Assembly (NCBI GenBank): GCA_018056685.1
Contig: JAGPFC010000008.1
Location: 9,075-73,074 of the forward strand
Source of the DNA: Smithella sp.
Lineage (GTDB): Bacteria > Desulfobacterota > Syntrophia > Syntrophales > Smithellaceae
DNA: 64,000 bases
Direction: 5' to 3'
The position numbers and the translations under genes are program-made. The notes under the pieces were generated by a model that saw nothing but the letters and a program-made list of their open reading frames with translations, searched no databases and had not been told where the DNA came from. This document shows positions 1 through 64,000 of the stretch, one piece after another; position 1 is the stretch's first letter, and every line of letters begins with the position of its first letter.

Positions 1-109
1 CCGCCTTTTTTTTTCAGACATATTCCTTGAACTGTTGAATGCTCTGTGGTAGTGGATTTTCCAAACCTTAAATTCATCATTGCCGGCAAATGCTTGAGGA
101 GATTTTTTA

Positions 110-436
110 ATGGATTCCAATCCCATCATCAAAGATGAAAAAAAAATATATGATCTGACTGATATCTCATCCGAAACCGACGATGGCAGCGATCAGGAAG
201 TCATCATCATCGATGGTCGCGGTTATGACAATAACACTCCGGATAAAGAAGAAATATTTAACCTGGTGGATGTCGTTGATGATCCCAAAGCCCGGGAAAA
301 TTTATACAAAGAAATTCTGAAACGTTCAGAGGAAATCGTGGAAAGAATCGCGCGTCAAGTGGTTCCGGAAATAGCCGAAAAATTAATCAAAGCCGAAATT
401 GAAAAAATAAAAAAAGGGACGGATGCTTCACAATAG
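110..436 (+). CDS. Acidic hypothetical protein, 108 aa
   Basis: The product is unrecognised. The first ~70 residues are Asp/Glu-rich and look disordered (for example EVIIIDGRG). The last ~40 residues form a predicted amphipathic helix with the pattern RSEEIVERIARQVVPEIAEK, which resembles helical tails of some deltaproteobacterial regulatory proteins, but I cannot assign a family. The start ATG is preceded by a GAGGAG Shine-Dalgarno about 10 nt upstream, which supports a real gene. There is no signal peptide or membrane segment. It lies 73 nt upstream of pgsA in the same direction and may be cotranscribed with it. Confidence 0.7.
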   Translation: MDSNPIIKDEKKIYDLTDISSETDDGSDQEVIIIDGRGYDNNTPDKEEIFNLVDVVDDPKARENLYKEILKRSEEIVERIARQVVPEIAEKLIKAEIEKIKKGTDASQ

Positions 437-509
437 CAGCCGGATAATATTTTTGTCATTCCGGTATAAAATAAAGAATCAAGAATAAAAAATTGAAACA
501 AGACGTACA

Positions 510-1055
510 ATGAACATTCCTAATTTTTTATCTTTACTAAGAATTATTCTTGTTCCCGCCATCGTCATATTCTTAATTCAAAACGAACATGTTAAAGCAT
601 TGATAACATTTATTGTCGCGGGACTCACTGATGCTCTCGACGGCGCACTGGCCAGGTTGTTGAAAAAACAAACCGATTTGGGGGCGTTTTTGGATCCTCT
701 GGCTGATAAAATACTCTTATCAACCAGCTTCATCGCTTTGTCCATCTTTGGCTTAATACCCAGTTGGCTGACGGTTATTGTCATCAGCAGGGACATTATC
801 ATTCTGATGGGTATAATGACATTATCAATGATGTCAATAAGTTATGAGATTAAACCGGTTTTTGTCAGCAAGGTGACCACGGCGTTGCAAATAGGCACTG
901 TTTTCTTTGCGCTGTTTTTAAAATCGTTTACTTCCGAGATGATTGATTACTACCAGGTGGTGAAAATCGTTTCCTGGCTGACCGCTTCCTTCACGATTCT
1001 TTCCGGCTTGGTTTATATATATAAAGGCATTAAAATTCTGAACCGCCAACCTTAA
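510..1055 (+). CDS. pgsA: CDP-diacylglycerol--glycerol-3-phosphate 3-phosphatidyltransferase
   Basis: Integral membrane enzyme that transfers a phosphatidyl group from CDP-diacylglycerol to glycerol-3-phosphate, the committed step to phosphatidylglycerol and cardiolipin. The 181-residue protein carries the CDP-alcohol phosphotransferase signature D-x2-D-G-x2-A-R-x8-G-x3-D-x3-D, seen as DALDGALAR followed by GAFLDPLAD at about residues 37-60. Four or more hydrophobic segments surround it. The N-terminus MNIPNFLSLLRI is typical of PgsA. Length fits the family. PgsA versus another CDP-alcohol phosphatidyltransferase is decided on these N-terminal features. Confidence 0.9.
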   Translation: MNIPNFLSLLRIILVPAIVIFLIQNEHVKALITFIVAGLTDALDGALARLLKKQTDLGAFLDPLADKILLSTSFIALSIFGLIPSWLTVIVISRDIIILMGIMTLSMMSISYEIKPVFVSKVTTALQIGTVFFALFLKSFTSEMIDYYQVVKIVSWLTASFTILSGLVYIYKGIKILNRQP

Positions 1056-1083
1056 AAATAAGCTAATATATAAGATATTTAGC

Positions 1084-1112
1084 TTGACACGATTCCAATT
1101 TGCTGCTATTTA
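1084..1112 (+). promoter_or_regulatory. Sigma-70 promoter for tRNA-Val
   Basis: A consensus -35 box TTGACA (1084-1089) is followed after exactly 17 nt by TATTTA (1107-1112). The predicted start of transcription is about 20 nt upstream of the tRNA 5' end, the expected position for a tRNA promoter. Read-through could also feed thrS. Confidence 0.7.
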
Positions 1113-1141
1113 GCCATCCCTAAAATGACTGGCATTTACAC

Positions 1142-1216
1142 AGGCAAGTAGCTCAGGGGGAGAGCGCCATCCTGACGCGGTGGATGTCCAGGGTTCAAAT
1201 CCCTGCTTGCCTACCA
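1142..1216 (+). tRNA. tRNA-Val (anticodon GAC)
   Basis: The sequence folds into a complete cloverleaf. The acceptor stem AGGCAAG/CTTGCCT has 7 pairs. The D stem is GCTC/GAGC. The anticodon stem is CCATC/GGTGG with loop CTGACGC, giving anticodon GAC (reads GUC/GUU, valine). The T arm is CAGGG-TTCAAAT-CCCTG. The discriminator is A and the CCA tail is encoded (1214-1216). The acceptor starts with an A-U pair. Confidence 0.95.
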
Positions 1217-1253
1217 TTTTAAAAAAAGAAACAGGTTTCCAGTTATATGCTTG

Positions 1254-1282
1254 GAGGGCATCAGCAAACCGGTGATGCCCTC
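1254..1282 (+). promoter_or_regulatory. Hairpin in the thrS leader
   Basis: A perfect 10-bp inverted repeat (GAGGGCATCA and TGATGCCCTC, loop of 9 nt) lies between tRNA-Val and thrS, 33 nt before the thrS start. It is followed by only a weak T tract (TCTAAAAATT), so it is either a processing or terminator structure for the tRNA transcript or a regulatory hairpin for thrS. No T-box consensus is present. Confidence 0.45.
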
Positions 1283-1315
1283 TAAAAATTAGAATGGATT
1301 TTCAGAAATTGAATT

Positions 1316-3229
1316 ATGGATGTTAAAATTTTATTTCCGGACAATCAAGAATTGCCCTTTCCTTCAGGGATTACCGCTGCCGAAGCTGTGAAAACCTGGA
1401 ACAAGGATATTTTTTCTCGCATTGTTGCGGTAAAAATCAACAAACAACCGGTCGATTTATCTTATCAGATCAAGGAAAATGCGAAACTTGATTTGATTGA
1501 CGTCACGTCCGGTGAAGGCCTGTCTGTGTTGCGTCACAGCATCTCGCATGTCATGGCGCAGGCTGTACAGGACGTTTTTTCCGGCGCCAAGGTGAGCATC
1601 GGTCCTTCCATCGAAGATGGATTTTATTATGATTTCGAATATACAGAACCGTTCACTGTTGATGATTTCACCAAAATTGAGAATCGGATGAAAGAAATCG
1701 CGGCAGCGAATCATCCGTTCATCAGGGAAGAACTGACGCGCGAGGCTGCTGTCAAGTTATTTGAAGAAAGAAACGAGCATTACAAAGTCGAACTGATCAA
1801 TGATCTGCCGGCAGAAATCAAAGAAGTCAGTATTTACAAGCAGGGCGGTTATATTGATTTGTGCAGAGGTCCGCATATTCCTTCGACCGGCATGATTAAA
1901 GCCTTCAAGTTGTTGAGCGTTGCGGGTGCCTACTGGCGCGGGAATGAAAACAACAAAATGCTTCAGCGCATTTATGGCACCGGTTTTGCCACGGAAGCAG
2001 AACTCCAGGATTACCTGAATCTGTTGGAAGAAGCTAAAAAAAGGGATCATCGCCGTCTGGGAAGAGAGCTTGATCTGTTCCAGGTCAATGAGGAAGCCGG
2101 CGCCGGTCTGGTTATTTTCCATCCCAAGGGAATGCTGCTCCGTTATCTCATTGAAGACTGGGAAAAGAAAGAACATCTGAAACGCGGTTACGATATGGTG
2201 ATGGGACCGCAAATTCTCAAAGTTGATCTCTGGAAGAAATCAGGTCATTTCGATCATTATCGCGACAATATGTATTTTACCGAAGTGGATGAACAGGTTT
2301 ACGGCATAAAACCGATGAACTGTCTTTCCCATATGTTGATTTACAAATCAAAAATCAGAAGTTATCGTGACTTGCCCCTGCGCTATTTTGAACTGGGCAC
2401 GGTTCATCGGCACGAGAAAACTGGTGTTTTGCACGGATTGATGAGAGTGAGACAATTCACGCAGGATGACGCGCATATTCTTTGTACGCCGGAACAGTTG
2501 AATTCGGAAATTCGCGCCATTGCTGATTTTGTCAGTTACGCCATGGGCATTTTTGGTTTTGAATACGAAGTGGAACTGAGCACCAGACCTGAAAAATCCA
2601 TCGGTTCCGATGCCGATTGGGATCTGGCTACCTCGGCGCTGGAAAACGCGCTCAAGGATAACAACATCCGTTACGATGTCAATGAGGGGGATGGCGCTTT
2701 CTACGGCCCCAAGATTGACTTCAAACTGAAAGATGCTTTAAAACGTAAATGGCAGTGCGCAACCATCCAGTGTGATTTTACGCTGCCGGAAAGATTCGAC
2801 TTGAGTTATATTGGAGCGGATGGAGAAAAGCACCGGCCGGTCATGCTGCACCGGGTTATTCTCGGCGCGATCGAACGTTTCATGGGGGTTCTGATTGAGC
2901 ATTACGCGGGAGCATTTCCTGTCTGGTTGTCCCCGACACAGTGTATGCTTCTGACAGTCACCGACAAACACATTCCGTACGCCCAGACCGTTCATGACAG
3001 ATTGATCGCATCCGGTATCCGCTCGGAAAGATATTTTGAAAATGAAAAACTGGGATATAAAATCCGTCAGGCACAGATGCAAAAAATTCCATACATGCTG
3101 GTCATCGGCGATAAGGAAGTGGAAGCCGGTGCCGTGGCGCCCCGTTCCCGCGACGGTCAAAACCTGGGATCGATGCCGGTTGACGAATTTATCCGCCTGA
3201 TTCAGGATCAATGTGAAAAGAAACAATAG
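1316..3229 (+). CDS. thrS: Threonyl-tRNA synthetase
   Basis: Cytoplasmic class II synthetase that charges tRNA-Thr. At 637 aa it is full length. It has an N-terminal TGS domain (about 1-62), an editing domain with HSISH (H74, H78) and CRGPH (C183, H187) so serine editing should be intact, a catalytic core with zinc-ligand regions [16 protein letters not shown] and [13 protein letters not shown], and a C-terminal anticodon-binding domain. It is the first gene of a translation cluster followed by infC, rpmI, rplT, pheS and pheT, as in many proteobacteria. Confidence 0.97.
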
Positions 3230-3256
3230 ATATAAACTATTAAACAAATCATTTTC

Positions 3257-3271
3257 AGGAGGTGACCCATA
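3257..3271 (+). promoter_or_regulatory. Perfect Shine-Dalgarno and AUA start of infC
   Basis: AGGAGGTGA (3257-3265) is a full 9-nt complement of the 16S rRNA 3' end. Its GGAGG core ends 6 nt before ATA at 3269-3271. The in-frame codon at 3263-3265 is TGA, so translation cannot begin further upstream. No ATG, GTG or TTG occurs in frame until 3353, which lies beyond the conserved IF3 N-terminus. ATA is therefore the best start. Confidence 0.75.
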
Positions 3272-3781
3272 GTAAAGGATCTGAGAATCAACAGAGAAAT
3301 AAAATCCGCCAACGTCAGAGTTATCAGCGACGATGGAAAGCAGCTTGGTGTATTGTCGCTGGAAGAAGCCCTGGCTAAAGCGGAGGAAGCTGGTTTGGAT
3401 CTGGTGGAAGTGTCAGCATCAACCGATACGCCCGTCTGCAAGATCATGGATTACGGGAAGTATCGTTACAAACAGAGCAAGAAGATGCATGATGCCCGAA
3501 AGAGCCAGACGATCATTCAGGTTAAAGAAATTAAATTGAAACCCAAAACCGAAGATCATGACGTGCAGGTCAAGATGAAACATATCAGAAAGTTCTTGAG
3601 CAATCATGACAAAGTCAAGGTTTCGATGATGTTCAGGGGACGAGAAATTGCTTTCACCGATATCGGCAGAAAGCTGATGGAAAAAATAAGAAATGAACTG
3701 GCCAATGATTGTATTGTAGATCAGGAGCCCCGTTTGGAAGGACGTAACATGGTGATGATTTTTTCACCGAAAAAACAATAA
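3269..3781 (+). CDS. infC: Translation initiation factor IF-3
   Basis: IF3 binds the 30S subunit and proofreads start-codon and initiator-tRNA pairing. From the AUA start the protein is 170 aa. The N-domain begins KDLRINREIKSANVRVI and continues through the linker (YKQSKKMHDARKSQ) to the C-domain with KEIKLKPKTEDHD and the VSMMFRGRE region. A start at the in-frame TTG (3353) would remove 28 residues including the invariant RIN-x-EI segment. Rare AUU/AUA-type starts in infC are known to make its translation sensitive to IF3 itself, so autoregulation is likely here. rpmI follows after 18 nt. Confidence 0.93.
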   Translation: MVKDLRINREIKSANVRVISDDGKQLGVLSLEEALAKAEEAGLDLVEVSASTDTPVCKIMDYGKYRYKQSKKMHDARKSQTIIQVKEIKLKPKTEDHDVQVKMKHIRKFLSNHDKVKVSMMFRGREIAFTDIGRKLMEKIRNELANDCIVDQEPRLEGRNMVMIFSPKKQ

Positions 3782-3799
3782 GTAAAGGATGATAAAAAA

Positions 3800-3997
3800 A
3801 TGCCGAAATTAAAAACGCACAGAGGAGCGGCCAAGCGTTTTACGCTTACTGCCTCAGGAAAGGTCAAACGCAGCAAGGCTTTTGCCAGCCATATTCTCAC
3901 GAAAAAGACAACCAAAAGAAAAAGGAATTTAAGAAAATCAACGCTGGTGGATTCAGCCAATTCTAAAGAAATTAAAAAGCTGATTCCTTATATCTAA
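3800..3997 (+). CDS. rpmI: 50S ribosomal protein L35
   Basis: Small basic ribosomal protein of 65 aa. It opens with [14 protein letters not shown], the diagnostic L35 start, and contains [17 protein letters not shown]. It sits between infC and rplT, the conserved bacterial order; in E. coli this pair is translationally controlled by L20. The Shine-Dalgarno-like AAGGAT is about 10 nt upstream. Confidence 0.97.
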
Positions 3998-4043
3998 GCA
4001 GGGAATCACAAAGCAACATTTGTAAATTAGGAGAAAAGAGAAA

Positions 4044-4394
4044 ATGTCCAGAATAAAGAGGAGTGTTAACGCACGCAAAAGTAGAAGAAAGATATTGAAA
4101 CTGGCCAAGGGATTCTTTGGGGCGCGCAGCCGTTTACTCAGAACGGCCACGGAAGCGGTGAACAAGGCGATGAAATACGCTTATCGTGATCGTCGGGCGA
4201 GAAAAAGAGAATTTCGTCAATTATGGATTGCCCGCATTAGCGCTGAAGCCAGTCATAATAATATCACGTACAGCCGGTTAATCGACGGAATGAAAAAAAC
4301 AGGGATTGAACTGGATCGCAAAATCATGGCGGATCTGGCAGTGAATGATCCCCAGGCTTTTGCCCAGGTTGTAGCCATTGCTAAAGGCAAGTAA
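4044..4394 (+). CDS. rplT: 50S ribosomal protein L20
   Basis: Early-assembly 23S rRNA-binding protein of 116 aa. The N-terminal extension has [20 protein letters not shown], followed by [18 protein letters not shown] and the [10 protein letters not shown] segment, all L20 hallmarks. GGAGAAAAG precedes the ATG. L20 is the autogenous repressor of rpmI-rplT in E. coli; whether the short spacer here forms the rRNA mimic was not determined. pheS starts 5 nt after the stop. Confidence 0.97.
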
Positions 4395-4399
4395 CCGGC

Positions 4400-5416
4400 A
4401 TGATGAACGAGCTTCAACAACTGGAAAAAGATGCTCTTGCTGAATTAAATACGGCAGGAACAGAAGAACAGTTTTTGAATATTAAAACCAAATATCTCGG
4501 CAGAAAAGGACTCTTAACCGGTCTTTTGCGAAATATCGCTCAGGTGCCGGATGAAGAAAAACCTCTGTTTGGAAAATTATGCAACGAGCTGAAGAATTCT
4601 CTCAATGCAAAGATTGATGAAGCGATTGGGCGGCAGACCGCTCGAAACAGGGAAGAAATTCTTTTAAAAGAAAAGATTGACATTACCCTTCCGGGAAAAT
4701 TCATCAAATACGGAAGACTTCATCCAGTCGTTCAGATCCGCCGTGAAATATGCTCTGTTTTCGCTTCTTTCGGTTTTTCCATTGTGGAGGGCCCTGAAAT
4801 AGAACTCGACTATTATAATTTTGAAGCTCTGAACATTCCCAAGGATCATCCTGCGAGGGATATGCAGGACACCTTCTACATCGAAGACAATATCGTTTTA
4901 CGCACGCATACGTCACCGGTTCAAGTCCGGGTGATGGAAAAAATTCAACCGCCCCTGCGCATCCTGTCACCGGGAAAGGTTTACCGCCGGGATTCCGATG
5001 TGTCTCATACGCCGATGTTTCATCAGATTGAAGGATTGCTGGTGGACAAAGGGGTGACCTTTGGTGATTTGAAAGGAATTCTTACCGCGTTTCTGAAAAA
5101 AATTTTCGGAGACAGAACCGTTTTACGCTTTCGTCCCAGTTTTTTCCCCTTTACGGAACCATCGGCGGAAGTGGATATCCGCTGCGTGATGTGCGGCGGA
5201 AACGGCTGTCGCGTCTGCGGGCAAAGCGGCTGGCTGGAAATCCTGGGTTCGGGAATGGTGGATCCGGAAGTTTTTAAAAATGTCAATTATGATCCGGAAG
5301 TGTTTTCCGGCTTCGCCTTCGGTCTGGGGCTCGAACGCATTGCCATGCTGAAATACGGCATTTCCGATATCCGTTTGTTTTTTGAAAACGATATCAGATT
5401 CCTCAAACAATTTTAG
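4400..5416 (+). CDS. pheS: Phenylalanyl-tRNA synthetase alpha subunit
   Basis: Catalytic subunit of the heterotetrameric PheRS. It has 338 aa. The N-terminal coiled coil (about 1-90) is followed by the class II core: EGPEIELDYYNFEALN, DTFYI, LRTHTSPVQVR and the motif 3 region FGLGLERIAMLKYGI. A Cys cluster CVMCGGNGCRVCG (C-x2-C-x4-C-x2-C) near residues 259-271 is common in bacterial PheS. Two consecutive ATG codons are available; the first is used here. pheT follows after 15 nt. Confidence 0.97.
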   Translation: MMNELQQLEKDALAELNTAGTEEQFLNIKTKYLGRKGLLTGLLRNIAQVPDEEKPLFGKLCNELKNSLNAKIDEAIGRQTARNREEILLKEKIDITLPGKFIKYGRLHPVVQIRREICSVFASFGFSIVEGPEIELDYYNFEALNIPKDHPARDMQDTFYIEDNIVLRTHTSPVQVRVMEKIQPPLRILSPGKVYRRDSDVSHTPMFHQIEGLLVDKGVTFGDLKGILTAFLKKIFGDRTVLRFRPSFFPFTEPSAEVDIRCVMCGGNGCRVCGQSGWLEILGSGMVDPEVFKNVNYDPEVFSGFAFGLGLERIAMLKYGISDIRLFFENDIRFLKQF

Positions 5417-5431
5417 GAGAACCATTTCTTT

Positions 5432-7843
5432 ATGCTGGTCAGTTTAAATTGGCTTAAAGATTATGTTGATATCAGTTTAACGCCTCAGGAGCTTGCTCAC
5501 ACGCTCACCATGGCGGGACTGGAAGTTGACGATATTAAAACCATCCGTCCCAATTTCAGCGGTGTGGTGGTTGCGAAAATTTTATCCGTCAGACCGCATC
5601 CGTCAGCCGATCGATTGTCTTTATGCGAGGTCACGGATGGAACGGAAACGTACAAGATCGTCTGTGGCGCGAAAAATATCACAGCCGGTGATACGGTGCC
5701 GCTGGCCAGAGTCGGGGCATCCATTCCCGGCGGATACACCATTAAATCCTCCGTGTTACGCGGCGAGACATCTGATGGAATGCTCTGTTCGGAAGCAGAA
5801 CTGGAAATTGGCGAAGATGCATCAGGCATTATGCATCTGCCCGCAGAGCTGGTGTTGGGCACGTCACTGGAAAAAGCATTGAACATTGAAGACACGGTTT
5901 TAGATGTCAACGTCACACCCAATCGTTCCGATTGTTTATGTATGATTGGCATGGCCCGCGAAGTAGCCGCTATTACCGGCGGGAAAATGAAACTGCCCTC
6001 CGTGAAGATGAAAGAATCGTCGGAAGATATCAACGCCATGACGTCCGTTAAGATCATCGATGCGGATGCCTGTCCCCGTTATACTGCCAGAATGATCAAA
6101 AATGTTGAAATCAAACCATCACCGTTCTGGATGAAAAGCAGGCTGGAAGCGGCCGGATTACGCTCGATCAATAACATTGTAGATGTGACGAATTTTGTCA
6201 TGCTGGAAATGGGTCAGCCGCTGCATGCTTTTGATTTTCGTTTTCTGGAAGAGGGGAGAATTGTCGTTCGCAAATCCAAAGAAAATGAAGAATTTATTTC
6301 GCTGGATGAAAAAAAACGGATCCTGCCCTCTGACACGTTACTGATCTGTGACGGTGTTAAACCGGTGGCCATTGGCGGAATCATGGGCGGCCTGAATTCC
6401 GAGGTCAAGGAAGACACAAAAGATGTCTTTCTGGAAAGCGCCTACTTTAATCCGTTGTCCATCCGTCGTTCGGCGCGTAAATTGGGAATGCCGACGGACG
6501 CGGCCTTTCGTTTTGAAAGAGGCATTGATCCGGAGGGCGTGGTCAAAGCACTCAACCGGGCGGCGCAACTGATTGCTGATCTTTCCGGCGGTTCCATCTG
6601 TAAAAATTATATCGATGAATATCCTCAGAAAGTTCCATCCGCAGAAAACATCCCCTTGCGTTTGGAACGGGTCAACGGGATCATCGGCACGGAAATAAAA
6701 GCAAAAGATGTCGTGAAAATTTTAAACGCCATCGGCATGGATGTAAAAAACCAGCGGAGGGGAACTTACCTCGTCACGCCGCCGACATGCCGGGTTGATA
6801 TTTCAAGGGAAATTGATTTGATCGAAGAAGTGATCAGGCTTTACGGATATGATCGGGTGCCTGTCACCTTGCCTGACGTTTCCGTATCGGAACAGGAAAG
6901 TATTCCCCGTCTGAATTTAGAAGAAAGAATCCGGCTGCTCATGAATGGCAGCGGCTTTACGGAAGTCGTCAATTTCAGCTTTGGGACGCCCTTTGCCGCC
7001 GATATGTTGTCTTTACGCCATGATGATGAGAGGAAAAACATCGTCAGGATTAAAAATCCTCTGGGCGAAGAACTCTCGGCCATGCGAACCACCATCGTTT
7101 TCGGTTTACTGGATACGGCGAAAAGAAATGCCAATAACGGTTCTTTTGATTTGAAACTGTTTGAAATAGGCCGGATTTTCATCGCCCGCAAAAAAGGCGA
7201 ACTGCCGGAAGAAAGAAACATTCTGGGCGGACTGATCACCGGAAAACTTACTGATGATTTCTGGAACGCCGGGAACAACGCAGATTTTTATCACTTGAAA
7301 GGATGTCTGGAAAATATTTTCCATGATTTAAAAATTGATCATTACCGGTTTGCTTCAACAGCGGATGAGCCCTTTCTGCATCCCGGCAAAGCATGCAAAA
7401 TTTTCTTGAATGAAAAACAGATAGGGTGGGCTGGCGAAACTCATCCCGATATCAAAGAAAAATTCGATTTTAAGAATAACGCTTACATATTTGAAATTAA
7501 TCTGGACGTTTTGAGCGAACCATACATCCATAGCCACATATTTTACAAGGAACTGTCGAAATACCCGGCGGTGATGCGAGATGCTGCTTTTGTGATTCCT
7601 GCGTCGATGGAGGCGGACAAAATGATCAGTACGGTATGGGAACAAAAAGAAGATTTACTTGAAAATGTTAGCATTTTTGATGTATATAATGGCAAAGGAC
7701 TTCCGGAAGGGACAAAAAGTCTGGGACTGCGTTTTTCATACCGTGCCGCCGACAGAACACTAACTGATGCAGAAGCCAGCGCTATTCACGAAAAAATAGT
7801 ACAGAAAACCGTCAATTTGACTGGTGCCAAAATAAGATCATAA
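5432..7843 (+). CDS. pheT: Phenylalanyl-tRNA synthetase beta subunit
   Basis: Structural and editing subunit of PheRS, 803 aa as usual. Domain order: N-terminal OB-fold tRNA-binding domain (about 40-150, RPHPSADRLSLCEVTDG), B3/B4 editing region (about 200-390, ending near SARKLGMPTDAAFRFERG), B5 helix-turn-helix domain, a degenerate synthetase-like core, and the C-terminal FDX-ACB anticodon domain (KYPAVMRDAAFV). GGAGAA precedes the ATG. ihfA follows 31 nt downstream, as in E. coli. Confidence 0.97.
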   Translation: MLVSLNWLKDYVDISLTPQELAHTLTMAGLEVDDIKTIRPNFSGVVVAKILSVRPHPSADRLSLCEVTDGTETYKIVCGAKNITAGDTVPLARVGASIPGGYTIKSSVLRGETSDGMLCSEAELEIGEDASGIMHLPAELVLGTSLEKALNIEDTVLDVNVTPNRSDCLCMIGMAREVAAITGGKMKLPSVKMKESSEDINAMTSVKIIDADACPRYTARMIKNVEIKPSPFWMKSRLEAAGLRSINNIVDVTNFVMLEMGQPLHAFDFRFLEEGRIVVRKSKENEEFISLDEKKRILPSDTLLICDGVKPVAIGGIMGGLNSEVKEDTKDVFLESAYFNPLSIRRSARKLGMPTDAAFRFERGIDPEGVVKALNRAAQLIADLSGGSICKNYIDEYPQKVPSAENIPLRLERVNGIIGTEIKAKDVVKILNAIGMDVKNQRRGTYLVTPPTCRVDISREIDLIEEVIRLYGYDRVPVTLPDVSVSEQESIPRLNLEERIRLLMNGSGFTEVVNFSFGTPFAADMLSLRHDDERKNIVRIKNPLGEELSAMRTTIVFGLLDTAKRNANNGSFDLKLFEIGRIFIARKKGELPEERNILGGLITGKLTDDFWNAGNNADFYHLKGCLENIFHDLKIDHYRFASTADEPFLHPGKACKIFLNEKQIGWAGETHPDIKEKFDFKNNAYIFEINLDVLSEPYIHSHIFYKELSKYPAVMRDAAFVIPASMEADKMISTVWEQKEDLLENVSIFDVYNGKGLPEGTKSLGLRFSYRAADRTLTDAEASAIHEKIVQKTVNLTGAKIRS

Positions 7844-7874
7844 AATTCACAGAAAGTTAAATGGAGGTAAAAAT

Positions 7875-8147
7875 ATGACGAAGATTGATATTATTCAGAA
7901 CGTTCACGAAAAGCTCGGTTTTTCAAAAAAAGATTCTTCAGATATCGTCGAATCTGTTTTTGACCTGATTAAGGATTCTCTGGCGAAAGGCGAAAAAGTC
8001 AAAATTTCCGGTTTCGGAAATTTTATGGTAAAAGAAAAAAGAGCGCGTCGTGGTCGCAATCCCCAGACCGGACAGGAGATATCGATCACAGCCAGGAGAG
8101 TTCTGACTTTTAAATCTTCGCAGGTTCTGCGCAAGGCTTTGAATTAA
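7875..8147 (+). CDS. ihfA: Integration host factor alpha subunit
   Basis: DNA-bending nucleoid protein of the HU/IHF family, 90 aa. The signature GFGNFMVKEKRARRGRNPQ with the intercalating Pro loop RNPQTG is present. The N-terminus MTKIDIIQNVHEKLGFSKKD and the position after pheT match IhfA rather than HU. A strong GGAGG lies 8 nt before the ATG. Partner IhfB is not in this window. Confidence 0.92.
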   Translation: MTKIDIIQNVHEKLGFSKKDSSDIVESVFDLIKDSLAKGEKVKISGFGNFMVKEKRARRGRNPQTGQEISITARRVLTFKSSQVLRKALN

Positions 8148-8236
8148 GCTTGAAATCTGAATGGCGCAATGCCGAGCGCATTGTGACAATTCTTTTTCGC
8201 CATTTATATTGGGTCACAAGTTTTTCAGGGAAATGT

Positions 8237-8581
8237 ATGGAAACAATGATTCCCGACAAGGCATATTTTAGAATTGGTGAAGTCAGCAAGATTCTTGATG
8301 TTGAACCTTATGTCATCCGATACTGGGAAACAGAATTCAAGACCGTCAGTCCAGTCCGGACGAAAACGGCTCAGCGTTTATACAGAAAGAAGGATGTTCA
8401 GGAATTATTAACGATTAAAAACCTGTTATACGCTCAGCGATTTACCATTGATGGAGCAAAAAAGCAGCTCCAGAAATTGCGCAATAATGAAGAACCGGAA
8501 AATAAAGATAACGAAAAGCAGAAATTGTTTTTAATGCGTATCAAACAGGAATTACAGCAAATAAAAGAAATGATGAGTTAA
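8237..8581 (+). CDS. MerR-family transcriptional regulator
   Basis: Predicted DNA-binding regulator of 114 aa. The N-terminal winged helix-turn-helix of the MerR family is clear (YFRIGEVSKILDVEPYVIRYWE, then QRLYRKKDVQELLTIKNLLY). A short Lys/Glu-rich helix follows (KQLQKLRNNEEPENKDN), which is probably a dimerisation coil. No effector domain or metal-binding Cys is visible. The start chosen is METMIPDKAY, because AGGG lies 6 nt upstream; an open frame extends 29 codons further but lacks a ribosome site. MerR-type genes commonly follow ihfA in proteobacteria; the target is unknown. Confidence 0.85.
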   Translation: METMIPDKAYFRIGEVSKILDVEPYVIRYWETEFKTVSPVRTKTAQRLYRKKDVQELLTIKNLLYAQRFTIDGAKKQLQKLRNNEEPENKDNEKQKLFLMRIKQELQQIKEMMS

Positions 8582-8611
8582 AAAAAGCCGGCTGTTAAAG
8601 CCGGCTTTTTT
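8581..8611. terminator. Bidirectional intrinsic terminator
   Basis: Perfect 13-bp inverted repeat AAAAAAGCCGGCT / AGCCGGCTTTTTT with a 5-nt loop (GTTAA). It begins on the last base of the MerR-gene stop codon and lies 21 nt beyond the stop of the convergent PxxKW gene. The A tract on one side and T tract on the other let it act in both directions. Confidence 0.92.
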
Positions 8612-8632
8612 AATTCCTGCGAATGATTGATT

Positions 8633-8914
8633 TTACGCTTTCTTGCTGGCTCTTTTGGAAGCTTTCAGCGGATTGATTTTCTGTGTTTCTTTAATTTCCA
8701 ATTTAACATGCGTTGCTGTCGGGCATCTTCCGGTCAGCCATTTAGCGGACGGTTCGGGATAGACCTTGCAGTATTTTGCCGACTCAAAATCAAATACTTT
8801 ACCGCAACCTTCACATTTATCAATTATGGTCTGGCATTTCCCGTTGACAAAGCCACATCCGTTTTTTGTCATAAAAGCGCATTCAAATCCCGCTTTAACA
8901 GTTTTACAAATCAT
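8633..8914 (-). CDS. PxxKW-family cysteine-rich protein
   Basis: Small protein of 93 aa with nine cysteines in the first ~70 residues (MICKT, FECAF, NGCGF, NGKCQ, DKCEGCGKVF, KYCKVYP, GRCPT) and the sequence PSAKW that gives the PxxKW family its name. The family is known mainly from deltaproteobacteria and has no established function; the paired cysteines suggest metal binding. The Lys-rich tail (KASKRASKKA) is basic. The ATG at 8914 is preceded by a GGGGGG run at a suitable distance. A longer frame from TTG at 8998 lacks a ribosome site. Confidence 0.8.
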   Translation of the reverse strand: MICKTVKAGFECAFMTKNGCGFVNGKCQTIIDKCEGCGKVFDFESAKYCKVYPEPSAKWLTGRCPTATHVKLEIKETQKINPLKASKRASKKA

Positions 8915-9096
8915 TGAGAACCCCCCTTGTATGTATAGTTCTGTTTTTTTATGGACATTGAAGAAGAAAAACCGGAAATGACCACAATCTTTCCTCAATT
9001 AAAACCGGCGTGTCCTTAACAACAAAAACAGGGCCTGTCAAGCAAAATTGAATCATTGAAACATAAAAGCCATTTGTTATTTTTTTGAGAAATAAC

Positions 9097-9125
9097 TTGA
9101 ATGCGCAACAATTTGTTGCTAAGCG
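9097..9125 (+). promoter_or_regulatory. Palindrome in a possible dtd promoter
   Basis: The 15-nt palindrome GCAACAATTTGTTGC (9105-9119) fills the spacer between TTGAAT (9097-9102) and TAAGCG (9120-9125), 28 nt before dtd. The -10 match is poor. It could be an operator of the kind bound within promoter spacers, or a chance dyad. Confidence 0.3.
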
Positions 9126-9152
9126 TAAACAAATTTTTTGACGGAATCATTC

Positions 9153-9602
9153 ATGCGAGCAGTTATCCAGAGAGTTGACCGTAGCAGTGTCAGGGTTCAC
9201 CATCACGAAATATCGTCCATCCATAAAGGAGTATTGATCCTGCTGGGCGTTGAAAAAGATGATACAGAAGCCGATTCGGATTATATCCTGGAAAAATCGA
9301 TCAATCTCCGTATTTTTGAAGATGAACAGGATAAGATGAATAAGTCCTTGCTGGATATTCAGGGCGCGATGATGGTTGTTTCGCAGTTTACATTATTGGG
9401 AAACTGCGTCAAAGGAAGGAGGCCTTCCTTTACCGCCGCGGAAGAACCGCTGAAAGCCAACAAGCTTTATGAATATTTTGTCAGCAAAGCCAGAGAAAAA
9501 GTGAAACAGGTGGCTACGGGAAAGTTTCAGGAAATGATGAAAATTGAACTGGTGAACGACGGCCCTGTAACCATATTGATAGACAGCAGGAAGATTTTTT
9601 AA
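9153..9602 (+). CDS. dtd: D-aminoacyl-tRNA deacylase
   Basis: Hydrolyses D-amino acids (and glycine mischarged on tRNA-Ala) from tRNA in the cytoplasm. The 149-aa protein starts MRAVIQRVDRSSV, and has the catalytic-site motifs SQFTLLGNCVKGRRPSF and NDGPVTILID, the latter carrying the cross-subunit Gly-Pro pair. SQFTLLGN differs slightly from the usual SQFTLYGD. The ATG at 9153 matches the family N-terminus; an upstream TTG adds five residues. The next gene starts 4 nt after the stop. Confidence 0.95.
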   Translation: MRAVIQRVDRSSVRVHHHEISSIHKGVLILLGVEKDDTEADSDYILEKSINLRIFEDEQDKMNKSLLDIQGAMMVVSQFTLLGNCVKGRRPSFTAAEEPLKANKLYEYFVSKAREKVKQVATGKFQEMMKIELVNDGPVTILIDSRKIF

Positions 9603-9606
9603 AATT

Positions 9607-10077
9607 ATGGACAGTTATGATATCAAAATAGATAAAGAAGGTCTGTGGTATTATAAAGGCAACCATATGTTCCGGAAAGAAATACTGCGTATTTTTTTCG
9701 AACACCTCAAAGTCGATGAAAACGGACGATACCTGATTGAACTCGGATCAGAAAGCTGTTATCTGGACGTGGAAGATACTGCTTTTGTTGTGCAGGCTGT
9801 TTACAAAACTTGTAATACTCGGGACGGCAGGGAACAATTGGAAATAGTTCTGAACGATGAATTTTCAGAAATATTGGATCTTCATTCTTTATATATCGGG
9901 AAAGATAATGTTCTGTACTGCCGTGTCAAGCAGGGGAGGTTTGTCGCCCGCTTCACGCGCAAGGGTTATTATCAGATTGCTGAATTCATTGAACAAACGA
10001 ACAATGGAAATGGTTTTTTCATTGCGTTAAACGGCGAAAAATATTTTATTAATGAGACCCAAATTTCAGAAGCTTAG
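9607..10077 (+). CDS. DUF1285-family protein
   Basis: Cytoplasmic protein of 156 aa. It matches DUF1285 by the pattern GLWYYKGNHMFRKEILRIFF, then DENGRYLIELGSESCYLDVE and DTAFVV. Function is unknown for the family. No signal peptide or membrane segment is seen. It sits 4 nt after dtd, so the two are almost certainly cotranscribed. Confidence 0.75.
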   Translation: MDSYDIKIDKEGLWYYKGNHMFRKEILRIFFEHLKVDENGRYLIELGSESCYLDVEDTAFVVQAVYKTCNTRDGREQLEIVLNDEFSEILDLHSLYIGKDNVLYCRVKQGRFVARFTRKGYYQIAEFIEQTNNGNGFFIALNGEKYFINETQISEA

Positions 10078-10098
10078 CGTAGAAATTTGTAAGTCGAA

Positions 10099-10128
10099 TT
10101 ATACCAGGCGCTAAGCGCCATGGTATAA
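10099..10128. promoter_or_regulatory. Long dyad between the DUF1285 gene and guaB
   Basis: TTATACCAGGCGC and GCGCCATGGTATAA form a long inverted repeat with a one-base bulge and a TAA loop, ending 41 nt before guaB. No T tract follows, so it is not a typical terminator. It may be an operator or an mRNA structure. No guanine riboswitch core is visible. Confidence 0.4.
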
Positions 10129-10169
10129 TAAGAACAAAAATCAGGCTTTAATTTAATACGGAGGGAAAA

Positions 10170-11630
10170 ATGCTTGATGATACCGTAAAAGAATCTTTAA
10201 CTTTTGATGATGTTCTGCTTGTGCCGGCTTCTTCCAATGTTTTACCAAGGGACGTCAACACGGCCACGTCATTAACCAAGAACATATCCCTGAAAATTCC
10301 CATCGTCTCCGCGGCCATGGACACGGTCACCGAGTCCCGCACGGCGATTTGCATGGCTCAGGAAGGCGGAATCGGCATCATTCACCGCAACATGAGTATC
10401 GAGCAACAGGCGATTGAAGTCGATAAAGTAAAAAAATCGGAAAGCGGAATGATTGTTGATCCGATAACGATTGAACCGGACCGAAAAGTCAGCGATGCCC
10501 TGAGCTTGATGAATCAGTATTCCATTTCCGGAGTGCCGGTGGTCAAAAAAGGGAAGCTGGTCGGCATTCTGACCAATCGCGATTTGCGTTTTGAAGAAAA
10601 TCTGGATCAGCCGGTTTCCAATGTCATGACGAAGAAGAATCTCGTCACGGTTTCATCCAGCATTTCATTGGAAGAGTCCAAGAAACTTCTCCATCAACAC
10701 AGGATTGAAAAGCTTCTTGTTGTCGATGATGAGTATCGGCTCAAAGGATTAATTACCATCAAGGATATTGAAAAAATACGCCGTTATCCCAATGCGTGCA
10801 AGGATTCCCTGGGAAGGCTTCGCGTGGGAGCAGCCGTTGGAATTATCGACAGAGAGGCAAGGGTTGAAGCGCTTCTGGCAGCCGGCGCTGATGTGATTTC
10901 CATTGATACCTCTCATGGACATTCGGAAGGCGTGCTGAAGGCCATCAAGGCAACCAAAGCGAATTTTCCGAAATGCGAATTGATCGCGGGCAATGTCGCC
11001 ACAGCGGAGGGTGCCAAGGCGCTCATTCAAGCCGGTGTTGACGCGATTAAAGTCGGCGTGGGACCGGGCTCTATCTGCACCACCAGAATTATTGCGGGCG
11101 TCGGTGTTCCCCAGATGTCGGCCATCCGTGACACATACAAGATCGCGTCCAAAAAAGGCATTCCCGTGATTGCCGACGGTGGGATAAAATATTCCGGTGA
11201 TATCGTGAAAGCGATCGGCGCGGGAGCCAGTTGTGTGATGATCGGGGGGTTGTTTGCCGGGACAGAAGAAAGTCCGGGTGAAACCATTTTATTCCAGGGA
11301 CGCAGTTATAAAGTGTACCGCGGCATGGGCTCTCTGGAAGCCATGAAAATGGGCAGCCGTGACCGCTATTATCAGGATGATATCGAGGGTCCGGCCAAAG
11401 TCGTTCCTGAAGGCATTGAGGGAAGGGTACCCTTCCGCGGTTCGCTTTCGGCCAGCATCGTGCAGCTGATCGGCGGACTCAAGGCCGGCATGGGCTATGT
11501 CGGTTGCAAAACCATTCCGGAAATGATCGAAAAGGCGCGTTTTGTCCGCATTACGCAGGCGGGTCTGAAAGAAAGCCACGTTCATGACGTCATCATTACC
11601 AAAGAAGCGCCCAATTACTGGCTGGATTAA
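10170..11630 (+). CDS. guaB: Inosine-5'-monophosphate dehydrogenase
   Basis: Catalyses NAD-dependent oxidation of IMP to XMP, the first committed step of GMP synthesis. The 486-aa protein has the catalytic TIM barrel interrupted by two CBS domains (about residues 95-205), the catalytic loop GPGSICTTR with the active-site Cys, and the flap RYYQDD region near 390-400. GGAGGG precedes the ATG. Length and domain order are standard. Confidence 0.97.
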
Positions 11631-11681
11631 TTCTTATCCTCTGTTTGTTAATAATTTTTTTTCCTTCAATGAAGTGAGTTT

Positions 11682-14600
11682 ATGAAACACTCTGATTTTG
11701 TGCATCTGCATCTTCATACCCAATACAGCCTTCTGGATGGAATGATTCGTCTGGAGGAACTCTTTAAAAAGGTCAAGGAATACGCGATGCCTGCCGTTGC
11801 CATTACGGATCACGGCAACATGTTCGGAGCCATCGATTTTTATCAGCAGGCCTTTAAGCACGGAGTCAAGCCGATAATCGGCAGTGAGCTTTATGTCGCT
11901 CCCAAAGACCGTCGGGATAAAACACCGGCGGCCATCGGGGAGGCGACACGGCATCTTGTCGTTTTAGTGAAGAACAGACAGGGATATAATAATCTGATGA
12001 AATTGAGTTCCCTGGCGCATATAGAAGGATTTTATTATCGTCCCCGCGTGGATAAAGCGTTACTTCGGGAATGTTCCGAGGGCCTGATTGCTTCCAGTGC
12101 CTGCCTGCATGGCGAGATTGCCTCCTGGATTGTTCGGGGCAATATGGAAGAAGCCAGAAAGGCAGCCCGGGAGTATCTGGAAATTTTCGGCGAAGACAAT
12201 TTCTATCTGGAAATCATGGAAAATGGCATCCCCGAACAGACAATTGCCAATCGGGGACTGATTGAGTTGAGTAAAGAACTCTCAATTCCACTGATCGCGA
12301 CCAATGACTGCCATTATCTGAATGCTGATCACGCCGAAGCCCACAATGTCCTCTTGTGTATTCAGACGGGAAAAACAATCGAAGATAAAGATCGTATGTC
12401 CATGGCCACCGATCAGTTCTATGTCCGGTCGCCCCAGGAAATGCAGGCCCTTTTTGCCGCGACACCGGAGGCGCTTGAAAACACCGTTAAGATAGCGGAA
12501 CGCTGCAACATGACTTTTGAATTCGGCAAATTCCACTTGCCGAAATTTCAGGTGAAGCATCCGGAAGAAACACTCGAAATTTATCTGGAAAGAAAGGCGA
12601 TCAGCGGTCTGGAAAAGCGAATGCCCGCCATTATGCAATATTCCAAGGAAGATGAGGAAACCGTTCGTAAAAAATATAACAAACGGCTTCATGAAGAACT
12701 CGAAATCATCAAGAAAATGGGATTTGCCGGTTACTTTCTGATTGTTTCCGATTTCATCAAGCATGCCAAGCATAATGATATTCCTGTAGGACCGGGACGT
12801 GGTTCTGCCGCGGGTTCTCTCGTCGCTTTCGCCATCCGGATTACCGACATCGATCCGCTTCGTTACGGTCTGTTTTTTGAACGATTCCTGAATCCCGATC
12901 GTATCAGCATGCCGGACATCGATATCGATTTCTGTCAGGAGCGACGAGGCGAGGTCATCAAATATGTCACTGAAAAATACGGCAAGGACAAGGTCACGCA
13001 GATCTGCACCTTCGGGAAAATGCTGGCCAAGGGCGTCATTCGCGATGTTGGTCGTGCCTTAAACATTTCATACAGTGAAGCGGACCGGATTGCCAAACTG
13101 GTGCCGAATGTTTTGAACATCAGGCTGGAAGATGCTTTTAAAATGGAACCCCGCTTTGCGGAGGAACGGAAAAAAAATCCTCAGATTGACAAGCTTTTAA
13201 AATTGTCTCTGATGCTGGAAGGGCTGAACCGCCATTCCTCTGTTCATGCGGCTGGCGTTGTTATTTCGGATGCTCCGTTGATGGAAAGAGTGCCGTTGTT
13301 TGCGCCAAAGGATGACAACATTGTTTCTCAATATTCCATGAAGGACATTGAGGCGGTCGGGATGACCAAATTCGATTTCCTGGGTCTCAAGACACTGACC
13401 GTCATCAAAAACGCTCTTCAGTTTATTCGTGAATACAAGGGAACGGACGTTGACATCAACAACCTGCCGCTGGACGATGAAGAAACCTACAAGCTTTTGA
13501 TGAAGGGGGAAACAGACGGTGTTTTCCAGTTGGAAAGCGACGGGATGAAGGACCTGCTGGTGAGGTTCAAACCGGACTGCATTGAGGATATCATCGCGCT
13601 TATCGCGGCATATCGCCCCGGCCCCATGAAGATGATTCCCGATTTTATCGCCGGCAAACACGGTACAAAGAAAATCACTTATGAATTGCCCCAGCTCGAA
13701 CCGATTCTGAAAGAGACCTACGGAATCATTCTTTATCAGGAACAGGTTATGCAGATCGCCAATGTAATCGGCGGTTATACCATGTCACAGGCCGACACAT
13801 TGCGTAAAGTGATGGGCAAGAAAAAAGTCGCCGATATGGAAAAAGAAAAACCCAGATTCCTTGAGGGCGCGAAGAAAAATAAAATTCCGGAAAACAAGGC
13901 GAAAATCATCTGGGAACAGATGGAAAAATTTGCCGAGTACGGTTTCAACAAATCGCACAGCGCTGCCTATGCGATGATCACGTATCAGACAGCCTATCTC
14001 AAAGCGCATTATCCGGTTGAATTTATGGCCGCGCTCCTGACGAGTGAAAAAGACAACCGCGACAAGATCATCAAACACATGTCGAACTGCAAGGAAATGG
14101 GCATTGACATTCTGCCGCCCGACATCAATGAATCAGAGAAGGATTTCAGTATATCCGGAGATCATATCCGATTCGGTCTGACCGCCGTGAAAAATGTGGG
14201 GGAGGCGGCCATTGAATCGGTCATTGCCGTGCGAAAAGAGGCAAAATTTTCAACTTTTATTGATTTTCTGACCCGTGTTGACCTGCGCAAGGTTAATAAA
14301 AAGGTCATTGAAAGCCTGATTCAATGTGGCGCTTTTGATTCACTTGGTTACAAACGCAGTCAGTTAATGCTGCATTATGAAAAAGCAATGGAAGAAGCAC
14401 AGCGCAGCCAGAAAGAAAGACAGAGCAATCAGTCAAGTTTCTTTGACCAGCTTGCACCGGGATCTTCATCAGGAGAAATCGGTTTAAAACCTTACGAAAT
14501 ACCGGACGATGTTCCCGAATGGGATGAAAAGAAAATTCTGTCGATCGAGAAAGAAACACTGGGTTTTTACATTACCGGTCACCCCTTACTGCGTTTCGCG

Positions 14601-15167
14601 GATCGCCTGAATCTGGTCACGACCGCTAATTCAGCTAATTTGAATACAAGAAACGATAAAGATATCGTTACGATTGCAGGAATTATCAGCTCGAGGAGCG
14701 AAAAGAAAACAAAGAAAAATGACATCATGTGTTACATTACCGTTGAAGATTTAACCGGTTCAATCAACACCATTTTCTTTGCTGATCTCTACCAAAAATA
14801 TTATGCTGTTTTGCACGAAGAAGAACCTGTGGTGATCAAGGGATCTCTTGATATCAGCGGAGGAGAAGAAAATCAAAAAATTTCAATTATCGCCCAGGAA
14901 GTTATTCCTTTGGCGCAGGCGCTGGAGAATCCTTACAAGCAGGTTCGTTTTATGGTTGATGCCAGTAAAATATCCACTGAAAATATCGCATCACTGATTT
15001 CCTCCATGAAAAAATTTCGCGGCAGGTATGAAAGCTACATGCACATCAGAAATGGGAAAAGTGAAACCATCGTTTATCTTGGCGACGGCTTCCGCCTGGA
15101 TATCAATGATAAGATGAAAAAAGAAGCCGACGCCATCTTGGGGCAGGGCGCTACCATTTACAATTAA
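11682..15167 (+). CDS. dnaE: DNA polymerase III alpha subunit
   Basis: Replicative polymerase subunit, 1161 aa. Order: N-terminal PHP domain (about 1-270), polymerase palm with MPDIDIDF (catalytic aspartates) and GPGRGSAAGSLVAF, thumb and fingers, the helix-hairpin-helix region, and a C-terminal OB fold (about 995-1075, VTIAGIIS). The PHP domain retains all nine metal-ligand positions: H10, H12, D19, H44, E69, H91, C141, D209 and H211. This is unlike E. coli and suggests a working PHP exonuclease. The next gene starts within about 30 nt. Confidence 0.97.
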   Translation: MKHSDFVHLHLHTQYSLLDGMIRLEELFKKVKEYAMPAVAITDHGNMFGAIDFYQQAFKHGVKPIIGSELYVAPKDRRDKTPAAIGEATRHLVVLVKNRQGYNNLMKLSSLAHIEGFYYRPRVDKALLRECSEGLIASSACLHGEIASWIVRGNMEEARKAAREYLEIFGEDNFYLEIMENGIPEQTIANRGLIELSKELSIPLIATNDCHYLNADHAEAHNVLLCIQTGKTIEDKDRMSMATDQFYVRSPQEMQALFAATPEALENTVKIAERCNMTFEFGKFHLPKFQVKHPEETLEIYLERKAISGLEKRMPAIMQYSKEDEETVRKKYNKRLHEELEIIKKMGFAGYFLIVSDFIKHAKHNDIPVGPGRGSAAGSLVAFAIRITDIDPLRYGLFFERFLNPDRISMPDIDIDFCQERRGEVIKYVTEKYGKDKVTQICTFGKMLAKGVIRDVGRALNISYSEADRIAKLVPNVLNIRLEDAFKMEPRFAEERKKNPQIDKLLKLSLMLEGLNRHSSVHAAGVVISDAPLMERVPLFAPKDDNIVSQYSMKDIEAVGMTKFDFLGLKTLTVIKNALQFIREYKGTDVDINNLPLDDEETYKLLMKGETDGVFQLESDGMKDLLVRFKPDCIEDIIALIAAYRPGPMKMIPDFIAGKHGTKKITYELPQLEPILKETYGIILYQEQVMQIANVIGGYTMSQADTLRKVMGKKKVADMEKEKPRFLEGAKKNKIPENKAKIIWEQMEKFAEYGFNKSHSAAYAMITYQTAYLKAHYPVEFMAALLTSEKDNRDKIIKHMSNCKEMGIDILPPDINESEKDFSISGDHIRFGLTAVKNVGEAAIESVIAVRKEAKFSTFIDFLTRVDLRKVNKKVIESLIQCGAFDSLGYKRSQLMLHYEKAMEEAQRSQKERQSNQSSFFDQLAPGSSSGEIGLKPYEIPDDVPEWDEKKILSIEKETLGFYITGHPLLRFADRLNLVTTANSANLNTRNDKDIVTIAGIISSRSEKKTKKNDIMCYITVEDLTGSINTIFFADLYQKYYAVLHEEEPVVIKGSLDISGGEENQKISIIAQEVIPLAQALENPYKQVRFMVDASKISTENIASLISSMKKFRGRYESYMHIRNGKSETIVYLGDGFRLDINDKMKKEADAILGQGATIYN

Positions 15168-15196
15168 CATCTTTGGCCGCTATTATCTTTTTTCCC

Positions 15197-15922
15197 ATGA
15201 AACAATATGAAGAAAGAACCTACAGATCTTTAATTAATAAGGACAATCTTCTTTCCTGTAATGTAAAAATTGAAGAAAGTGATTTATTAATCAGTTCCGA
15301 TATTAATCTGGCTGATGCAGCGTTCAAGTCACTTGCCGGACATCGTCATTCCCTGGAAACCTATATTAAAAAACATCCTGAGTTTAAAAAGTCTCTGTTG
15401 CCGGTTGCGGAAGATCGCTTGGCTCCGCCGATTGTTCGCGAAATGCTGGCTAAATCCAAGATTTGCGGGGTGGGTCCAATGGCCGGCGTTGCCGGTGCCG
15501 TATCGGAATTCGTCGCCCGTGATCTTTTTCATCTTACCGACAACCTGATTATAGAAAACGGTGGAGATATTTTTTTAAAAACAAAAAATGATGTCACCGT
15601 TTCAGTTTTTGCCGGAGAATCTCCTTTAAGCTACAAAGTAAATTTTATCATCAAATCAAATGATACACCGCTGGGAATCTGCACTTCATCCGCTACGGTA
15701 GGGCCCTCGATAAGCTTCGGGAAAGCGGATGCCGTTTGTGTCATTTCTCCATCGGCAACACTGGCGGATGCCGCCGCCTCGGCGATAGGCAATCGTGTCA
15801 AAAGTAAAAAAGACATCGAACCGGCTTTGGAATATGGGATTAATATTTCTGGAGTTATAGGGATAATAATTATTATAGGCAAACAGATGGGGGTTGTCGG
15901 GAAGGTTGAACTTATCCACTGA
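15197..15922 (+). CDS. UPF0280-family protein (ApbE-like fold)
   Basis: Protein of 241 aa matching the UPF0280 family: an N-terminal YEERTYRSL segment, R-x-SLETYIKKHPEF, the core KICGVGPMAGVAGAVSEFVA, IIENGGDIFL, and the Gly/Ser-rich GICTSSATVGPS. The family is related to ApbE-type FAD:protein FMN transferases, but no activity is established for it. ATG at 15197 gives the usual N-terminus; a TTG 24 nt upstream is also open. It is probably cotranscribed with dnaE. Between its end and the convergent DnaJ gene (15923-16035) I see no clear terminator. Confidence 0.82.
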   Translation: MKQYEERTYRSLINKDNLLSCNVKIEESDLLISSDINLADAAFKSLAGHRHSLETYIKKHPEFKKSLLPVAEDRLAPPIVREMLAKSKICGVGPMAGVAGAVSEFVARDLFHLTDNLIIENGGDIFLKTKNDVTVSVFAGESPLSYKVNFIIKSNDTPLGICTSSATVGPSISFGKADAVCVISPSATLADAAASAIGNRVKSKKDIEPALEYGINISGVIGIIIIIGKQMGVVGKVELIH

Positions 15923-16035
15923 TCTTTTGATCTTTATTTTAAATCCCTTGCTCATGTTTACATAACATATATTATAAGACCTAGAATGAAAATTTAGAAT
16001 AAAGTCATGCGCAGTCTTATTCGAATCATTTTAAA

Positions 16036-16998
16036 TCAAATCCCGTCATCTGCTAATTGCTGAATTAGTTTCATCTGTCGATCGGAAAGCTTTCGGGGAA
16101 CCTCTACATTAATTTTTACGAATTGATCCCCCTTAATGGATGAGCCTTTAAAACCTGGAACGCCGAAACCTTTCATCCGGATTTTCGTATTATTTTGTGT
16201 ACCGGGAGCGATCTTTATTCTTTTCGTGGTTCCGTCAAGCGTTGGAACGTCGATAGTGGTTCCAAGAATCGCCTGTGTGAATTTTATGGTTTTCTCAATA
16301 TAAAGGTCATTTCCGTCTCGCGCAAAAATAGGATGCGGAAGTACGTTGATGTTTAAATACAAGTCTCCGTTTGGGCCGCCGTTATAGCCGGATAAACCCT
16401 TGCCGGGTAATCTGAGCTTTTTACCGCTACTGATTCCCGCAGGTATTTTAACACTGATGTCCTCGATACGGTTTTCCAGTTGAAAGGAAATTTTTTTTTC
16501 GGCGCCGAATACGGATTCTTCCAAGGTAATCGATAAGTTATATTCAGCATCCTGTCCTTTTTCAGGCATGTTCGCGTATTGCTGACGACCTCCTCTCATT
16601 CCGCCGAAAATTCCGGCGAAAGGATCGTCATAATCATCGCGAGCAGTACCGCCTCCCCTTCTGGAACTACGGAAAGTTGTCCGGCCGCCGCCTCTGACTC
16701 CACCAAATCCGAAACTCTTCAGTATTTCATCCAAATCGAAATTACGGAAAATGTCTTCCTGGGAATATTGTTGACGGAACCGGTCAGTTGAACCGAACTG
16801 ATCATACTGCTGACGTTTTTCCGTGTCACTCAAAACGGCATAGGCTTCACTTATTTTTTTGAACTTTTCTTCCGCAACCTTGTTATTGGGATTTTTATCC
16901 GGATGCCATTTTAACGCCAGCTTACGATAAGCTTTCTTGATGTCATCCGCTGACGCTTTTTTATCGACACCTAAAACCTGATAATAGTCTTCTGCCAT
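16036..16998 (-). CDS. DnaJ-class co-chaperone (CbpA-like)
   Basis: Type II Hsp40 of 320 aa. The J domain occupies residues 1-70 with the essential HPD (LKWHPDKNP). A Gly/Arg-rich linker with [12 protein letters not shown] and MRGGRQQ follows, and then two C-terminal substrate-binding barrels ([19 protein letters not shown]). The cysteine-rich zinc finger of DnaJ is absent, so it is CbpA-like. It should stimulate DnaK ATPase. It is the last gene of the hom-apgM-ior operon, 43 nt after iorB. Confidence 0.93.
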
Positions 16999-17041
16999 AG
17001 CTTCATTCCTTGAAATCAGTATTTAAATCAACGCCGTTAAT

Positions 17042-17623
17042 TTAAGCATCAATTCCCATTTGAAAAGCGGCTAAATTCATTTTAATCAGCTTTTCAGGGA
17101 AGGATTTCTTAATGATCTCCTGCCAGATGGACTTATCGATGTTCATGAGATTGGATAACGCGCCTAAAAGTACAACATTGGCCGTCTTGATATTGCCGGC
17201 TTTTTGAGCGAGTTCAGCAGCGTTGAAATGGATGACTTTCCTGTAATTATTCTTTAAAAAATCAATTGAATCGAGAGGATACGGAGCATCACCCATGTTG
17301 ACGGCCGGCGGATAAATTTCTTCAGTATTGACGATAACAGCAGCATCCTGCCGGAGAAATTTCAAATAACGCAAAGACTCCATTTTTTCAAATGAAACAA
17401 GCATTTGCACGCTGCCCGCCTCAGCGAGTGGCGAATAAACTTTCTTTCCATAGCGGACATGGCTTGTGACGCAGCCCCCGCGCTGGGCCATGCCGTGCAC
17501 TTCGCTTTTCTTGACATCAAAACCGGCTTCCATAATCACTTCACAGGTGATATCACTGGCCCGTAGAATACCCTGGCCCCCTACTCCGGCAAACAATATA
17601 CTTTTTACTTCATTTTCAGACAT
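17042..17623 (-). CDS. iorB: Indolepyruvate:ferredoxin oxidoreductase, beta subunit
   Basis: Small (gamma-type) subunit of the oxygen-sensitive 2-oxoacid:ferredoxin oxidoreductase family, 193 aa. It has the GVGGQGILRASDI motif near the N-terminus, KKSEVHGMAQRGG, and VVLLGAL, all typical of IorB. With IorA it converts arylpyruvates (from Trp, Phe, Tyr transamination) to aryl-acetyl-CoA and CO2, reducing ferredoxin. It starts 18 nt downstream of iorA. Confidence 0.93.
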   Translation of the reverse strand: MSENEVKSILFAGVGGQGILRASDITCEVIMEAGFDVKKSEVHGMAQRGGCVTSHVRYGKKVYSPLAEAGSVQMLVSFEKMESLRYLKFLRQDAAVIVNTEEIYPPAVNMGDAPYPLDSIDFLKNNYRKVIHFNAAELAQKAGNIKTANVVLLGALSNLMNIDKSIWQEIIKKSFPEKLIKMNLAAFQMGIDA

Positions 17624-17641
17624 TTAGCTTTATCCCTTTAA

Positions 17642-19405
17642 TTAACTTATAGCTCCGAATTTACAAACCTGCGCACATAAACCGCAACCGTTGCATAAAG
17701 ATTCATCAATGAAAGCAACCCCCTTTCTTCTGGAACCTTCCTTTGTCACACCTTTTTTCCACGAAATTGGCGGGCAGTTTAAATCAATGCAGGACCTGCA
17801 GCCTTCACATTTGCCAGTATCCACTTTCAGTGCCGGTTGAGGTTTTATATTACTGCGCTTGAACAGCGCACACGGTCTTTGAGAGATGATAACTGAAGGA
17901 CCGTCCTTGCCCAGTTCTTCCTTGATGGCACTTCTGGTCGCTTTCTGGTCCATAGGGTCAATAATCTTTATATTATCAATACCCAGAACGGAAACTAAAT
18001 CTTTTAGATTAACTTTTTTAGTTTCGGTTCCCATCAGGGTATAACCGGTTCCCGGATGCTCCTGCATGCCGGTCATGGCTGTGGTGCTGTTGTCCAGAAT
18101 GATGATTAAAGCATCACTTTGATTATAAGCCATATTTAAAAGAGACGTGATGCCCGAATGCAGAAAAGTAGAATCGCCGATGACACCGACCACCTTGCCT
18201 TTCCCTTTTTCTTTCATCGCCTTGCTCATACCGTGCGCCATACCGATACTGGCACCCATGCAGATACAGGAATGCAATCCTTCCAACGGCTTCATATACG
18301 AAAGCGTGTAACAGCCAATATCGCCGTGAACATATGCCTTTTGTTTTCTCAACGCATAAAACAAGCCGCGATGTGGACAACCGGGACAAAGATTCGGCGG
18401 ACGCGCGGCAAGACTTTCCTTGTAGGGTGAAAGCGCTCCCTGAAGGTTTTTTTTAATGGCGTTTTTGATAATACCGGGATCAAATTCATTGGTGTAGGGA
18501 AAAATTTCCTTGCCGATCACTCTGATTCCCAGAGCCTTGATCTGTTCTTCCAGATAGGGATCAAGTTCCTCAACAACATAAATCTTCTTTACTTTGGAGG
18601 CAAAATCAAGAATCATTTTTTCCGGCAAAGGATAAACCATTCCCAACTTCAGATATGAATAATCGGGGAACACGTCCTTCGCATAGTTATAAGGCATGCC
18701 CGCGGTAATGATGCCGATTTCAGGATCATTGATTTCCATTTTATTTTCCGGGAAAGTTTCCACAAATTCTTTCAGGGCGCGTTCGCGCTTTTCCACTTCC
18801 ACTCTTTGCGTGCGCGCGTTGATCGGTACCATCACATACTTTTCAGCATTATAGGTAAAACCGGTCTTATCTTCACATTGATCGGGATCTTCAAGATCGA
18901 CAACCGATTTGGAATGAGAAACACGTGTTGTGGAACGCAAGAACACAGGGGTGTCGAACTTTTTGCTGATGGCGAAGGCCAGCTTGATATATTTTTTTGC
19001 CTCGGCTGCGTCAGCCGGTTCCAGCATCGGAATTTTCGCGAACCGGGCGTAGTTTCGGTTGTCCTGTTCGTTTTGAGAGCTGTGCATCGAGGGATCGTCG
19101 GCGCTTATAATAACCAGCGCCCCGCTGATTCCCGTGTAACTGACAGTAAAGATCGGATCGGCGGCAACATTGACACCGACATGTTTCATCACTGCCAACG
19201 CCTTTTCGCCGGCCAGTGCAGCGCCAATCGCGACCTCGACGGCAACCTTTTCATTCGTTGACCATTCCGCGTAAACGCCTTCATATTTGCAGAAACGTTC
19301 CAGAATTTCCGTGCTGGGAGTTCCCGGATATGCCGCCGCAAATCTAACGCCCGCTTCATAGGCGCCGCGGGCGATAGCTTCGTTTCCTGACATTAAAACT
19401 TTCAA
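17642..19405 (-). CDS. iorA: Indolepyruvate:ferredoxin oxidoreductase, alpha subunit
   Basis: Large subunit of 587 aa. The N-terminal pyrimidine-binding domain starts MKVLMSGNEAIARGAYEAGV and includes AAYPGTPSTEI. The TPP-binding domain has CPGCPHRGLFYALR, GDIGCYTL and VIGDSTFLHSG. The C-terminal ferredoxin-like domain holds two Cys clusters, CEGCRSCIDLNCP and CNGCGLCAQVC. The enzyme implies anaerobic amino-acid metabolism and supplies aryl-CoA directly. Spacing to iorB is 18 nt. Confidence 0.95.
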   Translation of the reverse strand: MKVLMSGNEAIARGAYEAGVRFAAAYPGTPSTEILERFCKYEGVYAEWSTNEKVAVEVAIGAALAGEKALAVMKHVGVNVAADPIFTVSYTGISGALVIISADDPSMHSSQNEQDNRNYARFAKIPMLEPADAAEAKKYIKLAFAISKKFDTPVFLRSTTRVSHSKSVVDLEDPDQCEDKTGFTYNAEKYVMVPINARTQRVEVEKRERALKEFVETFPENKMEINDPEIGIITAGMPYNYAKDVFPDYSYLKLGMVYPLPEKMILDFASKVKKIYVVEELDPYLEEQIKALGIRVIGKEIFPYTNEFDPGIIKNAIKKNLQGALSPYKESLAARPPNLCPGCPHRGLFYALRKQKAYVHGDIGCYTLSYMKPLEGLHSCICMGASIGMAHGMSKAMKEKGKGKVVGVIGDSTFLHSGITSLLNMAYNQSDALIIILDNSTTAMTGMQEHPGTGYTLMGTETKKVNLKDLVSVLGIDNIKIIDPMDQKATRSAIKEELGKDGPSVIISQRPCALFKRSNIKPQPALKVDTGKCEGCRSCIDLNCPPISWKKGVTKEGSRRKGVAFIDESLCNGCGLCAQVCKFGAIS

Positions 19406-19423
19406 AAGATTAAACCTCCAGAC

Positions 19424-20104
19424 TTAACTGAGCGATGATATTTTATATTTAATGAGAACCGCTTTGGCCGGATCCGTGGATTTCTCCAGAGCGTTCTTAT
19501 AGTTCTCCAATGCTTTTTTCTTATCATTCATTTGTTCATAAATACGGCCGATATTGCTGTAACTGACGGCTTCAAATCCGACATGGTTGCTTTTTTGCGC
19601 TTTCTCAAAGTATTCCAGAGCCGCCTTGTAATCTTTTTTTGCCTCATAACAATAGCCGATCGAGGTCAAGGCAAGAAATTTGATGCCGGCATTGTCGGAG
19701 ATGCGGGAAGCCACAAACTTTTTGTAATCATTGATGGCGTTATCATAGTTGCCCGCATTGTAATAAATATTGCCCAGATGATAATGAGCCATCCTCGCGC
19801 TCCAGCTGTGCGGATATTTCGCAATCAGTTCCTGATACGCTTTTATCTGCTGCTGTGCCATTACCGGTGTCTCCGCGCCGGGAGTTATATTCTTTTGAGC
19901 TTGGGCGTAAATTTCGCGGGCGGATGTTTGATAGTTATCCCAATAGATATAGATACCCAGAGCGATAATCACCGCCACAACAATTGCCGTGACGATGGAA
20001 TAAAAGCGTTTTTTATTTTCAGCAATGTAATCGCTGATCAACTCAACAGTGGATTGAAAAGCATCCGGTCCCTCTAATTCTTCTTTTGTTAATTTTACCG
20101 CCAT
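19424..20104 (-). CDS. Tetratricopeptide-repeat membrane protein (YfgM-like)
   Basis: 226-aa protein with a cytoplasmic N-terminus, one transmembrane segment at about residues 38-55 (IVTAIVVAVIIALGIYIYW), then a periplasmic domain with at least three TPR units (HYHLGNIYYNAGNYDNAIND, SIGYCYEAKKDYKAALEYFE, SNIGRIYEQMNDKKKALENY). The layout resembles YfgM of the BamB-YfgM locus, but bamB is not adjacent, so this is only a structural analogy. It lies 18 nt before iorA and 5 nt after the thioesterase. Confidence 0.8.
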   Translation of the reverse strand: MAVKLTKEELEGPDAFQSTVELISDYIAENKKRFYSIVTAIVVAVIIALGIYIYWDNYQTSAREIYAQAQKNITPGAETPVMAQQQIKAYQELIAKYPHSWSARMAHYHLGNIYYNAGNYDNAINDYKKFVASRISDNAGIKFLALTSIGYCYEAKKDYKAALEYFEKAQKSNHVGFEAVSYSNIGRIYEQMNDKKKALENYKNALEKSTDPAKAVLIKYKISSLS

Positions 20105-20109
20105 ATTTT

Positions 20110-20547
20110 TTAATCCCCTTTGTTAATATTGTATTGATCGATCAACCCCAAAATCAGTTGAGGTATTCTTCTTATTTTGCCTTCATTGTTTGTGCAAACA
20201 TGAATGCTGTATCCTTCCACCAGCAGATTTTCTCTGTTTTCATCCCATATGCGTGAATTAAACTTCACCGTCGCTTTTTTGATGTAGTCAAATCTTGTTT
20301 CAATGGATAAGACCTGATCATAGATTGCCGGTTTTAAATAATTGCAACTCACCTTGATTAACGGCATATTCAGATTAATTTTTTGCAACTCCGTGTAAGG
20401 GATGCCCAACTGGCGCATCAGCTCGCCGCGTCCCAGCTCAAACCATCTGAGATAATTGAGATGATAAACCACCCCCATGGCATCGGTATCGGCAAAAAGC
20501 ACCCGCACCCGGGATAAATTATGAACCGGCAACAGCCCTCCAGTCAT
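20110..20547 (-). CDS. Hotdog-fold acyl-CoA thioesterase, YbgC/4-HBT type
   Basis: 145-aa cytoplasmic thioesterase. The signature DTDAMGVVYHLNYLRWFE contains the catalytic Asp. Substrate could be short-chain or aromatic acyl-CoA; the proximity of iorAB, which makes aryl-CoA, makes an aromatic substrate attractive but unproven. The frame overlaps the end of apgM by 29 nt; a later start within the overlap is possible because the first conserved residues (RVRVLFADTD) come after position 11. Confidence 0.85.
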   Translation of the reverse strand: MTGGLLPVHNLSRVRVLFADTDAMGVVYHLNYLRWFELGRGELMRQLGIPYTELQKINLNMPLIKVSCNYLKPAIYDQVLSIETRFDYIKKATVKFNSRIWDENRENLLVEGYSIHVCTNNEGKIRRIPQLILGLIDQYNINKGD

Positions 20548-21745
20548 TGATAAATTTTTCCATCAGCAGATGTCCCGGTGAGATAATCAGTTTGCTTTCC
20601 CTGGCGTTGATCTCGTTAAAAGAAACGCCGGTTGTTCTGTTTTCGTCTTTACGTGAAGACAAAACAGCAAACGGGCTGGGATCGCTGACGTGTGTCCGGA
20701 CATCCAACGGAGTGGGATGATCGCTCAAAACGATGATCCGGTAATCGCCAAAAGAATCGATTTTATTTAAAATCGGTCCGACAATTTTTTCGTCAAAAAG
20801 TTCGATGGCCTTGATTTTACCTTCGGCATTTCCTTCGTGTCCCATTTCATCGGGTGCTTCCAGATGAACGAAAACAAAATCCATGAAATTCAGAATATCC
20901 AGAGCCATGTTGGCTTTGCCGGTGTAATTGGTATCAATATAGCCGGTTGCACCCTCTACATTACAGACTTTCAAACCGGCAATGGTTCCGATTCCTTTAA
21001 GCAAATCGACTGCGGAAACCATTCCTCCCGATATGGAATATTTCTGCGTGAGCGGAACAATCTGCGGCTTCTTCCCCTGCCCCCAAAGCCAGATGGAATT
21101 AGCCTGCTTCTTGCCTGCTTCCTGTCTTCTGGCATTGACCGGATGATTTTTCAGAATTTCCGCCGCGCGCCGCATGACGGAATTCACTTCTTCAAATGAA
21201 TTTCCCCGAGGCAGATATTCAGCAATCGCCTTGCTGGTGATATCATGAGGAGGCGTTGTCTCGGGGGCAGCGGGAGATTCGCGCCAGACAAACAAGTGGC
21301 GGTAACCCACACCCGGAAAAAACTCATAGGGCGGCTTTCCCAGTTCTTTATTGAGATCAAGAATAATTTCCCTGGCTTCTTCGCTGGAAATGTGGCCGGC
21401 GGTAAAATCATCCATAAACGCATTCGGCGTATCCTTGTCTCCGATGCTGACCAGGTTACAGCGGTAAACCATATCATTAGGTCCAAGCTCGATGCCCATG
21501 CTGGCGGCTTCCAGAGGACCGCGGCCTGTATAAGTTTCTCTCGGATCGTAACCCAGCACACTCAGCGTGGCAACATCGCTTCCGGGATTAACTCCCGGAG
21601 GAATGGTATCCACAAGGCCGATGGTTCCTTCCGCCGCCATCTGATCCATAAAAGGAGTAAAGGCAATCTGCAGAGGCGTCTTTCCGCCCAGTTTATCCGT
21701 CGGATAATCAGCCATTCCATCGCCGAGCAATATAACGTATTTCAT
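20519..21745 (-). CDS. apgM: ApgM-type phosphoglycerate mutase homologue (possible homoserine kinase analogue)
   Basis: 408-aa alkaline-phosphatase-superfamily protein of the archaeal cofactor-independent phosphoglycerate mutase family. Metal-site motifs are visible: ILLGDGMADYP at the N-terminus, GSDVATLSVLGYDP with the phospho-acceptor Ser, and C-terminal DHPTPLDVRTHVSDP. Bacterial members encoded beside hom have been predicted to replace homoserine kinase in threonine synthesis. Here hom is immediately upstream (21-nt gap), and no thrB appears in the window. Both activities remain possible. Confidence 0.87.
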   Translation of the reverse strand: MKYVILLGDGMADYPTDKLGGKTPLQIAFTPFMDQMAAEGTIGLVDTIPPGVNPGSDVATLSVLGYDPRETYTGRGPLEAASMGIELGPNDMVYRCNLVSIGDKDTPNAFMDDFTAGHISSEEAREIILDLNKELGKPPYEFFPGVGYRHLFVWRESPAAPETTPPHDITSKAIAEYLPRGNSFEEVNSVMRRAAEILKNHPVNARRQEAGKKQANSIWLWGQGKKPQIVPLTQKYSISGGMVSAVDLLKGIGTIAGLKVCNVEGATGYIDTNYTGKANMALDILNFMDFVFVHLEAPDEMGHEGNAEGKIKAIELFDEKIVGPILNKIDSFGDYRIIVLSDHPTPLDVRTHVSDPSPFAVLSSRKDENRTTGVSFNEINARESKLIISPGHLLMEKFINDWRAVAGS

Positions 21746-21766
21746 AGTGATATAATCTTCTTTGTT

Positions 21767-23077
21767 TCAGTTTAAATCATCTTCCACTCTGATCAGAATA
21801 GTCTTATCCTGAACCACATCCAGTTTGTCGATCTTTTGCAGCGCCTTCCGCACATCTTTCTCCCTAGCCTTATAGGTGGTCATGACAATCGGTACGGCGC
21901 CTTTCTTGCCCCTAGCCTTTTGAATACAGGCGGCGATGCTGATGTTATGTTTTCCAAGAATTCCGGATATCTTGGAAAGAACACCGGGACGATCCAGTGC
22001 GGCAAACCGGAAGAAATATTTTGTTTCGATGTCATCCATCGGAACAAGTGTAATCGGCGTCATGACCTTTTCATCAATGGAACGCAACGGCCCCCGGCTG
22101 TTGGTCCCGTTGATGACATCGCGGGCGCAGTCAATGATGTCGCTGAAAACGGCGCTGGCCGTAGGCATCATACCCGCACCCTGCCCGAAAAGAAACACCG
22201 GGCCGGAAGCATCGCCGACAATATGAAAAGCATTGTAATTCTGATTCACGTTGGCCAGAAGATGGCCGGACGGAATCATGGTCGGGTGAATTCTCGCTTC
22301 TACCTTGCCATTCCTGAACATGGCGATGGCCAGCAGTTTTATCCGGTATCCCAGTTCCCGCGCAAAAGCGATATCCTCGCGGCTGATTTTCGTGATGCCT
22401 TCCAGATAAACATCTTTCCAGTTGACTTTTTTGCCGTAAGCCAGTGACAAAATGATTGCCATTTTATGTGCCGTGTCAATGCCTTCTATATCGAAAGTCG
22501 GATCGGCTTCGGCAAAACCAAGCCGTTGCGCTTCTTTCAGGACAACATCAAAGGGCTTATCCTCATCGGTCATCTTGGTCAGGATGAAATTGCACGTGCC
22601 ATTCATAATGCCCATGACCGAATTGATTCTGTTGGCCACCAGGCTTTCCTTCAAAGTCTTGATGATCGGAATGGTTCCCCCGACGCTGGCCTCAAAGCCG
22701 ATAAGTGTTTTATTTTTCTGTGCAGCCGGAAATATTTCATTGCCGTGTGTTGCCAGAAGGGCCTTGTTCGCGGTAACCAGGTGCTTGCCGGCGGCAATGG
22801 CTTCCAGAACAAAAGTGCGTGCCGGTTCATATCCCCCCATCAGTTCAATGACAATGGAGATGTCCTGATCATTGATGATTTCCCGGGCGTCTTTCGTCAG
22901 CAGTCCCTTGTTGACCTTGACGCCGCGAGGCGTCGTGATATCGATATCGGCGATTTTCTTTAAATTAAGCCGGGCGCCCAGCTTTTTTGTAATCAGTTCT
23001 TCATTTTGCCTCAGCAGTTTGACCACTCCGGTTCCGATGGTGCCGAATCCGATTAGCCCGATATTGATTTCTTTCAT
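21767..23077 (-). CDS. hom: Homoserine dehydrogenase
   Basis: NAD(P)-dependent reduction of aspartate semialdehyde to homoserine, the branch point to Thr and Met. The 436-aa protein has the Rossmann motif IGLIGFGTIGTGVV, the catalytic region with GIMNGTCNFILTKM and GFAEADPTFDIEGIDTAHK, and a C-terminal ACT domain (RFAALDRPGVLSKISGILG), so feedback control by threonine is likely. ATG at 23077 is chosen because AGGTG is 6 nt upstream; a GTG three codons earlier overlaps that ribosome site. First gene of a seven-gene operon. Confidence 0.95.
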   Translation of the reverse strand: MKEINIGLIGFGTIGTGVVKLLRQNEELITKKLGARLNLKKIADIDITTPRGVKVNKGLLTKDAREIINDQDISIVIELMGGYEPARTFVLEAIAAGKHLVTANKALLATHGNEIFPAAQKNKTLIGFEASVGGTIPIIKTLKESLVANRINSVMGIMNGTCNFILTKMTDEDKPFDVVLKEAQRLGFAEADPTFDIEGIDTAHKMAIILSLAYGKKVNWKDVYLEGITKISREDIAFARELGYRIKLLAIAMFRNGKVEARIHPTMIPSGHLLANVNQNYNAFHIVGDASGPVFLFGQGAGMMPTASAVFSDIIDCARDVINGTNSRGPLRSIDEKVMTPITLVPMDDIETKYFFRFAALDRPGVLSKISGILGKHNISIAACIQKARGKKGAVPIVMTTYKAREKDVRKALQKIDKLDVVQDKTILIRVEDDLN

Positions 23078-23137
23078 TACATACACCTGATATTATTTAA
23101 ATTTTTTTCATTTTCTGCAATTATATACGGCGTATTC

Positions 23138-23165
23138 CCTATAACAAAAACAGCCGTTTTGTCAA
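23138..23165 (-). promoter_or_regulatory. Sigma-70 promoter of the hom operon
   Basis: On the minus strand, consensus TTGACA (23165-23160) is followed after 16 nt by TATAGG (23143-23138). The predicted start site is about 55 nt upstream of hom. It lies between the cupin gene stop and hom, so the operon has its own promoter. Confidence 0.6.
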
Positions 23166-23230
23166 ACAAATATAAATTAAATTTCCATGATAAACTGAAG
23201 GAAACACAGGAAATCAAAAAGAAATGTTAT

Positions 23231-23644
23231 CTATTTGACCGTTATCGGCTTATTTTCAATACCGGCATAGAAAACTAAAATTTCGGCTTCGTCCTTGCCT
23301 TCATTTTTTCCGTAATGCATCTTGTTGACCAGTTCCACGATGGAATCTCCCGCTTTCAGATGCAAAATTTTGCCGTCTTCAGCTTCTACGGTAAGTTCCC
23401 CTTTCAGCAACACACCGGCATTGATGACCGGATGATTGTGAATTTCCAGCTTTGCTCCGGCAGGAATCTTTATTCTCAGAATTGTAACTTCCGGCTGCCC
23501 CGGTGAATATTGAGGCAGGCTTGTCCCGTCCCAGCTTTTCGTCGATTTCGCCAATTGCTTGACTTCAACGTGATTCAAGTGATTCGCGCAGCCCGAAATA
23601 AAAACAAATGATGTAATCAATATTGTCCAAAGAATTTTTTTCAT
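23231..23644 (-). CDS. Cupin-domain lipoprotein
   Basis: 137-aa protein. The signal sequence MKKILWTILITSFVFISGC ends in a lipobox with the acylated Cys at residue 19, so it should be a membrane-anchored lipoprotein. The cupin core is GAKLEIHNHPVINAGVLLKG with a second motif GDSIVELVNKMHYGKNEG; the usual Glu metal ligand after HxH is not obvious. Substrate unknown. It starts 13 nt after the ketopantoate reductase homologue and probably shares its transcript. Confidence 0.85.
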   Translation of the reverse strand: MKKILWTILITSFVFISGCANHLNHVEVKQLAKSTKSWDGTSLPQYSPGQPEVTILRIKIPAGAKLEIHNHPVINAGVLLKGELTVEAEDGKILHLKAGDSIVELVNKMHYGKNEGKDEAEILVFYAGIENKPITVK

Positions 23645-23657
23645 CTTCCCTTCTCCT

Positions 23658-24578
23658 TCATTTCAGTTTTTCATAAATCTCATCGTGCAGAGGTGTGGGA
23701 ACTCTTGCTTCCCTGCCCGCCTTGCACAGATGCGCCGTCAGAGCGTCGATTTCCGTTGGCCTGCCCCTCTCGCGGTCGATCTGCATGGAGGTCTTTGAAT
23801 GATAATCAAAGCCGGCAATCATTTTCATTGCCTTATCGACTGCTTCTTCCGGTAGATGCACATGATGAGCGTTGGCTACCGCAACAACTTCCATCATCAT
23901 GTCCCTCGCCTTTTTTTGAAGGATAGGATCTTCCATTAGGCCGCCATAGGTTTTTCCGGTAACCGATGTGAGCGAACCAATGGGGCACATGAGCAGATAT
24001 TTTGTCCACAGTGCCTTGGAAATCTTGTCCGACAATATCGCATGAATGTTTGCTTTTAATAAAGTATCCAGGATGTGCGAATATTTTTTTGCCTTTTCAG
24101 AATCATCTGTTCCGAAAGTCAGTTTGCAGGAACCGCCTTCCTGCCTGATGACCCCCGGCTTTTCAATATGGGAAATGATATAAACGCTGCCGCCGATGAC
24201 ATCAGCCTGCGGCAAAACAGCGCGCAGTCTTTCAGCGCTGTTGACACCATTGAGCAGTGGAATCACCACCGTGTTTTCATTGATGCACGGGCTGAATTCT
24301 TTTGCTGAAGCCTCCAGTGAATAACTTTTGGTGCAGAAGAAAACCAAATCGAAAATCCCGGCTTCAGCAGGTTGGTCTGTGGCAATTTTCGGACGGGCAA
24401 TATAATTTCCTTCCGTTGTGAATAAATGCAGACCGTTATGCTTTATCGCTTTCAGATGTTCACCGCGTGCGATGAAAATTATTTCATGCTCATCTGATTT
24501 TTCATATTCACGCGCAAGCTTTCCGCCAAAATAGCCCCCTACTCCGCCTATACCGATTACGCCTATTCTCAAAATCAT
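23658..24578 (-). CDS. 2-dehydropantoate 2-reductase family protein
   Basis: NADPH-dependent ketopantoate reductase family (PanE/ApbA), 306 aa from ATG 24578. The Rossmann motif GVIGIGGVGGYFGG is at the N-terminus, LLNGVNS follows at mid-protein, the catalytic Lys lies in SKALWTKYLLMCPIG, and PTEIDAL carries the conserved Glu near the C-terminus. The reaction in CoA synthesis would be 2-dehydropantoate to pantoate, but paralogues with other substrates are common. A frame of ten more codons begins with TTG and has no ribosome site. Confidence 0.82.
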   Translation of the reverse strand: MILRIGVIGIGGVGGYFGGKLAREYEKSDEHEIIFIARGEHLKAIKHNGLHLFTTEGNYIARPKIATDQPAEAGIFDLVFFCTKSYSLEASAKEFSPCINENTVVIPLLNGVNSAERLRAVLPQADVIGGSVYIISHIEKPGVIRQEGGSCKLTFGTDDSEKAKKYSHILDTLLKANIHAILSDKISKALWTKYLLMCPIGSLTSVTGKTYGGLMEDPILQKKARDMMMEVVAVANAHHVHLPEEAVDKAMKMIAGFDYHSKTSMQIDRERGRPTEIDALTAHLCKAGREARVPTPLHDEIYEKLK

Positions 24579-24695
24579 TCTCCGGTTATTCTTCTTTATT
24601 TTTGGCAAAGTTATATCCGCTTGCCTGGTAAGTCAAGTCTTCAGATGAAAAGTTGCGTACCCCATGTTGCGATTATTCCGCTTCAAACATTTTTC

Positions 24696-24725
24696 TTGAC
24701 GATCATAACCGTCTGTTACTATAAA
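24696..24725 (+). promoter_or_regulatory. Sigma-70 promoter of the acylase gene
   Basis: TTGACG (24696-24701) and TATAAA (24720-24725) are separated by 18 nt, and lie about 42 nt before the ATG at 24767. The gene also has a strong AAGGAG site 6 nt before its start. Confidence 0.6.
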
Positions 24726-24766
24726 TCTGAACAGTCCTAAATCCATTTTTCAAAAAGGAGCGTCTC

Positions 24767-27310
24767 ATGAAGATAAATTCCTTTGTTCGTGCCTTTTTCC
24801 TCAACATGCGCAAGCTATTGATCGCCATTATTATTTTGCTGATCAGCGGCTGCGCCCCGCTTCTGAATACCGCCTTTGACAACTCTCTTCCGCCGCTGGA
24901 AGGAGATCAAATCGTTCCCGGCCTCAAAGAAAAAGTCACCGTCAGGCGGGACAATATGGGCATCCCGATGATAGAAGCGGCCGACATGGATGATCTTGTT
25001 TTTGCCATGGGATATATCGGCGCATATGATCGGTTTACGCAGATGGAGGGATTCAGACTGGTGGGTAAAGGCAGGCTCTCCGAACTTATGGGCAAGGCCA
25101 CACTGGAAATGGATATGTACATGAGAGCGCTAAATCTTAATGAGGCGGCACAAACTCTTTACATGTCAGCCTCTCCGGAAATCCATCACCTGCTGAGAGT
25201 TTACAGTGATGGCGTCAATGCTTATCTGGCCAATTCCCCGACTCCCATGATGCTCGCGATGGCCGGCCACAAACCGGAACCCTGGAAGCCGATCGATTCC
25301 GTCTATGTATATCTTGTTCTCACACTGGGACTCGGACAAAATCTACATGAAGAAATCAACATCCTCAATATTGCTCAGGTGCTTGAACCGGCAAAATTGG
25401 CCTGGCTTTTCCCTGTCTATCCGGACGAACCCCTTCCCTTTGAAGAAATGCAAAAACTGGACGCTCTGGATTTGCAAAAAGCGTCCGCGGACATTGAACA
25501 TATCGGAAAAATTGTTTCCGCGGCCAACCGTCTTCTGATCCGTGAAACCGCAGCATCGAATAACTGGGTGGTATCCGGAAAACTTACAAAATCCGGTAAA
25601 CCGATTCTGGCCAACGACACACACCTGCCCCTGACCATGCCTTCCATCTGGCACATGATGCATTTGAAATGTCCTGAAATTCAAGGCGCCGGTATTGCCA
25701 TTGCGGGAGTTCCGGGAATTGTTGCCGGCTATAATGGACATACGGCAATCGGCATGACCATGGTCATGTCGGATGATCAGGACATTTTCCTGGAGAAGCT
25801 GAAACATGAATCCGATGGCCTTTATTATCTTTACGAGGATAAATGGCTTAAAGCTAAAAGCAGAGAAGAAACATTTCGAGTTAAAGGCTCGAAGGAAACC
25901 GTTACGCGGACTTACTTTGAAACACGGCACGGTGTGCTCTTGAACAGCATTCTGACTGATGATCCCCGCCATGAACTTGTTCCACAACCGGTCAATCAAA
26001 CGCTGGGTATCGCCCTGAACTGGGCCGGAAAGGAACCGGACAGGACGATGGACACATTCTTTGCCATCATGCGTTCGAAATCAGTTGATGAAATCCTTAA
26101 AATTACGAGTAGTAACACGTCTTCGATGCCGTTGAATCTGGTCATGGCGGATGAAAAAGACATCGCCTGGCAGGTGACAGGACGTTTTCCGCTGCGTAAA
26201 AAAGGACGCGGGCTTTGTCCTTCCCCTGGATGGACGGGCGAATACGACTGGAATGGCTTTCTCGATCCTTCCCTTCATCCGTCTTTGAAAAATCCTGAAC
26301 GGGGATACATTGGCACAGCCAACCACCGAACGGTTCCGGCAGATTTTCCGCATATCCTGTCCTCATCCTGGTACTATCCGCAAAGAGCCGAGCGCATCGA
26401 GCAAATGATGCAGGGAGTAAAAAATTATACGGTGGAAGAAGCCAAAGCCATGCAACTTGATGTCCACTCACCTTTTGTTAAGGTCATTAAAGAGGCATTG
26501 CTGGACGATCAAACTTTAAAGAAGATGAAAGAATCATGGAAAAATCCTGAACAGCAAAAAGCTACGGAAAAAGCTTTGGAAATTTTAAACAACTTCGACG
26601 GCAACATGCGCACGGATTCCGCGGGAGCGGCTTTCTGCGGCGTCTTTTTGTCTTCTCTCAGCAAAAATCTTTTTGCCGACGAACTGGGCGGCATGGATTC
26701 CCCGGCTTATCAATCGCTTCTGGAATCGTATTTAACGTCTTATTCGGCTTTGGATGATCATCTGACCAGTCGTTGCCAGGAAAGTCCTTTCTGGGATGAT
26801 ATTACCACGCCACAAAAAGAAGAACGCCACCAGATTCTGGCCAAAACAGTTCTGGATGCAATTGATATTCTGGAAAAACAATGCGGCAAAAATCCTGTAA
26901 AATGGCAGTGGGGAAAACTGCACACCTATTACTGGAAAACCGACGCAACGCTTTTTTCCGAATACATGGATTTGATCGATAAGACAGGGGTTAAACTTCT
27001 TTCCGGTTATTTAGACAGAGGTCCCTTCCCTGCGCCCGGCGATCATACTACCTTAAATGTTGCCGCTTATCATTTAGGAAAAGATTTTAACGTCTGGCTG
27101 ATTCCAGCCATGCGTATCATTGCGGATTTCGGTAGCGATGAACCACTGATAGGCATCAACAGTACCGGCCAGTCGGATAATCCTTCCAGTCCTTTCTATG
27201 ATGACGGCATAAAAGGGTTTCTCGAAGGGAAGTACCAGAATTTTCCATTCAAAGAAGAAAATGTAAAAGCGCATTACACAAAGACGCTGACACTGGTGCC
27301 GAAACAATAA
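24767..27310 (+). CDS. Penicillin-acylase-family lipoprotein
   Basis: 847-aa N-terminal-nucleophile hydrolase precursor. The signal peptide ends in the lipobox LLISGC (Cys29). After an alpha-chain of about 235 residues, the processing site ETAA-SNNW places the nucleophilic Ser at residue 264; the motif SNNWVVSG and the following NDTHLPLTMPSIW are family hallmarks. GEYDWNGF and GYIGTANHR are also present. Family members hydrolyse penicillins, acyl-homoserine lactones or other amides; the natural substrate cannot be read from sequence. It has its own promoter and no cotranscribed partner. Confidence 0.92.
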   Translation: MKINSFVRAFFLNMRKLLIAIIILLISGCAPLLNTAFDNSLPPLEGDQIVPGLKEKVTVRRDNMGIPMIEAADMDDLVFAMGYIGAYDRFTQMEGFRLVGKGRLSELMGKATLEMDMYMRALNLNEAAQTLYMSASPEIHHLLRVYSDGVNAYLANSPTPMMLAMAGHKPEPWKPIDSVYVYLVLTLGLGQNLHEEINILNIAQVLEPAKLAWLFPVYPDEPLPFEEMQKLDALDLQKASADIEHIGKIVSAANRLLIRETAASNNWVVSGKLTKSGKPILANDTHLPLTMPSIWHMMHLKCPEIQGAGIAIAGVPGIVAGYNGHTAIGMTMVMSDDQDIFLEKLKHESDGLYYLYEDKWLKAKSREETFRVKGSKETVTRTYFETRHGVLLNSILTDDPRHELVPQPVNQTLGIALNWAGKEPDRTMDTFFAIMRSKSVDEILKITSSNTSSMPLNLVMADEKDIAWQVTGRFPLRKKGRGLCPSPGWTGEYDWNGFLDPSLHPSLKNPERGYIGTANHRTVPADFPHILSSSWYYPQRAERIEQMMQGVKNYTVEEAKAMQLDVHSPFVKVIKEALLDDQTLKKMKESWKNPEQQKATEKALEILNNFDGNMRTDSAGAAFCGVFLSSLSKNLFADELGGMDSPAYQSLLESYLTSYSALDDHLTSRCQESPFWDDITTPQKEERHQILAKTVLDAIDILEKQCGKNPVKWQWGKLHTYYWKTDATLFSEYMDLIDKTGVKLLSGYLDRGPFPAPGDHTTLNVAAYHLGKDFNVWLIPAMRIIADFGSDEPLIGINSTGQSDNPSSPFYDDGIKGFLEGKYQNFPFKEENVKAHYTKTLTLVPKQ

Positions 27311-27336
27311 TTGAATAGCTGGAACAATCCCGCTGG

Positions 27337-27420
27337 AGCAATCATTTTGATTGCTTCGAAATATTTCGGTTCAGGCTGCAAGCCTGAACCAGCCTCGTAC
27401 TTGCAAGCTTGAACCAGCCT
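27337..27420. repeat. Block of palindromes and an imperfect direct repeat between convergent genes
   Basis: Three dyads lie end to end: AGCAATCA-TTT-TGATTGCT (27337-27355), CGAAATATTTCG (27357-27368) and GGTTCAGGCT-GCA-AGCCTGAACC (27368-27390). A ~20-nt unit ending GCAAGCCTGAACCAGCCT recurs imperfectly as GCAAGCTTGAACCAGCCT (to 27420). The block separates the convergent acylase and recG genes, so it may terminate both, or be a REP-like repeat. Confidence 0.6.
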
Positions 27421-27433
27421 TATCATTCTCATT

Positions 27434-29893
27434 TCACCCTGTTCGGGCTAGATCCAGTTTGCCGTTCCACTTTGAAATCAGTGTTTCTTTTAAAATCAAG
27501 TGCTCCGGTTTTTCCAGAAACGGATCGCGTGCCGCCAGGGCAAAAGCGTCTTCCTTGGCATCGTTCAAAATCCGGGCGTCACGGATGATGCTGGCAATGC
27601 GGAAATCCGGCAGGCCCGATTGCCTTGTCCCGAGAAAATCACCGGGACCACGAATGGAAAGGTCTTCTTCGGCGATAATAAAACCATCGGTTGTTTTTTC
27701 CATGACCTTTAATCTTTTACGCGCGTCTGCGGAGCATTTATAGTCCGTCAGTAAAATACAGCTTGAGGGAATATCGCGCCTCCCTACCCTGCCGCGCAAC
27801 TGGTGCAGTTGCGAAAGCCCGAAGCGCTCGGCGTGCTCAATGACCATCAAGGACGCCCGCGGCACATCAATGCCGACTTCAATAACCGTTGTCGAAACAA
27901 GAATCTGAATTTTGTTGTCCAGAAATTCTTTCATGACCTCGTCTTTTTCTTTTTCCTTCATCCTGCCGTGAATCAAGCCCACCCGGTATTTGGGAAAAAT
28001 ATCCTCCTGCAGATGTTTGGACATATTCGTGGCGTCTTTTAAATCCAGCGTTTCCGACTCTTCCACTAACGGATACACAATAAATGCCTGATGGCTTTTC
28101 GCCAGCTCCATGGCGATGGTCTGATAAACCTTGTCCCTTTTGCTTTCCGGCAAAACAACTGTGTGCACCCGCTTTTTTCCGGGAGGCATTTCGTCAATGA
28201 CGGAGACATCCAAATCGCCGTAAACGGTCATGGCCAGTGTCCGCGGGATGGGCGTTGCCGTCATGACCAGTACATCGGCGTTGATGCCTTTGGAACGAAG
28301 AGTCGCTCTCTGCATGACACCAAAGCGGTGCTGTTCGTCAATGACAACCATTCCCAGCCGGTGAAAGTCCACATTCTCCTGAATCAAAGCGTGCGTGCCG
28401 ACGATAATATTCGCATCGCCGTTTTGCATCTGGTTAAGAACCTCGCTTTTTGCCGAATTGCTCATGCTGCCGGTGAGCAAAACCGCCTTTAATCCCAAAG
28501 GCTCTGCCCAGAGACGGATATTTTCAAAATGCTGCTTGGCAAGGATTTCCGTCGGTGCCATGATCGCCGCCTGGTAAGAGTTTTCGCAGGCGGTAATCAT
28601 CGCCGCCATTGATACAATGGTTTTGCCGCTGCCGACATCGCCCTGCAAAAGCCGGTTCATGGCTTTCCCTTCGGCCATATCCCGATGGATTTCGCCGATG
28701 ACTCTTTTTTGAGCATCTGTCAGATCAAAATGCAGGATGGAATAAAATTTCCCCAGCAGCTCCCCACCGAGTTTAAAGGGAATTCCCTTTTCCAGAATCC
28801 TTCCGGATTTCTTTATAGCCATGCCCAGTTGGAAAAAGAAAAATTCATCGTAAATTAATCTTTTGTGCGCATCAGAACGAAAAGATAAAAGTTGTTCCAT
28901 GGAATCGTGATGGCCGGGAAAATGAACCGATAAAAGCGCTTCGTGGATATTCATCAGATTTCTTTTTTCGCAGATATTTTCCGGTATCGGTGAAGCAACA
29001 TATCGGGAATAATTCTCCAGCGCGAAATTCATGACTTTGCGGAAATATTTCTGATGCAGTCCTTCGGTCTCCGAATAGATGGGAACAATTCTCTTAAAAT
29101 TGAGAAGATTGTCTTCGTCCTTTTCGTCCAGGATTTCGTAATCGGGATGAATCATCTGCTTACCGCCGTAATCCGGCCTGACTTCTCCGGTAAATATAAC
29201 TTTTGTATCTTTTTTAAAAATGCCCGTGAGGTAAGACATCTGGCCTTTGAACCATTTTGCCGTCAGATTTCCCGTGCCGTCACTGATGATGGTTTCCAGA
29301 ATCTTCTTTCTGCCGTAGTGGCGGTATTGGCAGCTCATAACCGTACCGGTTGCTGTCTGAATTTTTTCCGCCTCCAGACGATTAATTTTTCTGATTTCCC
29401 GCCGGTCCTCATAAGTTCGTGGCAGAAAATAGAGCAAATCCTCCACGGTGGCAATTTTCTTGGCGGCAAAACGAGCGGCCATTTTCGGTCCCACCCCTTT
29501 CAGATACTGAACGGGCAGGTTAAGTTTGGCGGTATCGTCTTTTAATTCGGAAACTCTTTCGATAATTTTCGAATCGGAAGGATAAGGCGGAATATTCGCA
29601 GCGGACGCCTCGACAGCGGATTTTATTTTTGTCAGCAGACTGACTGCCTGTTCAATTTTGGTTTTTTTTAACTCGAGTTTCTGCCAGTCATAATCGGTGA
29701 ATATTTCCATCATTTCGACGATGAGATTATTGAAGGTCTGATCAGCAGGCAATAATGATTCTTTGAGTTTCGGCAGGAGATGTAAAAGAGATTTACCCAG
29801 ATCTTTAATGTGAGAAAGATTTTTGAATTGATCACGGTAAGCAAAGGCCAGTGGCTGTTCAATTTTTTGTAAAATTTCTTTTTTGGAATCCAT
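27434..29893 (-). CDS. recG: ATP-dependent DNA helicase RecG
   Basis: Branch-migrating helicase that remodels stalled forks, 819 aa. An N-terminal helical extension (about 1-120) precedes the wedge/OB domain beginning QYLKGVGPKMAARFAAKK. The SF2 motor follows with Walker A QGDVGSGKTIVSMAA, motif II VIDEQHRFGV, TATPIPRTLA, and the C-terminal VGRRDIPSSCILLTDY and RGPGDFLGTRQSG (TRG-like) regions. The N-terminal extension is longer than in E. coli (693 aa) but common in deltaproteobacteria. Confidence 0.96.
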   Translation of the reverse strand: MDSKKEILQKIEQPLAFAYRDQFKNLSHIKDLGKSLLHLLPKLKESLLPADQTFNNLIVEMMEIFTDYDWQKLELKKTKIEQAVSLLTKIKSAVEASAANIPPYPSDSKIIERVSELKDDTAKLNLPVQYLKGVGPKMAARFAAKKIATVEDLLYFLPRTYEDRREIRKINRLEAEKIQTATGTVMSCQYRHYGRKKILETIISDGTGNLTAKWFKGQMSYLTGIFKKDTKVIFTGEVRPDYGGKQMIHPDYEILDEKDEDNLLNFKRIVPIYSETEGLHQKYFRKVMNFALENYSRYVASPIPENICEKRNLMNIHEALLSVHFPGHHDSMEQLLSFRSDAHKRLIYDEFFFFQLGMAIKKSGRILEKGIPFKLGGELLGKFYSILHFDLTDAQKRVIGEIHRDMAEGKAMNRLLQGDVGSGKTIVSMAAMITACENSYQAAIMAPTEILAKQHFENIRLWAEPLGLKAVLLTGSMSNSAKSEVLNQMQNGDANIIVGTHALIQENVDFHRLGMVVIDEQHRFGVMQRATLRSKGINADVLVMTATPIPRTLAMTVYGDLDVSVIDEMPPGKKRVHTVVLPESKRDKVYQTIAMELAKSHQAFIVYPLVEESETLDLKDATNMSKHLQEDIFPKYRVGLIHGRMKEKEKDEVMKEFLDNKIQILVSTTVIEVGIDVPRASLMVIEHAERFGLSQLHQLRGRVGRRDIPSSCILLTDYKCSADARKRLKVMEKTTDGFIIAEEDLSIRGPGDFLGTRQSGLPDFRIASIIRDARILNDAKEDAFALAARDPFLEKPEHLILKETLISKWNGKLDLARTG

Positions 29894-29943
29894 CGCATTC
29901 TCCGCGTGATAAGTTCGGAAAACCTCAATGATTATTAATGAAT

Positions 29944-29972
29944 TTGATGTTTTTTGTTAACAGATATATGTT
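29944..29972 (+). promoter_or_regulatory. Possible promoter for purM
   Basis: TTGATG (29944-29949), 17-nt spacer, TATGTT (29967-29972), about 95 nt before purM. A second candidate -35 box TTGACT at 29990 has only a poor -10 partner. Assignment is weak. Confidence 0.35.
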
Positions 29973-30065
29973 ATTTGCGCAAGGAATGATTGACTTAAGA
30001 TTCAATTTACGTTACACCAACGCCGCTGAAATTCCATATTCAAACAAAATTTATACAGGTGAAAA

Positions 30066-31115
30066 ATGACTGACAATATTACATACAAAGATGCCGGTGT
30101 CGATATTGATACCGCTAATGAATTTGTGGAACGCATTAAAGCTTCCATTAAAACAACAGCCCGCAAAGAGGTTGTCTCCGGAATCGGCGGCTTCGGCGGC
30201 TTATTTCGATTAAACACGGTGGATTTAAAAAATCCCGTTCTGGTTTCCTCAACAGATGGCGTGGGCACCAAACTGCGCATTGCCCAGATGATGGACAAGC
30301 ACGACACCATCGGTATCGATCTGGTGGCCATGTCGGTAAATGATGTCGTCGTTCAGGGCGCAGAGCCTTTATTCTTTCTGGATTATCTCGCCACGGGAAA
30401 AATCGAACTGGAGAAGAGTGTGAGCATCGTCGAAGGGATTACCGAAGGATGCCGTCAGGCCGGCTGCACGCTTCTGGGCGGTGAAACAGCGGAAATGCCG
30501 GGATTCTACAAACCTGGAGAATACGATCTGGCCGGGTTCTGCGTTGGCGTTGTGGAATCGGAAAAACTGATTACCGGCTCCACCATCAGTGTGAATGACC
30601 GCATCATCGGCATTGCCTCCAGCGGCCTGCACAGCAACGGCTATTCTCTGGCGCGCAAAGTTCTTCTGGAAAAAGGAAAACTCAGCGTCCATGACAAGGT
30701 TATTGGCCTGGAAAAATCCGTCGGACTGGAAATGCTGGAACCGACCAGAATCTATGTTAAACCTCTGCTCAATCTTTTCAAAAATTTTAACATTAAGGGA
30801 CTGGTTCACATCACCGGAGGTGGATTCTACGATAACATTCCGAGAATCATTCCCCAGGCTTGCCGCGCTGTCATTAACAAAGGAAGCTGGAATATCTTAC
30901 CTGTCTTTAACGTCATCCAAGAAATAGGCAACGTTGCAGAAAAAGAAATGTTCCGTGTTTTCAACATGGGCATCGGCATGATGATTATTGTCGCCGAAAA
31001 AGAAAGTCGTGATGTTCTTGAACGTCTCGAGGTTTTGGGCGAAAAAGCTTATCAGATTGGCTTTATCGAAAAGAAAGAAGATAAACAGGAACAGGTTGTC
31101 ATCACCGAGGAATAA
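30066..31115 (+). CDS. purM: Phosphoribosylformylglycinamidine cyclo-ligase (AIR synthetase)
   Basis: Converts FGAM to AIR with ATP in purine synthesis; 349 aa. The N-terminus TYKDAGVDIDTANEFVERIK, the ATP-site VLVSSTDGVGTKLRIAQ, GAEPLFFLDYLATG, GGETAEMPGFY and HITGGGFYDNIPRI are all present. purN begins 9 nt after the stop, giving a two-gene purine unit. Confidence 0.97.
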   Translation: MTDNITYKDAGVDIDTANEFVERIKASIKTTARKEVVSGIGGFGGLFRLNTVDLKNPVLVSSTDGVGTKLRIAQMMDKHDTIGIDLVAMSVNDVVVQGAEPLFFLDYLATGKIELEKSVSIVEGITEGCRQAGCTLLGGETAEMPGFYKPGEYDLAGFCVGVVESEKLITGSTISVNDRIIGIASSGLHSNGYSLARKVLLEKGKLSVHDKVIGLEKSVGLEMLEPTRIYVKPLLNLFKNFNIKGLVHITGGGFYDNIPRIIPQACRAVINKGSWNILPVFNVIQEIGNVAEKEMFRVFNMGIGMMIIVAEKESRDVLERLEVLGEKAYQIGFIEKKEDKQEQVVITEE

Positions 31116-31124
31116 GATAAGAAT

Positions 31125-31742
31125 ATGGCTGACTTACTGAAACTGGGGGTTCTGATTTCCGGAAACGGCTCCAACCTGCAATCCATCATTGACAACATCG
31201 AAAACGGATCACTGAAAGCCGTGATCAAAATTGTTGTCAGTAATAATCCTGATGCCTATGGGCTCACCAGGGCAAAAAAGCACGGCATTCCTTGTGCTGT
31301 TTTGCAAAACGGAGATTTTAAAAGCAAAGATGATTTTGACTCGGCACTGGTGAAGATATTAAAAGATCACGAAGTGGAGCTGGTGATTCTCGCGGGTTTC
31401 ATGCGTATCATTTCACCGACACTGCTCAAAGCTTTTCCCGGCAGTATCATGAACATTCATCCGGCTCTGCTGCCCTCTTTTCCCGGTTTGCACGGACAAA
31501 AACAGGCTGTGGATTACGGTGTGAAATTCTCAGGTTGCACGGTTCATTTTGTAGATGAAGGCGTGGACACGGGACCCATCATTATTCAGGCTGCAGTGCC
31601 GGTAATGGACGATGACACGGAAGAAACGCTGGCCGCCAGAATTTTAAAGGAAGAACACAAAATTTATCCTCAAGCCATCCAGCTTTTTGCCGACAACAGG
31701 CTGGAAATTAATGGGCGTAAAGTAATAATTAAAAACCGGTAA
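31125..31742 (+). CDS. purN: Phosphoribosylglycinamide formyltransferase
   Basis: Transfers a formyl group from 10-formyl-THF to GAR; 205 aa. GVLISGNGSNLQSIID forms the phosphate-binding loop. The catalytic triad is carried by MNIHPALLPSFPGLHG (Asn, His) and FVDEGVDTGPIIIQ (Asp). It follows purM directly. Confidence 0.97.
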   Translation: MADLLKLGVLISGNGSNLQSIIDNIENGSLKAVIKIVVSNNPDAYGLTRAKKHGIPCAVLQNGDFKSKDDFDSALVKILKDHEVELVILAGFMRIISPTLLKAFPGSIMNIHPALLPSFPGLHGQKQAVDYGVKFSGCTVHFVDEGVDTGPIIIQAAVPVMDDDTEETLAARILKEEHKIYPQAIQLFADNRLEINGRKVIIKNR

Positions 31743-31793
31743 TTTTCACCCGGATTAATCTTTTCAATCATTAACCAGGAAATACTTTTTCCA

Positions 31794-33230
31794 ATGTACG
31801 GACTTATTGTTATAGGTGATGATCTTGCTTCCCATGTTGCTGCCGCAACAGCGTCTTCCCGGGGAATTAAGACGGCGCTGATCGCTGAAAGCGGCATAGC
31901 GTGTGAAAGCATGATCGGTGAGCTTGCTTTTAATACCGATTCAACACCCTTTACCGGCGTCGGTGATCATGAAATCTTTTCCTCCTTGCTGTATGAATTG
32001 GGGGTTTTGCCGAAAACAACGTCATTAAATCCAGCTTATCAGGTCATTCTGCCTGATAAGAGAATTGATTTTTTCAATGACAAGGATGATCTCACCCGAG
32101 AGCTGATCAGAGAATTTCCGGAGCTGGCCAATGAGATCAAATCTTTTTATGATGAGATTGAAAGAAGCTCGGCAATCGCTGAAAACTGGTTCACCCGTCA
32201 TCCTGTTATACAGCCGAAAAGTTCACGTGACTTTCTGGATTTTCTGAAACTTGCTCCGCAGTTAATCAAAAGCATCCTTTTCAACATAAAATTCAAAAAA
32301 GTCATTGCACAAAATCCTTGTTTTCAAAAAATAATGGAGGCGCAGCAGGCGCTGCTTTCTTTTCACTATCATCAATCGAATTCTCTTTTTTCTGATTACA
32401 TTTGCGCCACGCCCCTGCGCGGTGTTTATTATTTCCCGGACGGGAAACACATTTTTTTTAACGATCTGATCAGAAAACTGGATGTGGCTGACGGTTTGTA
32501 TGTAAAAAATCGTGAAATCCTGTCCGTCAGAAAAGACCGGATCATTGAAGTGACTTACAAAGACGATAATGGTGTCGGGGTAAAAATCGATTCGGAAAAT
32601 TTAATTGTCAGCACCAAGTGGCAGAACATGCATTTGATCCTGGATCGCAAAAAGAAATTTAATTTCGGCGATTTTATCAGACCGGCAAAAATTGCCTTTT
32701 ACCCCTTTACCCTTCATCTGGGCATCAAGCCACAATGTCTTCCTGAAAAAATGGCCCGGCATGTTGCCGTGGTCTGCGATGTCAACAAAGATATCTATGA
32801 TGATCATAACCTGATTCTTCTGGAATCCGGAGCATCTCAAAATCAAGAGGCGGTCACCTCATCCGTGGCTCCGCTTTCGGTCACCGTTTTTCTGCCGGAT
32901 CATCAGGATGTCTGGGGCGAAGACAAACTGGCCGAAAGGGCTGATGCCATTCTTGATCATCTGGATTTTTTCCTTCCTTTTTTAAAGGAAAATATCGAAT
33001 TATTCGACATCCACGAATCCATCCGTCTTTCCCGAAAACAGCGTAATGTCGTTAATCCCAAATATAATATTCGGAACTCTTTCCTTACCGGTTTTGCCGC
33101 GAAAAGCAATACAACCAGGTTCGGTAATATTTATCTGACAGGCGCGTCATTACTGGCGGATGCCGGTTTTACGGGAGAGGTTCTATCGGGCGTCAACGCC
33201 GTCAAACACGTATCCAGCAAAAGGAAATGA
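31794..33230 (+). CDS. Phytoene-desaturase-like FAD/NAD(P)-binding protein with degraded nucleotide motif
   Basis: 478-aa protein whose overall shape (N-terminal dinucleotide-binding strand, central substrate domain, C-terminal GNIYLTGASLLADAGFTGEVLSGVNAV) resembles carotenoid-isomerase or phytoene-desaturase type flavoproteins. The N-terminal loop reads VIGDDLASHVAAATAS instead of GxGxxG-x2-A, so classical FAD binding is doubtful, although the C-terminal segment still resembles the second FAD-contacting loop. Function unknown. Its last codons overlap the start of pfkA (ATGA), implying translational coupling. Confidence 0.6.
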   Translation: MYGLIVIGDDLASHVAAATASSRGIKTALIAESGIACESMIGELAFNTDSTPFTGVGDHEIFSSLLYELGVLPKTTSLNPAYQVILPDKRIDFFNDKDDLTRELIREFPELANEIKSFYDEIERSSAIAENWFTRHPVIQPKSSRDFLDFLKLAPQLIKSILFNIKFKKVIAQNPCFQKIMEAQQALLSFHYHQSNSLFSDYICATPLRGVYYFPDGKHIFFNDLIRKLDVADGLYVKNREILSVRKDRIIEVTYKDDNGVGVKIDSENLIVSTKWQNMHLILDRKKKFNFGDFIRPAKIAFYPFTLHLGIKPQCLPEKMARHVAVVCDVNKDIYDDHNLILLESGASQNQEAVTSSVAPLSVTVFLPDHQDVWGEDKLAERADAILDHLDFFLPFLKENIELFDIHESIRLSRKQRNVVNPKYNIRNSFLTGFAAKSNTTRFGNIYLTGASLLADAGFTGEVLSGVNAVKHVSSKRK

Positions 33231-34531
33231 ATATGCAATACAATTTCACCATCGCCAGTCTCGGCAGGCCAACGATTACGTCGCCTTTGAAAATCAGTAA
33301 CTTTACAGATGACAAGAAACGATTGTTATTCAAAACTCACACCGATGATTTTGATTCAATGACGGATAAAAAGGGACGGCCTCTCTCCGTGGAACTGGCC
33401 GGACCTCGCGAGAAAATCTTTTTTCATCCGTCAAAAACAAAAGCCGCCATCGTTACCTGCGGTGGACTCTGCCCCGGCATCAATGATGTCATCCGTTCCA
33501 TCACCATCGCCCTGTATTACAATTATAAGGTTAAAAATATTGTCGGCATCCGCTACGGTCTGAGAGGATTAAATCCGCGATTCGGACACAAACCGGTCAG
33601 ACTTTATCCGGATACGGTGAAAGATATCAGCAATCTCGGCGGCAGCATTCTTTCCACATCCCGCGGTCCGCAGGACGCTGACATTGTCGTCGATTATCTC
33701 ATCAAGACGAACATTAATATTCTTTTTTGCATCGGCGGCGACGGCACCATCAGGGCGGCTGAAAAAATCACCGACGAGGTCAATAAAAGAAAACAGAAGA
33801 TTGCGATTGTCTGCATACCCAAAACCATCGATAACGATCTCAATCTGATTCAAAAGTCATTCGGTTTCGACACAGCCATCGAAAAGGCCGCGGACGCTAT
33901 CAAAAGCGCGCACGTTGAAGCGAAAGGATCGTTCAACGGCATCGGTTTGATTAAAATCATGGGACGTCATTCCGGTCATATTGCCGCCAACGCCGCTCTG
34001 GCGCAAAGTGATACAAATTTTGTTTTAATTCCGGAAGTGCCTTTCGACCTGGAAGGCAGAAACGGCTTTTTAACAACGCTGAAAAAACGGATGCAAAGGA
34101 GAGGACACGCTGTCATTTTGGTTGCGGAAGGCGCCGGGCAGAATTTGTTCGAAAGCGGCAAGAAGGCTGTTGAAAGAGATCCCTCGGGAAACATCCGGCT
34201 TCAGGATATCGGACTGTTGCTCAAAAATTCCATCACCGAATATTTCAAGAAACTGGGCGTGGAAATTAATTTGAAATATATCGAACCCAGTTATCTGATT
34301 CGCTCCGTTCCATCGAATGCTTCCGACGATATTTATTGCAATACGCTGGGGCAATACGCCGTTCACGCCGGAATGGCGGGAAAAACCGGAATTCTTGTGG
34401 CTTTAATGAAGGACGAATATGTTCATTTGCCGCTTCAGGCAGTCGCCTCGAACAGGAAAATTGATCCGCAAAGTGACATCTGGCTTCGTGTTCTGGCAAC
34501 AACAGGACAGCCCGCATCGATGACTCATTAA
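33227..34531 (+). CDS. pfkA: 6-phosphofructokinase
   Basis: 434-aa phosphofructokinase of the long type. The active-site loops are GGLCPGINDVIRS, GGDGTIRAA, PKTIDNDL, and IMGRHSGHIAA. The residue equivalent to E. coli Gly104 is Gly (GGDGT), which favours ATP; the residue equivalent to Gly124 is Lys (PKTIDND), as in PPi-dependent and plant-type enzymes. ATP is the more likely donor. Two starts (33227 and 33233) are possible; AGGA suits the second better. It overlaps the upstream flavoprotein-like gene by 4 nt. Confidence 0.9.
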   Translation: MNMQYNFTIASLGRPTITSPLKISNFTDDKKRLLFKTHTDDFDSMTDKKGRPLSVELAGPREKIFFHPSKTKAAIVTCGGLCPGINDVIRSITIALYYNYKVKNIVGIRYGLRGLNPRFGHKPVRLYPDTVKDISNLGGSILSTSRGPQDADIVVDYLIKTNINILFCIGGDGTIRAAEKITDEVNKRKQKIAIVCIPKTIDNDLNLIQKSFGFDTAIEKAADAIKSAHVEAKGSFNGIGLIKIMGRHSGHIAANAALAQSDTNFVLIPEVPFDLEGRNGFLTTLKKRMQRRGHAVILVAEGAGQNLFESGKKAVERDPSGNIRLQDIGLLLKNSITEYFKKLGVEINLKYIEPSYLIRSVPSNASDDIYCNTLGQYAVHAGMAGKTGILVALMKDEYVHLPLQAVASNRKIDPQSDIWLRVLATTGQPASMTH

Positions 34532-34694
34532 ATTAATTCATAATATCAAATACTTATGTTTTATTTGGTTTCTTGTCCGCTCATAAAGCGTGAATGCATA
34601 AAATAAACTGAAAAAATGAAGATATGTGAAAAAATGCTTGCAAAATGCTGCCTTATAGTTTAGTAACGTCGCACATTTTCAGGAGGATTTAAAA

Positions 34695-34892
34695 ATGTCT
34701 CGTATTTGTGAAGTATGTGGAAAGAAACCGTCAATCGGTAATACAGTCAGCCATGCGAACAATAGAAATAAAGCGGTGTGGCGCCCCAATCTGCAGAGTC
34801 TGCGATGCATTGATAAGAAAACAGGATCCGTGAAAAGGGTCAAGGTTTGCACGCGCTGCATTCGTTCGGGATTTGTCCAGAAAGCTATTTAA
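34695..34892 (+). CDS. rpmB: 50S ribosomal protein L28
   Basis: 65-aa ribosomal protein. [21 protein letters not shown] gives the first CxxC pair and [11 protein letters not shown] the second, so this is the zinc-binding form. AGGAGG lies 8 nt before the ATG. A -10-like TATAGT at 34654 has no convincing -35 partner. Its stop codon overlaps the stop of the convergent gene (TTA/TAA share bases at 34890-34891), leaving no room for a terminator between them. Confidence 0.96.
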
Positions 34893-35680
34893 AAAAAATT
34901 AAGCGTGTTGTACTCTTTTATAACTTTAACGGTGTCCTTATAAAACAATTCGTCATCGTCAATCAGTTCAACAGCCCGCTGAAACAAATCTTTCAGACCA
35001 TCATCAAACAATTTTTGATCACTGCGAAGGCCGAATTTATCTTTATAAAGATTCATCCGGCCTTCCATATTCATAATGCTGACCATGGATTCCCGGGTGA
35101 TGAAAAACAAGGCGCTTTTCATTACCTCGATAATCTCTTTTTCTTGCAGACCGTATAACCAGTGCATCGTTGACACAAACTCATCCATTTTGCGCTCAAC
35201 GGTGAATTGGATGGCCTCTACAAGAATATCGATGGTACCGTATGCGCGGATATGTTTTAAAATCACCAGATCATAAATCATTTCAATAATTAAATGAGAT
35301 TGATAAACAGCATCGCTGACGGAAATGTCTTTATCAATACTTTTATAAACTGACATAATGGCATTAACCAGATGATTCCCTTTTATATAGGAATAGCCTC
35401 TGGAATGGATGTTGAATTCTTCCTGATAACCGGAGCAAATGTAACCGTGGTGAGAAAGGTCATCGATCAGAAGATGATACATCACATAATCCGACTTCGG
35501 GTATTGATCCGGCGCCCTGAGCGATCGCTGCACATTATGGGTTCTGGCGGCACTTATTTGAGGATGGATGGCCAATAAATCCGGAGCGACATTGTAAACA
35601 TAAATATCCGGCTCCACGTCCTGAATACCGGCAGATTCCAATATTTTCTGTAAAAAGTATGTATGGGTGAGCATGAACAT
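34889..35680 (-). CDS. Hypothetical protein with His/Asp pattern reminiscent of zinc-dependent phospholipase C
   Basis: 263 aa, not confidently assigned. The N-terminal part has spaced His and Asp residues ([45 protein letters not shown]) of the sort seen in the zinc-dependent phospholipase C-like family. The remainder is alpha-helical with no catalytic signature. No signal peptide. The start is uncertain by two codons (ATG at 35680 or 35674). It begins 2 nt after the DUF4911-like gene, so they form an operon. Confidence 0.6.
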
Positions 35681-35682
35681 CG

Positions 35683-35904
35683 TTAATTTTCCCGGTGGTC
35701 TGATACGTTTTTCATGCTGTATTTTAATTGAAGTTCTTTCAGGAGTCCATCTATTTCCGGCAAAAAATCAGGCATAATTGAAATCCTGACAATTGCTTTT
35801 TGAATATCCACTGTTGAAACTGTCGCCATGCGCCCGTATCCTTCAATAATAAACTGCACCGTTACAATATTTTTTCGCTCTATTTGAAAATACTTATTGA
35901 TCAT
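35683..35904 (-). CDS. DUF4911-like small protein
   Basis: 73-aa protein with an alternating strand-helix pattern: NIVTVQFIIEGYGRMATVST, then AIVRISIMPDFLPEIDGLLK. This fits the short DUF4911 domain known from deltaproteobacteria and anaerobes, which has no assigned role. It lies directly upstream of the 263-aa gene. Confidence 0.6.
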   Translation of the reverse strand: MINKYFQIERKNIVTVQFIIEGYGRMATVSTVDIQKAIVRISIMPDFLPEIDGLLKELQLKYSMKNVSDHREN

Positions 35905-35936
35905 CGATAATTTTTCATGAAAATATCAGTTAAGGT

Positions 35937-35965
35937 TTGACGTCGTCAGATAAAGACTGTATGAT
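35937..35965 (+). promoter_or_regulatory. Sigma-70 promoter of the transglutaminase-like gene
   Basis: TTGACG (35937-35942), 17-nt spacer, TATGAT (35960-35965), 23 nt before the ATG at 35989. The match is 5/6 for both boxes. Confidence 0.65.
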
Positions 35966-35988
35966 TGAAAAAAAAGCAAGGATAATTT

Positions 35989-37902
35989 ATGCGCTTTCAC
36001 AGAAATATATTAATTTTATTATCAATTTTCATCTTATCGTGTTCGGCAGGCAACCCCAATATCAGAAGCATTTCTGAAGGCAATGTTTATTCATTTCTGG
36101 AAAAAGCCCCCAAAGCCGAGCAACACCCCAATGCGGGCGCTGATCTCCTGTATTCCTATAGTTATGTCGAATTTTTTGAAGACGGCACCAGTGTCACCAG
36201 AGTACTGGAACGCTATAAAATATTCAACGAGCGTGGTCGCAATTTCGCCACGAAATCCATTTCATACCGCGAGGGGTATCAGGAGGTTAAAATAATTTTT
36301 GCAAACACCATCAAACCGGATGGAAAAATTATCGCCCTTGACGAGAAAGACATTCAGGATGCCTCACAGCACGCCGGCTATGAATTCTACACCGACATCA
36401 AGGTTAAAAAATTTACCATGCCTGCTGTCGAAAATGACTGCGTCATCGAAATAGCCTATGAATTGAAAAATCTCAAACCGATCCTGGATATGGACTACGC
36501 GGACACTTTTTTCTGCCAGAATCTCTTTCCGATAGAAGAAGATATTGCCGAGATTGTTCTGCCCGCGGGGACGGAGCTGAAATACAAAAAATTCAAAACA
36601 GAGATGGTCCCACAAATCCAGACAGACGGTAAAAAGACCAGATATATCCTTGTCAACAAATCACAGAAAGAAATCATTCCCGAATCACGCATGCCTTCTT
36701 TGCTTGATCGTGAAACCTTCCCGCAACTGTCCTACTGGACGTTGAAAGACTGGAATATCATTTCCAAATGGTACAATAAACTTTTCCGGGAACAGATGAA
36801 ATCCAACGAGGACCTGGAGCGTTTCACAAAAGAACTGATTGCGGACAAAAAGACTGAAGAAGAGAAAATAAACGTTATTTTTAATTTTGTGTCTCAGAAT
36901 ATCCGATATATTGCCGTGTTGCTGGGACCTCATACACACAAGCCCCACGAGGCCTTTGAAATCTTCCGGAAAAGATATGGTGACTGCAAAGACAAAACGG
37001 TTTTGCTGCTGACCATGCTGAAAATCGCCGGTATTCAGGGGATGCCGGCGCTTGTTCCGGCCACGGGCAAATATTTTGATGAATCCATTCCGTCCATCAA
37101 CGCATTTAATCACGTTATTGCCGCTGTTCCTTTTCAGGATAAATACTTCTGGCTGGACGCGACCAATGAAACGGCATCTTTTGATTCTCCGCCTTTTACC
37201 CTGCCCACGAAAGTTTTTCTGATTCACGAAGACGGTTCGTATCGTTTCATCACCACACCTTCGCTGGACAACAAGAAGGATTACTATCAACTGGACATCC
37301 GCTATAATATTGAAGGCGAAGGCAACGCGGATATTGATTATACGTATCAGTTTTTCGGCAAGGCGGCGGAATCCATCCGCTATTCTTTCAAATACGCGCC
37401 GCCGGAACAGAGAAAAAAGTTTTTTGAAAACAGTGGCATAGAGGTGAAGTCCCTCCAACTTGGAAGTTTCACGGATACGAGAAATCCTTTCATCATCAGG
37501 CTTTCCGGTACGATGAAAAATCTGGCGCAGGTTCTGGATGAGGAGACCATGGTTTTATCCAATATTTTGTCTTTTGACGCTTATAAGGACATCACGGCCG
37601 CAAATGACAGACGGTATCCGATTAACCTGACTCAGTCGGTTTATGCGATTGAAAAAAACTCCTATAAATTTCCCGCCGGTTTTAAAATCAAGAAGCTGCC
37701 ACGGAACTATGTTTTCGACAAACCGTTCCGGTTCAGAAGTGAAAAATACAGCTTCAATGATTCTGTTTTTGATATCTCGGTGGAATCCAAAAACGAGGAA
37801 TATATCTTACCTCTTGATAATCTTCATGAATTTAAGAAATATGCCGAAGAACTGCAAAAGCACGAATCTTCAATCAAAAACATTATTTTTGAAAAAAAAT
37901 AG
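35989..37902 (+). CDS. DUF3857 and transglutaminase-domain lipoprotein
   Basis: 637-aa exported protein. The signal peptide MRFHRNILILLSIFILSC ends in a lipobox Cys at 18. An N-terminal DUF3857 beta domain (about 50-240) is followed by a transglutaminase/protease-like domain with the triad regions YGDCKDKTVLLLTM (Cys), INAFNHVIAAV (His) and FWLDATNE (Asp). The C-terminal ~200 residues are beta-rich. Likely periplasmic or outer-membrane facing; substrate unknown. It has its own promoter and short leader. Confidence 0.87.
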   Translation: MRFHRNILILLSIFILSCSAGNPNIRSISEGNVYSFLEKAPKAEQHPNAGADLLYSYSYVEFFEDGTSVTRVLERYKIFNERGRNFATKSISYREGYQEVKIIFANTIKPDGKIIALDEKDIQDASQHAGYEFYTDIKVKKFTMPAVENDCVIEIAYELKNLKPILDMDYADTFFCQNLFPIEEDIAEIVLPAGTELKYKKFKTEMVPQIQTDGKKTRYILVNKSQKEIIPESRMPSLLDRETFPQLSYWTLKDWNIISKWYNKLFREQMKSNEDLERFTKELIADKKTEEEKINVIFNFVSQNIRYIAVLLGPHTHKPHEAFEIFRKRYGDCKDKTVLLLTMLKIAGIQGMPALVPATGKYFDESIPSINAFNHVIAAVPFQDKYFWLDATNETASFDSPPFTLPTKVFLIHEDGSYRFITTPSLDNKKDYYQLDIRYNIEGEGNADIDYTYQFFGKAAESIRYSFKYAPPEQRKKFFENSGIEVKSLQLGSFTDTRNPFIIRLSGTMKNLAQVLDEETMVLSNILSFDAYKDITAANDRRYPINLTQSVYAIEKNSYKFPAGFKIKKLPRNYVFDKPFRFRSEKYSFNDSVFDISVESKNEEYILPLDNLHEFKKYAEELQKHESSIKNIIFEKK

Positions 37903-37909
37903 CAAATGC

Positions 37910-37937
37910 TTGACACGACAGGCATCATTGATATTAT
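37910..37937 (+). promoter_or_regulatory. Sigma-70 promoter of recJ
   Basis: Consensus TTGACA (37910-37915), 16-nt spacer, TATTAT (37932-37937), 29 nt before the preferred recJ start. It begins 7 nt after the stop of the upstream gene. Confidence 0.6.
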
Positions 37938-37966
37938 AAAAAGAAAGATTGAAAGAAAGCATCGTA

Positions 37967-39706
37967 ATGACCATCAATAACCAGTTGCCGCTTACCAAAT
38001 GGAATCTAAATGATTCAGGCAATAAAAATACAGAAGAATTGTTCAGCAGAGAATTTGGTATTCATCCCATCATTGCTCAAATTCTTATCAACAGAGGATT
38101 CCGGGACATTGAATCAGCCCGACGTTATCTGTACCCGTCCCTGAATGATCTGCATAGTCCTTTTCTAATGAAAGATATTAAAAAAGGCGTTGCGCGCCTT
38201 ACAAAGGCCATTCATAACAAGGAAAAAATTGTCATTTACGGCGACTATGACGCGGACGGCATCACGTCCGTTGTCATTCTTTTAAAATTCATCAGACAGG
38301 TGACCCCTTTCATCGATTATTATATACCGGACAGAATTCAGGAAGGATACGGCCTGAGCATTGCGGCAATCGATAAATTCAAGCAGGATAAAGTCGGTCT
38401 CATCATCACGGTGGATTGCGGTATTTCCGACGTGGAGCAGATTGCTTACGCTCAATCCATCGGGATTGATACCATTATTCTGGATCATCATGAAATATCG
38501 GGTGATCTTCCTCCGGCAGTTGCGGCCATCAATCCCAACCGTGAAGACTGCGCTTTCCCTTTTAAAGGGCTGGCCGGCGTGGGCATTGCCTATAATTTTC
38601 TCATCGCGCTGCGCGGCACGTTGAACAAAGAAGGTTTCTGGAAAAACAAAAATTATCCCAATTTGAAAGAATACCTGGACATCGTATCACTGGGAACCAT
38701 CGGGGACATCGCGCCCTTGATCGATGAAAACAGAATTTTTACAAAGATCGGACTGGAGTTAATTACCGAAGGCAGGCGCCCCGGCATTAAAGCGCTCAAA
38801 GAAGTCAGCGGCGTCGACAATCAGGTGATTGATTCTTTTAAGGCCTCCTTTTCCCTCATTCCGAGAATCAACGCCGCAGGACGCATCGCTTCTCCATCCG
38901 ATGCTGTAAAATTACTGATGACGGATGATATTTCGGAGGCCCGTGTGCTGGCTGAAAAGCTCGACTCCTACAACCGTCACCGCCAATTGATGGAAAAGAA
39001 AATTCTCAATGATATCCTCGATATCATCAGCAGGAATGAATCCATAGAAAAAACGAATTCACTGGTATTCGCTTCCGATCAGTGGCATCCGGGCATCATC
39101 GGTATTGTCGCATCGCGCCTTGTGGAACTTTACAATCGTCCCGCTTTTGTCATCAGCCTCCAAGACGGTTTGGGGAAAGGTTCCGGGCGAAGTGTTTCCG
39201 GATTCAATATTTACAAGGGAATTCAGCAGTGCGCGCATCTTCTTGTCTCGTACGGCGGTCATTATCACGCCGCCGGTATCTCGATTAAAAAAGAGAACAT
39301 TGATGAATTCAAAGACTTGCTTGATCAAATCGCGATGAGTAATGCCGAAATGTCTGATATGACGTATCAAATTAACATCGACGCGGAATGTCCCATAGAA
39401 AGCACCCGTGCCGATTGGATAACACAGTTTGAACTGCTGGCGCCGTTCGGCAGTAAAAATCCGGAACCTTTACTCTATGCCCGCAATGTCAAGGCTTCCG
39501 CACCCATTGTCGTCGGTAATAATCATCTGAAAATGTGGGTGAACAGCAACAATGCGTCCCGTGATTCCATCTGGTTCAATATGGGCAAATATATCAATGC
39601 ACTCAACGGCGCGACCTTTGACATCGTCTTCACGCCGCAAATCAACAACTGGAACGGTTCCCAGGACATACAACTTAAAATTAAAGATATAAACATCGTC
39701 TCTTGA
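37967..39706 (+). CDS. recJ: Single-stranded-DNA-specific exonuclease RecJ
   Basis: 5'-3' ssDNA exonuclease of the DHH superfamily, 579 aa. Motifs: VIYGDYDADGITS, IITVDCGISD, ILDHHEISGD (DHH), and the DHHA1 motif SYGGHYHAAGISI; a C-terminal OB fold follows (about 460-579). ATG at 37967 is chosen; a TTG six codons upstream is also in frame. Confidence 0.95.
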   Translation: MTINNQLPLTKWNLNDSGNKNTEELFSREFGIHPIIAQILINRGFRDIESARRYLYPSLNDLHSPFLMKDIKKGVARLTKAIHNKEKIVIYGDYDADGITSVVILLKFIRQVTPFIDYYIPDRIQEGYGLSIAAIDKFKQDKVGLIITVDCGISDVEQIAYAQSIGIDTIILDHHEISGDLPPAVAAINPNREDCAFPFKGLAGVGIAYNFLIALRGTLNKEGFWKNKNYPNLKEYLDIVSLGTIGDIAPLIDENRIFTKIGLELITEGRRPGIKALKEVSGVDNQVIDSFKASFSLIPRINAAGRIASPSDAVKLLMTDDISEARVLAEKLDSYNRHRQLMEKKILNDILDIISRNESIEKTNSLVFASDQWHPGIIGIVASRLVELYNRPAFVISLQDGLGKGSGRSVSGFNIYKGIQQCAHLLVSYGGHYHAAGISIKKENIDEFKDLLDQIAMSNAEMSDMTYQINIDAECPIESTRADWITQFELLAPFGSKNPEPLLYARNVKASAPIVVGNNHLKMWVNSNNASRDSIWFNMGKYINALNGATFDIVFTPQINNWNGSQDIQLKIKDINIVS

Positions 39707-39729
39707 ACTTAAGAGGAGAAAAAACAGAA

Positions 39730-40077
39730 ATGAACTTGTCCACCAGAGCGGCCCTGTTGAACGCCCTGCTGTTCCCGGGATGGGGACACCTTTATCTGAA
39801 GAAATACTGGAGAGGTATTTTTATCATCATCGGTGTCTTGGTCGGCCTTTTATCTATTGTATGGTCAATGACTCAAGTCACTCTTGAAATTTTAAAAACG
39901 ACACCTGTGCCCAAGGGGGCCGTTAATCCGGCCATCATCATGGACTTGACGATGAAAACCTTACAATCGGCAAATTATTCTCAGATCAGGCCGGTTACGT
40001 TTTTGATCATTGTCCTGTGGATATTATCCATTATCGATGCTTATCAGCTGGGCAAAAAGGAAATGGCAAAAATGTAA
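39730..40077 (+). CDS. Small integral membrane protein
   Basis: 115 aa with two or three hydrophobic segments: LLNALLFPGWGHLYL, then IFIIIGVLVGLLSIVW and FLIIVLWILSIIDAYQLG. The FPGWGHLYL-x-KYWRG motif is shared with many small bacterial membrane proteins of unknown function that carry TM2/DUF5683-like segments. AAGAGGAG precedes the ATG at 39730. It is 23 nt after recJ and probably cotranscribed. Confidence 0.7.
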   Translation: MNLSTRAALLNALLFPGWGHLYLKKYWRGIFIIIGVLVGLLSIVWSMTQVTLEILKTTPVPKGAVNPAIIMDLTMKTLQSANYSQIRPVTFLIIVLWILSIIDAYQLGKKEMAKM

Positions 40078-40129
40078 TCTGTCTCAATGAATCAACTTAC
40101 CGTTTTTGTGTCATATCTGATTTTCATTG

Positions 40130-40156
40130 ATCCAGCGCCGCTTCCCTTTGCTGGAT
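40130..40156. other. Hairpin between the membrane-protein gene and the ligase gene
   Basis: ATCCAGC and GCTGGAT (7 bp) flank a 13-nt loop in the 128-nt gap between convergent genes. No T tract adjoins it. Role unknown; a factor-independent terminator is unlikely. Confidence 0.3.
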
Positions 40157-40205
40157 AGTTCGACTTACGCTTCGAGCTCATTCCATTCGCTCTCAGCTTG
40201 TCTCA

Positions 40206-41459
40206 CTAATAAGCCCGCTGATCAACAATCAGCTTATCCTCCGATTTGATTTCACCGGCATTCAAATATTCGAGATTATTTATTCCCACCGTACAAATTT
40301 CACGAAATACTTTTTTGAAATTCTCCTCCCAGGAAACACTGCCGATATCCGGTGTTACTTTTTCGATCCGTAATTTCAGAACATCTTCATGACCGGTGCG
40401 GCTGACAACGGCCTGCAGGGGAAGATTATTGAATTTCGCCTGAAGCATTTTCAACTGACTGGGCGCTACAAAAAGGCCCCGGACTTTCACCGCATCTCCT
40501 ACCCTGCCCGCTATTCCCGCCAGACGATACGACGTACGTCCGCAGGGACAGGCTTCCGTAATCAGGCGCGACAAATCGCCCGTGCCGAAACGCAGCAAAA
40601 AGAAAATATTATTAAGCCGGGTTACCACAACTTCGCCCAGGTCTCCCTCAGGAACATTTTTCCCGGTTGCCGGATCAACGATTTCCACGATGGTTTCTTC
40701 GCAGATATGCCATCCTTTCTTCTCAGAGCACTCATAAGCCACATCGCCGACTTCCGTCGCGCCATACATCTGATAGGTATCAATGCCGTAATCATGCTCA
40801 AAACTCCGGCGCAAATCCGGCAGCAGCGGCTCCGCTGCAAAGCAGGCTTTCTTCACCCCAAAATCTTTTTTGAAATCAAAACCCATCTCCTTTGATTTCT
40901 CTATGATGGCCTTCAAAAAGCTGGGCGTACCCACATAAGAGGTGACTTTTAAATCATTGATTAACTGCACCTGAATCTGTGACGAAGACGCGCCGGAAGG
41001 AACCACTGTCGCTCCAACCGTGCGCAGGCCGTTATGAAACGTCAAACCGGCGGCGACCAGATGATACGAAAAGGCGCATAGTGCTATATCCTTTGGACCG
41101 ATACCCGCGGCAAAGAAAGCCCGTGCCCATAAATAATCGGTCTCGCAAAGATGCGGTTCATAAACCGGTCCGGGAGACGTAAAAATTCTGTCGATATGAA
41201 TGTCCGGATTTTCCAGCCCCGCATAAGGAGGATGCTGCTGTTCCATCTCTACCAATTTCTCTCTCGACGTAACCGGCAGGTTTTCCAGATTTTCCCTGGA
41301 TTTGATCCCGGCAGGATTGATACCGGCATCATCAAGCATTTTTTTCAGACGCGACGATTTCTCATAGCCCAGTTTCACCATCTCCACCAGCGCCTTATCC
41401 TGCTGATTTTTTCTTTTCCTCTTCCCCCACGATTCCTTTTTATCAAACAAGTTATTCAT
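40206..41459 (-). CDS. PaaK-like phenylacetate-CoA ligase family protein
   Basis: 417-aa adenylate-forming enzyme of the PaaK branch. Expected landmarks are LENLPVTSREKL, YQMYGATEVGD (motif A5), and GRVGDAVKVRGLFVAPSQ near the mobile C-terminal domain. The P-loop equivalent reads FTSPGPVYEP rather than TSGTTGxP, which is unusual. A CPCGRTS segment is typical of PaaK-like proteins. Probable role: ATP-dependent activation of an aryl or other carboxylic acid to CoA. It is downstream of the liv genes on the same strand, separated by a toxin-antitoxin pair. Confidence 0.85.
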   Translation of the reverse strand: MNNLFDKKESWGKRKRKNQQDKALVEMVKLGYEKSSRLKKMLDDAGINPAGIKSRENLENLPVTSREKLVEMEQQHPPYAGLENPDIHIDRIFTSPGPVYEPHLCETDYLWARAFFAAGIGPKDIALCAFSYHLVAAGLTFHNGLRTVGATVVPSGASSSQIQVQLINDLKVTSYVGTPSFLKAIIEKSKEMGFDFKKDFGVKKACFAAEPLLPDLRRSFEHDYGIDTYQMYGATEVGDVAYECSEKKGWHICEETIVEIVDPATGKNVPEGDLGEVVVTRLNNIFFLLRFGTGDLSRLITEACPCGRTSYRLAGIAGRVGDAVKVRGLFVAPSQLKMLQAKFNNLPLQAVVSRTGHEDVLKLRIEKVTPDIGSVSWEENFKKVFREICTVGINNLEYLNAGEIKSEDKLIVDQRAY

Positions 41460-41472
41460 ATATTCCTTTCGC

Positions 41473-41778
41473 TTAAGCTATCTGTGTCATAATATCTTCG
41501 ATTGGTAATATTTGTCTGCCATGCCTGATCGTCAAAATCGATATTTGCTTCTTTTCTATATGGTATATGATTCGGTAATTTCCGTAAATCAGGTCTCTGA
41601 AATGGTCATTCTTAATTTCAGAAACCACTCTGCCGATTTCAGGCGAAGATGACAAGCGCTTGACTTTTGAAAAGACGACATTGATCCATTTTACGACTGC
41701 TGCCGGTTTATTCTGCGCTATATAGTCGGCAATTTCCGAAGCACGCTCAACAGCCAATGGCGACCAGACAATTTTCAT
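41473..41778 (-). CDS. ParE/RelE-superfamily toxin
   Basis: 101-aa toxin. The N-terminus MKIVWSPLAVERASEIADYIA and the GNYRIIYHIEKKQISILTI strand, ending in RHGRQ, are typical of ParE-type toxins (gyrase poisons or mRNA interferases; the subgroup cannot be settled from sequence). Its start overlaps the antitoxin stop by 4 nt (ATGA), the usual coupling in such modules. It ends 13 nt before the ligase gene. Confidence 0.9.
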   Translation of the reverse strand: MKIVWSPLAVERASEIADYIAQNKPAAVVKWINVVFSKVKRLSSSPEIGRVVSEIKNDHFRDLIYGNYRIIYHIEKKQISILTIRHGRQILPIEDIMTQIA

Positions 41779-42056
41779 TTATGAACTCTTTTCAATACCG
41801 TATCTTTTGCATCCCGATGTGCAATTCCCTTCCCGCTGGAGATTTGATTCAGAGATGTCTGAACATCCGTTAAAAGCTCAATTTTCTCCTCCATGATTTC
41901 ATATTCAGAAGCATCCAACAAGACGGCAACTCCTTTTCCATTTTGGGTAATCACCACAGGCCTTTTTGTATCACGAACCTGTTTGATGCAGCCGGCTATG
42001 CCTGTCCTCACCTCGGACAATGGCTTGATATCCTGATCAATCCTTAATCTTTGCAT
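41775..42056 (-). CDS. Phd/YefM-family antitoxin
   Basis: 93-aa antitoxin. The DNA-binding N-domain has IKPLSEVRTGIAGCIKQV and RPVVITQNGKGVAVLLDASEY, the Phd/YefM fold. The C-terminal helix (about 55-93) should neutralise the toxin. It lies first in the pair, so antitoxin is translated ahead of toxin. Autorepression is likely through the dyad over the -10 box just upstream. Confidence 0.92.
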   Translation of the reverse strand: MQRLRIDQDIKPLSEVRTGIAGCIKQVRDTKRPVVITQNGKGVAVLLDASEYEIMEEKIELLTDVQTSLNQISSGKGIAHRDAKDTVLKRVHK

Positions 42057-42083
42057 TGTACACCTCTCATGCTTCTATATTAA

Positions 42084-42117
42084 GTACATTATAACGTACA
42101 CTATTTGGTATGAGCAA
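42084..42117 (-). promoter_or_regulatory. Toxin-antitoxin promoter with operator dyad
   Basis: On the minus strand TTGCTC (42117-42112), 18-nt spacer, and consensus TATAAT (42093-42088). Two GTAC half-sites flank the -10 box (42096-42099 and 42084-42087, 8 nt apart). Antitoxin bound there would block the promoter. The start codon is about 27 nt downstream. Confidence 0.65.
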
Positions 42118-42120
42118 GAA

Positions 42121-42291
42121 CTATTTTTGACAAAGCGCCTGCGCAGCTCTTTGAACGATTTTATTTCTTGAATTCTTTTTCATGATTTCACGGCCCGCGC
42201 TGGAATTGGCCAGAGAAAGACATACTCTCCTTGGTTCATTGACAAGCCTCAATCGTTTCGTAACAGCGTCCGGACTAATATCAATCTTCAT
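42121..42291 (-). CDS. Small basic ORF upstream of the toxin-antitoxin pair, 56 aa
   Basis: Unrecognised 56-aa frame, MKIDISPDAVTKRLRLVNEP at the N-terminus and a Lys/Arg-rich tail ending QRAAQALCQK. A GGAG site lies 8 nt before the ATG, and an in-frame TGA just upstream fixes the start. It may be a real small protein, possibly a truncated relative of a helix-rich regulator. It overlaps the end of the remnant frame described separately, and its stop lies immediately upstream of the toxin-antitoxin promoter. Confidence 0.5.
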   Translation of the reverse strand: MKIDISPDAVTKRLRLVNEPRRVCLSLANSSAGREIMKKNSRNKIVQRAAQALCQK

Positions 42292-42382
42292 TTTCCCGAC
42301 TCCTCAGATACTCGATATCTTCCTTGTCCTGCCCGCTGTTGCGCATTGATTTTGGTAATATCACCTGTTTGGGACACGACTT
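42281..42382 (-). pseudogene. Possible 3' remnant of a degraded gene
   Basis: A 33-codon open stretch without a good start begins after a TAA stop and reads KSCPKQVILPKSMRNSGQDK, then a charged tail to EDIEYLRSRENED. The DKEDIEYL ending resembles C-termini of small nucleotidyltransferase-type proteins, but this is only an impression. It overlaps the 56-aa ORF by 11 nt. Together with the toxin-antitoxin pair it suggests an insertion-prone site between livF and the ligase. Confidence 0.3.
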
Positions 42383-42397
42383 TTAGATTGGGTCTTA

Positions 42398-43198
42398 TCA
42401 TAGCCAGCGTTTGCGGCGCCTGTACGATTTTACATCTTTGTAGGATTTGACTGCACCTGACGCGGACATGCCGAGGTAAAATTCCTTGATGTCCGGATTA
42501 TCGGATAATTCCTTGGATGTGCCTTCCATCATGATTTTGCCGTTCTCCATGACGTAGCCGTAATGGGCAACCTGCAGAGCCATGCGGGCGTTTTGTTCCA
42601 CCAGAATGATGGTCGCCTGCTGTTCTTCATTGATTTTTCTGATGATACGGAATATCTCCTGCACGACGAGCGGCGCCAGACCCAGTGAAGGTTCGTCTAA
42701 AAGCAAAAGCTGCGGATGCGCCATCAATGCCCGACCGATAACGAGCATCTGCAATTCACCACCGCTGCAGTATCCAGCCAGAGCTTTTCTCCTTTTGACC
42801 AGAGCTGGAAAATAATTGTAAACCATTTCCAGATCCTGCTTGTATGGTTTACCGAATCGGGTGGCCGTGCCGACACGCAGGTTTTCTTCAATGGTGAGAT
42901 ATTTAAAAGGCTGCCTGCCTTCCAGAACCTGAATAATGCCCTGACGGGTGATGAATTCAGGCGCCTGATTCTGGATATTGACGCCGTTGTAGATAATGGT
43001 TCCATCCGTAACTTCGCCGTTTTCCGGCTTCAAAAGACCTGAAATGGCTTTGAGGGTGGTTGTCTTTCCGGCACCGTTACTGCCCAGAAGCGACACGATA
43101 TGGCCTTTTTCGACACTTAAAGAAACGCCTTTCAATACCTGGATAACATCTGAATATACAACGGAAATGTTGTTTAATTGTAAAAGTATGTTTCCCAT
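42398..43198 (-). CDS. livF: Branched-chain-type ABC transporter ATPase LivF
   Basis: 266-aa ATP-binding subunit. Walker A is LLGSNGAGKTTTLKAI, the signature region is YCSGGELQMLVIGRALM, and Walker B is LLLLDEPSLGLAP. VLEGRQPFKYLTIEENL is typical of LivF. The C-terminus carries an extra basic tail (KSYKDVKSYRRRKRWL). It is separated from livM by a 162-nt gap containing several hairpins. Substrate may be an aromatic or other carboxylate rather than Leu/Ile/Val, given the acyl-CoA ligases in the cluster. Confidence 0.92.
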   Translation of the reverse strand: MGNILLQLNNISVVYSDVIQVLKGVSLSVEKGHIVSLLGSNGAGKTTTLKAISGLLKPENGEVTDGTIIYNGVNIQNQAPEFITRQGIIQVLEGRQPFKYLTIEENLRVGTATRFGKPYKQDLEMVYNYFPALVKRRKALAGYCSGGELQMLVIGRALMAHPQLLLLDEPSLGLAPLVVQEIFRIIRKINEEQQATIILVEQNARMALQVAHYGYVMENGKIMMEGTSKELSDNPDIKEFYLGMSASGAVKSYKDVKSYRRRKRWL

Positions 43199-43224
43199 CT
43201 GTACACCTTATTATTGTTCTCAAC

Positions 43225-43360
43225 CCCGCGTCGCTTCGCTTTGCGGGATAAGTCCCACCTACGTGGGATAAGTTCGTTAATGAATTTAATTTCTTTCAGA
43301 AATTAAATTCAAACTCACTAAATAATCTAAGCATTTGCCTTCAGCAAACACTAAGATTAT
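43225..43360. repeat. Array of hairpins between livM and livF
   Basis: Four inverted repeats are packed in 136 nt. CCCGC/GCGGG (43225-43247). TCCCAC/GTGGGA (43253-43268). A perfect 13-bp stem GAATTTAATTTCT/AGAAATTAAATTC with a 3-nt loop (43282-43310). An imperfect 17-bp stem with loop CTTCA (43322-43360) that abuts the livM stop codon. GGGATAAGT also occurs twice as a direct repeat. The array could stabilise livM mRNA, attenuate livF, or be mobile repeat remnants. Confidence 0.65.
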
Positions 43361-44437
43361 CTAATACGAAAAAGGCCATAATCTAAAGCTTGAACGTATG
43401 ATTCGCCAGATTTCCGCCAGCCCTTTCGGTTCAATCAAGATAAATAAAACAATCGCCAAACCGAAAACAAATTCTCTGAGCGGCGCCATGTTTAAACCCC
43501 AATTGGCAATGGCGGGAACATTCATTAATAATCCTGTCACAAACCGCAGCAGCTCATTAAGCAGCGTGATGAAGGTCGCGCCGAAAATCGCGCCGGGAAT
43601 GTTGCCCATGCCGCCGATGATGACCATGGCGATGTATTCAACGGATAAGCCCAGATTAAAGGGTTCCGTCGTAATGCTGACCATGTAATAAGCCCATAGG
43701 GCTCCGGCAAACCCGGCGTAGAAAGAACTGATGCCGAAGGACAAAAGTTTGTATTTGAAAATGGGAATGCCCATGCCTTCAGCGGCGCGGTCGTTGTCAC
43801 GGATCGCAATAAAGGCCCGGCCGTATTTACTGCGGATAATGTTTACGGCAAACCAGGTCATGCAGACCAGGCTGATAAAAATCAGGAAGAAGAACATTCG
43901 ATCGCCTGATATCTGCCATCCCATAATTTCCGGCGACGGCAATGTAATGCCCATCGTCCCTTTGGTGAGACTCTCCCACTGAATCAAAACGTATTCAATG
44001 ATAAACTGACCGGCCAGTGTGGCAATGGTCAGATAAAGTCCTTTCAATCGCCCTGAAGGAATACCGAAAATCATACCGATCATGGCGGTAATGATACCGG
44101 CCGCGGGAATGGCCACATAAAATCCGACCCCCAGCCTTGTAGCCAGAATGGCCGCGGCGTAAGCTCCCACACCGAAGAACGCGCCGTGCCCCAGAGAAAT
44201 CTGTCCGGTGTAACCGATGAGTATATTCAGACCAATAGCCGCAATGGCCGCGATACCGATAGTGTTGACAATGTAAAGCAAATAAGAACTAAGCACAAAC
44301 GGTGCGACAAAGAAAAGCAAACCAAGGAATATGCCCATCCATAAGCGGCCGAAATCGGTTTCGAAAATATTCAGTTCCTGCTCGTAGGTTTCCCGGTAAT
44401 TGCCGCAGGGATGAAAAGATAATTTATCCAGTTTCAT
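43361..44437 (-). CDS. livM: Branched-chain-type ABC transporter permease LivM
   Basis: 358-aa inner-membrane permease with about nine hydrophobic segments. GLNILIGYTGQISLGHGAFFG and the EAA-like loop (AIRDNDRAAEGMGIP) are diagnostic for LivM. IGGMGNIPGAIFGA near the C-terminus is also conserved. The first ~35 residues are an unusual soluble extension (KLSFHPCGNYRETYEQELN). It follows livH by 7 nt. Confidence 0.94.
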   Translation of the reverse strand: MKLDKLSFHPCGNYRETYEQELNIFETDFGRLWMGIFLGLLFFVAPFVLSSYLLYIVNTIGIAAIAAIGLNILIGYTGQISLGHGAFFGVGAYAAAILATRLGVGFYVAIPAAGIITAMIGMIFGIPSGRLKGLYLTIATLAGQFIIEYVLIQWESLTKGTMGITLPSPEIMGWQISGDRMFFFLIFISLVCMTWFAVNIIRSKYGRAFIAIRDNDRAAEGMGIPIFKYKLLSFGISSFYAGFAGALWAYYMVSITTEPFNLGLSVEYIAMVIIGGMGNIPGAIFGATFITLLNELLRFVTGLLMNVPAIANWGLNMAPLREFVFGLAIVLFILIEPKGLAEIWRIIRSSFRLWPFSY

Positions 44438-44444
44438 TATATTT

Positions 44445-45323
44445 CTAAACCCTCTCTATTTCCACAAGGCCAAACAATCCGTAGGGCTTGACCATGAGAA
44501 TAAATACTAAAACGATATAGGGAACAACGTCGCGCAAGGACGGCGACAGATAACCACCGGTAAAGGTTTCCAGAAGACCGATGATAATGCCGCCGATAAT
44601 CGCCCCACCGATGCTGTCCAGGCCGCCCAGAATAACAACAGGGAAGACCTTCAGGCCTATTGAACTCAGGTCATGAACGTTGACGCCGTTGATAATCCCC
44701 AACACAATACCGCTCATGGCAGCCACCAGGGCGGCAATGGCCCAGGAGAGCGCGAATACTCTGCGCACATGAACGCCGAGTGACAGCGCCGCCTTCTGAT
44801 TGTCGGCCACCGAGCGCATGTAAATGCCCTGTGCTGATTTCTTGAAGAACAGTCCGAAAGCGACAAGAAAAAGGATGCTGATAATCAGCGTTGCCGTATA
44901 TACAGGCGCGACATAAACGGATCCGAACTGCATGCCCATGGTTTCCGGCAGAAATTCCGGATAGGTTTGCAGATTGCCGCCCCATACAAGAAGAATAAAG
45001 CCTTTAAACATGGCAGCCAGCCCCACCGTCAGCATGATCACGAAAATGAGTTTCTCGCCAATCAACGGGCGCAGGAAAAATCGCTCAATCAGGAATCCCA
45101 GCATAAAGCAGCCGACCATTGTCAGGACAAAGGCGATATAAACCGGCAGTTGCGCCCAAGTCACCAGAGAGAGAAAAAAGAAAGCACCCAGCGCGAGCAG
45201 TTCACCATGGGCGAAATTCAAAACGCTCGACGATTTGAAAATCATGACAAATCCCATCGCGGAAATGCCGTACAACAATCCTACGCAGACGCCGTTCACC
45301 AGTAATTGCAGAAAAAATTCCAT
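44445..45323 (-). CDS. livH: Branched-chain-type ABC transporter permease LivH
   Basis: 292-aa inner-membrane permease. VNGVCVGLLYGISAMGFVMI and FAHGELLALGAFF at the N-terminus and VILGGLDSIGGAIIGGIIIG near the C-terminus are LivH hallmarks; the EAA-like loop is SVADNQKAALSLGVHVRRV. It starts 11 nt after the acyl-CoA synthetase and overlaps nothing, so all are likely on one transcript. Confidence 0.94.
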   Translation of the reverse strand: MEFFLQLLVNGVCVGLLYGISAMGFVMIFKSSSVLNFAHGELLALGAFFFLSLVTWAQLPVYIAFVLTMVGCFMLGFLIERFFLRPLIGEKLIFVIMLTVGLAAMFKGFILLVWGGNLQTYPEFLPETMGMQFGSVYVAPVYTATLIISILFLVAFGLFFKKSAQGIYMRSVADNQKAALSLGVHVRRVFALSWAIAALVAAMSGIVLGIINGVNVHDLSSIGLKVFPVVILGGLDSIGGAIIGGIIIGLLETFTGGYLSPSLRDVVPYIVLVFILMVKPYGLFGLVEIERV

Positions 45324-45334
45324 TGATTATATCC

Positions 45335-47260
45335 TTAACTCACATTGATAATATTTATTTTTGTCTCGATCTCACCGATTCTGCCGTCGCGGTACTTGAC
45401 CTTGCCGGTCACCTCAACATCCTTCTGGTTGTTGTACATTGCCTCAATAATCTTCAGATACAGGCCGTAAACAAAACGCCGGCGTACCTTGCCCGTGCGG
45501 GTCAGCTCCTCGTCATCCGCGTCCAAAAGCTTATAGAGCAGAACAAACTTTTTAATTTTCATGACCTCGGGAAGTTGCTCATTAACCTGTCGAACTTCGT
45601 TTAAAATTAATTCTTCTACCGGTTGCTGCTGGGAGAGATCCATATACGTTGTATAAGGGATCATTCTGTCTTCGGCCCAGTTGCCGACATTGCCCATGTC
45701 AATATTGATCATGGCTGTAATGTAGGGACGGGCCTCACCGAACGTAACGGCTTCCTTGATATACGGGCTGAATTTAAGGCGCGTCTCGATGAAATCAGGA
45801 GAGAAGGCCTCACCGCTTTTGTTACGGATAATATCCTCCTTGCGCCCGATTATCAGCAGATGACCGTCGCTGTCGATGTATCCGGCATCACCGGTTTTCA
45901 GCCAGCCGTTTTCGAAAGCGTTCTGCGTGGATTCATAATCATTATGGTAACCGGAAAAATTGGCTTCCGATTTTACCAGCACTTCCTGATCTTCGGCAAT
46001 TTTGACTTCGCTCCGGGACATGGGCTTTCCGACGGTTTCCAGTTTAACTTCATTATCCGGCTGTATCTGAAAGATGCCGCATGATTCCGTCAGACCGTAA
46101 CATTGTTTTAAATTCAAACCGATGGCACGGAAAAAGTGAATGACATCCGGGCTGATGGGATGACCGCCAGTGAACGCGCTGCGGAAACGGGCGCATCCCA
46201 GACGATCCAGCAGCGGCCGGTAAACGACCACGGACATCATTTTATATAAAGCTTTTAATGACGCGGGAACGGGCTGTTTGTGTGATTGTTTTTCCACGAC
46301 GGATTTGCCGATTTTTTCGCCAAAATAAAACAGTTTCTTTTTCAACCAGCCGGCGTCGGATATTTTGACGCGAATACGGGAGGCCATGTCTTCCCAGAAG
46401 CGGGACGAGGTAATAATCATCGAAGGTCCAATCTCTCTGAAATCTTCCAGAACCGTTTCCGCCGTCTCCGGAAAATTCATGCACATGGCGCTGCCGAGGG
46501 CGACACCCATTCCCCACATCTGATCGACAATCCAGGCGGGAGGCGACATGGAAAGCCAGTTCTCTTCCGGTTCAATTTTTGTTTCCTCCACCCACTGTCC
46601 GGCCATCGTCATCAGATTGCGGTGCGATAACATGGCCAGTTTGGGAACACCGGTGGTTCCGGATGTCTGAATCATGACTGCGATATCATCAGGACGGCCC
46701 TTTTGGATTTCCTCTTCAATAAAACCGGGATGCTCTTCGATGTATTTCTCCCCCAGTTTTAAAAGGTCGGCATAACTGATCAGCCAGGAATCGTCCGCAT
46801 AGGACGTCATGCCGGTGGGATCGATATAAACAACCTTTTTGGTCTGCGGCAATTTTTCCTTAACTTCTATGAGTTTGTCCACCTGTTCCTGATCCTGAAC
46901 GACGACCACAGGTGAATGGATTCTTTTGATGGAGAAAGCCAGTTCATCGGCAATAGAGGAGGTAAAAAGATTAAGCGTTGTCGCGCCCAGAGCATGAGCG
47001 GCCAGCTCGGAAAAAAGCCATTCCGGATGATTATGAACAATCATGCAGATATTCTCGCCACGTTTGAGATTCAACGCGGCGAAACCGGCCGCCGTTGTCC
47101 TCACATAGCGGCCGTAATCCGCCCATGTGTATTTCTGCCAGATACCGTAGGCTTTCTCCCTGATGGCTGTTTTGGAATCACCGTACAAAGCGGCATTTTC
47201 CATCAAGACCTGCGGCAGTGTCATATTGTCTTTGCTACTTTGCTGTACTTCCTTGCTCAA
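45335..47260 (-). CDS. Long-chain acyl-CoA synthetase family protein (AMP-binding)
   Basis: 641-aa adenylate-forming ligase of the FAA1 type. The P-loop is TSGTTGVPK, motif A5 is QCYGLTESCG, and the C-terminal TGDAGYIDSDGHLLIIGRKED precedes the catalytic region near KVRRRFVYG. It activates a carboxylic acid to acyl-CoA with ATP; chain length or aromaticity cannot be told. Its place between livG and livH suggests uptake and immediate activation of the transported acid. Confidence 0.9.
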   Translation of the reverse strand: MSKEVQQSSKDNMTLPQVLMENAALYGDSKTAIREKAYGIWQKYTWADYGRYVRTTAAGFAALNLKRGENICMIVHNHPEWLFSELAAHALGATTLNLFTSSIADELAFSIKRIHSPVVVVQDQEQVDKLIEVKEKLPQTKKVVYIDPTGMTSYADDSWLISYADLLKLGEKYIEEHPGFIEEEIQKGRPDDIAVMIQTSGTTGVPKLAMLSHRNLMTMAGQWVEETKIEPEENWLSMSPPAWIVDQMWGMGVALGSAMCMNFPETAETVLEDFREIGPSMIITSSRFWEDMASRIRVKISDAGWLKKKLFYFGEKIGKSVVEKQSHKQPVPASLKALYKMMSVVVYRPLLDRLGCARFRSAFTGGHPISPDVIHFFRAIGLNLKQCYGLTESCGIFQIQPDNEVKLETVGKPMSRSEVKIAEDQEVLVKSEANFSGYHNDYESTQNAFENGWLKTGDAGYIDSDGHLLIIGRKEDIIRNKSGEAFSPDFIETRLKFSPYIKEAVTFGEARPYITAMINIDMGNVGNWAEDRMIPYTTYMDLSQQQPVEELILNEVRQVNEQLPEVMKIKKFVLLYKLLDADDEELTRTGKVRRRFVYGLYLKIIEAMYNNQKDVEVTGKVKYRDGRIGEIETKINIINVS

Positions 47261-47280
47261 AATACGATGCCTTAAAACTT

Positions 47281-48108
47281 TTATAAATCTTCCGCTTCAC
47301 CAAGGTACGCCTTGACCACTTCGGGATTTACGCTGATTTCCTCTGCGCTTCCTTCCCCCAGTTTCTCTCCGAAATTTAAAACCATGATGCGTTGTGAAAT
47401 ACTCATGACGATGGACATGTCATGTTCCACCAGAATCATGGTGAGTCCCCATTGCCTGTTCAACTCCAGAAGGAAGCGCACCATGTCTTCCTTTTCTTCC
47501 ATATTCATCCCGGCGAAGGGTTCGTCCAGAACCAGCAGTTTTGGTTCCAGAGCCAATGCCCGTCCCAGCTCGACTCTCTTTTGCATCCCGTAAGGCAGAG
47601 AGCCGACCGCCTGCTTTCGAATGGACTGCATTTCCAGAAAATCAATTATCTCTTCAAGAATCTGCCGGTGACGGATTTCCTCCTCCCGGACGGATTTGGA
47701 AAAAAGAAATGATTTTATGAAACTGTAATCACAGTGAATGTGCCTCGCCAGAGTCATGTTCGCCAGAACGGTCATCCCCGGAAAAAGCTCAATGTTCTGA
47801 AAAGTTCTGCCGATACCGACACCGACCAGTTCGTGGGTGTGCAAACTGGTAATATCTTTCCCGTTAAAAATGATTTTGCCTTTCTGAGCCCGGTAGAAAC
47901 CGGTAATGCAATTGAGGAGACTTGTCTTGCCCGCACCGTTTGGTCCGATAATTGCCATCAGCTCGCCGGTATGGACTTTCAGGTCAACATCTTTAACGGC
48001 AACGACGCCACCAAAATTCAAACGTAAACTTTGAATTTCCAGCTCAGCTTTTTTATCTTCTTCCCGCCGGTTAATCATGATCGACGGACGGCTGCGAAAA
48101 GCCTTCAT
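47281..48108 (-). CDS. livG: Branched-chain-type ABC transporter ATPase LivG
   Basis: 275-aa ATPase from ATG 48108. Walker A is IIGPNGAGKTSLLNCI, IGRTFQNIELFPGMTVLANM is the LivG-type Q-loop region, the signature is SLPYGMQKRVELGRALAL, and Walker B is LLVLDEPFAGMN. The start is chosen because GAGG lies 6-7 nt upstream; an open frame of 16 more codons runs into the livK terminator hairpin and is not likely translated. The hairpin lies just before this gene, so livG and the genes after it may be expressed at a lower level than livK. Confidence 0.93.
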   Translation of the reverse strand: MKAFRSRPSIMINRREEDKKAELEIQSLRLNFGGVVAVKDVDLKVHTGELMAIIGPNGAGKTSLLNCITGFYRAQKGKIIFNGKDITSLHTHELVGVGIGRTFQNIELFPGMTVLANMTLARHIHCDYSFIKSFLFSKSVREEEIRHRQILEEIIDFLEMQSIRKQAVGSLPYGMQKRVELGRALALEPKLLVLDEPFAGMNMEEKEDMVRFLLELNRQWGLTMILVEHDMSIVMSISQRIMVLNFGEKLGEGSAEEISVNPEVVKAYLGEAEDL

Positions 48109-48123
48109 TAAAACCTCTTTGAA

Positions 48124-48161
48124 AAAGGGTGTTGCCGGAAAAGTTTCCGGCAACACCCTTT
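48124..48161 (-). terminator. Perfect hairpin after livK
   Basis: An 18-bp perfect inverted repeat (AAAGGGTGTTGCCGGAAA and its complement) with a 2-nt centre, starting 12 nt after the livK stop. On the minus strand it is followed by TTTTTC. It should act as a partial terminator or 3' stabiliser so that binding protein is made in excess over the rest of the transporter. Confidence 0.85.
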
Positions 48162-48173
48162 ACGGATAACAAA

Positions 48174-49373
48174 TTATTTCTTGAGCAGTTTTATCTTGTC
48201 TTTACCGGGAACATAGAAATTGGTTAGAGGCACATATGTTCCGTCTTCCTTTACATTGACCATGCGGGCCGTGAACGATGCGCCGTGGTCATCTTTTGTG
48301 TAGGTAATTTTCGGCACCAATCCGCCGAAATCTTCATTTTTAAAAGATTCCAGGGCGGCATTGACTGTTTCCGGATTAATGTTCTTACTCTTTTCATAAG
48401 CACGGGCAAAGGCTCTTTCCATGATCATACCGATGACAACCCCTTCCCAGTAGGAAGCGTCAAATTTGCTGACTGTCTTATAACGTTTCCACATATCCTG
48501 CATGACAGCAATTCCCTTGGATTTGTCCGAAGGCAAACCACCGGGAAATTGAATGGTCAGGCGGTCTTTAATCAACCCCTTGCCCATCTTGAAGAAATCA
48601 GGATCCGTTGACGTCCAGGTTCCGAGAAATACCGGACTGTAATTGATACGATCGGCGCTTTTAAAAGCCGTGATGATCGCGGATGGGAGCATCTGCATGA
48701 ACACATACTCCGCACCGGCTTTCTGCAAGCGAAGAAGTTCCGTGTTGAGGTCAACGGTCTTCGGGGGGAATTCTTCCACGGCTACCAGATTGATGCCCAG
48801 CTGCTTCGCATACTCTTTACTCGGAGCATGAATGGAACGTCCATAAGCATTATTGTAAGTTAAAAGACCGACTTTGGGAGCGTCCTTACCTTTGTGAATG
48901 GCTTTGATGTATTCCAGGACGGCATGGCAATCCATTTTGTAACTACCGAATGGCAGGTACATATAATCCACCGGAGGCTCCAGAATTTCCCAGCTCGTGG
49001 AATAGTTAATTGTCGGTACTTTATATTTTTGAATGATAGGCTTTGCGGCCAACCCTTCCCCGGCGCCCCAGGTGGCAATCATATCCACTTTATCCTGTAA
49101 TACAAATTTGTTCACGGCTGCCTGAGCTTCCGGAACTTTGTAAGCCGTGTCGACGGTGATCATCTCTATTTTGTTTCCATAGACACCGCCTTTTACTTCG
49201 TTGACATATCTAAAATAATCTCTCTGACCTTTTTCATGAAACTGTCCCCAGGTTGATGCAGGCCCCGTCAGATTGATCGCGGCTCCGACCTTGATGGTCT
49301 TGGCTTGTAAACTGCCGACACCCGTCATCAGGAAAACAGCCGACAAAATTGCAATCAATATTCTCCTTTTCAT
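48174..49373 (-). CDS. livK: Periplasmic substrate-binding protein, LivK/ABC branched-chain type
   Basis: 399-aa periplasmic protein. MKRRILIAILSAVFLMTGVG followed by SLQA gives a cleavable signal peptide. The mature protein starts KTIKVGAAINLTGPASTWG, a periplasmic-binding-protein type I fold of the Leu/Ile/Val class. TYNNAYGRSIHAPSKEYAKQ and VIGMIMERAFARA are in the expected positions. Start ATG at 49373 has GGGGAGG about 8 nt upstream; a frame 30 codons longer lacks a signal peptide start. Related binding proteins take aromatic acids, so the ligand is open. It is the first gene of the transporter set. Confidence 0.92.
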   Translation of the reverse strand: MKRRILIAILSAVFLMTGVGSLQAKTIKVGAAINLTGPASTWGQFHEKGQRDYFRYVNEVKGGVYGNKIEMITVDTAYKVPEAQAAVNKFVLQDKVDMIATWGAGEGLAAKPIIQKYKVPTINYSTSWEILEPPVDYMYLPFGSYKMDCHAVLEYIKAIHKGKDAPKVGLLTYNNAYGRSIHAPSKEYAKQLGINLVAVEEFPPKTVDLNTELLRLQKAGAEYVFMQMLPSAIITAFKSADRINYSPVFLGTWTSTDPDFFKMGKGLIKDRLTIQFPGGLPSDKSKGIAVMQDMWKRYKTVSKFDASYWEGVVIGMIMERAFARAYEKSKNINPETVNAALESFKNEDFGGLVPKITYTKDDHGASFTARMVNVKEDGTYVPLTNFYVPGKDKIKLLKK

Positions 49374-49424
49374 ACTCCAAACCTCCCCTTCTTTCATTAA
49401 TTTTAATATCATGCCATAAATGGC

Positions 49425-49460
49425 AAAAAAAAACCGTGGGATATTTATCTGCCCACGGTT
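49425..49460 (-). terminator. Intrinsic terminator in the livK leader
   Basis: On the minus strand AACCGTGGG (49460-49452), an 11-nt loop, CCCACGGTT (49440-49432), then a run of T (49431-49425). It lies about 51 nt before the livK start and downstream of the promoter at 49592-49620. It is therefore in position to stop livK transcription in the leader. It could instead serve only the upstream two-component operon, whose stop is 222 nt earlier. Confidence 0.85.
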
Positions 49461-49479
49461 CATTTCCCTTTTTTAATGG

Positions 49480-49566
49480 TCATGAATCTATCAGGCAGAC
49501 CTTTAAGCCGATAAAGCTAAAAAAATAAAAATAGACTGCCTTTTTTAAAAAATTGTTTTTTAACAT
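49480..49566 (-). CDS. Putative Tyr/Phe-rich leader peptide of livK, 28 aa
   Basis: A short frame MLKNNFLKKAVYFYFFSFIG continuing LKVCLIDS, with AGAGG 7 nt before the ATG. Residues 12-18 are Y-F-Y-F-F-S-F, so six of seven codons are aromatic. It lies between a good promoter and an intrinsic terminator, the arrangement of an amino-acid attenuator. The local sequence is T-rich, so an aromatic run could arise by chance. Confidence 0.5.
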   Translation of the reverse strand: MLKNNFLKKAVYFYFFSFIGLKVCLIDS

Positions 49567-49591
49567 TTTACAACCTCTTCTTTGCTGAGGG

Positions 49592-49620
49592 ATATAAAGC
49601 AAATATGACTGAAATGTCAA
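49592..49620 (-). promoter_or_regulatory. Sigma-70 promoter upstream of the livK leader
   Basis: On the minus strand TTGACA (49620-49615), 17-nt spacer, TTATAT (49597-49592). It lies between the response-regulator stop (49682) and the leader ORF. The 308-nt stretch 49374-49681 thus holds promoter, leader ORF, terminator and a small dyad (TGCCATTTATGGCA, 49411-49424). Confidence 0.65.
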
Positions 49621-49681
49621 GAAAAAAGAAATATTTTACTGTATGAACATTTTATTCGTCACGACTCATCATCAAGATTAT

Positions 49682-51046
49682 TTACATCAATTCAATGCCC
49701 AGTTTATCGATGCGATGCCGCAGCGAATCAAATGATATTTTTAACAATTCCGCGGCTTTCTTTTTGGATCCTTTTGTTTTCTGCAAAGCCTTTTCAATCA
49801 GCATTTTTTCAATTTTGTCGAGCTCAGAATTTAGATCTATGCCGTTATCCGAAATCTCCATGTCAAATTTATGAGTACCGAATGTCAGGCTTTCCGGCAA
49901 GATAATATTGGAACTTTCCATGGCCACACCGCGCTCGATAATGTTTTGCAACTCGCGAATGTTGCCGGGGAAATCATAATTCATCAGTAACTCCATCGCG
50001 TAAGACGAAATATTCGTGATTTGTTTGCCGAACATTTTCGAATATTTTTCTATAAAACTATTGATCAGCAGGGGAATATCTTCCCTTCTTTCTCTTAACG
50101 GCGGAATGAAAACGGGAATGACATTCAAACGATAATAAAGATCTTCACGGAATTCCGCCTGCCTGACTTTCTCTTGCAGGTTTTTATTCGTCGCTGAAAT
50201 GATGCGCACGTCAACCTTGATGTCCTCAGCTCCGCCAATGCGACGAAATGTTTTTTCCTGAACAACTCTCAACAACTTGACCTGTAAAGAAGGTGATAAC
50301 TCGCCGATTTCATCCAGAAAAATGGTTCCGCCGCGCGCCATCTCAAAAAATCCCTGCCGGTCGGCGTACGCCCCGGTAAAAGAACCCTTCATGTAACCAA
50401 AAAGTTCACTTTCCAGAAGATTTTCCGGTATTCCGCCGCTGTTTATGGCGATAAAGGGCATTTTGGCGCGCGATGAATTTTCATGAATGGCTCTGGCGAC
50501 AAGTTCTTTGCCTGTCCCGCTTTCTCCCAGGATCAAAATATTGGCAGGTGTATTGGATACCTTTTTGATGGTATCAAATATCTTACGCATTTCCCGGTTT
50601 TTTCCAATCATGCCGCAAAACGAATTTTCTTCTTTGCTTTCTTTTGTGATTTCTTCCTTAAACGGATAATCTTTAATCAACCCTTTTTTAATGAGAGCAG
50701 ATCGCACAACTCTTTTAAGCTCTTCCTGCCAGTTTTCCCCTTTTTCCACATAATCATAAGCGCCTTCTTTCATGGCATTGATAGCCGTTTCTCCCGAGGC
50801 ATATGCTGTGATAAGAATGACAAGTGTATCCGGATTTTGGTCTTTAATGATCTTCAGAAACTCAATGCCGTTGATTTTGGGCATTTTTAAATCGGTGATG
50901 ACCAGATCAAAGACTTTTTTCCTGCATAACTCAATTGCTTTCAAGGGTTCTTCTTCGCTTGTGACATCATGTCCTTCTTTCTGCAACATGATTTCCATGA
51001 CTTCCCTCATGTTCGGATCATCATCAACCACCAAAATCTTTGCCAT
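49682..51046 (-). CDS. Sigma-54-dependent response regulator (PilR/NtrC class)
   Basis: 454-aa transcription activator. Receiver domain 1-120 with the phospho-acceptor in LVITDLKMPKING. AAA+ domain with Walker A GESGTGKELVARAIHE, the sigma-54 contact loop GAFTGA, and DEIGELSP. The Fis-type helix-turn-helix is at the C-terminus (KKKAAELLKISFDSLRHRID). ATG at 51046 is chosen because GGAGA lies 6 nt upstream and the receiver begins MAKILVVDDDP. It starts 19 nt after the partner kinase gene. The C-terminal sequence is PilR-like, but no pilin gene is adjacent. Confidence 0.94.
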   Translation of the reverse strand: MAKILVVDDDPNMREVMEIMLQKEGHDVTSEEEPLKAIELCRKKVFDLVITDLKMPKINGIEFLKIIKDQNPDTLVILITAYASGETAINAMKEGAYDYVEKGENWQEELKRVVRSALIKKGLIKDYPFKEEITKESKEENSFCGMIGKNREMRKIFDTIKKVSNTPANILILGESGTGKELVARAIHENSSRAKMPFIAINSGGIPENLLESELFGYMKGSFTGAYADRQGFFEMARGGTIFLDEIGELSPSLQVKLLRVVQEKTFRRIGGAEDIKVDVRIISATNKNLQEKVRQAEFREDLYYRLNVIPVFIPPLRERREDIPLLINSFIEKYSKMFGKQITNISSYAMELLMNYDFPGNIRELQNIIERGVAMESSNIILPESLTFGTHKFDMEISDNGIDLNSELDKIEKMLIEKALQKTKGSKKKAAELLKISFDSLRHRIDKLGIELM

Positions 51047-51065
51047 ATCTTCTCCCGCTCCCTCT

Positions 51066-52751
51066 TCAAGTCTTTCCTTTTTCTTCAACCCGCAGCCATA
51101 CCCGGCATGTCGTTCCCCGATCAATAACACTTTCTATGTTTATTTTTCCATTATATCCTTCAATGATGTGACTGACAATGGATAATCCCAAACCGGTGCC
51201 TTTTTCTTTTTTTGTGAAAAAAGGTTCAAATATTTTTTCGAAGTCTTCTTCTGCGATTCCGCATCCTGTATCTGAAATCATAATTTCAGTGTATTCATTT
51301 CCATCCTCCAGCAGGACTTTACGTGTTTCTATAGTTAAAACGCCGCCTTCCCCCATGGACTGAACGGCATTGAGTACCAGATTATGAATAATCTGCCGTA
51401 TCTGCTCTTTATTGGCAAAAGCACTGGCATCATTGGAAAAATTTTTTTTGATTTCTATTTTTTCATGCCAGTCTTTGTTGATCTTGACGCTCTCCAGAAT
51501 TTCTTCAATAATCCTGTTGATATCAACAGACTCCCGTTTAACCGGAACCGGCCTGGCCAACAAAAGAAAATCGCGGACGAACGTTTCGAGTTGATCTTTG
51601 CTGCGCAGGACAATATCCATTAATCGCCTGTTTGTTCCTTCCGGTTCCATTCCCTGTTTTAAAAGCTCAATGGAACCGGTGATGGCCGCCAGCGGATTTC
51701 TAACCTCATGTGCCCAGCCTGCCGCCATCTCACCAATCAAAGCCATATTCCTGGATTTTTCCAGATCCTTTTCCATCTGTTTTATTTTCGTTATATCCTG
51801 AAAGATTAAAATATTTCCGATGCGTTTTTCGTATTTTCCCTTCAGCGGAGAAACGGACAGGCCCAGATGAATCCTCTCCCGCGTATTACCCTTGATGGCC
51901 ATTTCAATTCGATTGTTCATTTGTTGATTAATCATCTCGTCTGTGATGAAAGGCAAAAACTCCGGAAATACATCGTCCAGTTTACGCCCCTGGACAGCAT
52001 CCCTGGAAAATCCTGTGATATCTTCAGCGGCATTGTTGAACGTTTTGATGATATTGTTCATATTAATCGTCATCACGCCGGTATAAACGGACTCGACAAT
52101 GCTGCGGAAAAGCCGATCCAACTGATTAAATTCTGATGCCTTCTCTTCCAGTAAGGACGCCGTCTTCTTTTCCTGCTCAACGATAAAACTGGCGAGAAAA
52201 GCCATAACGTAGAAAGACGTAATCCGAACCATCAGGTTGGTGAACGCATCCGCGAAATCATTTTTTTCATTATAGTGCACGGCGGAAAAAGAAGGCATCA
52301 AATTATAAGATTCAAGATTGAGAAAAAAACCATAAAATATACTGGCGATGGAAGCAACCAGCAACCCGCCCTTTCGGCCGGTAAAAATCGCAGAATAAAT
52401 GATGACCAATGTGTAAAAAAGGGAATAATCGATCTGCGTGTTACCGAACATGAATATCAGGAAAGTGATGGAAAGAATATCCACCGTGATCTGCAGGTAG
52501 ATATTGCGTTGATAATTTACCTTGAATTTGTAAAGAACAATATAAATAGCCGAAAACAGGTAAATGACGGCAACCATGAAATAAAAATAATTGATGGTGA
52601 TGAAGGATAAACTGAATAATTCTCTTTTGATATCGACAAAAACCGTAATGCCGAGGAAAATAGTTATAATGATAATTCTGGTAATGATCAGAATGAACGT
52701 CCGGCGCAAAATTTTTTCTTTTATCGAGTTATCCGTATGCGCTATAGTCAT
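51066..52751 (-). CDS. Membrane sensor histidine kinase (PilS/NtrB class)
   Basis: 561 aa. Residues about 20-185 form six hydrophobic segments, a PilS-like membrane sensor. A coiled linker and PAS domain (about 210-330, DRLFRSIVESVYTGVMTIN) precede the dimerisation domain with the phospho-acceptor His in HEVRNPLAAITGS, and the ATPase domain with NLVLNAVQSM, DTGCGI and GTGLGLSIVSHIIEG. It pairs with the downstream sigma-54 regulator. AGGA lies 6 nt before the ATG. Confidence 0.93.
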   Translation of the reverse strand: MTIAHTDNSIKEKILRRTFILIITRIIIITIFLGITVFVDIKRELFSLSFITINYFYFMVAVIYLFSAIYIVLYKFKVNYQRNIYLQITVDILSITFLIFMFGNTQIDYSLFYTLVIIYSAIFTGRKGGLLVASIASIFYGFFLNLESYNLMPSFSAVHYNEKNDFADAFTNLMVRITSFYVMAFLASFIVEQEKKTASLLEEKASEFNQLDRLFRSIVESVYTGVMTINMNNIIKTFNNAAEDITGFSRDAVQGRKLDDVFPEFLPFITDEMINQQMNNRIEMAIKGNTRERIHLGLSVSPLKGKYEKRIGNILIFQDITKIKQMEKDLEKSRNMALIGEMAAGWAHEVRNPLAAITGSIELLKQGMEPEGTNRRLMDIVLRSKDQLETFVRDFLLLARPVPVKRESVDINRIIEEILESVKINKDWHEKIEIKKNFSNDASAFANKEQIRQIIHNLVLNAVQSMGEGGVLTIETRKVLLEDGNEYTEIMISDTGCGIAEEDFEKIFEPFFTKKEKGTGLGLSIVSHIIEGYNGKINIESVIDRGTTCRVWLRVEEKGKT

Positions 52752-52785
52752 GAGGAATCCTGTGAAGAGATTAATTTGGAAACAT

Positions 52786-52793
52786 ATTATAAT
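52786..52793. promoter_or_regulatory. Symmetrical -10 element between the kinase and comEC
   Basis: ATTATAAT contains TATAAT on both strands and lies in the 92-nt gap between divergent genes. On the minus strand TTAGCT, 16 nt away, is a weak -35 partner. No convincing -35 exists on the plus strand. Confidence 0.35.
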
Positions 52794-52843
52794 ATTTTGG
52801 TACTTTTAGCTAATAATTTTAAAACATTCCGGTTGAAGGCACT

Positions 52844-55315
52844 ATGAAAATACGCAGGCCGTTGCTCTATCTTCTGACAGTATTTATAGCAGGAATCATT
52901 GCCGGCAGTTATTTTAAGCTGCCTGCCGGAGTGCTTTTGGCGATGGTCATCATCGTTTTATTGTTCATTCCGATCAGTATCAGAAAGAAATGGAATGCGA
53001 CCGCATTTCTCTTCACTGCCGGACTGATTTTCCTCCTGGGATTTTTCAACATTCAAAAACAGATTTATTTTTTCAAAGATGATTTGAGAATTTTGAATCA
53101 CGTCGACCAGGGCAAAGTTACCGTGGAAGGTATTGTCACGGAAAGCCCTGTCAGTTATCAGGAAAAAGATGTTTTAGTCATACGCTGCATGCGAATTTTA
53201 AAAGATCAATCATATGTTCCAACAGCGGGGATTATTCGTCTGGTCATTCCTCCGGATTTAAATTTCCGGTATGGTGATTTCATTCGTTTTCAATCTCATT
53301 TAAGAAAGATCAGGAACTTTAACAACCCCGGACGTTTTGACTATGAACGTTACATGAACCTTCAGGGGATTTACGTTTCCGGATTCGTCAATGACGCTTC
53401 GGAAATCGTCCTCCTCAGAAAAAATACTGCCGGCAATGTGATGCGGAAGCTTGAATCGTTCAGGTATTATTTAAAACAAATCATCGCCAAGAACGCTACG
53501 TCGCCGGCAAGGGAAGTGCTGGAAGCCATGACACTCGGCAATCAAAATGAAATTCCCGATGAAATCAGGGATAATTTCAGCAAAACCGGAACATCCCATA
53601 TCCTTTCCATCTCCGGCCTGCATGTCGCAATGGTCGCGGCAACATTTTTCTTTCTCATTTTTTTTATTTTAAAATCGTCTGAATGGATGATGCTGAAATT
53701 CAATATCATGAAAATTGCGGCGGCAACGGCTTTTTTAATGGTTTTTCTTTATGCGCTCATCGCGGGCATGGGAGTTACCGTCTTGCGGGCTACCTTGATG
53801 GCGTTTATTTTTTTACTTGCCCTGATGCTCGGAAAACAAAAAGATTTTTATAACACCCTCGCCATTGCCGGTTTATTGATTCTGACGATTTCACCGGAAG
53901 CGTTGTTTGATATCTCCTTTCAACTTTCTTTCGCGTCCGTCTTATCCATCATCTATATTGTTCCCCGAATCAGTTTCTCTTTTCCGGATAAGATGTTCAC
54001 GTTTCCACCCTGGTTGAGAAGTGTCATTCACTACGTGTTCACGACTGTCGTTGTCTGTATCGCGGCAACCCTGGGCACGCTGCCCTTAATCATTTATTAT
54101 TTTGACCGGGTGTCCCTGGTGACCATTTTAGCCAACCTGATTGTGGTTCCTCTTCTGGGCACCCTGACACTGTCCGTGGCGATGTTTTTCATTTTATTCT
54201 CCTTCTCCCCTACCCTTTCCGGTTTTTTGATTCAACTGGCATCTTTTTTGACACAGATATCCATTAACGTGATTAATCATCTCGCCAACCTTTCCTTGGC
54301 ATCCATATCCGTTGCCAAACCCCATCTCGCTGAAATAGCTCTTTTCTATTTGATGCTCTTTCTTTTTTTTCAGCTTCTGGATCATTGGAAGAATCAAAAA
54401 ATATTTTCTCTTCGTTTCTCAGCGGTAAAATATTTACTCATCATGACCATTTTTATTTCCGTCGCCGATATTATTTACTTTTCAGTTCATCACAAACTCT
54501 CATCTGATCTGAAAATAACAGTCATTGATGTTGGACAGGGTCATTCGGCTTTTGTAGAGCTTCCCGGCGGAGAAACCATGCTGATTGATGGCGGCGGATT
54601 TTCGAAAGGTTCGTTTGACGTGGGCAAGAGTGTGATTGCCCCGTTTCTTTACGCACAGAGAATCAATAAAATTGACACGGTGGTCCTTACGCATCCGCAT
54701 CCCGATCATTTATCCGGCCTGATTTATATTCTGAACAATTTCAACGTCCGGAATGTCTGGAAAAGTGAATTGCCGGTTGATCCCGATATTTTTCCCCAAT
54801 GGGAAAGAACCCTCTCTGCCCATAAAATAAAAACAATTCTCCTTTCGGATCATTTTCCTGAACAAATATTTCGCGGAGTCCGCTTCAAGGTATTATGGCC
54901 ACCCGCTAATTTATTGCGGGAAAGAAATGATTTCTCGTATGACGATGTCAATGACTCCTCGCTGGTGCTTAAAATAACTTACGGCAAAACAAGTTTTCTC
55001 TTTCCCGGCGATATTTCGACCGACATTGAACAGCGTCTCATACAAGCAGGCGTCAATCTTAAAAGTGATATTTTAATTTTGCCGCATCATGGTTCAATTC
55101 ATTCGAGCAGCACTGATTTCGTTGAAGCTGTTTCCTGTCGTTACGCAGTCATCAGTGCGGGAAAAGCAAATGTTTTCATGCATCCTCACCCCGCCATCAT
55201 TGAGAGATACAAAAACGCAGTAGCGGAAATATTCCGTACCGATCAGGATGGAGCAATAAGTTTTATAACGGACGGAAAGAATCTGCGCGTGCAAAAATTC
55301 GTTCAAATCCAATAA
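52844..55315 (+). CDS. comEC: ComEC/Rec2-family DNA-uptake channel
   Basis: 823-aa integral membrane protein thought to carry single-stranded DNA across the inner membrane. An N-terminal DUF4131 region (about 20-190) is followed by the Competence domain (about 230-510) with SGLHVAMVAATFFFLIF and many membrane helices. The C-terminal metallo-beta-lactamase domain (about 555-815) has VIDVGQGHSAFVELPGGETM, LTHPHPDHLSG, LPHHGSIHSS. The metal ligands are intact, so the nuclease-like domain may be active. GAAGG lies 5 nt before the ATG. Confidence 0.93.
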   Translation: MKIRRPLLYLLTVFIAGIIAGSYFKLPAGVLLAMVIIVLLFIPISIRKKWNATAFLFTAGLIFLLGFFNIQKQIYFFKDDLRILNHVDQGKVTVEGIVTESPVSYQEKDVLVIRCMRILKDQSYVPTAGIIRLVIPPDLNFRYGDFIRFQSHLRKIRNFNNPGRFDYERYMNLQGIYVSGFVNDASEIVLLRKNTAGNVMRKLESFRYYLKQIIAKNATSPAREVLEAMTLGNQNEIPDEIRDNFSKTGTSHILSISGLHVAMVAATFFFLIFFILKSSEWMMLKFNIMKIAAATAFLMVFLYALIAGMGVTVLRATLMAFIFLLALMLGKQKDFYNTLAIAGLLILTISPEALFDISFQLSFASVLSIIYIVPRISFSFPDKMFTFPPWLRSVIHYVFTTVVVCIAATLGTLPLIIYYFDRVSLVTILANLIVVPLLGTLTLSVAMFFILFSFSPTLSGFLIQLASFLTQISINVINHLANLSLASISVAKPHLAEIALFYLMLFLFFQLLDHWKNQKIFSLRFSAVKYLLIMTIFISVADIIYFSVHHKLSSDLKITVIDVGQGHSAFVELPGGETMLIDGGGFSKGSFDVGKSVIAPFLYAQRINKIDTVVLTHPHPDHLSGLIYILNNFNVRNVWKSELPVDPDIFPQWERTLSAHKIKTILLSDHFPEQIFRGVRFKVLWPPANLLRERNDFSYDDVNDSSLVLKITYGKTSFLFPGDISTDIEQRLIQAGVNLKSDILILPHHGSIHSSSTDFVEAVSCRYAVISAGKANVFMHPHPAIIERYKNAVAEIFRTDQDGAISFITDGKNLRVQKFVQIQ

Positions 55316-55323
55316 ATAATCCA

Positions 55324-55351
55324 TTGACTTTATGTTTTATGGGATTATAAT
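55324..55351 (+). promoter_or_regulatory. Sigma-70 promoter of the multi-PAS kinase
   Basis: TTGACT (55324-55329), 16-nt spacer, TATAAT (55346-55351). It would give a leader of about 280 nt before the kinase start. The 324-nt gap 55316-55639 holds this promoter and one small ORF. Confidence 0.65.
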
Positions 55352-55504
55352 TTAACCATAAACAAATTATGTGTTTGCCATAATTTTTGACAATGCCGTT
55401 GTGGCAGGCAGTTTTTTATATTTTGGCTATTCAGTGATCCGTTGATTAGCGCATCGCGTTTATAAATCATTTCATTTTTGATTTACAGCAGGAAATCTGG
55501 CGCC

Positions 55505-55621
55505 ATGAAAAACAGCACGTTTGCCGAAACCGCAAGCAACAAACAACATCCGCACAAGAAACTTTCTTCTCCTGGTAAAATCAGAAAACAAAAAGTAATT
55601 CAACGAGAAAAAAAATATTAA
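55505..55621 (+). CDS. Small lysine-rich ORF upstream of the multi-PAS kinase, 38 aa
   Basis: A 38-codon frame from MKNSTFAETASNKQHPHKK to QREKKY, ending 18 nt before the kinase start. Its basic, low-complexity composition resembles the N-terminal tail of the kinase itself. The ribosome site (AGGA about 14 nt upstream) is poorly spaced. It could be a real small peptide, a translational coupler, or a chance frame. Confidence 0.3.
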   Translation: MKNSTFAETASNKQHPHKKLSSPGKIRKQKVIQREKKY

Positions 55622-55639
55622 TTCAGAGGGATTCAGGTT

Positions 55640-58600
55640 ATGAACAATCACATCAAAAAAAAACCCGTCAGGAAAAACCTTTCTCAAAAGACCAAAAAGA
55701 CGATGACATCCCCCAAAAATACTTCAATCGGTAAATCTAAAAAAACCGCAGAAAGTAAAATTGCCCCGAAAACTCCAGCGACTAAGCGGGCTGTAAATTC
55801 AACAAAAGGATCCAATCCGGATACATACCGGGACATTATCGAAAATCTCCAGGAAGGAATTTTTGAAGTGGATCTTGCCGGTCATTATACTCTTTTAAAC
55901 AAGGCCGTTTGTCGTGCTCTCGGATATACAAAAAAAGAAGTCCTTGGAAGCAACGGTTTGCAATATATCGATAGTAACGACAGAGAAAAAGTATCAAAAA
56001 TATTTAGCCAAATTTATAAGACAGGTAAATCCGTCAGAGAAATCGCTTACCACATCACAAGAAAAAATGGAGAAAAAAGATATATCGAAGCATCCATCCA
56101 GCTATGTAAAAATTCATCAGGCAAACCCATTGGCTTCCGCGGCATAGCTTATGACTTCACTGAACGTAAAAAAACAGAAGAAGAATTGAAAGAAAGCCGC
56201 GAAAGCTACAGAAGACTTTTTGAAGATCACGCGGCAGTCAAGTTAATTATCGATCCGTCAACAGGTAGGATTATGGATGCCAATCGAGCAGCGGTTGAGT
56301 ATTACGGCTGGGCACGCGAAAAAATACAACAGATGAAAATATCCGATATCAATACCATCAGTTCTGAAGAAATAAATATTGAAATCGAGAAAGCGCTTAA
56401 GAATAAAAGAGTGCATTTTGAATTTCGCCATCGTCTTGCGGATGGTTCGATCAGGGATGTAGAAGTGTACACAAGTTCCATTGTCATGAATGGAAAGCCT
56501 GTGCTTCATTCAATTGTTCATGACATCACCGACCGTAAACAAATTCAGGAATCTTTGAAAAAGAGTGAAGCCAGATTCAAGAATCTGTTCGAAAACAGTC
56601 CCGCGGGTATTTTTCTCTTAAAAGATCGGATTATCACCGAGGTAAATCAGGTTTTATGTGAAATATCAGGATACTCCCGTGAGGAAATGATCGGACAGTC
56701 TGTCGTTATGTGCTACAAAGATCAGGAAGAATTTGAACGTGTCGGCAAATATCTTTATGAACAAGTGGCGCGAAATGGAATCGGTATTTCAGATGCCCGT
56801 TTAAGGCGGAAAAACGGAGAAGTAATTGATGGCTTGTTGTATCTGAGTCAGGTTGATGCCGAAGACGCGTCCATGGGGTTTCAGGCCATTGTAATTGATA
56901 TAACCGGGCGCAAGAGAACGGAGGAAGAACTAATCAAGGCCAGTTTTTTCAACGAGGCCATTCTGGACAGCATTCCCGGCATTCTTTATGTCTATGATGA
57001 GAACGGGCACTTGATTCGCTGGAACGTGCGCCATGAATACGTGACCGGCTACTCAGCCGGAGAATTGAAAGGCCGATATATTCTGGACTGGTTCCGGGGA
57101 CCGGATATCGACATTATCAAAAATGCCTTAAACGAAACGATGACCAAAGGCCACGCCTGGGTGGAAGCCAGTCTTATCGCCAAAGACGGTCATCCCATTC
57201 CCATGTTGTTCACGGGAGTCCGGCTCTCCATGGAAGGAAAAACGCACATCCTGGGCATCGGTATCGACATTTCCGAACGCAAGCGGGCGGAAGAGGAATT
57301 GAGGGAAAAAGATCTCCGGTTAACGGCAATCTTCAATAACGATCCTTCCGGAATAATGCTGATCAACGCAAAGACACGCGTAATCGCCGACATCAATGCA
57401 TCCGGGCTGAAGATGATCGGTCGTGCCAAAGAAGATGTCATCGGGAAAATCTGCCATAAGTTTGTCTGTGCCTCGGAAAAGAAATCATGTCCCATATGCG
57501 ATCTGGGCCAAACGGTGGACCGTGCCGAACGTGTTCTCCTGAAAGCGAATGGTGAAGGTTTGCCGATTTTAAAAACAGTCGTGCCCATAACGTTTGCCGG
57601 AGAAGATTATCTTCTGGAAAGTTTTCAGGACATCAGTGAAAGAAAACTAGCGGAAGAAAAACTGCAAGCCGAGCAACTGCGTTTCCGCGCGCTGGCCGAG
57701 CAATCTTCGGATATCATTGTCCTGGTTGACAAAACAGGAAAGGTCGTTTACGAAAATCCCGCTATCAGGAACATTTTAGGCTATGATCCGCTGGAAAGAA
57801 CAGGGAAAGATGTATTTGAAAAAGTTCACCCGGATGACCTGCCTCTCGCAATCAGCGCTTTCAAGACGTTAATTGAAGATATCCATGCGCCCACGCAGCG
57901 TTTTGAAGTGCGTGTTCTTCATCCCAACGGCAAGTGGTTCACGTTTGAAATCGCGGGAAGCAGTCTGGTACATAATCATCAGATTGAGGGTGTCATAATC
58001 AATCTTCACAACATCACTGAACGCAAAGAAGCGGAGGAGTCTCTGCGAGTATCCGAAAGGAAATTTTCATCAGCTTTTCACGACAGCCCCAGCGCCATGT
58101 GCATTTCTTCCTTATCGGACGGCCGTTTCATCGATGTAAACAATGTTTATGCCCATACACTGGGATACACCCGTGAAGAACTGATCGGTCGTACCTCGGC
58201 AGACATCGATTTATGGGTGGACGCAGCCGACCGGGAGGCCATGATCAGCGCGCTGTCGGAAAACGGTCTGGCGAGGACGATTGAATTAAGATTGCGCAAC
58301 AGGCAGGGTGGAATTATCTGGGGCTTGACCTCGGCATCGCTCATCAACATTGCCGGTGAATCATATCTCCTCACCCAGACCCAGGACATTACCGACTTAA
58401 AGCATGCACAGGCGGTGTTACAGGAAAATGAAAAACGGTTGCGTGGTATTACAGAAAATTTACCCGGTATTATTTTTCAGTTTTATGCGACGGACAGTGG
58501 CGAGTACGGGGTCAGCTATCTCAGCGAACCTATGCATGAATTTGCGGAAATAATGACCAAGGCGGAATTTGAAGACCTCAATTCTGTCTTTCCTAGATTC

Positions 58601-61432
58601 TTTTCCCGCATTCATGAAGAGGACAAGGGCAGATTTCTTGTTTCAATCAAGGAATCGGTGGATACATTATCCCGGTGGAATTATGAAGGTCGGGTCTTTA
58701 CCAAGTCGGGAAAAATGATTTGGATTAATGGTATGTCTATACCAACACGTCTTGAAGATCGGGTTGTCTTTGACGGCATTATCCTGAATATTACCGAACG
58801 TAAAATCGCGGAAGAAAAATCTTTAATTGAAGAAAAGCGTTTCCGCGCCCTTGCCGAGCAATCCTCCGATATCATTCTTATGATTGATACAGAAGGAAAA
58901 ATTGTCTATGAAAATCCAGCCGTCACTAAAATTATGGGGATCATTCCTGAAGAAAGAATCGGAAAGGATTTCTTTGAAAACCTTCATCCTGATGATTTCA
59001 CTATTGTCGCCGACGCATTCAATATTTTACGCAACAATAAAAACGCGCCAACCCAATATGGTGAAATACGGATTCGTCATCAAGACGGGAATATACGCAC
59101 ATTTGATGTCAGTGCAACCAATCTTGTGCATGATCATGTAATTGAAGGTATTATCGTCAATCTCCGTGACATTACCGAACGCAAGAAGGCGGAAGCATCT
59201 CTTCGTGAAAGTGAGGAAAAATTTCGCATTCTCACCGAATACACCCCAACGGCCGTCATGCTTTATCAGAACGACAAATGGATCTATGCGAATCCTGCCG
59301 CCTCGGAAATTTCCGGCTATAGCAACGAGGAGCTTCTGAACATGAATTTCTGGGACTTCGTTCACCCCGATGACCGGAAGACGACACTGGAACGGGGAAT
59401 GAAACGACAACAGGGAGACCCGGTTAGCAGACGCTACACCCTTAGGATTATTGCCAAAGACGGTTCTCTTAAATGGCTTGATCTTTCCGGCGCAACCATA
59501 ACCATTGGCGGAAGTCCTGCCGGTATTGTTTCGGTAATGGATATTACCGAAAACAGGAAGGCGGAAGAGGCATTAAGAGAGCGTGATGAGCGGTTCAGAA
59601 AACTGTCCGCTCATGTTCCCGGCATGATTTATCAGTTTATGAAGCGGCCTGACGGAACCTACTGCCTGCCTTTTGTTACTGAATCAATCAACAGCATGTT
59701 CGGATGTTCTCCCGACGATGTCCGCGATGATTTTTCTCCCATCCTCAAGATTATTCACCGGGATGATCTTGAGATGTTATTTCATTCCATCGAAACATCG
59801 GCAAAAAATATGACTCTGTGGACATTGGAATGTCGAGTCCAAATTCCCGGCCAACCCCTTAAATGGCTTTTTGGACACGCAACCCCTGAGAAACTCCCGG
59901 ACGACAGTATCATGTGGCATGGGTATATATCGGATATTACCGAACGCAAGCTCATGGAACAAAAAATACGGGAGAACGAGGAGAGATACAAACGGATCAC
60001 TGAGAATATGAGCGGTTTCGTAAGTGAGATGGATGAGCAAGGTATTTTCCATTATAACAGCCCTTCTATTCGAATGATACTGGGATATGATCCTGAAGAA
60101 CTGAATAATAAAAATGCATTTGATTTTGTTCATCCTGAAGATCGTGAGCGGGTGATCAATAAATATATGGAAGGCATTTATACTGAATCAGAAAAGGAAG
60201 TCGAGCAACGTTACCGGCGCAAAGATGGCACTTATATCTGGCTCCGTTCATCCGGCCGTCCGATATATGGACCTGACGGTAAAAATATTGGAATGGTCGT
60301 CAATAGCATTGATATTACGGAGCGCAAAGAAGTCCAGGAAGAATTAAACCGGATTCAGTTACTCAATGAAGCCATCCTCGAAACCGTTCCGGGCATTCTT
60401 TACCTCTATGATGATACAGGCCACTTGGTACGTTGGAACAAGCAGCACGCCGTTTTAACCGGCTATTCCGATGATGAAATGAGAGGGAAATATATCCTGG
60501 ATTGGTTCGGCGGCTTGGAACCCGATACATCGAATATCATAAAAGGCATATCTGAAGCCATGACCAAGGGATATGCCTCCGCCGAGGGGCGTTTGATAAC
60601 CAAAAACGGGGATCGCATTTCTATGTATTTCACCGGAGTTAAAGTTTCCATTGCCGGCAAGGACCATCTTTTAGGCATTGGTGTGGATATAACCGAACGA
60701 AAAAAGGCGGAAGAAGAAATCATTCGCCTCAACGAAACACTGGAACAAAAGGTGAAAGAACGCACTGCCGAACTGGAGGCTTTTTCTTATTCAGTATCTC
60801 ATGATTTAAGGGCGCCTTTGAGAACCATTCATGGTTTTGGCCAGGCGCTTCTCGAAGATTGTGAAAAACAGATTGATGAACAGGGCAAAGGTTATCTTCT
60901 CCGCATCAAAAAAGCGACAGAAAACATGAATGATCTGATTGAAGACATGCTGAAGTTATCCAGAATCAATCGCACGGAAATGGATGTTGTAAAGGTTAAT
61001 CTTTCCACAATCGCCACAGCCATCATGAAAGAACTACAGAGCAGTCAACCTCCCCGTAACGCCAGCATCATCATCGCTGACCGTCTGGAGGATTCTGCCG
61101 ATCCGAGATTGATGCGAATCATGCTCGAAAATATTCTTGGCAACGCGTGGAAATTTACTGGAAAAAAAGGGAAAACGGAGATAGAATTTGGCCAAACCTG
61201 CAAGGATGGCAAAAAAGTATATTTTATCCGTGATAACGGAGCCGGGTTTGATATGGAACATTCAAAAAAAATGTTTGCGCCTTTTCAACGGTTTCATTCG
61301 ATGGAAGAGTTTCCCGGCACAGGGATCGGGCTGGCCATCGTCAATCGCATAGTCAGCCGTCACGAAGGCAGCGTCTGGGTTGAATCACTACCCGGCCGGG
61401 GAACCACTGTCTATTTCACATTGCACGATTAA
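55640..61432 (+). CDS. Multi-PAS sensor histidine kinase (about 13 PAS domains)
   Basis: 1930-aa soluble sensor kinase. A Lys/Thr/Ser-rich tail (1-60) precedes about thirteen tandem PAS/PAC units starting near residues 61, 186, 312, 436, 557, 680, 807, 932, 1067, 1194, 1318, 1450 and 1574. Most end in DITERK-type linkers. The kinase core follows: FSYSVSHDLRAPLRTIHGFG with His1721, then NILGNAWKFTGKKGKTE and GTGIGLAIVNRIVSRHEG. No transmembrane segment is seen. Units 4 and 13, 6 and 9, and 8 and 11 are visibly similar, pointing to internal duplication. Unit 5 has a Cys cluster CHKFVCASEKKSCPICDLG. A CheY-like regulator follows 17 nt downstream. Confidence 0.95.
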   Translation: MNNHIKKKPVRKNLSQKTKKTMTSPKNTSIGKSKKTAESKIAPKTPATKRAVNSTKGSNPDTYRDIIENLQEGIFEVDLAGHYTLLNKAVCRALGYTKKEVLGSNGLQYIDSNDREKVSKIFSQIYKTGKSVREIAYHITRKNGEKRYIEASIQLCKNSSGKPIGFRGIAYDFTERKKTEEELKESRESYRRLFEDHAAVKLIIDPSTGRIMDANRAAVEYYGWAREKIQQMKISDINTISSEEINIEIEKALKNKRVHFEFRHRLADGSIRDVEVYTSSIVMNGKPVLHSIVHDITDRKQIQESLKKSEARFKNLFENSPAGIFLLKDRIITEVNQVLCEISGYSREEMIGQSVVMCYKDQEEFERVGKYLYEQVARNGIGISDARLRRKNGEVIDGLLYLSQVDAEDASMGFQAIVIDITGRKRTEEELIKASFFNEAILDSIPGILYVYDENGHLIRWNVRHEYVTGYSAGELKGRYILDWFRGPDIDIIKNALNETMTKGHAWVEASLIAKDGHPIPMLFTGVRLSMEGKTHILGIGIDISERKRAEEELREKDLRLTAIFNNDPSGIMLINAKTRVIADINASGLKMIGRAKEDVIGKICHKFVCASEKKSCPICDLGQTVDRAERVLLKANGEGLPILKTVVPITFAGEDYLLESFQDISERKLAEEKLQAEQLRFRALAEQSSDIIVLVDKTGKVVYENPAIRNILGYDPLERTGKDVFEKVHPDDLPLAISAFKTLIEDIHAPTQRFEVRVLHPNGKWFTFEIAGSSLVHNHQIEGVIINLHNITERKEAEESLRVSERKFSSAFHDSPSAMCISSLSDGRFIDVNNVYAHTLGYTREELIGRTSADIDLWVDAADREAMISALSENGLARTIELRLRNRQGGIIWGLTSASLINIAGESYLLTQTQDITDLKHAQAVLQENEKRLRGITENLPGIIFQFYATDSGEYGVSYLSEPMHEFAEIMTKAEFEDLNSVFPRFFSRIHEEDKGRFLVSIKESVDTLSRWNYEGRVFTKSGKMIWINGMSIPTRLEDRVVFDGIILNITERKIAEEKSLIEEKRFRALAEQSSDIILMIDTEGKIVYENPAVTKIMGIIPEERIGKDFFENLHPDDFTIVADAFNILRNNKNAPTQYGEIRIRHQDGNIRTFDVSATNLVHDHVIEGIIVNLRDITERKKAEASLRESEEKFRILTEYTPTAVMLYQNDKWIYANPAASEISGYSNEELLNMNFWDFVHPDDRKTTLERGMKRQQGDPVSRRYTLRIIAKDGSLKWLDLSGATITIGGSPAGIVSVMDITENRKAEEALRERDERFRKLSAHVPGMIYQFMKRPDGTYCLPFVTESINSMFGCSPDDVRDDFSPILKIIHRDDLEMLFHSIETSAKNMTLWTLECRVQIPGQPLKWLFGHATPEKLPDDSIMWHGYISDITERKLMEQKIRENEERYKRITENMSGFVSEMDEQGIFHYNSPSIRMILGYDPEELNNKNAFDFVHPEDRERVINKYMEGIYTESEKEVEQRYRRKDGTYIWLRSSGRPIYGPDGKNIGMVVNSIDITERKEVQEELNRIQLLNEAILETVPGILYLYDDTGHLVRWNKQHAVLTGYSDDEMRGKYILDWFGGLEPDTSNIIKGISEAMTKGYASAEGRLITKNGDRISMYFTGVKVSIAGKDHLLGIGVDITERKKAEEEIIRLNETLEQKVKERTAELEAFSYSVSHDLRAPLRTIHGFGQALLEDCEKQIDEQGKGYLLRIKKATENMNDLIEDMLKLSRINRTEMDVVKVNLSTIATAIMKELQSSQPPRNASIIIADRLEDSADPRLMRIMLENILGNAWKFTGKKGKTEIEFGQTCKDGKKVYFIRDNGAGFDMEHSKKMFAPFQRFHSMEEFPGTGIGLAIVNRIVSRHEGSVWVESLPGRGTTVYFTLHD

Positions 61433-61449
61433 TTCGGAGATTCTCCAAA

Positions 61450-61890
61450 ATGGTTCAGGACAAAAAAATATTACTCATTGAGGATAATGCTGATGACATT
61501 GAACTCACCCTGCGCGCGTTCAAAAAAAACAACATCCTGAATGAAATCATCGTCAAATCCGATGGCATGGCGGCTCTGGATTTTTTCTTTGGTGAGAACG
61601 GAATTGCCGGTAACCATAACGTGGAACTGCCTATCCTGATTTTGCTTGATTTAAAAATCCCCAAAATTGACGGCATCGATGTCCTGGAACGCCTGAGAAC
61701 GGATGAGAGAACGAAGCTGATTCCCATCGTCATCCTGACATCTTCCAAAGAGCCTAACGATCTTCTCAGTTGTTATCAACGGGGCTGCAACAGCTATTTA
61801 CGAAAGCCGGTGGATTTCAACCGATTTACTGAAATGGTCAGAGAATTAGGATTCTACTGGCTGATGATGAACGAAGTACCGCAACAATAA
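61450..61890 (+). CDS. Single-domain response regulator (Rcp1-like)
   Basis: 146-aa receiver protein with no output domain. Acidic pocket EDNADD, phospho-acceptor Asp in LLDLKIPKIDG, TS in VILTSSKEPND, and Lys in YLRKPVDF. The insert between strand 2 and helix 3 (DFFFGENGIAGNHN) is typical of Rcp1-type partners of PAS or phytochrome kinases. It is 17 nt after the multi-PAS kinase and is its likely partner; its own target is not in the window. Confidence 0.93.
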   Translation: MVQDKKILLIEDNADDIELTLRAFKKNNILNEIIVKSDGMAALDFFFGENGIAGNHNVELPILILLDLKIPKIDGIDVLERLRTDERTKLIPIVILTSSKEPNDLLSCYQRGCNSYLRKPVDFNRFTEMVRELGFYWLMMNEVPQQ

Positions 61891-61985
61891 ACATATTATT
61901 CCATCAAACTGCCGACCTGACTTTTCCATTGCCAAAAACAATTGAATATGCTAGAGGTCCACGGTTAATTTTATGGACGGAAATT

Positions 61986-63248
61986 ATGGAAAAAATAACA
62001 GCAATTCGCGGATTTAAAGACATTTTACCCCGGGACGCTTTTTTGTTTTGGAAGATTGAATCCATGGCCCGCCAGGTGTTTGACGCTTTCGGATTTCGGG
62101 AAATTCGTGTCCCCATTATGGAAAAGACAGAACTTTTTCAGCGGAGCATCGGTGAAACAACGGATATTGTTGAGAAGGAAATGTACACGTTTGCCGATCG
62201 CGACAAAGAACTGATCACGCTGCGGCCGGAGGCGACCGCTTCCGTTATCCGCGCCTATATCGAACACAATATGTCGGCCGCCGAATCCATAACGAAACTA
62301 TTCACCATCGGTCCGATGTTTCGCCGCGAAAGGCCGCAGAAAGGCCGTTTCCGTCAGTTTAATCAGATTGACGTGGAACTCTTCGGCGAAGATAAACCGC
62401 AATTCGATGCTGAAATCATTTTTATGCTGATGCATTTCTTAACAAGCTGCGGCTTGAAAAATCTGGATCTGGAAATCAATTCGCTGGGCTGCCCGGCCTG
62501 CCGGCCATCCTTTTCCAAATCGGTCATTGATTTTTTAAAAGGGAGCGAGGAGCATCTCTGTCCCGACTGCCGGAGACGGATCCATACCAATCCCCTGCGT
62601 GTATTTGATTGCAAGGTGGAAACCTGTGCGGCTACCATTGTAAAAGCTCCTGCCATTCTCGATTTCTTGTGCTCCGAGTGTAACGATCATTTCGGGCAGG
62701 TCAAATCGCTGCTCCGTGACTTGAACATCACGTATAACGTCAATTCCCGAATGGTCCGCGGCCTGGATTACTACACGAGAACCGCTTTTGAAGTCAAAAC
62801 GAATGTCCTGGGGGCGCAAAATGCCGTCGCCGGTGGCGGCAGATACAACGGTCTGGTCAGTTACCTTGGCGGACCGGACGTTCCGGGTATTGGATTCGCT
62901 GTCGGTTTCGAACGGCTGATTTCCTGTCTTCCGGAAGACGGAAACCATCATTTTAAAACCGGTGTATTTATTGCCGCGCTCGGTGCAAAAGCTCAAAAAA
63001 TGGCTTTTCATCTGACCCATCAACTGAGAGTGGCCGGCATATCAGCGGAAATGGATTACGCGGATAAAAGCCTGAAATCCCAGCTCAAACGGGCTGATAA
63101 ATTGAACGCATCCTTTGCGTTGATTCTTGGTGACAAGGAAATTGAAGAACAGCAGGCGATGTTAAGAAATATGCAAACGAAAGATCAACAGGCAATTCCT
63201 CTGAATTGCCTGCCGGAGTCTATTCTTAAAATTATCAAAGAGAGGTAA
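61986..63248 (+). CDS. hisS: Histidyl-tRNA synthetase
   Basis: Class II synthetase, 420 aa. MEKITAIRGFKDILPRDAF is the usual start. Motif 1 region TELFQRSIGETTDIVEKEMY, motif 2 GPMFRRERPQKGRFRQFNQ, and the His-specific loops RGLDYYTRTAFEV and GGGRYNGLV are present, then the anticodon domain. ATG at 61986 is chosen on homology; a 19-codon longer frame lacks a family match. aspS begins on the base after the stop. Confidence 0.97.
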   Translation: MEKITAIRGFKDILPRDAFLFWKIESMARQVFDAFGFREIRVPIMEKTELFQRSIGETTDIVEKEMYTFADRDKELITLRPEATASVIRAYIEHNMSAAESITKLFTIGPMFRRERPQKGRFRQFNQIDVELFGEDKPQFDAEIIFMLMHFLTSCGLKNLDLEINSLGCPACRPSFSKSVIDFLKGSEEHLCPDCRRRIHTNPLRVFDCKVETCAATIVKAPAILDFLCSECNDHFGQVKSLLRDLNITYNVNSRMVRGLDYYTRTAFEVKTNVLGAQNAVAGGGRYNGLVSYLGGPDVPGIGFAVGFERLISCLPEDGNHHFKTGVFIAALGAKAQKMAFHLTHQLRVAGISAEMDYADKSLKSQLKRADKLNASFALILGDKEIEEQQAMLRNMQTKDQQAIPLNCLPESILKIIKER

Positions 63249-64000
63249 ATGGTTTTGGCTGCATTTTTATCAAAAGACAAGAGAACTCATTATTGTGGAA
63301 ATGTCGATGCTTCCCTTGACGGTCAGGAAGTCATTCTGATGGGCTGGACTCACCGGAGGCGGGATCATGGCGGTGTTATTTTTGTTGATCTTCGCGACCG
63401 TGAAGGCATCGTCCAGATTGTTTTTAATCCTGATGCCGCTGACGCCCATAAAGAGGCGCATAAAATCCGCTCTGAATTCGTTCTTGCGGTGAAAGGCAAG
63501 GTCCGCAGAAGACCGGAAGGGATGGATAATCCTGATCTGAAAACGGGGCAGATCGAAGTTCTTGTCTCCGAACTGGAGATCATGAATGAATCCAAGACAC
63601 CGCCCTTCTCTTTTGACGATGATGAAATTTCCGAAAATATCCGTCTCAAATACCGTTATCTGGATTTGCGCCGTCCGGCCATCCAGAAAAATCTTTTCCT
63701 GCGCAGCAAAATGGCTGCCGCGACCCGCCGTTATTTTGAGGATAACGGTTTTATCGAAGTGGAAACCCCGTTTCTGGGCAAAAGCACTCCCGAAGGCGCG
63801 CGCGATTATCTTGTCCCCAGCCGGATTTACAAAGGGATGTTCTACGCTCTGCCACAGTCCCCGCAGATCTTCAAACAATTGCTGATGGTCTCCGGTTTCG
63901 ACCGTTATTATCAGATCGTTAAATGCTTCCGCGATGAAGATTTACGTGCCGATCGTCAACCGGAGTTTACACAGATCGACGTCGAAATGTCATTCATTAC
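63249..64000 (+). CDS. aspS: Aspartyl-tRNA synthetase, 5' part (probably non-discriminating)
   Basis: The frame is open to the window edge, so only the first 250 residues are visible. The N-terminal OB-fold has [26 protein letters not shown], and [15 protein letters not shown]. The class II core begins [15 protein letters not shown] and motif 2 is [19 protein letters not shown]. His40 and Gly91 occupy the positions of the His/Gly pair that marks non-discriminating bacterial AspRS, while discriminating enzymes have Leu/Lys. GAGAGG lies just before the ATG, which directly follows the hisS stop. Confidence 0.95.

Follow-up and report, generated by a model that had tools for sequence, protein, structure and literature searches.

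The livK operon of a Smithella genome is very probably governed by a ribosome-mediated transcription attenuator of the trp/pheA type, in which the amino acid sensed would be phenylalanine. The leader lies within a 64,000-nucleotide stretch of contig JAGPFC010000008.1, which we refer to as the window. LIV-type binding-protein transporters are routinely annotated as importers of branched-chain amino acids. Here, the regulator itself would name the pathway, since a Phe-reading switch found across the order assigns the transporter to the supply of phenylalanine. The support for the attenuator is close to the most that sequence comparison can give.

Leader elements upstream of livK

A sequence-only reading of positions 49374-49681 had placed a promoter, a ribosome site, a 28-codon frame with the residues Y-F-Y-F-F-S-F, and an intrinsic terminator before livK, and had likened this order to that of pheA. 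Read on the minus strand, all of these elements were found at those places, running from promoter through the 28-codon Phe/Tyr leader, the hairpins, and the terminator to livK. They are listed here together with the RNA arms:

49591-49620, minus strand: sigma-70-type promoter, with -35 TTGACA (49620-49615), -10 TATATC (49596-49591), and an 18-nt spacer (from sequence)
49574-49578, minus strand: leader-peptide ribosome-binding site AGAGG (from sequence)
49480-49566, minus strand: leader peptide frame of 28 codons, MLKNNFLKKAVYFYFFSFIGLKVCLIDS, ATG at 49566, stop TGA (from sequence; the Phe-rich frame is kept in relatives' leaders)
49536-49541, minus strand: arm 1, AGGCAG, pairing with arm 2 (CTGCCT); the 1:2 hairpin has -12.5 kcal/mol
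49513-49533, minus strand: control codons 12-18, TAT TTT TAT TTT TTT AGC TTT (Y F Y F F S F; from sequence)
49494-49501, minus strand: arm 2, GGTCTGCC, the 5' side of the antiterminator
49482-49486, minus strand: arm 2b, TTCAT, in the inner antiterminator helix and overlapping the end of the leader frame
49459-49463, minus strand: arm 3b, ATGAA, in the inner antiterminator helix and overlapping the foot of the terminator
49447-49454, minus strand: arm 3, GGGCAGAT, pairing with arm 2 (antiterminator) or, via its 5' bases, with arm 4 (terminator)
49425-49460, minus strand: intrinsic terminator, stem AACCGTGGG/CCCACGGTT at 49460-49452/49440-49432, followed by T9 at 49433-49425

The ATG of livK is at 49373; a longer livK frame from 49463 in the open reading frame list is unlikely to mark the true start and overlaps the terminator. 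A response-regulator gene (49682-51130) sits upstream of the leader in the window. We also considered a sigma-54 promoter, given the sigma-54 activator gene upstream, but by eye there was no properly spaced -24/-12 pair, and the conserved element is the TTGAC -35 box.

A generic consensus scan of the window for promoters and terminators picked up neither leader element. When we instead searched for frames of 12-45 codons with at least six Phe or Tyr residues in eight codons and a terminator within 110 nt, the livK leader was the one site in the 64-kb window, and the same search returned 0 occurrences in 30 windows simulated with a first-order Markov model. The 109 nt from codon 17 onward had a folding z-score of -3.5, and an equally good fold was seen in 0 of 200 shuffles. 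As evidence, conservation far outweighs both the chance-frame search and the z-score.

The leader accompanies livK and its arms covary

Orthologues of livK were present in most of 60 relatives. A covariance model built from a 49-sequence alignment recovered the leader at 77 of 78 livK loci in Syntrophales and related genomes, a figure that measures presence and not independent discovery, since many of the 78 loci also belonged to the training set and the leaders had first been found by reading upstream DNA. The sole locus that the model missed (L126, titled Syntrophus aciditrophicus) carries a degenerate leader remnant. At one further locus (L045) the leader is kept at a distance of about 400 nt from livK. 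In searches across the class and the phylum, most Syntrophales, from many families, gave strong matches, as did some families outside the order, where the leader again lay 5' of livK (L166, L168-L170, L172). As a side observation, two Syntrophus-like lineages (L040 and L126) have a degenerate leader and an intact operon, a natural loss.

Comparison of these loci establishes the reading frame, hairpins that covary, a conserved succession of elements, and the operon behind them, and it bears out the likeness to pheA attenuators. In the aligned leaders of related genomes, the Phe codons are kept, and the terminator covaries: 97.3% of its cells were paired, and double-change cells numbered 28, compared to 7.6 in shuffles. 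Every aligned sequence has a T-run after the terminator. The TTGAC box was found 90-155 nt 5' of arm 2 in 80 of 80 distinct leaders and between the terminator and livK in 0 of 80, which argues against livK transcripts that start downstream of the terminator.

The first reading had not been able to identify a clear antiterminator, but one exists. Arm 2 (49501-49494) can pair with arm 3 (49454-49447), and an inner helix, TTCAT/ATGAA (49486-49482/49463-49459), can extend the pairing, so that the leader holds three mutually exclusive hairpins, 1:2, 2:3, and 3:4. The outer antiterminator helix was paired in 95% of cells and the inner helix in 70%. This alternative fold covaries, with 25 double-change cells against 11.4 in shuffled alignments, and the signal collapsed when the partner was slid. 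Arm 3, GGGCAGAT in the window, is GGGCAGACC in many relatives, and the inner helix becomes GGCTCA/TGAGCC, or further pairs, in other clades. At three loci (L125, L127, and L131), arms 2, 3, and 4 have been altered together, to GGTCTACC, GGGTAGACC, and TCTACCC, as a need for arm 3 to pair with both partners would predict.

For the helix of arm 1 with arm 2, the score was 16.6, compared to 11.3 with arm 1 shuffled and to 15.2 (maximum, 15.6) with arm 1 swapped among sequences. Six leaders (L122, L124, L125, L127, L130, and L131) have no clear arm 1, and in these the stop codon lies directly 5' of arm 2. Many relatives outside Smithella (L033, L035, L043, and others) have a second hairpin and T-run right behind the first terminator, GGCCGTGG...CCACGGCC; the window has only a small hairpin, TGCCATTTATGGCA, at that position (49411-49424).

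Phenylalanine is the general signal

The leader in the window carries Tyr codons besides Phe, and the first reading had accordingly named a joint Phe/Tyr signal. Across leaders the Phe part stands, whereas the Tyr part is lineage specific. With the frame and start chosen in each case as those giving the most Phe and Tyr, so that some starts are approximate, the 80 distinct leaders contained 470 Phe codons (393 TTT and 77 TTC), 81 Tyr codons, and 1 Trp codon, averaging 5.9 Phe and 1.0 Tyr per leader. The codon at -7 relative to arm 2 is Phe in 70 of 76 aligned leaders, and the stop codon lies 22 nt past the start of arm 2 in 65 of the 80. In two leaders (L027 and L042) the register of the frame is shifted relative to arm 2 with the Phe run retained; because these shifted frames still cross Phe codons, the RNA arm and the reading frame are each conserved separately.

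Outside the Smithella family, leaders read FFSFF or similar, with Tyr scarce or absent; in one clade they read SSSFFFFFG or SINFFFFD, and higher-GC clades retain the Phe codons, in part as TTC. Since divergent clades retain only the Phe codons, Phe is the general signal. Judged by this comparison, Tyr is mainly an addition made to it by the Smithellaceae.

How the leader could switch transcription

In the mechanism that we propose, RNA polymerase would initiate shortly 5' of the leader ATG, and a ribosome would translate the leader. With ample Phe, the ribosome at the stop codon would cover arm 2, arm 3 would pair with arm 4, and transcription would stop at the terminator before livK. When Phe-tRNA is short (or, in Smithella, Tyr-tRNA too), the ribosome would stall on codons 12-18 and leave arm 2 exposed. 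Arm 2 would then pair with arm 3, the terminator would be pre-empted, and livK-livG-acyl-CoA ligase-livH-livM-livF(-paaK) would be transcribed.

We folded the leader with and without a ribosome on codons 12-18, a check that the first reading had put forward. With the polymerase just past arm 3 and the ribosome stalled at Phe18, the 2:3 helix had a probability of 0.998, and the antiterminator probability was >0.99 for a ribosome at either Phe13 or Phe18. With the ribosome at the stop codon, arm 2 was covered and the terminator had a probability of 0.996. Both the geometry of the control codons and the folding states are such that arm 2 stays free when the ribosome stalls and is covered once the ribosome has reached the stop. 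We infer ribosome stalling, a switch that acts in vivo, and an ON state at Phe-tRNA shortage. For the complete transcript at equilibrium, the terminator was preferred in every state, even with a stalled ribosome, and the switch must therefore be kinetic, decided during RNA synthesis. Equilibrium folding without a ribosome, before arm 4 is made, favored 2:3 over 1:2, and a simple equilibrium model thus lends no support to strong shut-off in the absence of translation.

In the trp and his attenuators, region 2 is left exposed by a ribosome that stalls on the control codons and masked by one that has reached the stop (PMC1183508). The livK leader would share this logic and the decision during RNA synthesis (PMC1183508), while its amino acid, host phylum, and target genes differ. 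It resembles the enterobacterial pheA attenuator (pheL) in its Phe-rich leader peptide, in arms that pair as 1:2, 2:3, and 3:4, and in the terminator before the structural gene. Unlike pheA, it controls a transporter and CoA-ligase operon and not prephenate dehydratase, its frame crosses arm 2 with the stop usually 22 nt after the start of that arm, and in Smithella its control codons include Tyr. Against the Rfam model for the Phe leader (RF01859), it scored 18.4 bits (E = 0.81), below the gathering threshold of 55. As a riboswitch or T-box it was rejected, since it had no Rfam 15 match at the gathering threshold, the only match in the window being a tRNA elsewhere. ABC-leaders and T-boxes have been described in Firmicutes (PMC2965389); the passages that describe them make no mention of phenylalanine or of Desulfo- or Deltaproteobacteria. 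As described there, ABC-leaders likewise place an ABC transporter operon behind a premature terminator; in the livK case the sensor would be a Phe leader peptide and the host one of the Desulfobacterota. Among the papers searched, we found no Phe attenuator on a transporter in this group, which is not proof of absence, and no Phe leader combined with an operon for a LIV-type transporter and CoA ligase.

Aromatic amino acid leaders elsewhere in the genome and the phylum

In the genome that contains the window, the covariance model also picked up a Phe/Tyr/Trp leader, MDRKLIVNVNFYGYWFYTYFTSVCPSLRRTH (L191; G000:C6:67387-67504, minus strand), before DAHP synthase-aroB-pheA (aroF-aroB-pheA). Weak model matches in the same genome comprised a Leu/Val leader before ilvB, a Leu-rich leader before leuA, and a terminator that follows a TGGTGGTGG stretch before trpE, these genes being named by eye. 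Leaders with known targets match the amino acid of their own pathway, which is what makes the Phe leader of livK informative. Elsewhere in the Desulfobacterota, leaders with aromatic codons stand 5' of genes for ADH synthase, shikimate kinase, DAHP synthase, and an aminotransferase (the last two named by eye), and leader attenuation of aromatic synthesis appears to be widespread across the phylum. The individual leaders lie before ADH synthase at L171, L174-L176, L178, L180-L182, and L187, before shikimate kinase at L173, L177, and L179, and before the aminotransferase at L190.

Genes other than livK have Phe leaders as well. An AMP-forming acyl-CoA ligase has one at L193 and L196-L198, an ADP-forming-type acyl-CoA synthetase at L209/L230, and a sodium:solute symporter, with an AMP-binding ligase behind it, at L213/L233. 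A Tyr-rich leader (NYYGYYYY; L245-L250, L227-L229) precedes a second liv operon, which ends in a relative of phenylacetate-CoA ligase; it was present at 6 of the 28 livK2 loci with upstream DNA, the operon was read in three genomes, and in the window's genus no Tyr leader was found before livK2. Trp leaders with a terminator precede iorA-iorB and TRAP transporter genes in four genomes (G018, G049, G052, and G054), an arrangement that suggests salvage of indoleacetate under Trp control. Among 20 further upstream regions of iorA, a clear Trp leader with terminator was seen in only three, in addition to G049. These Trp leaders are L221, L291, L292, L293, and L295-L298, and a paaK-like gene lies alongside in G018, G049, and G052.

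What the livK operon may supply

The operon runs in the order livK-livG-acyl-CoA ligase-livH-livM-livF, and a paaK-family gene adjoins it in many loci:

48174-49373, minus strand: livK-type periplasmic binding protein, 399 amino acids (Pfam PF13458; PDB relatives)
47281-48156, minus strand: livG-type ABC ATPase (synteny)
45335-47260, minus strand: acyl-CoA ligase, 641 amino acids, AMP-binding, FadD11-like (synteny)
44445-45323, minus strand: livH-type permease (synteny)
43361-44437, minus strand: livM-type permease (synteny)
42398-43198, minus strand: livF-type ABC ATPase (synteny)
40206-41459, minus strand: phenylacetate-CoA-ligase-family gene (paaK-like), 417 amino acids (best NCBIfam and PDB matches are PaaK, below the curated cut-off)

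Wherever a locus extended far enough, the acyl-CoA ligase was found between livG and livH. At some loci, livF is not followed by the paaK-like gene. A RelE-like gene and a small antitoxin-like gene (41473-42056, minus strand) lie between livF and paaK in the window and, by eye only, look inserted.

LivK falls in the broad Pfam family PF13458. Against NF011933, the model for high-affinity branched-chain amino-acid binding proteins, it scored 50.2 bits, far under the curated cut-off of 477. By fold it matches binding proteins for amino acids and for aryl acids equally, and the nearest relative of known structure holds valine. An argument from the binding pocket of LivK (sequence and predicted structure, mean pLDDT 76) was dropped, as it matched both ligand classes alike. 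The paaK-like gene of the window scored 179.5 bits against TIGR02155 (PaaK), under the curated cut-off of 646, and the best solved relatives of its protein are phenylacetate-CoA ligases.

The first reading had tied the transporter to aromatic compounds rather than to Leu, Ile, or Val. From the livK leader alone this would not follow, but the Phe, Tyr, and Trp leaders taken together favor it: because such leaders precede CoA ligases, a symporter, liv-paaK, and iorAB-TRAP genes, salvage of arylacetates is favored over branched-chain transport. The regulation suggests a scavenging operon, one that would obtain an aromatic precursor (probably phenylacetate) or else Phe as such for protein synthesis. 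Judging from regulation and gene order, phenylacetate is the likely substrate. When Phe is short, an aryl acid, probably phenylacetate, would be imported and activated with CoA, and the activated acid would be converted to Phe by indolepyruvate:ferredoxin oxidoreductase (IOR) and a transaminase.

We lean, by a little over an even chance, toward a broader account in which Syntrophales run tRNA-charging attenuators over arylacetate salvage. Phe leaders would control the uptake and activation of phenylacetate (liv-ACS-paaK, other CoA ligases, and the Na+ symporter). A second liv-paaK operon would be under Tyr leaders in some lineages. The uptake and reductive carboxylation of indoleacetate (iorAB and TRAP) would be under Trp leaders. 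Aryl acids taken from the community would be turned into aromatic amino acids on demand. In Methanococcus maripaludis, aryl acids feed a second route to the aromatic amino acids with an indolepyruvate oxidoreductase (cited in PMC4162585), and phenylacetate is converted to Phe in rumen cultures (PMC7356843). The aryl-acid substrates would be alike; the Syntrophales version is proposed from regulation and gene order. With Tyr and Trp leaders on sister operons, this may offer a testable account of how syntrophs, many of them uncultured, use the aromatic building blocks of their neighbors, and the leader model can help to work out what transporters and CoA ligases of unassigned function do in Desulfobacterota.

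The main rival keeps the same attenuator and has the operon import Phe itself, with the CoA ligases serving something else. In its favor, systems of the LIV type transport amino acids, valine is bound in the nearest solved binding protein, and no logic is simpler than inducing the uptake of an amino acid when cells starve for it. The constant place of an acyl-CoA ligase between livG and livH, with paaK often behind, speaks against it, as do the Phe leaders before CoA ligases that have no adjoining amino-acid transporter, and we regard Phe import as the less probable of the two. It is unlikely that the operon is instead catabolic, taking up and degrading aromatic or fatty acids under a Phe leader that merely reports the general state of growth. 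Liv-ACS-paaK clusters do resemble catabolic clusters, and the hosts are generally known as syntrophic acid oxidizers; however, such an attenuator switches ON at Phe scarcity, which is a logic of supply, the same genome puts such leaders on biosynthetic operons, and a catabolic direction makes little sense for the iorAB genes that relatives place behind a Trp leader, under Trp shortage. It is highly improbable that the hairpin does no more than terminate the upstream response-regulator gene (49682-51130), with the short frame a by-product of a T-rich run in a low-GC genome, for the leader remains beside livK at loci with a different upstream gene, every leader has a TTGAC box before it, the hairpin arms covary, and higher-GC clades retain Phe codons, partly as TTC.

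For the arylacetate route, we looked for IOR within the livK operon and did not find it there. Matches to the IOR alpha subunit occurred in all 60 relatives searched, of which only the 48 above the curated cut-off are firm, as control genomes also match below it. We saw no leader before the window's own iorA (17642-19405). The iorAB pair occupies 17042-19405 on the minus strand of the window, at a distance of about 30 kb from livK; many relatives likewise have both on one contig, some 20-60 kb apart.
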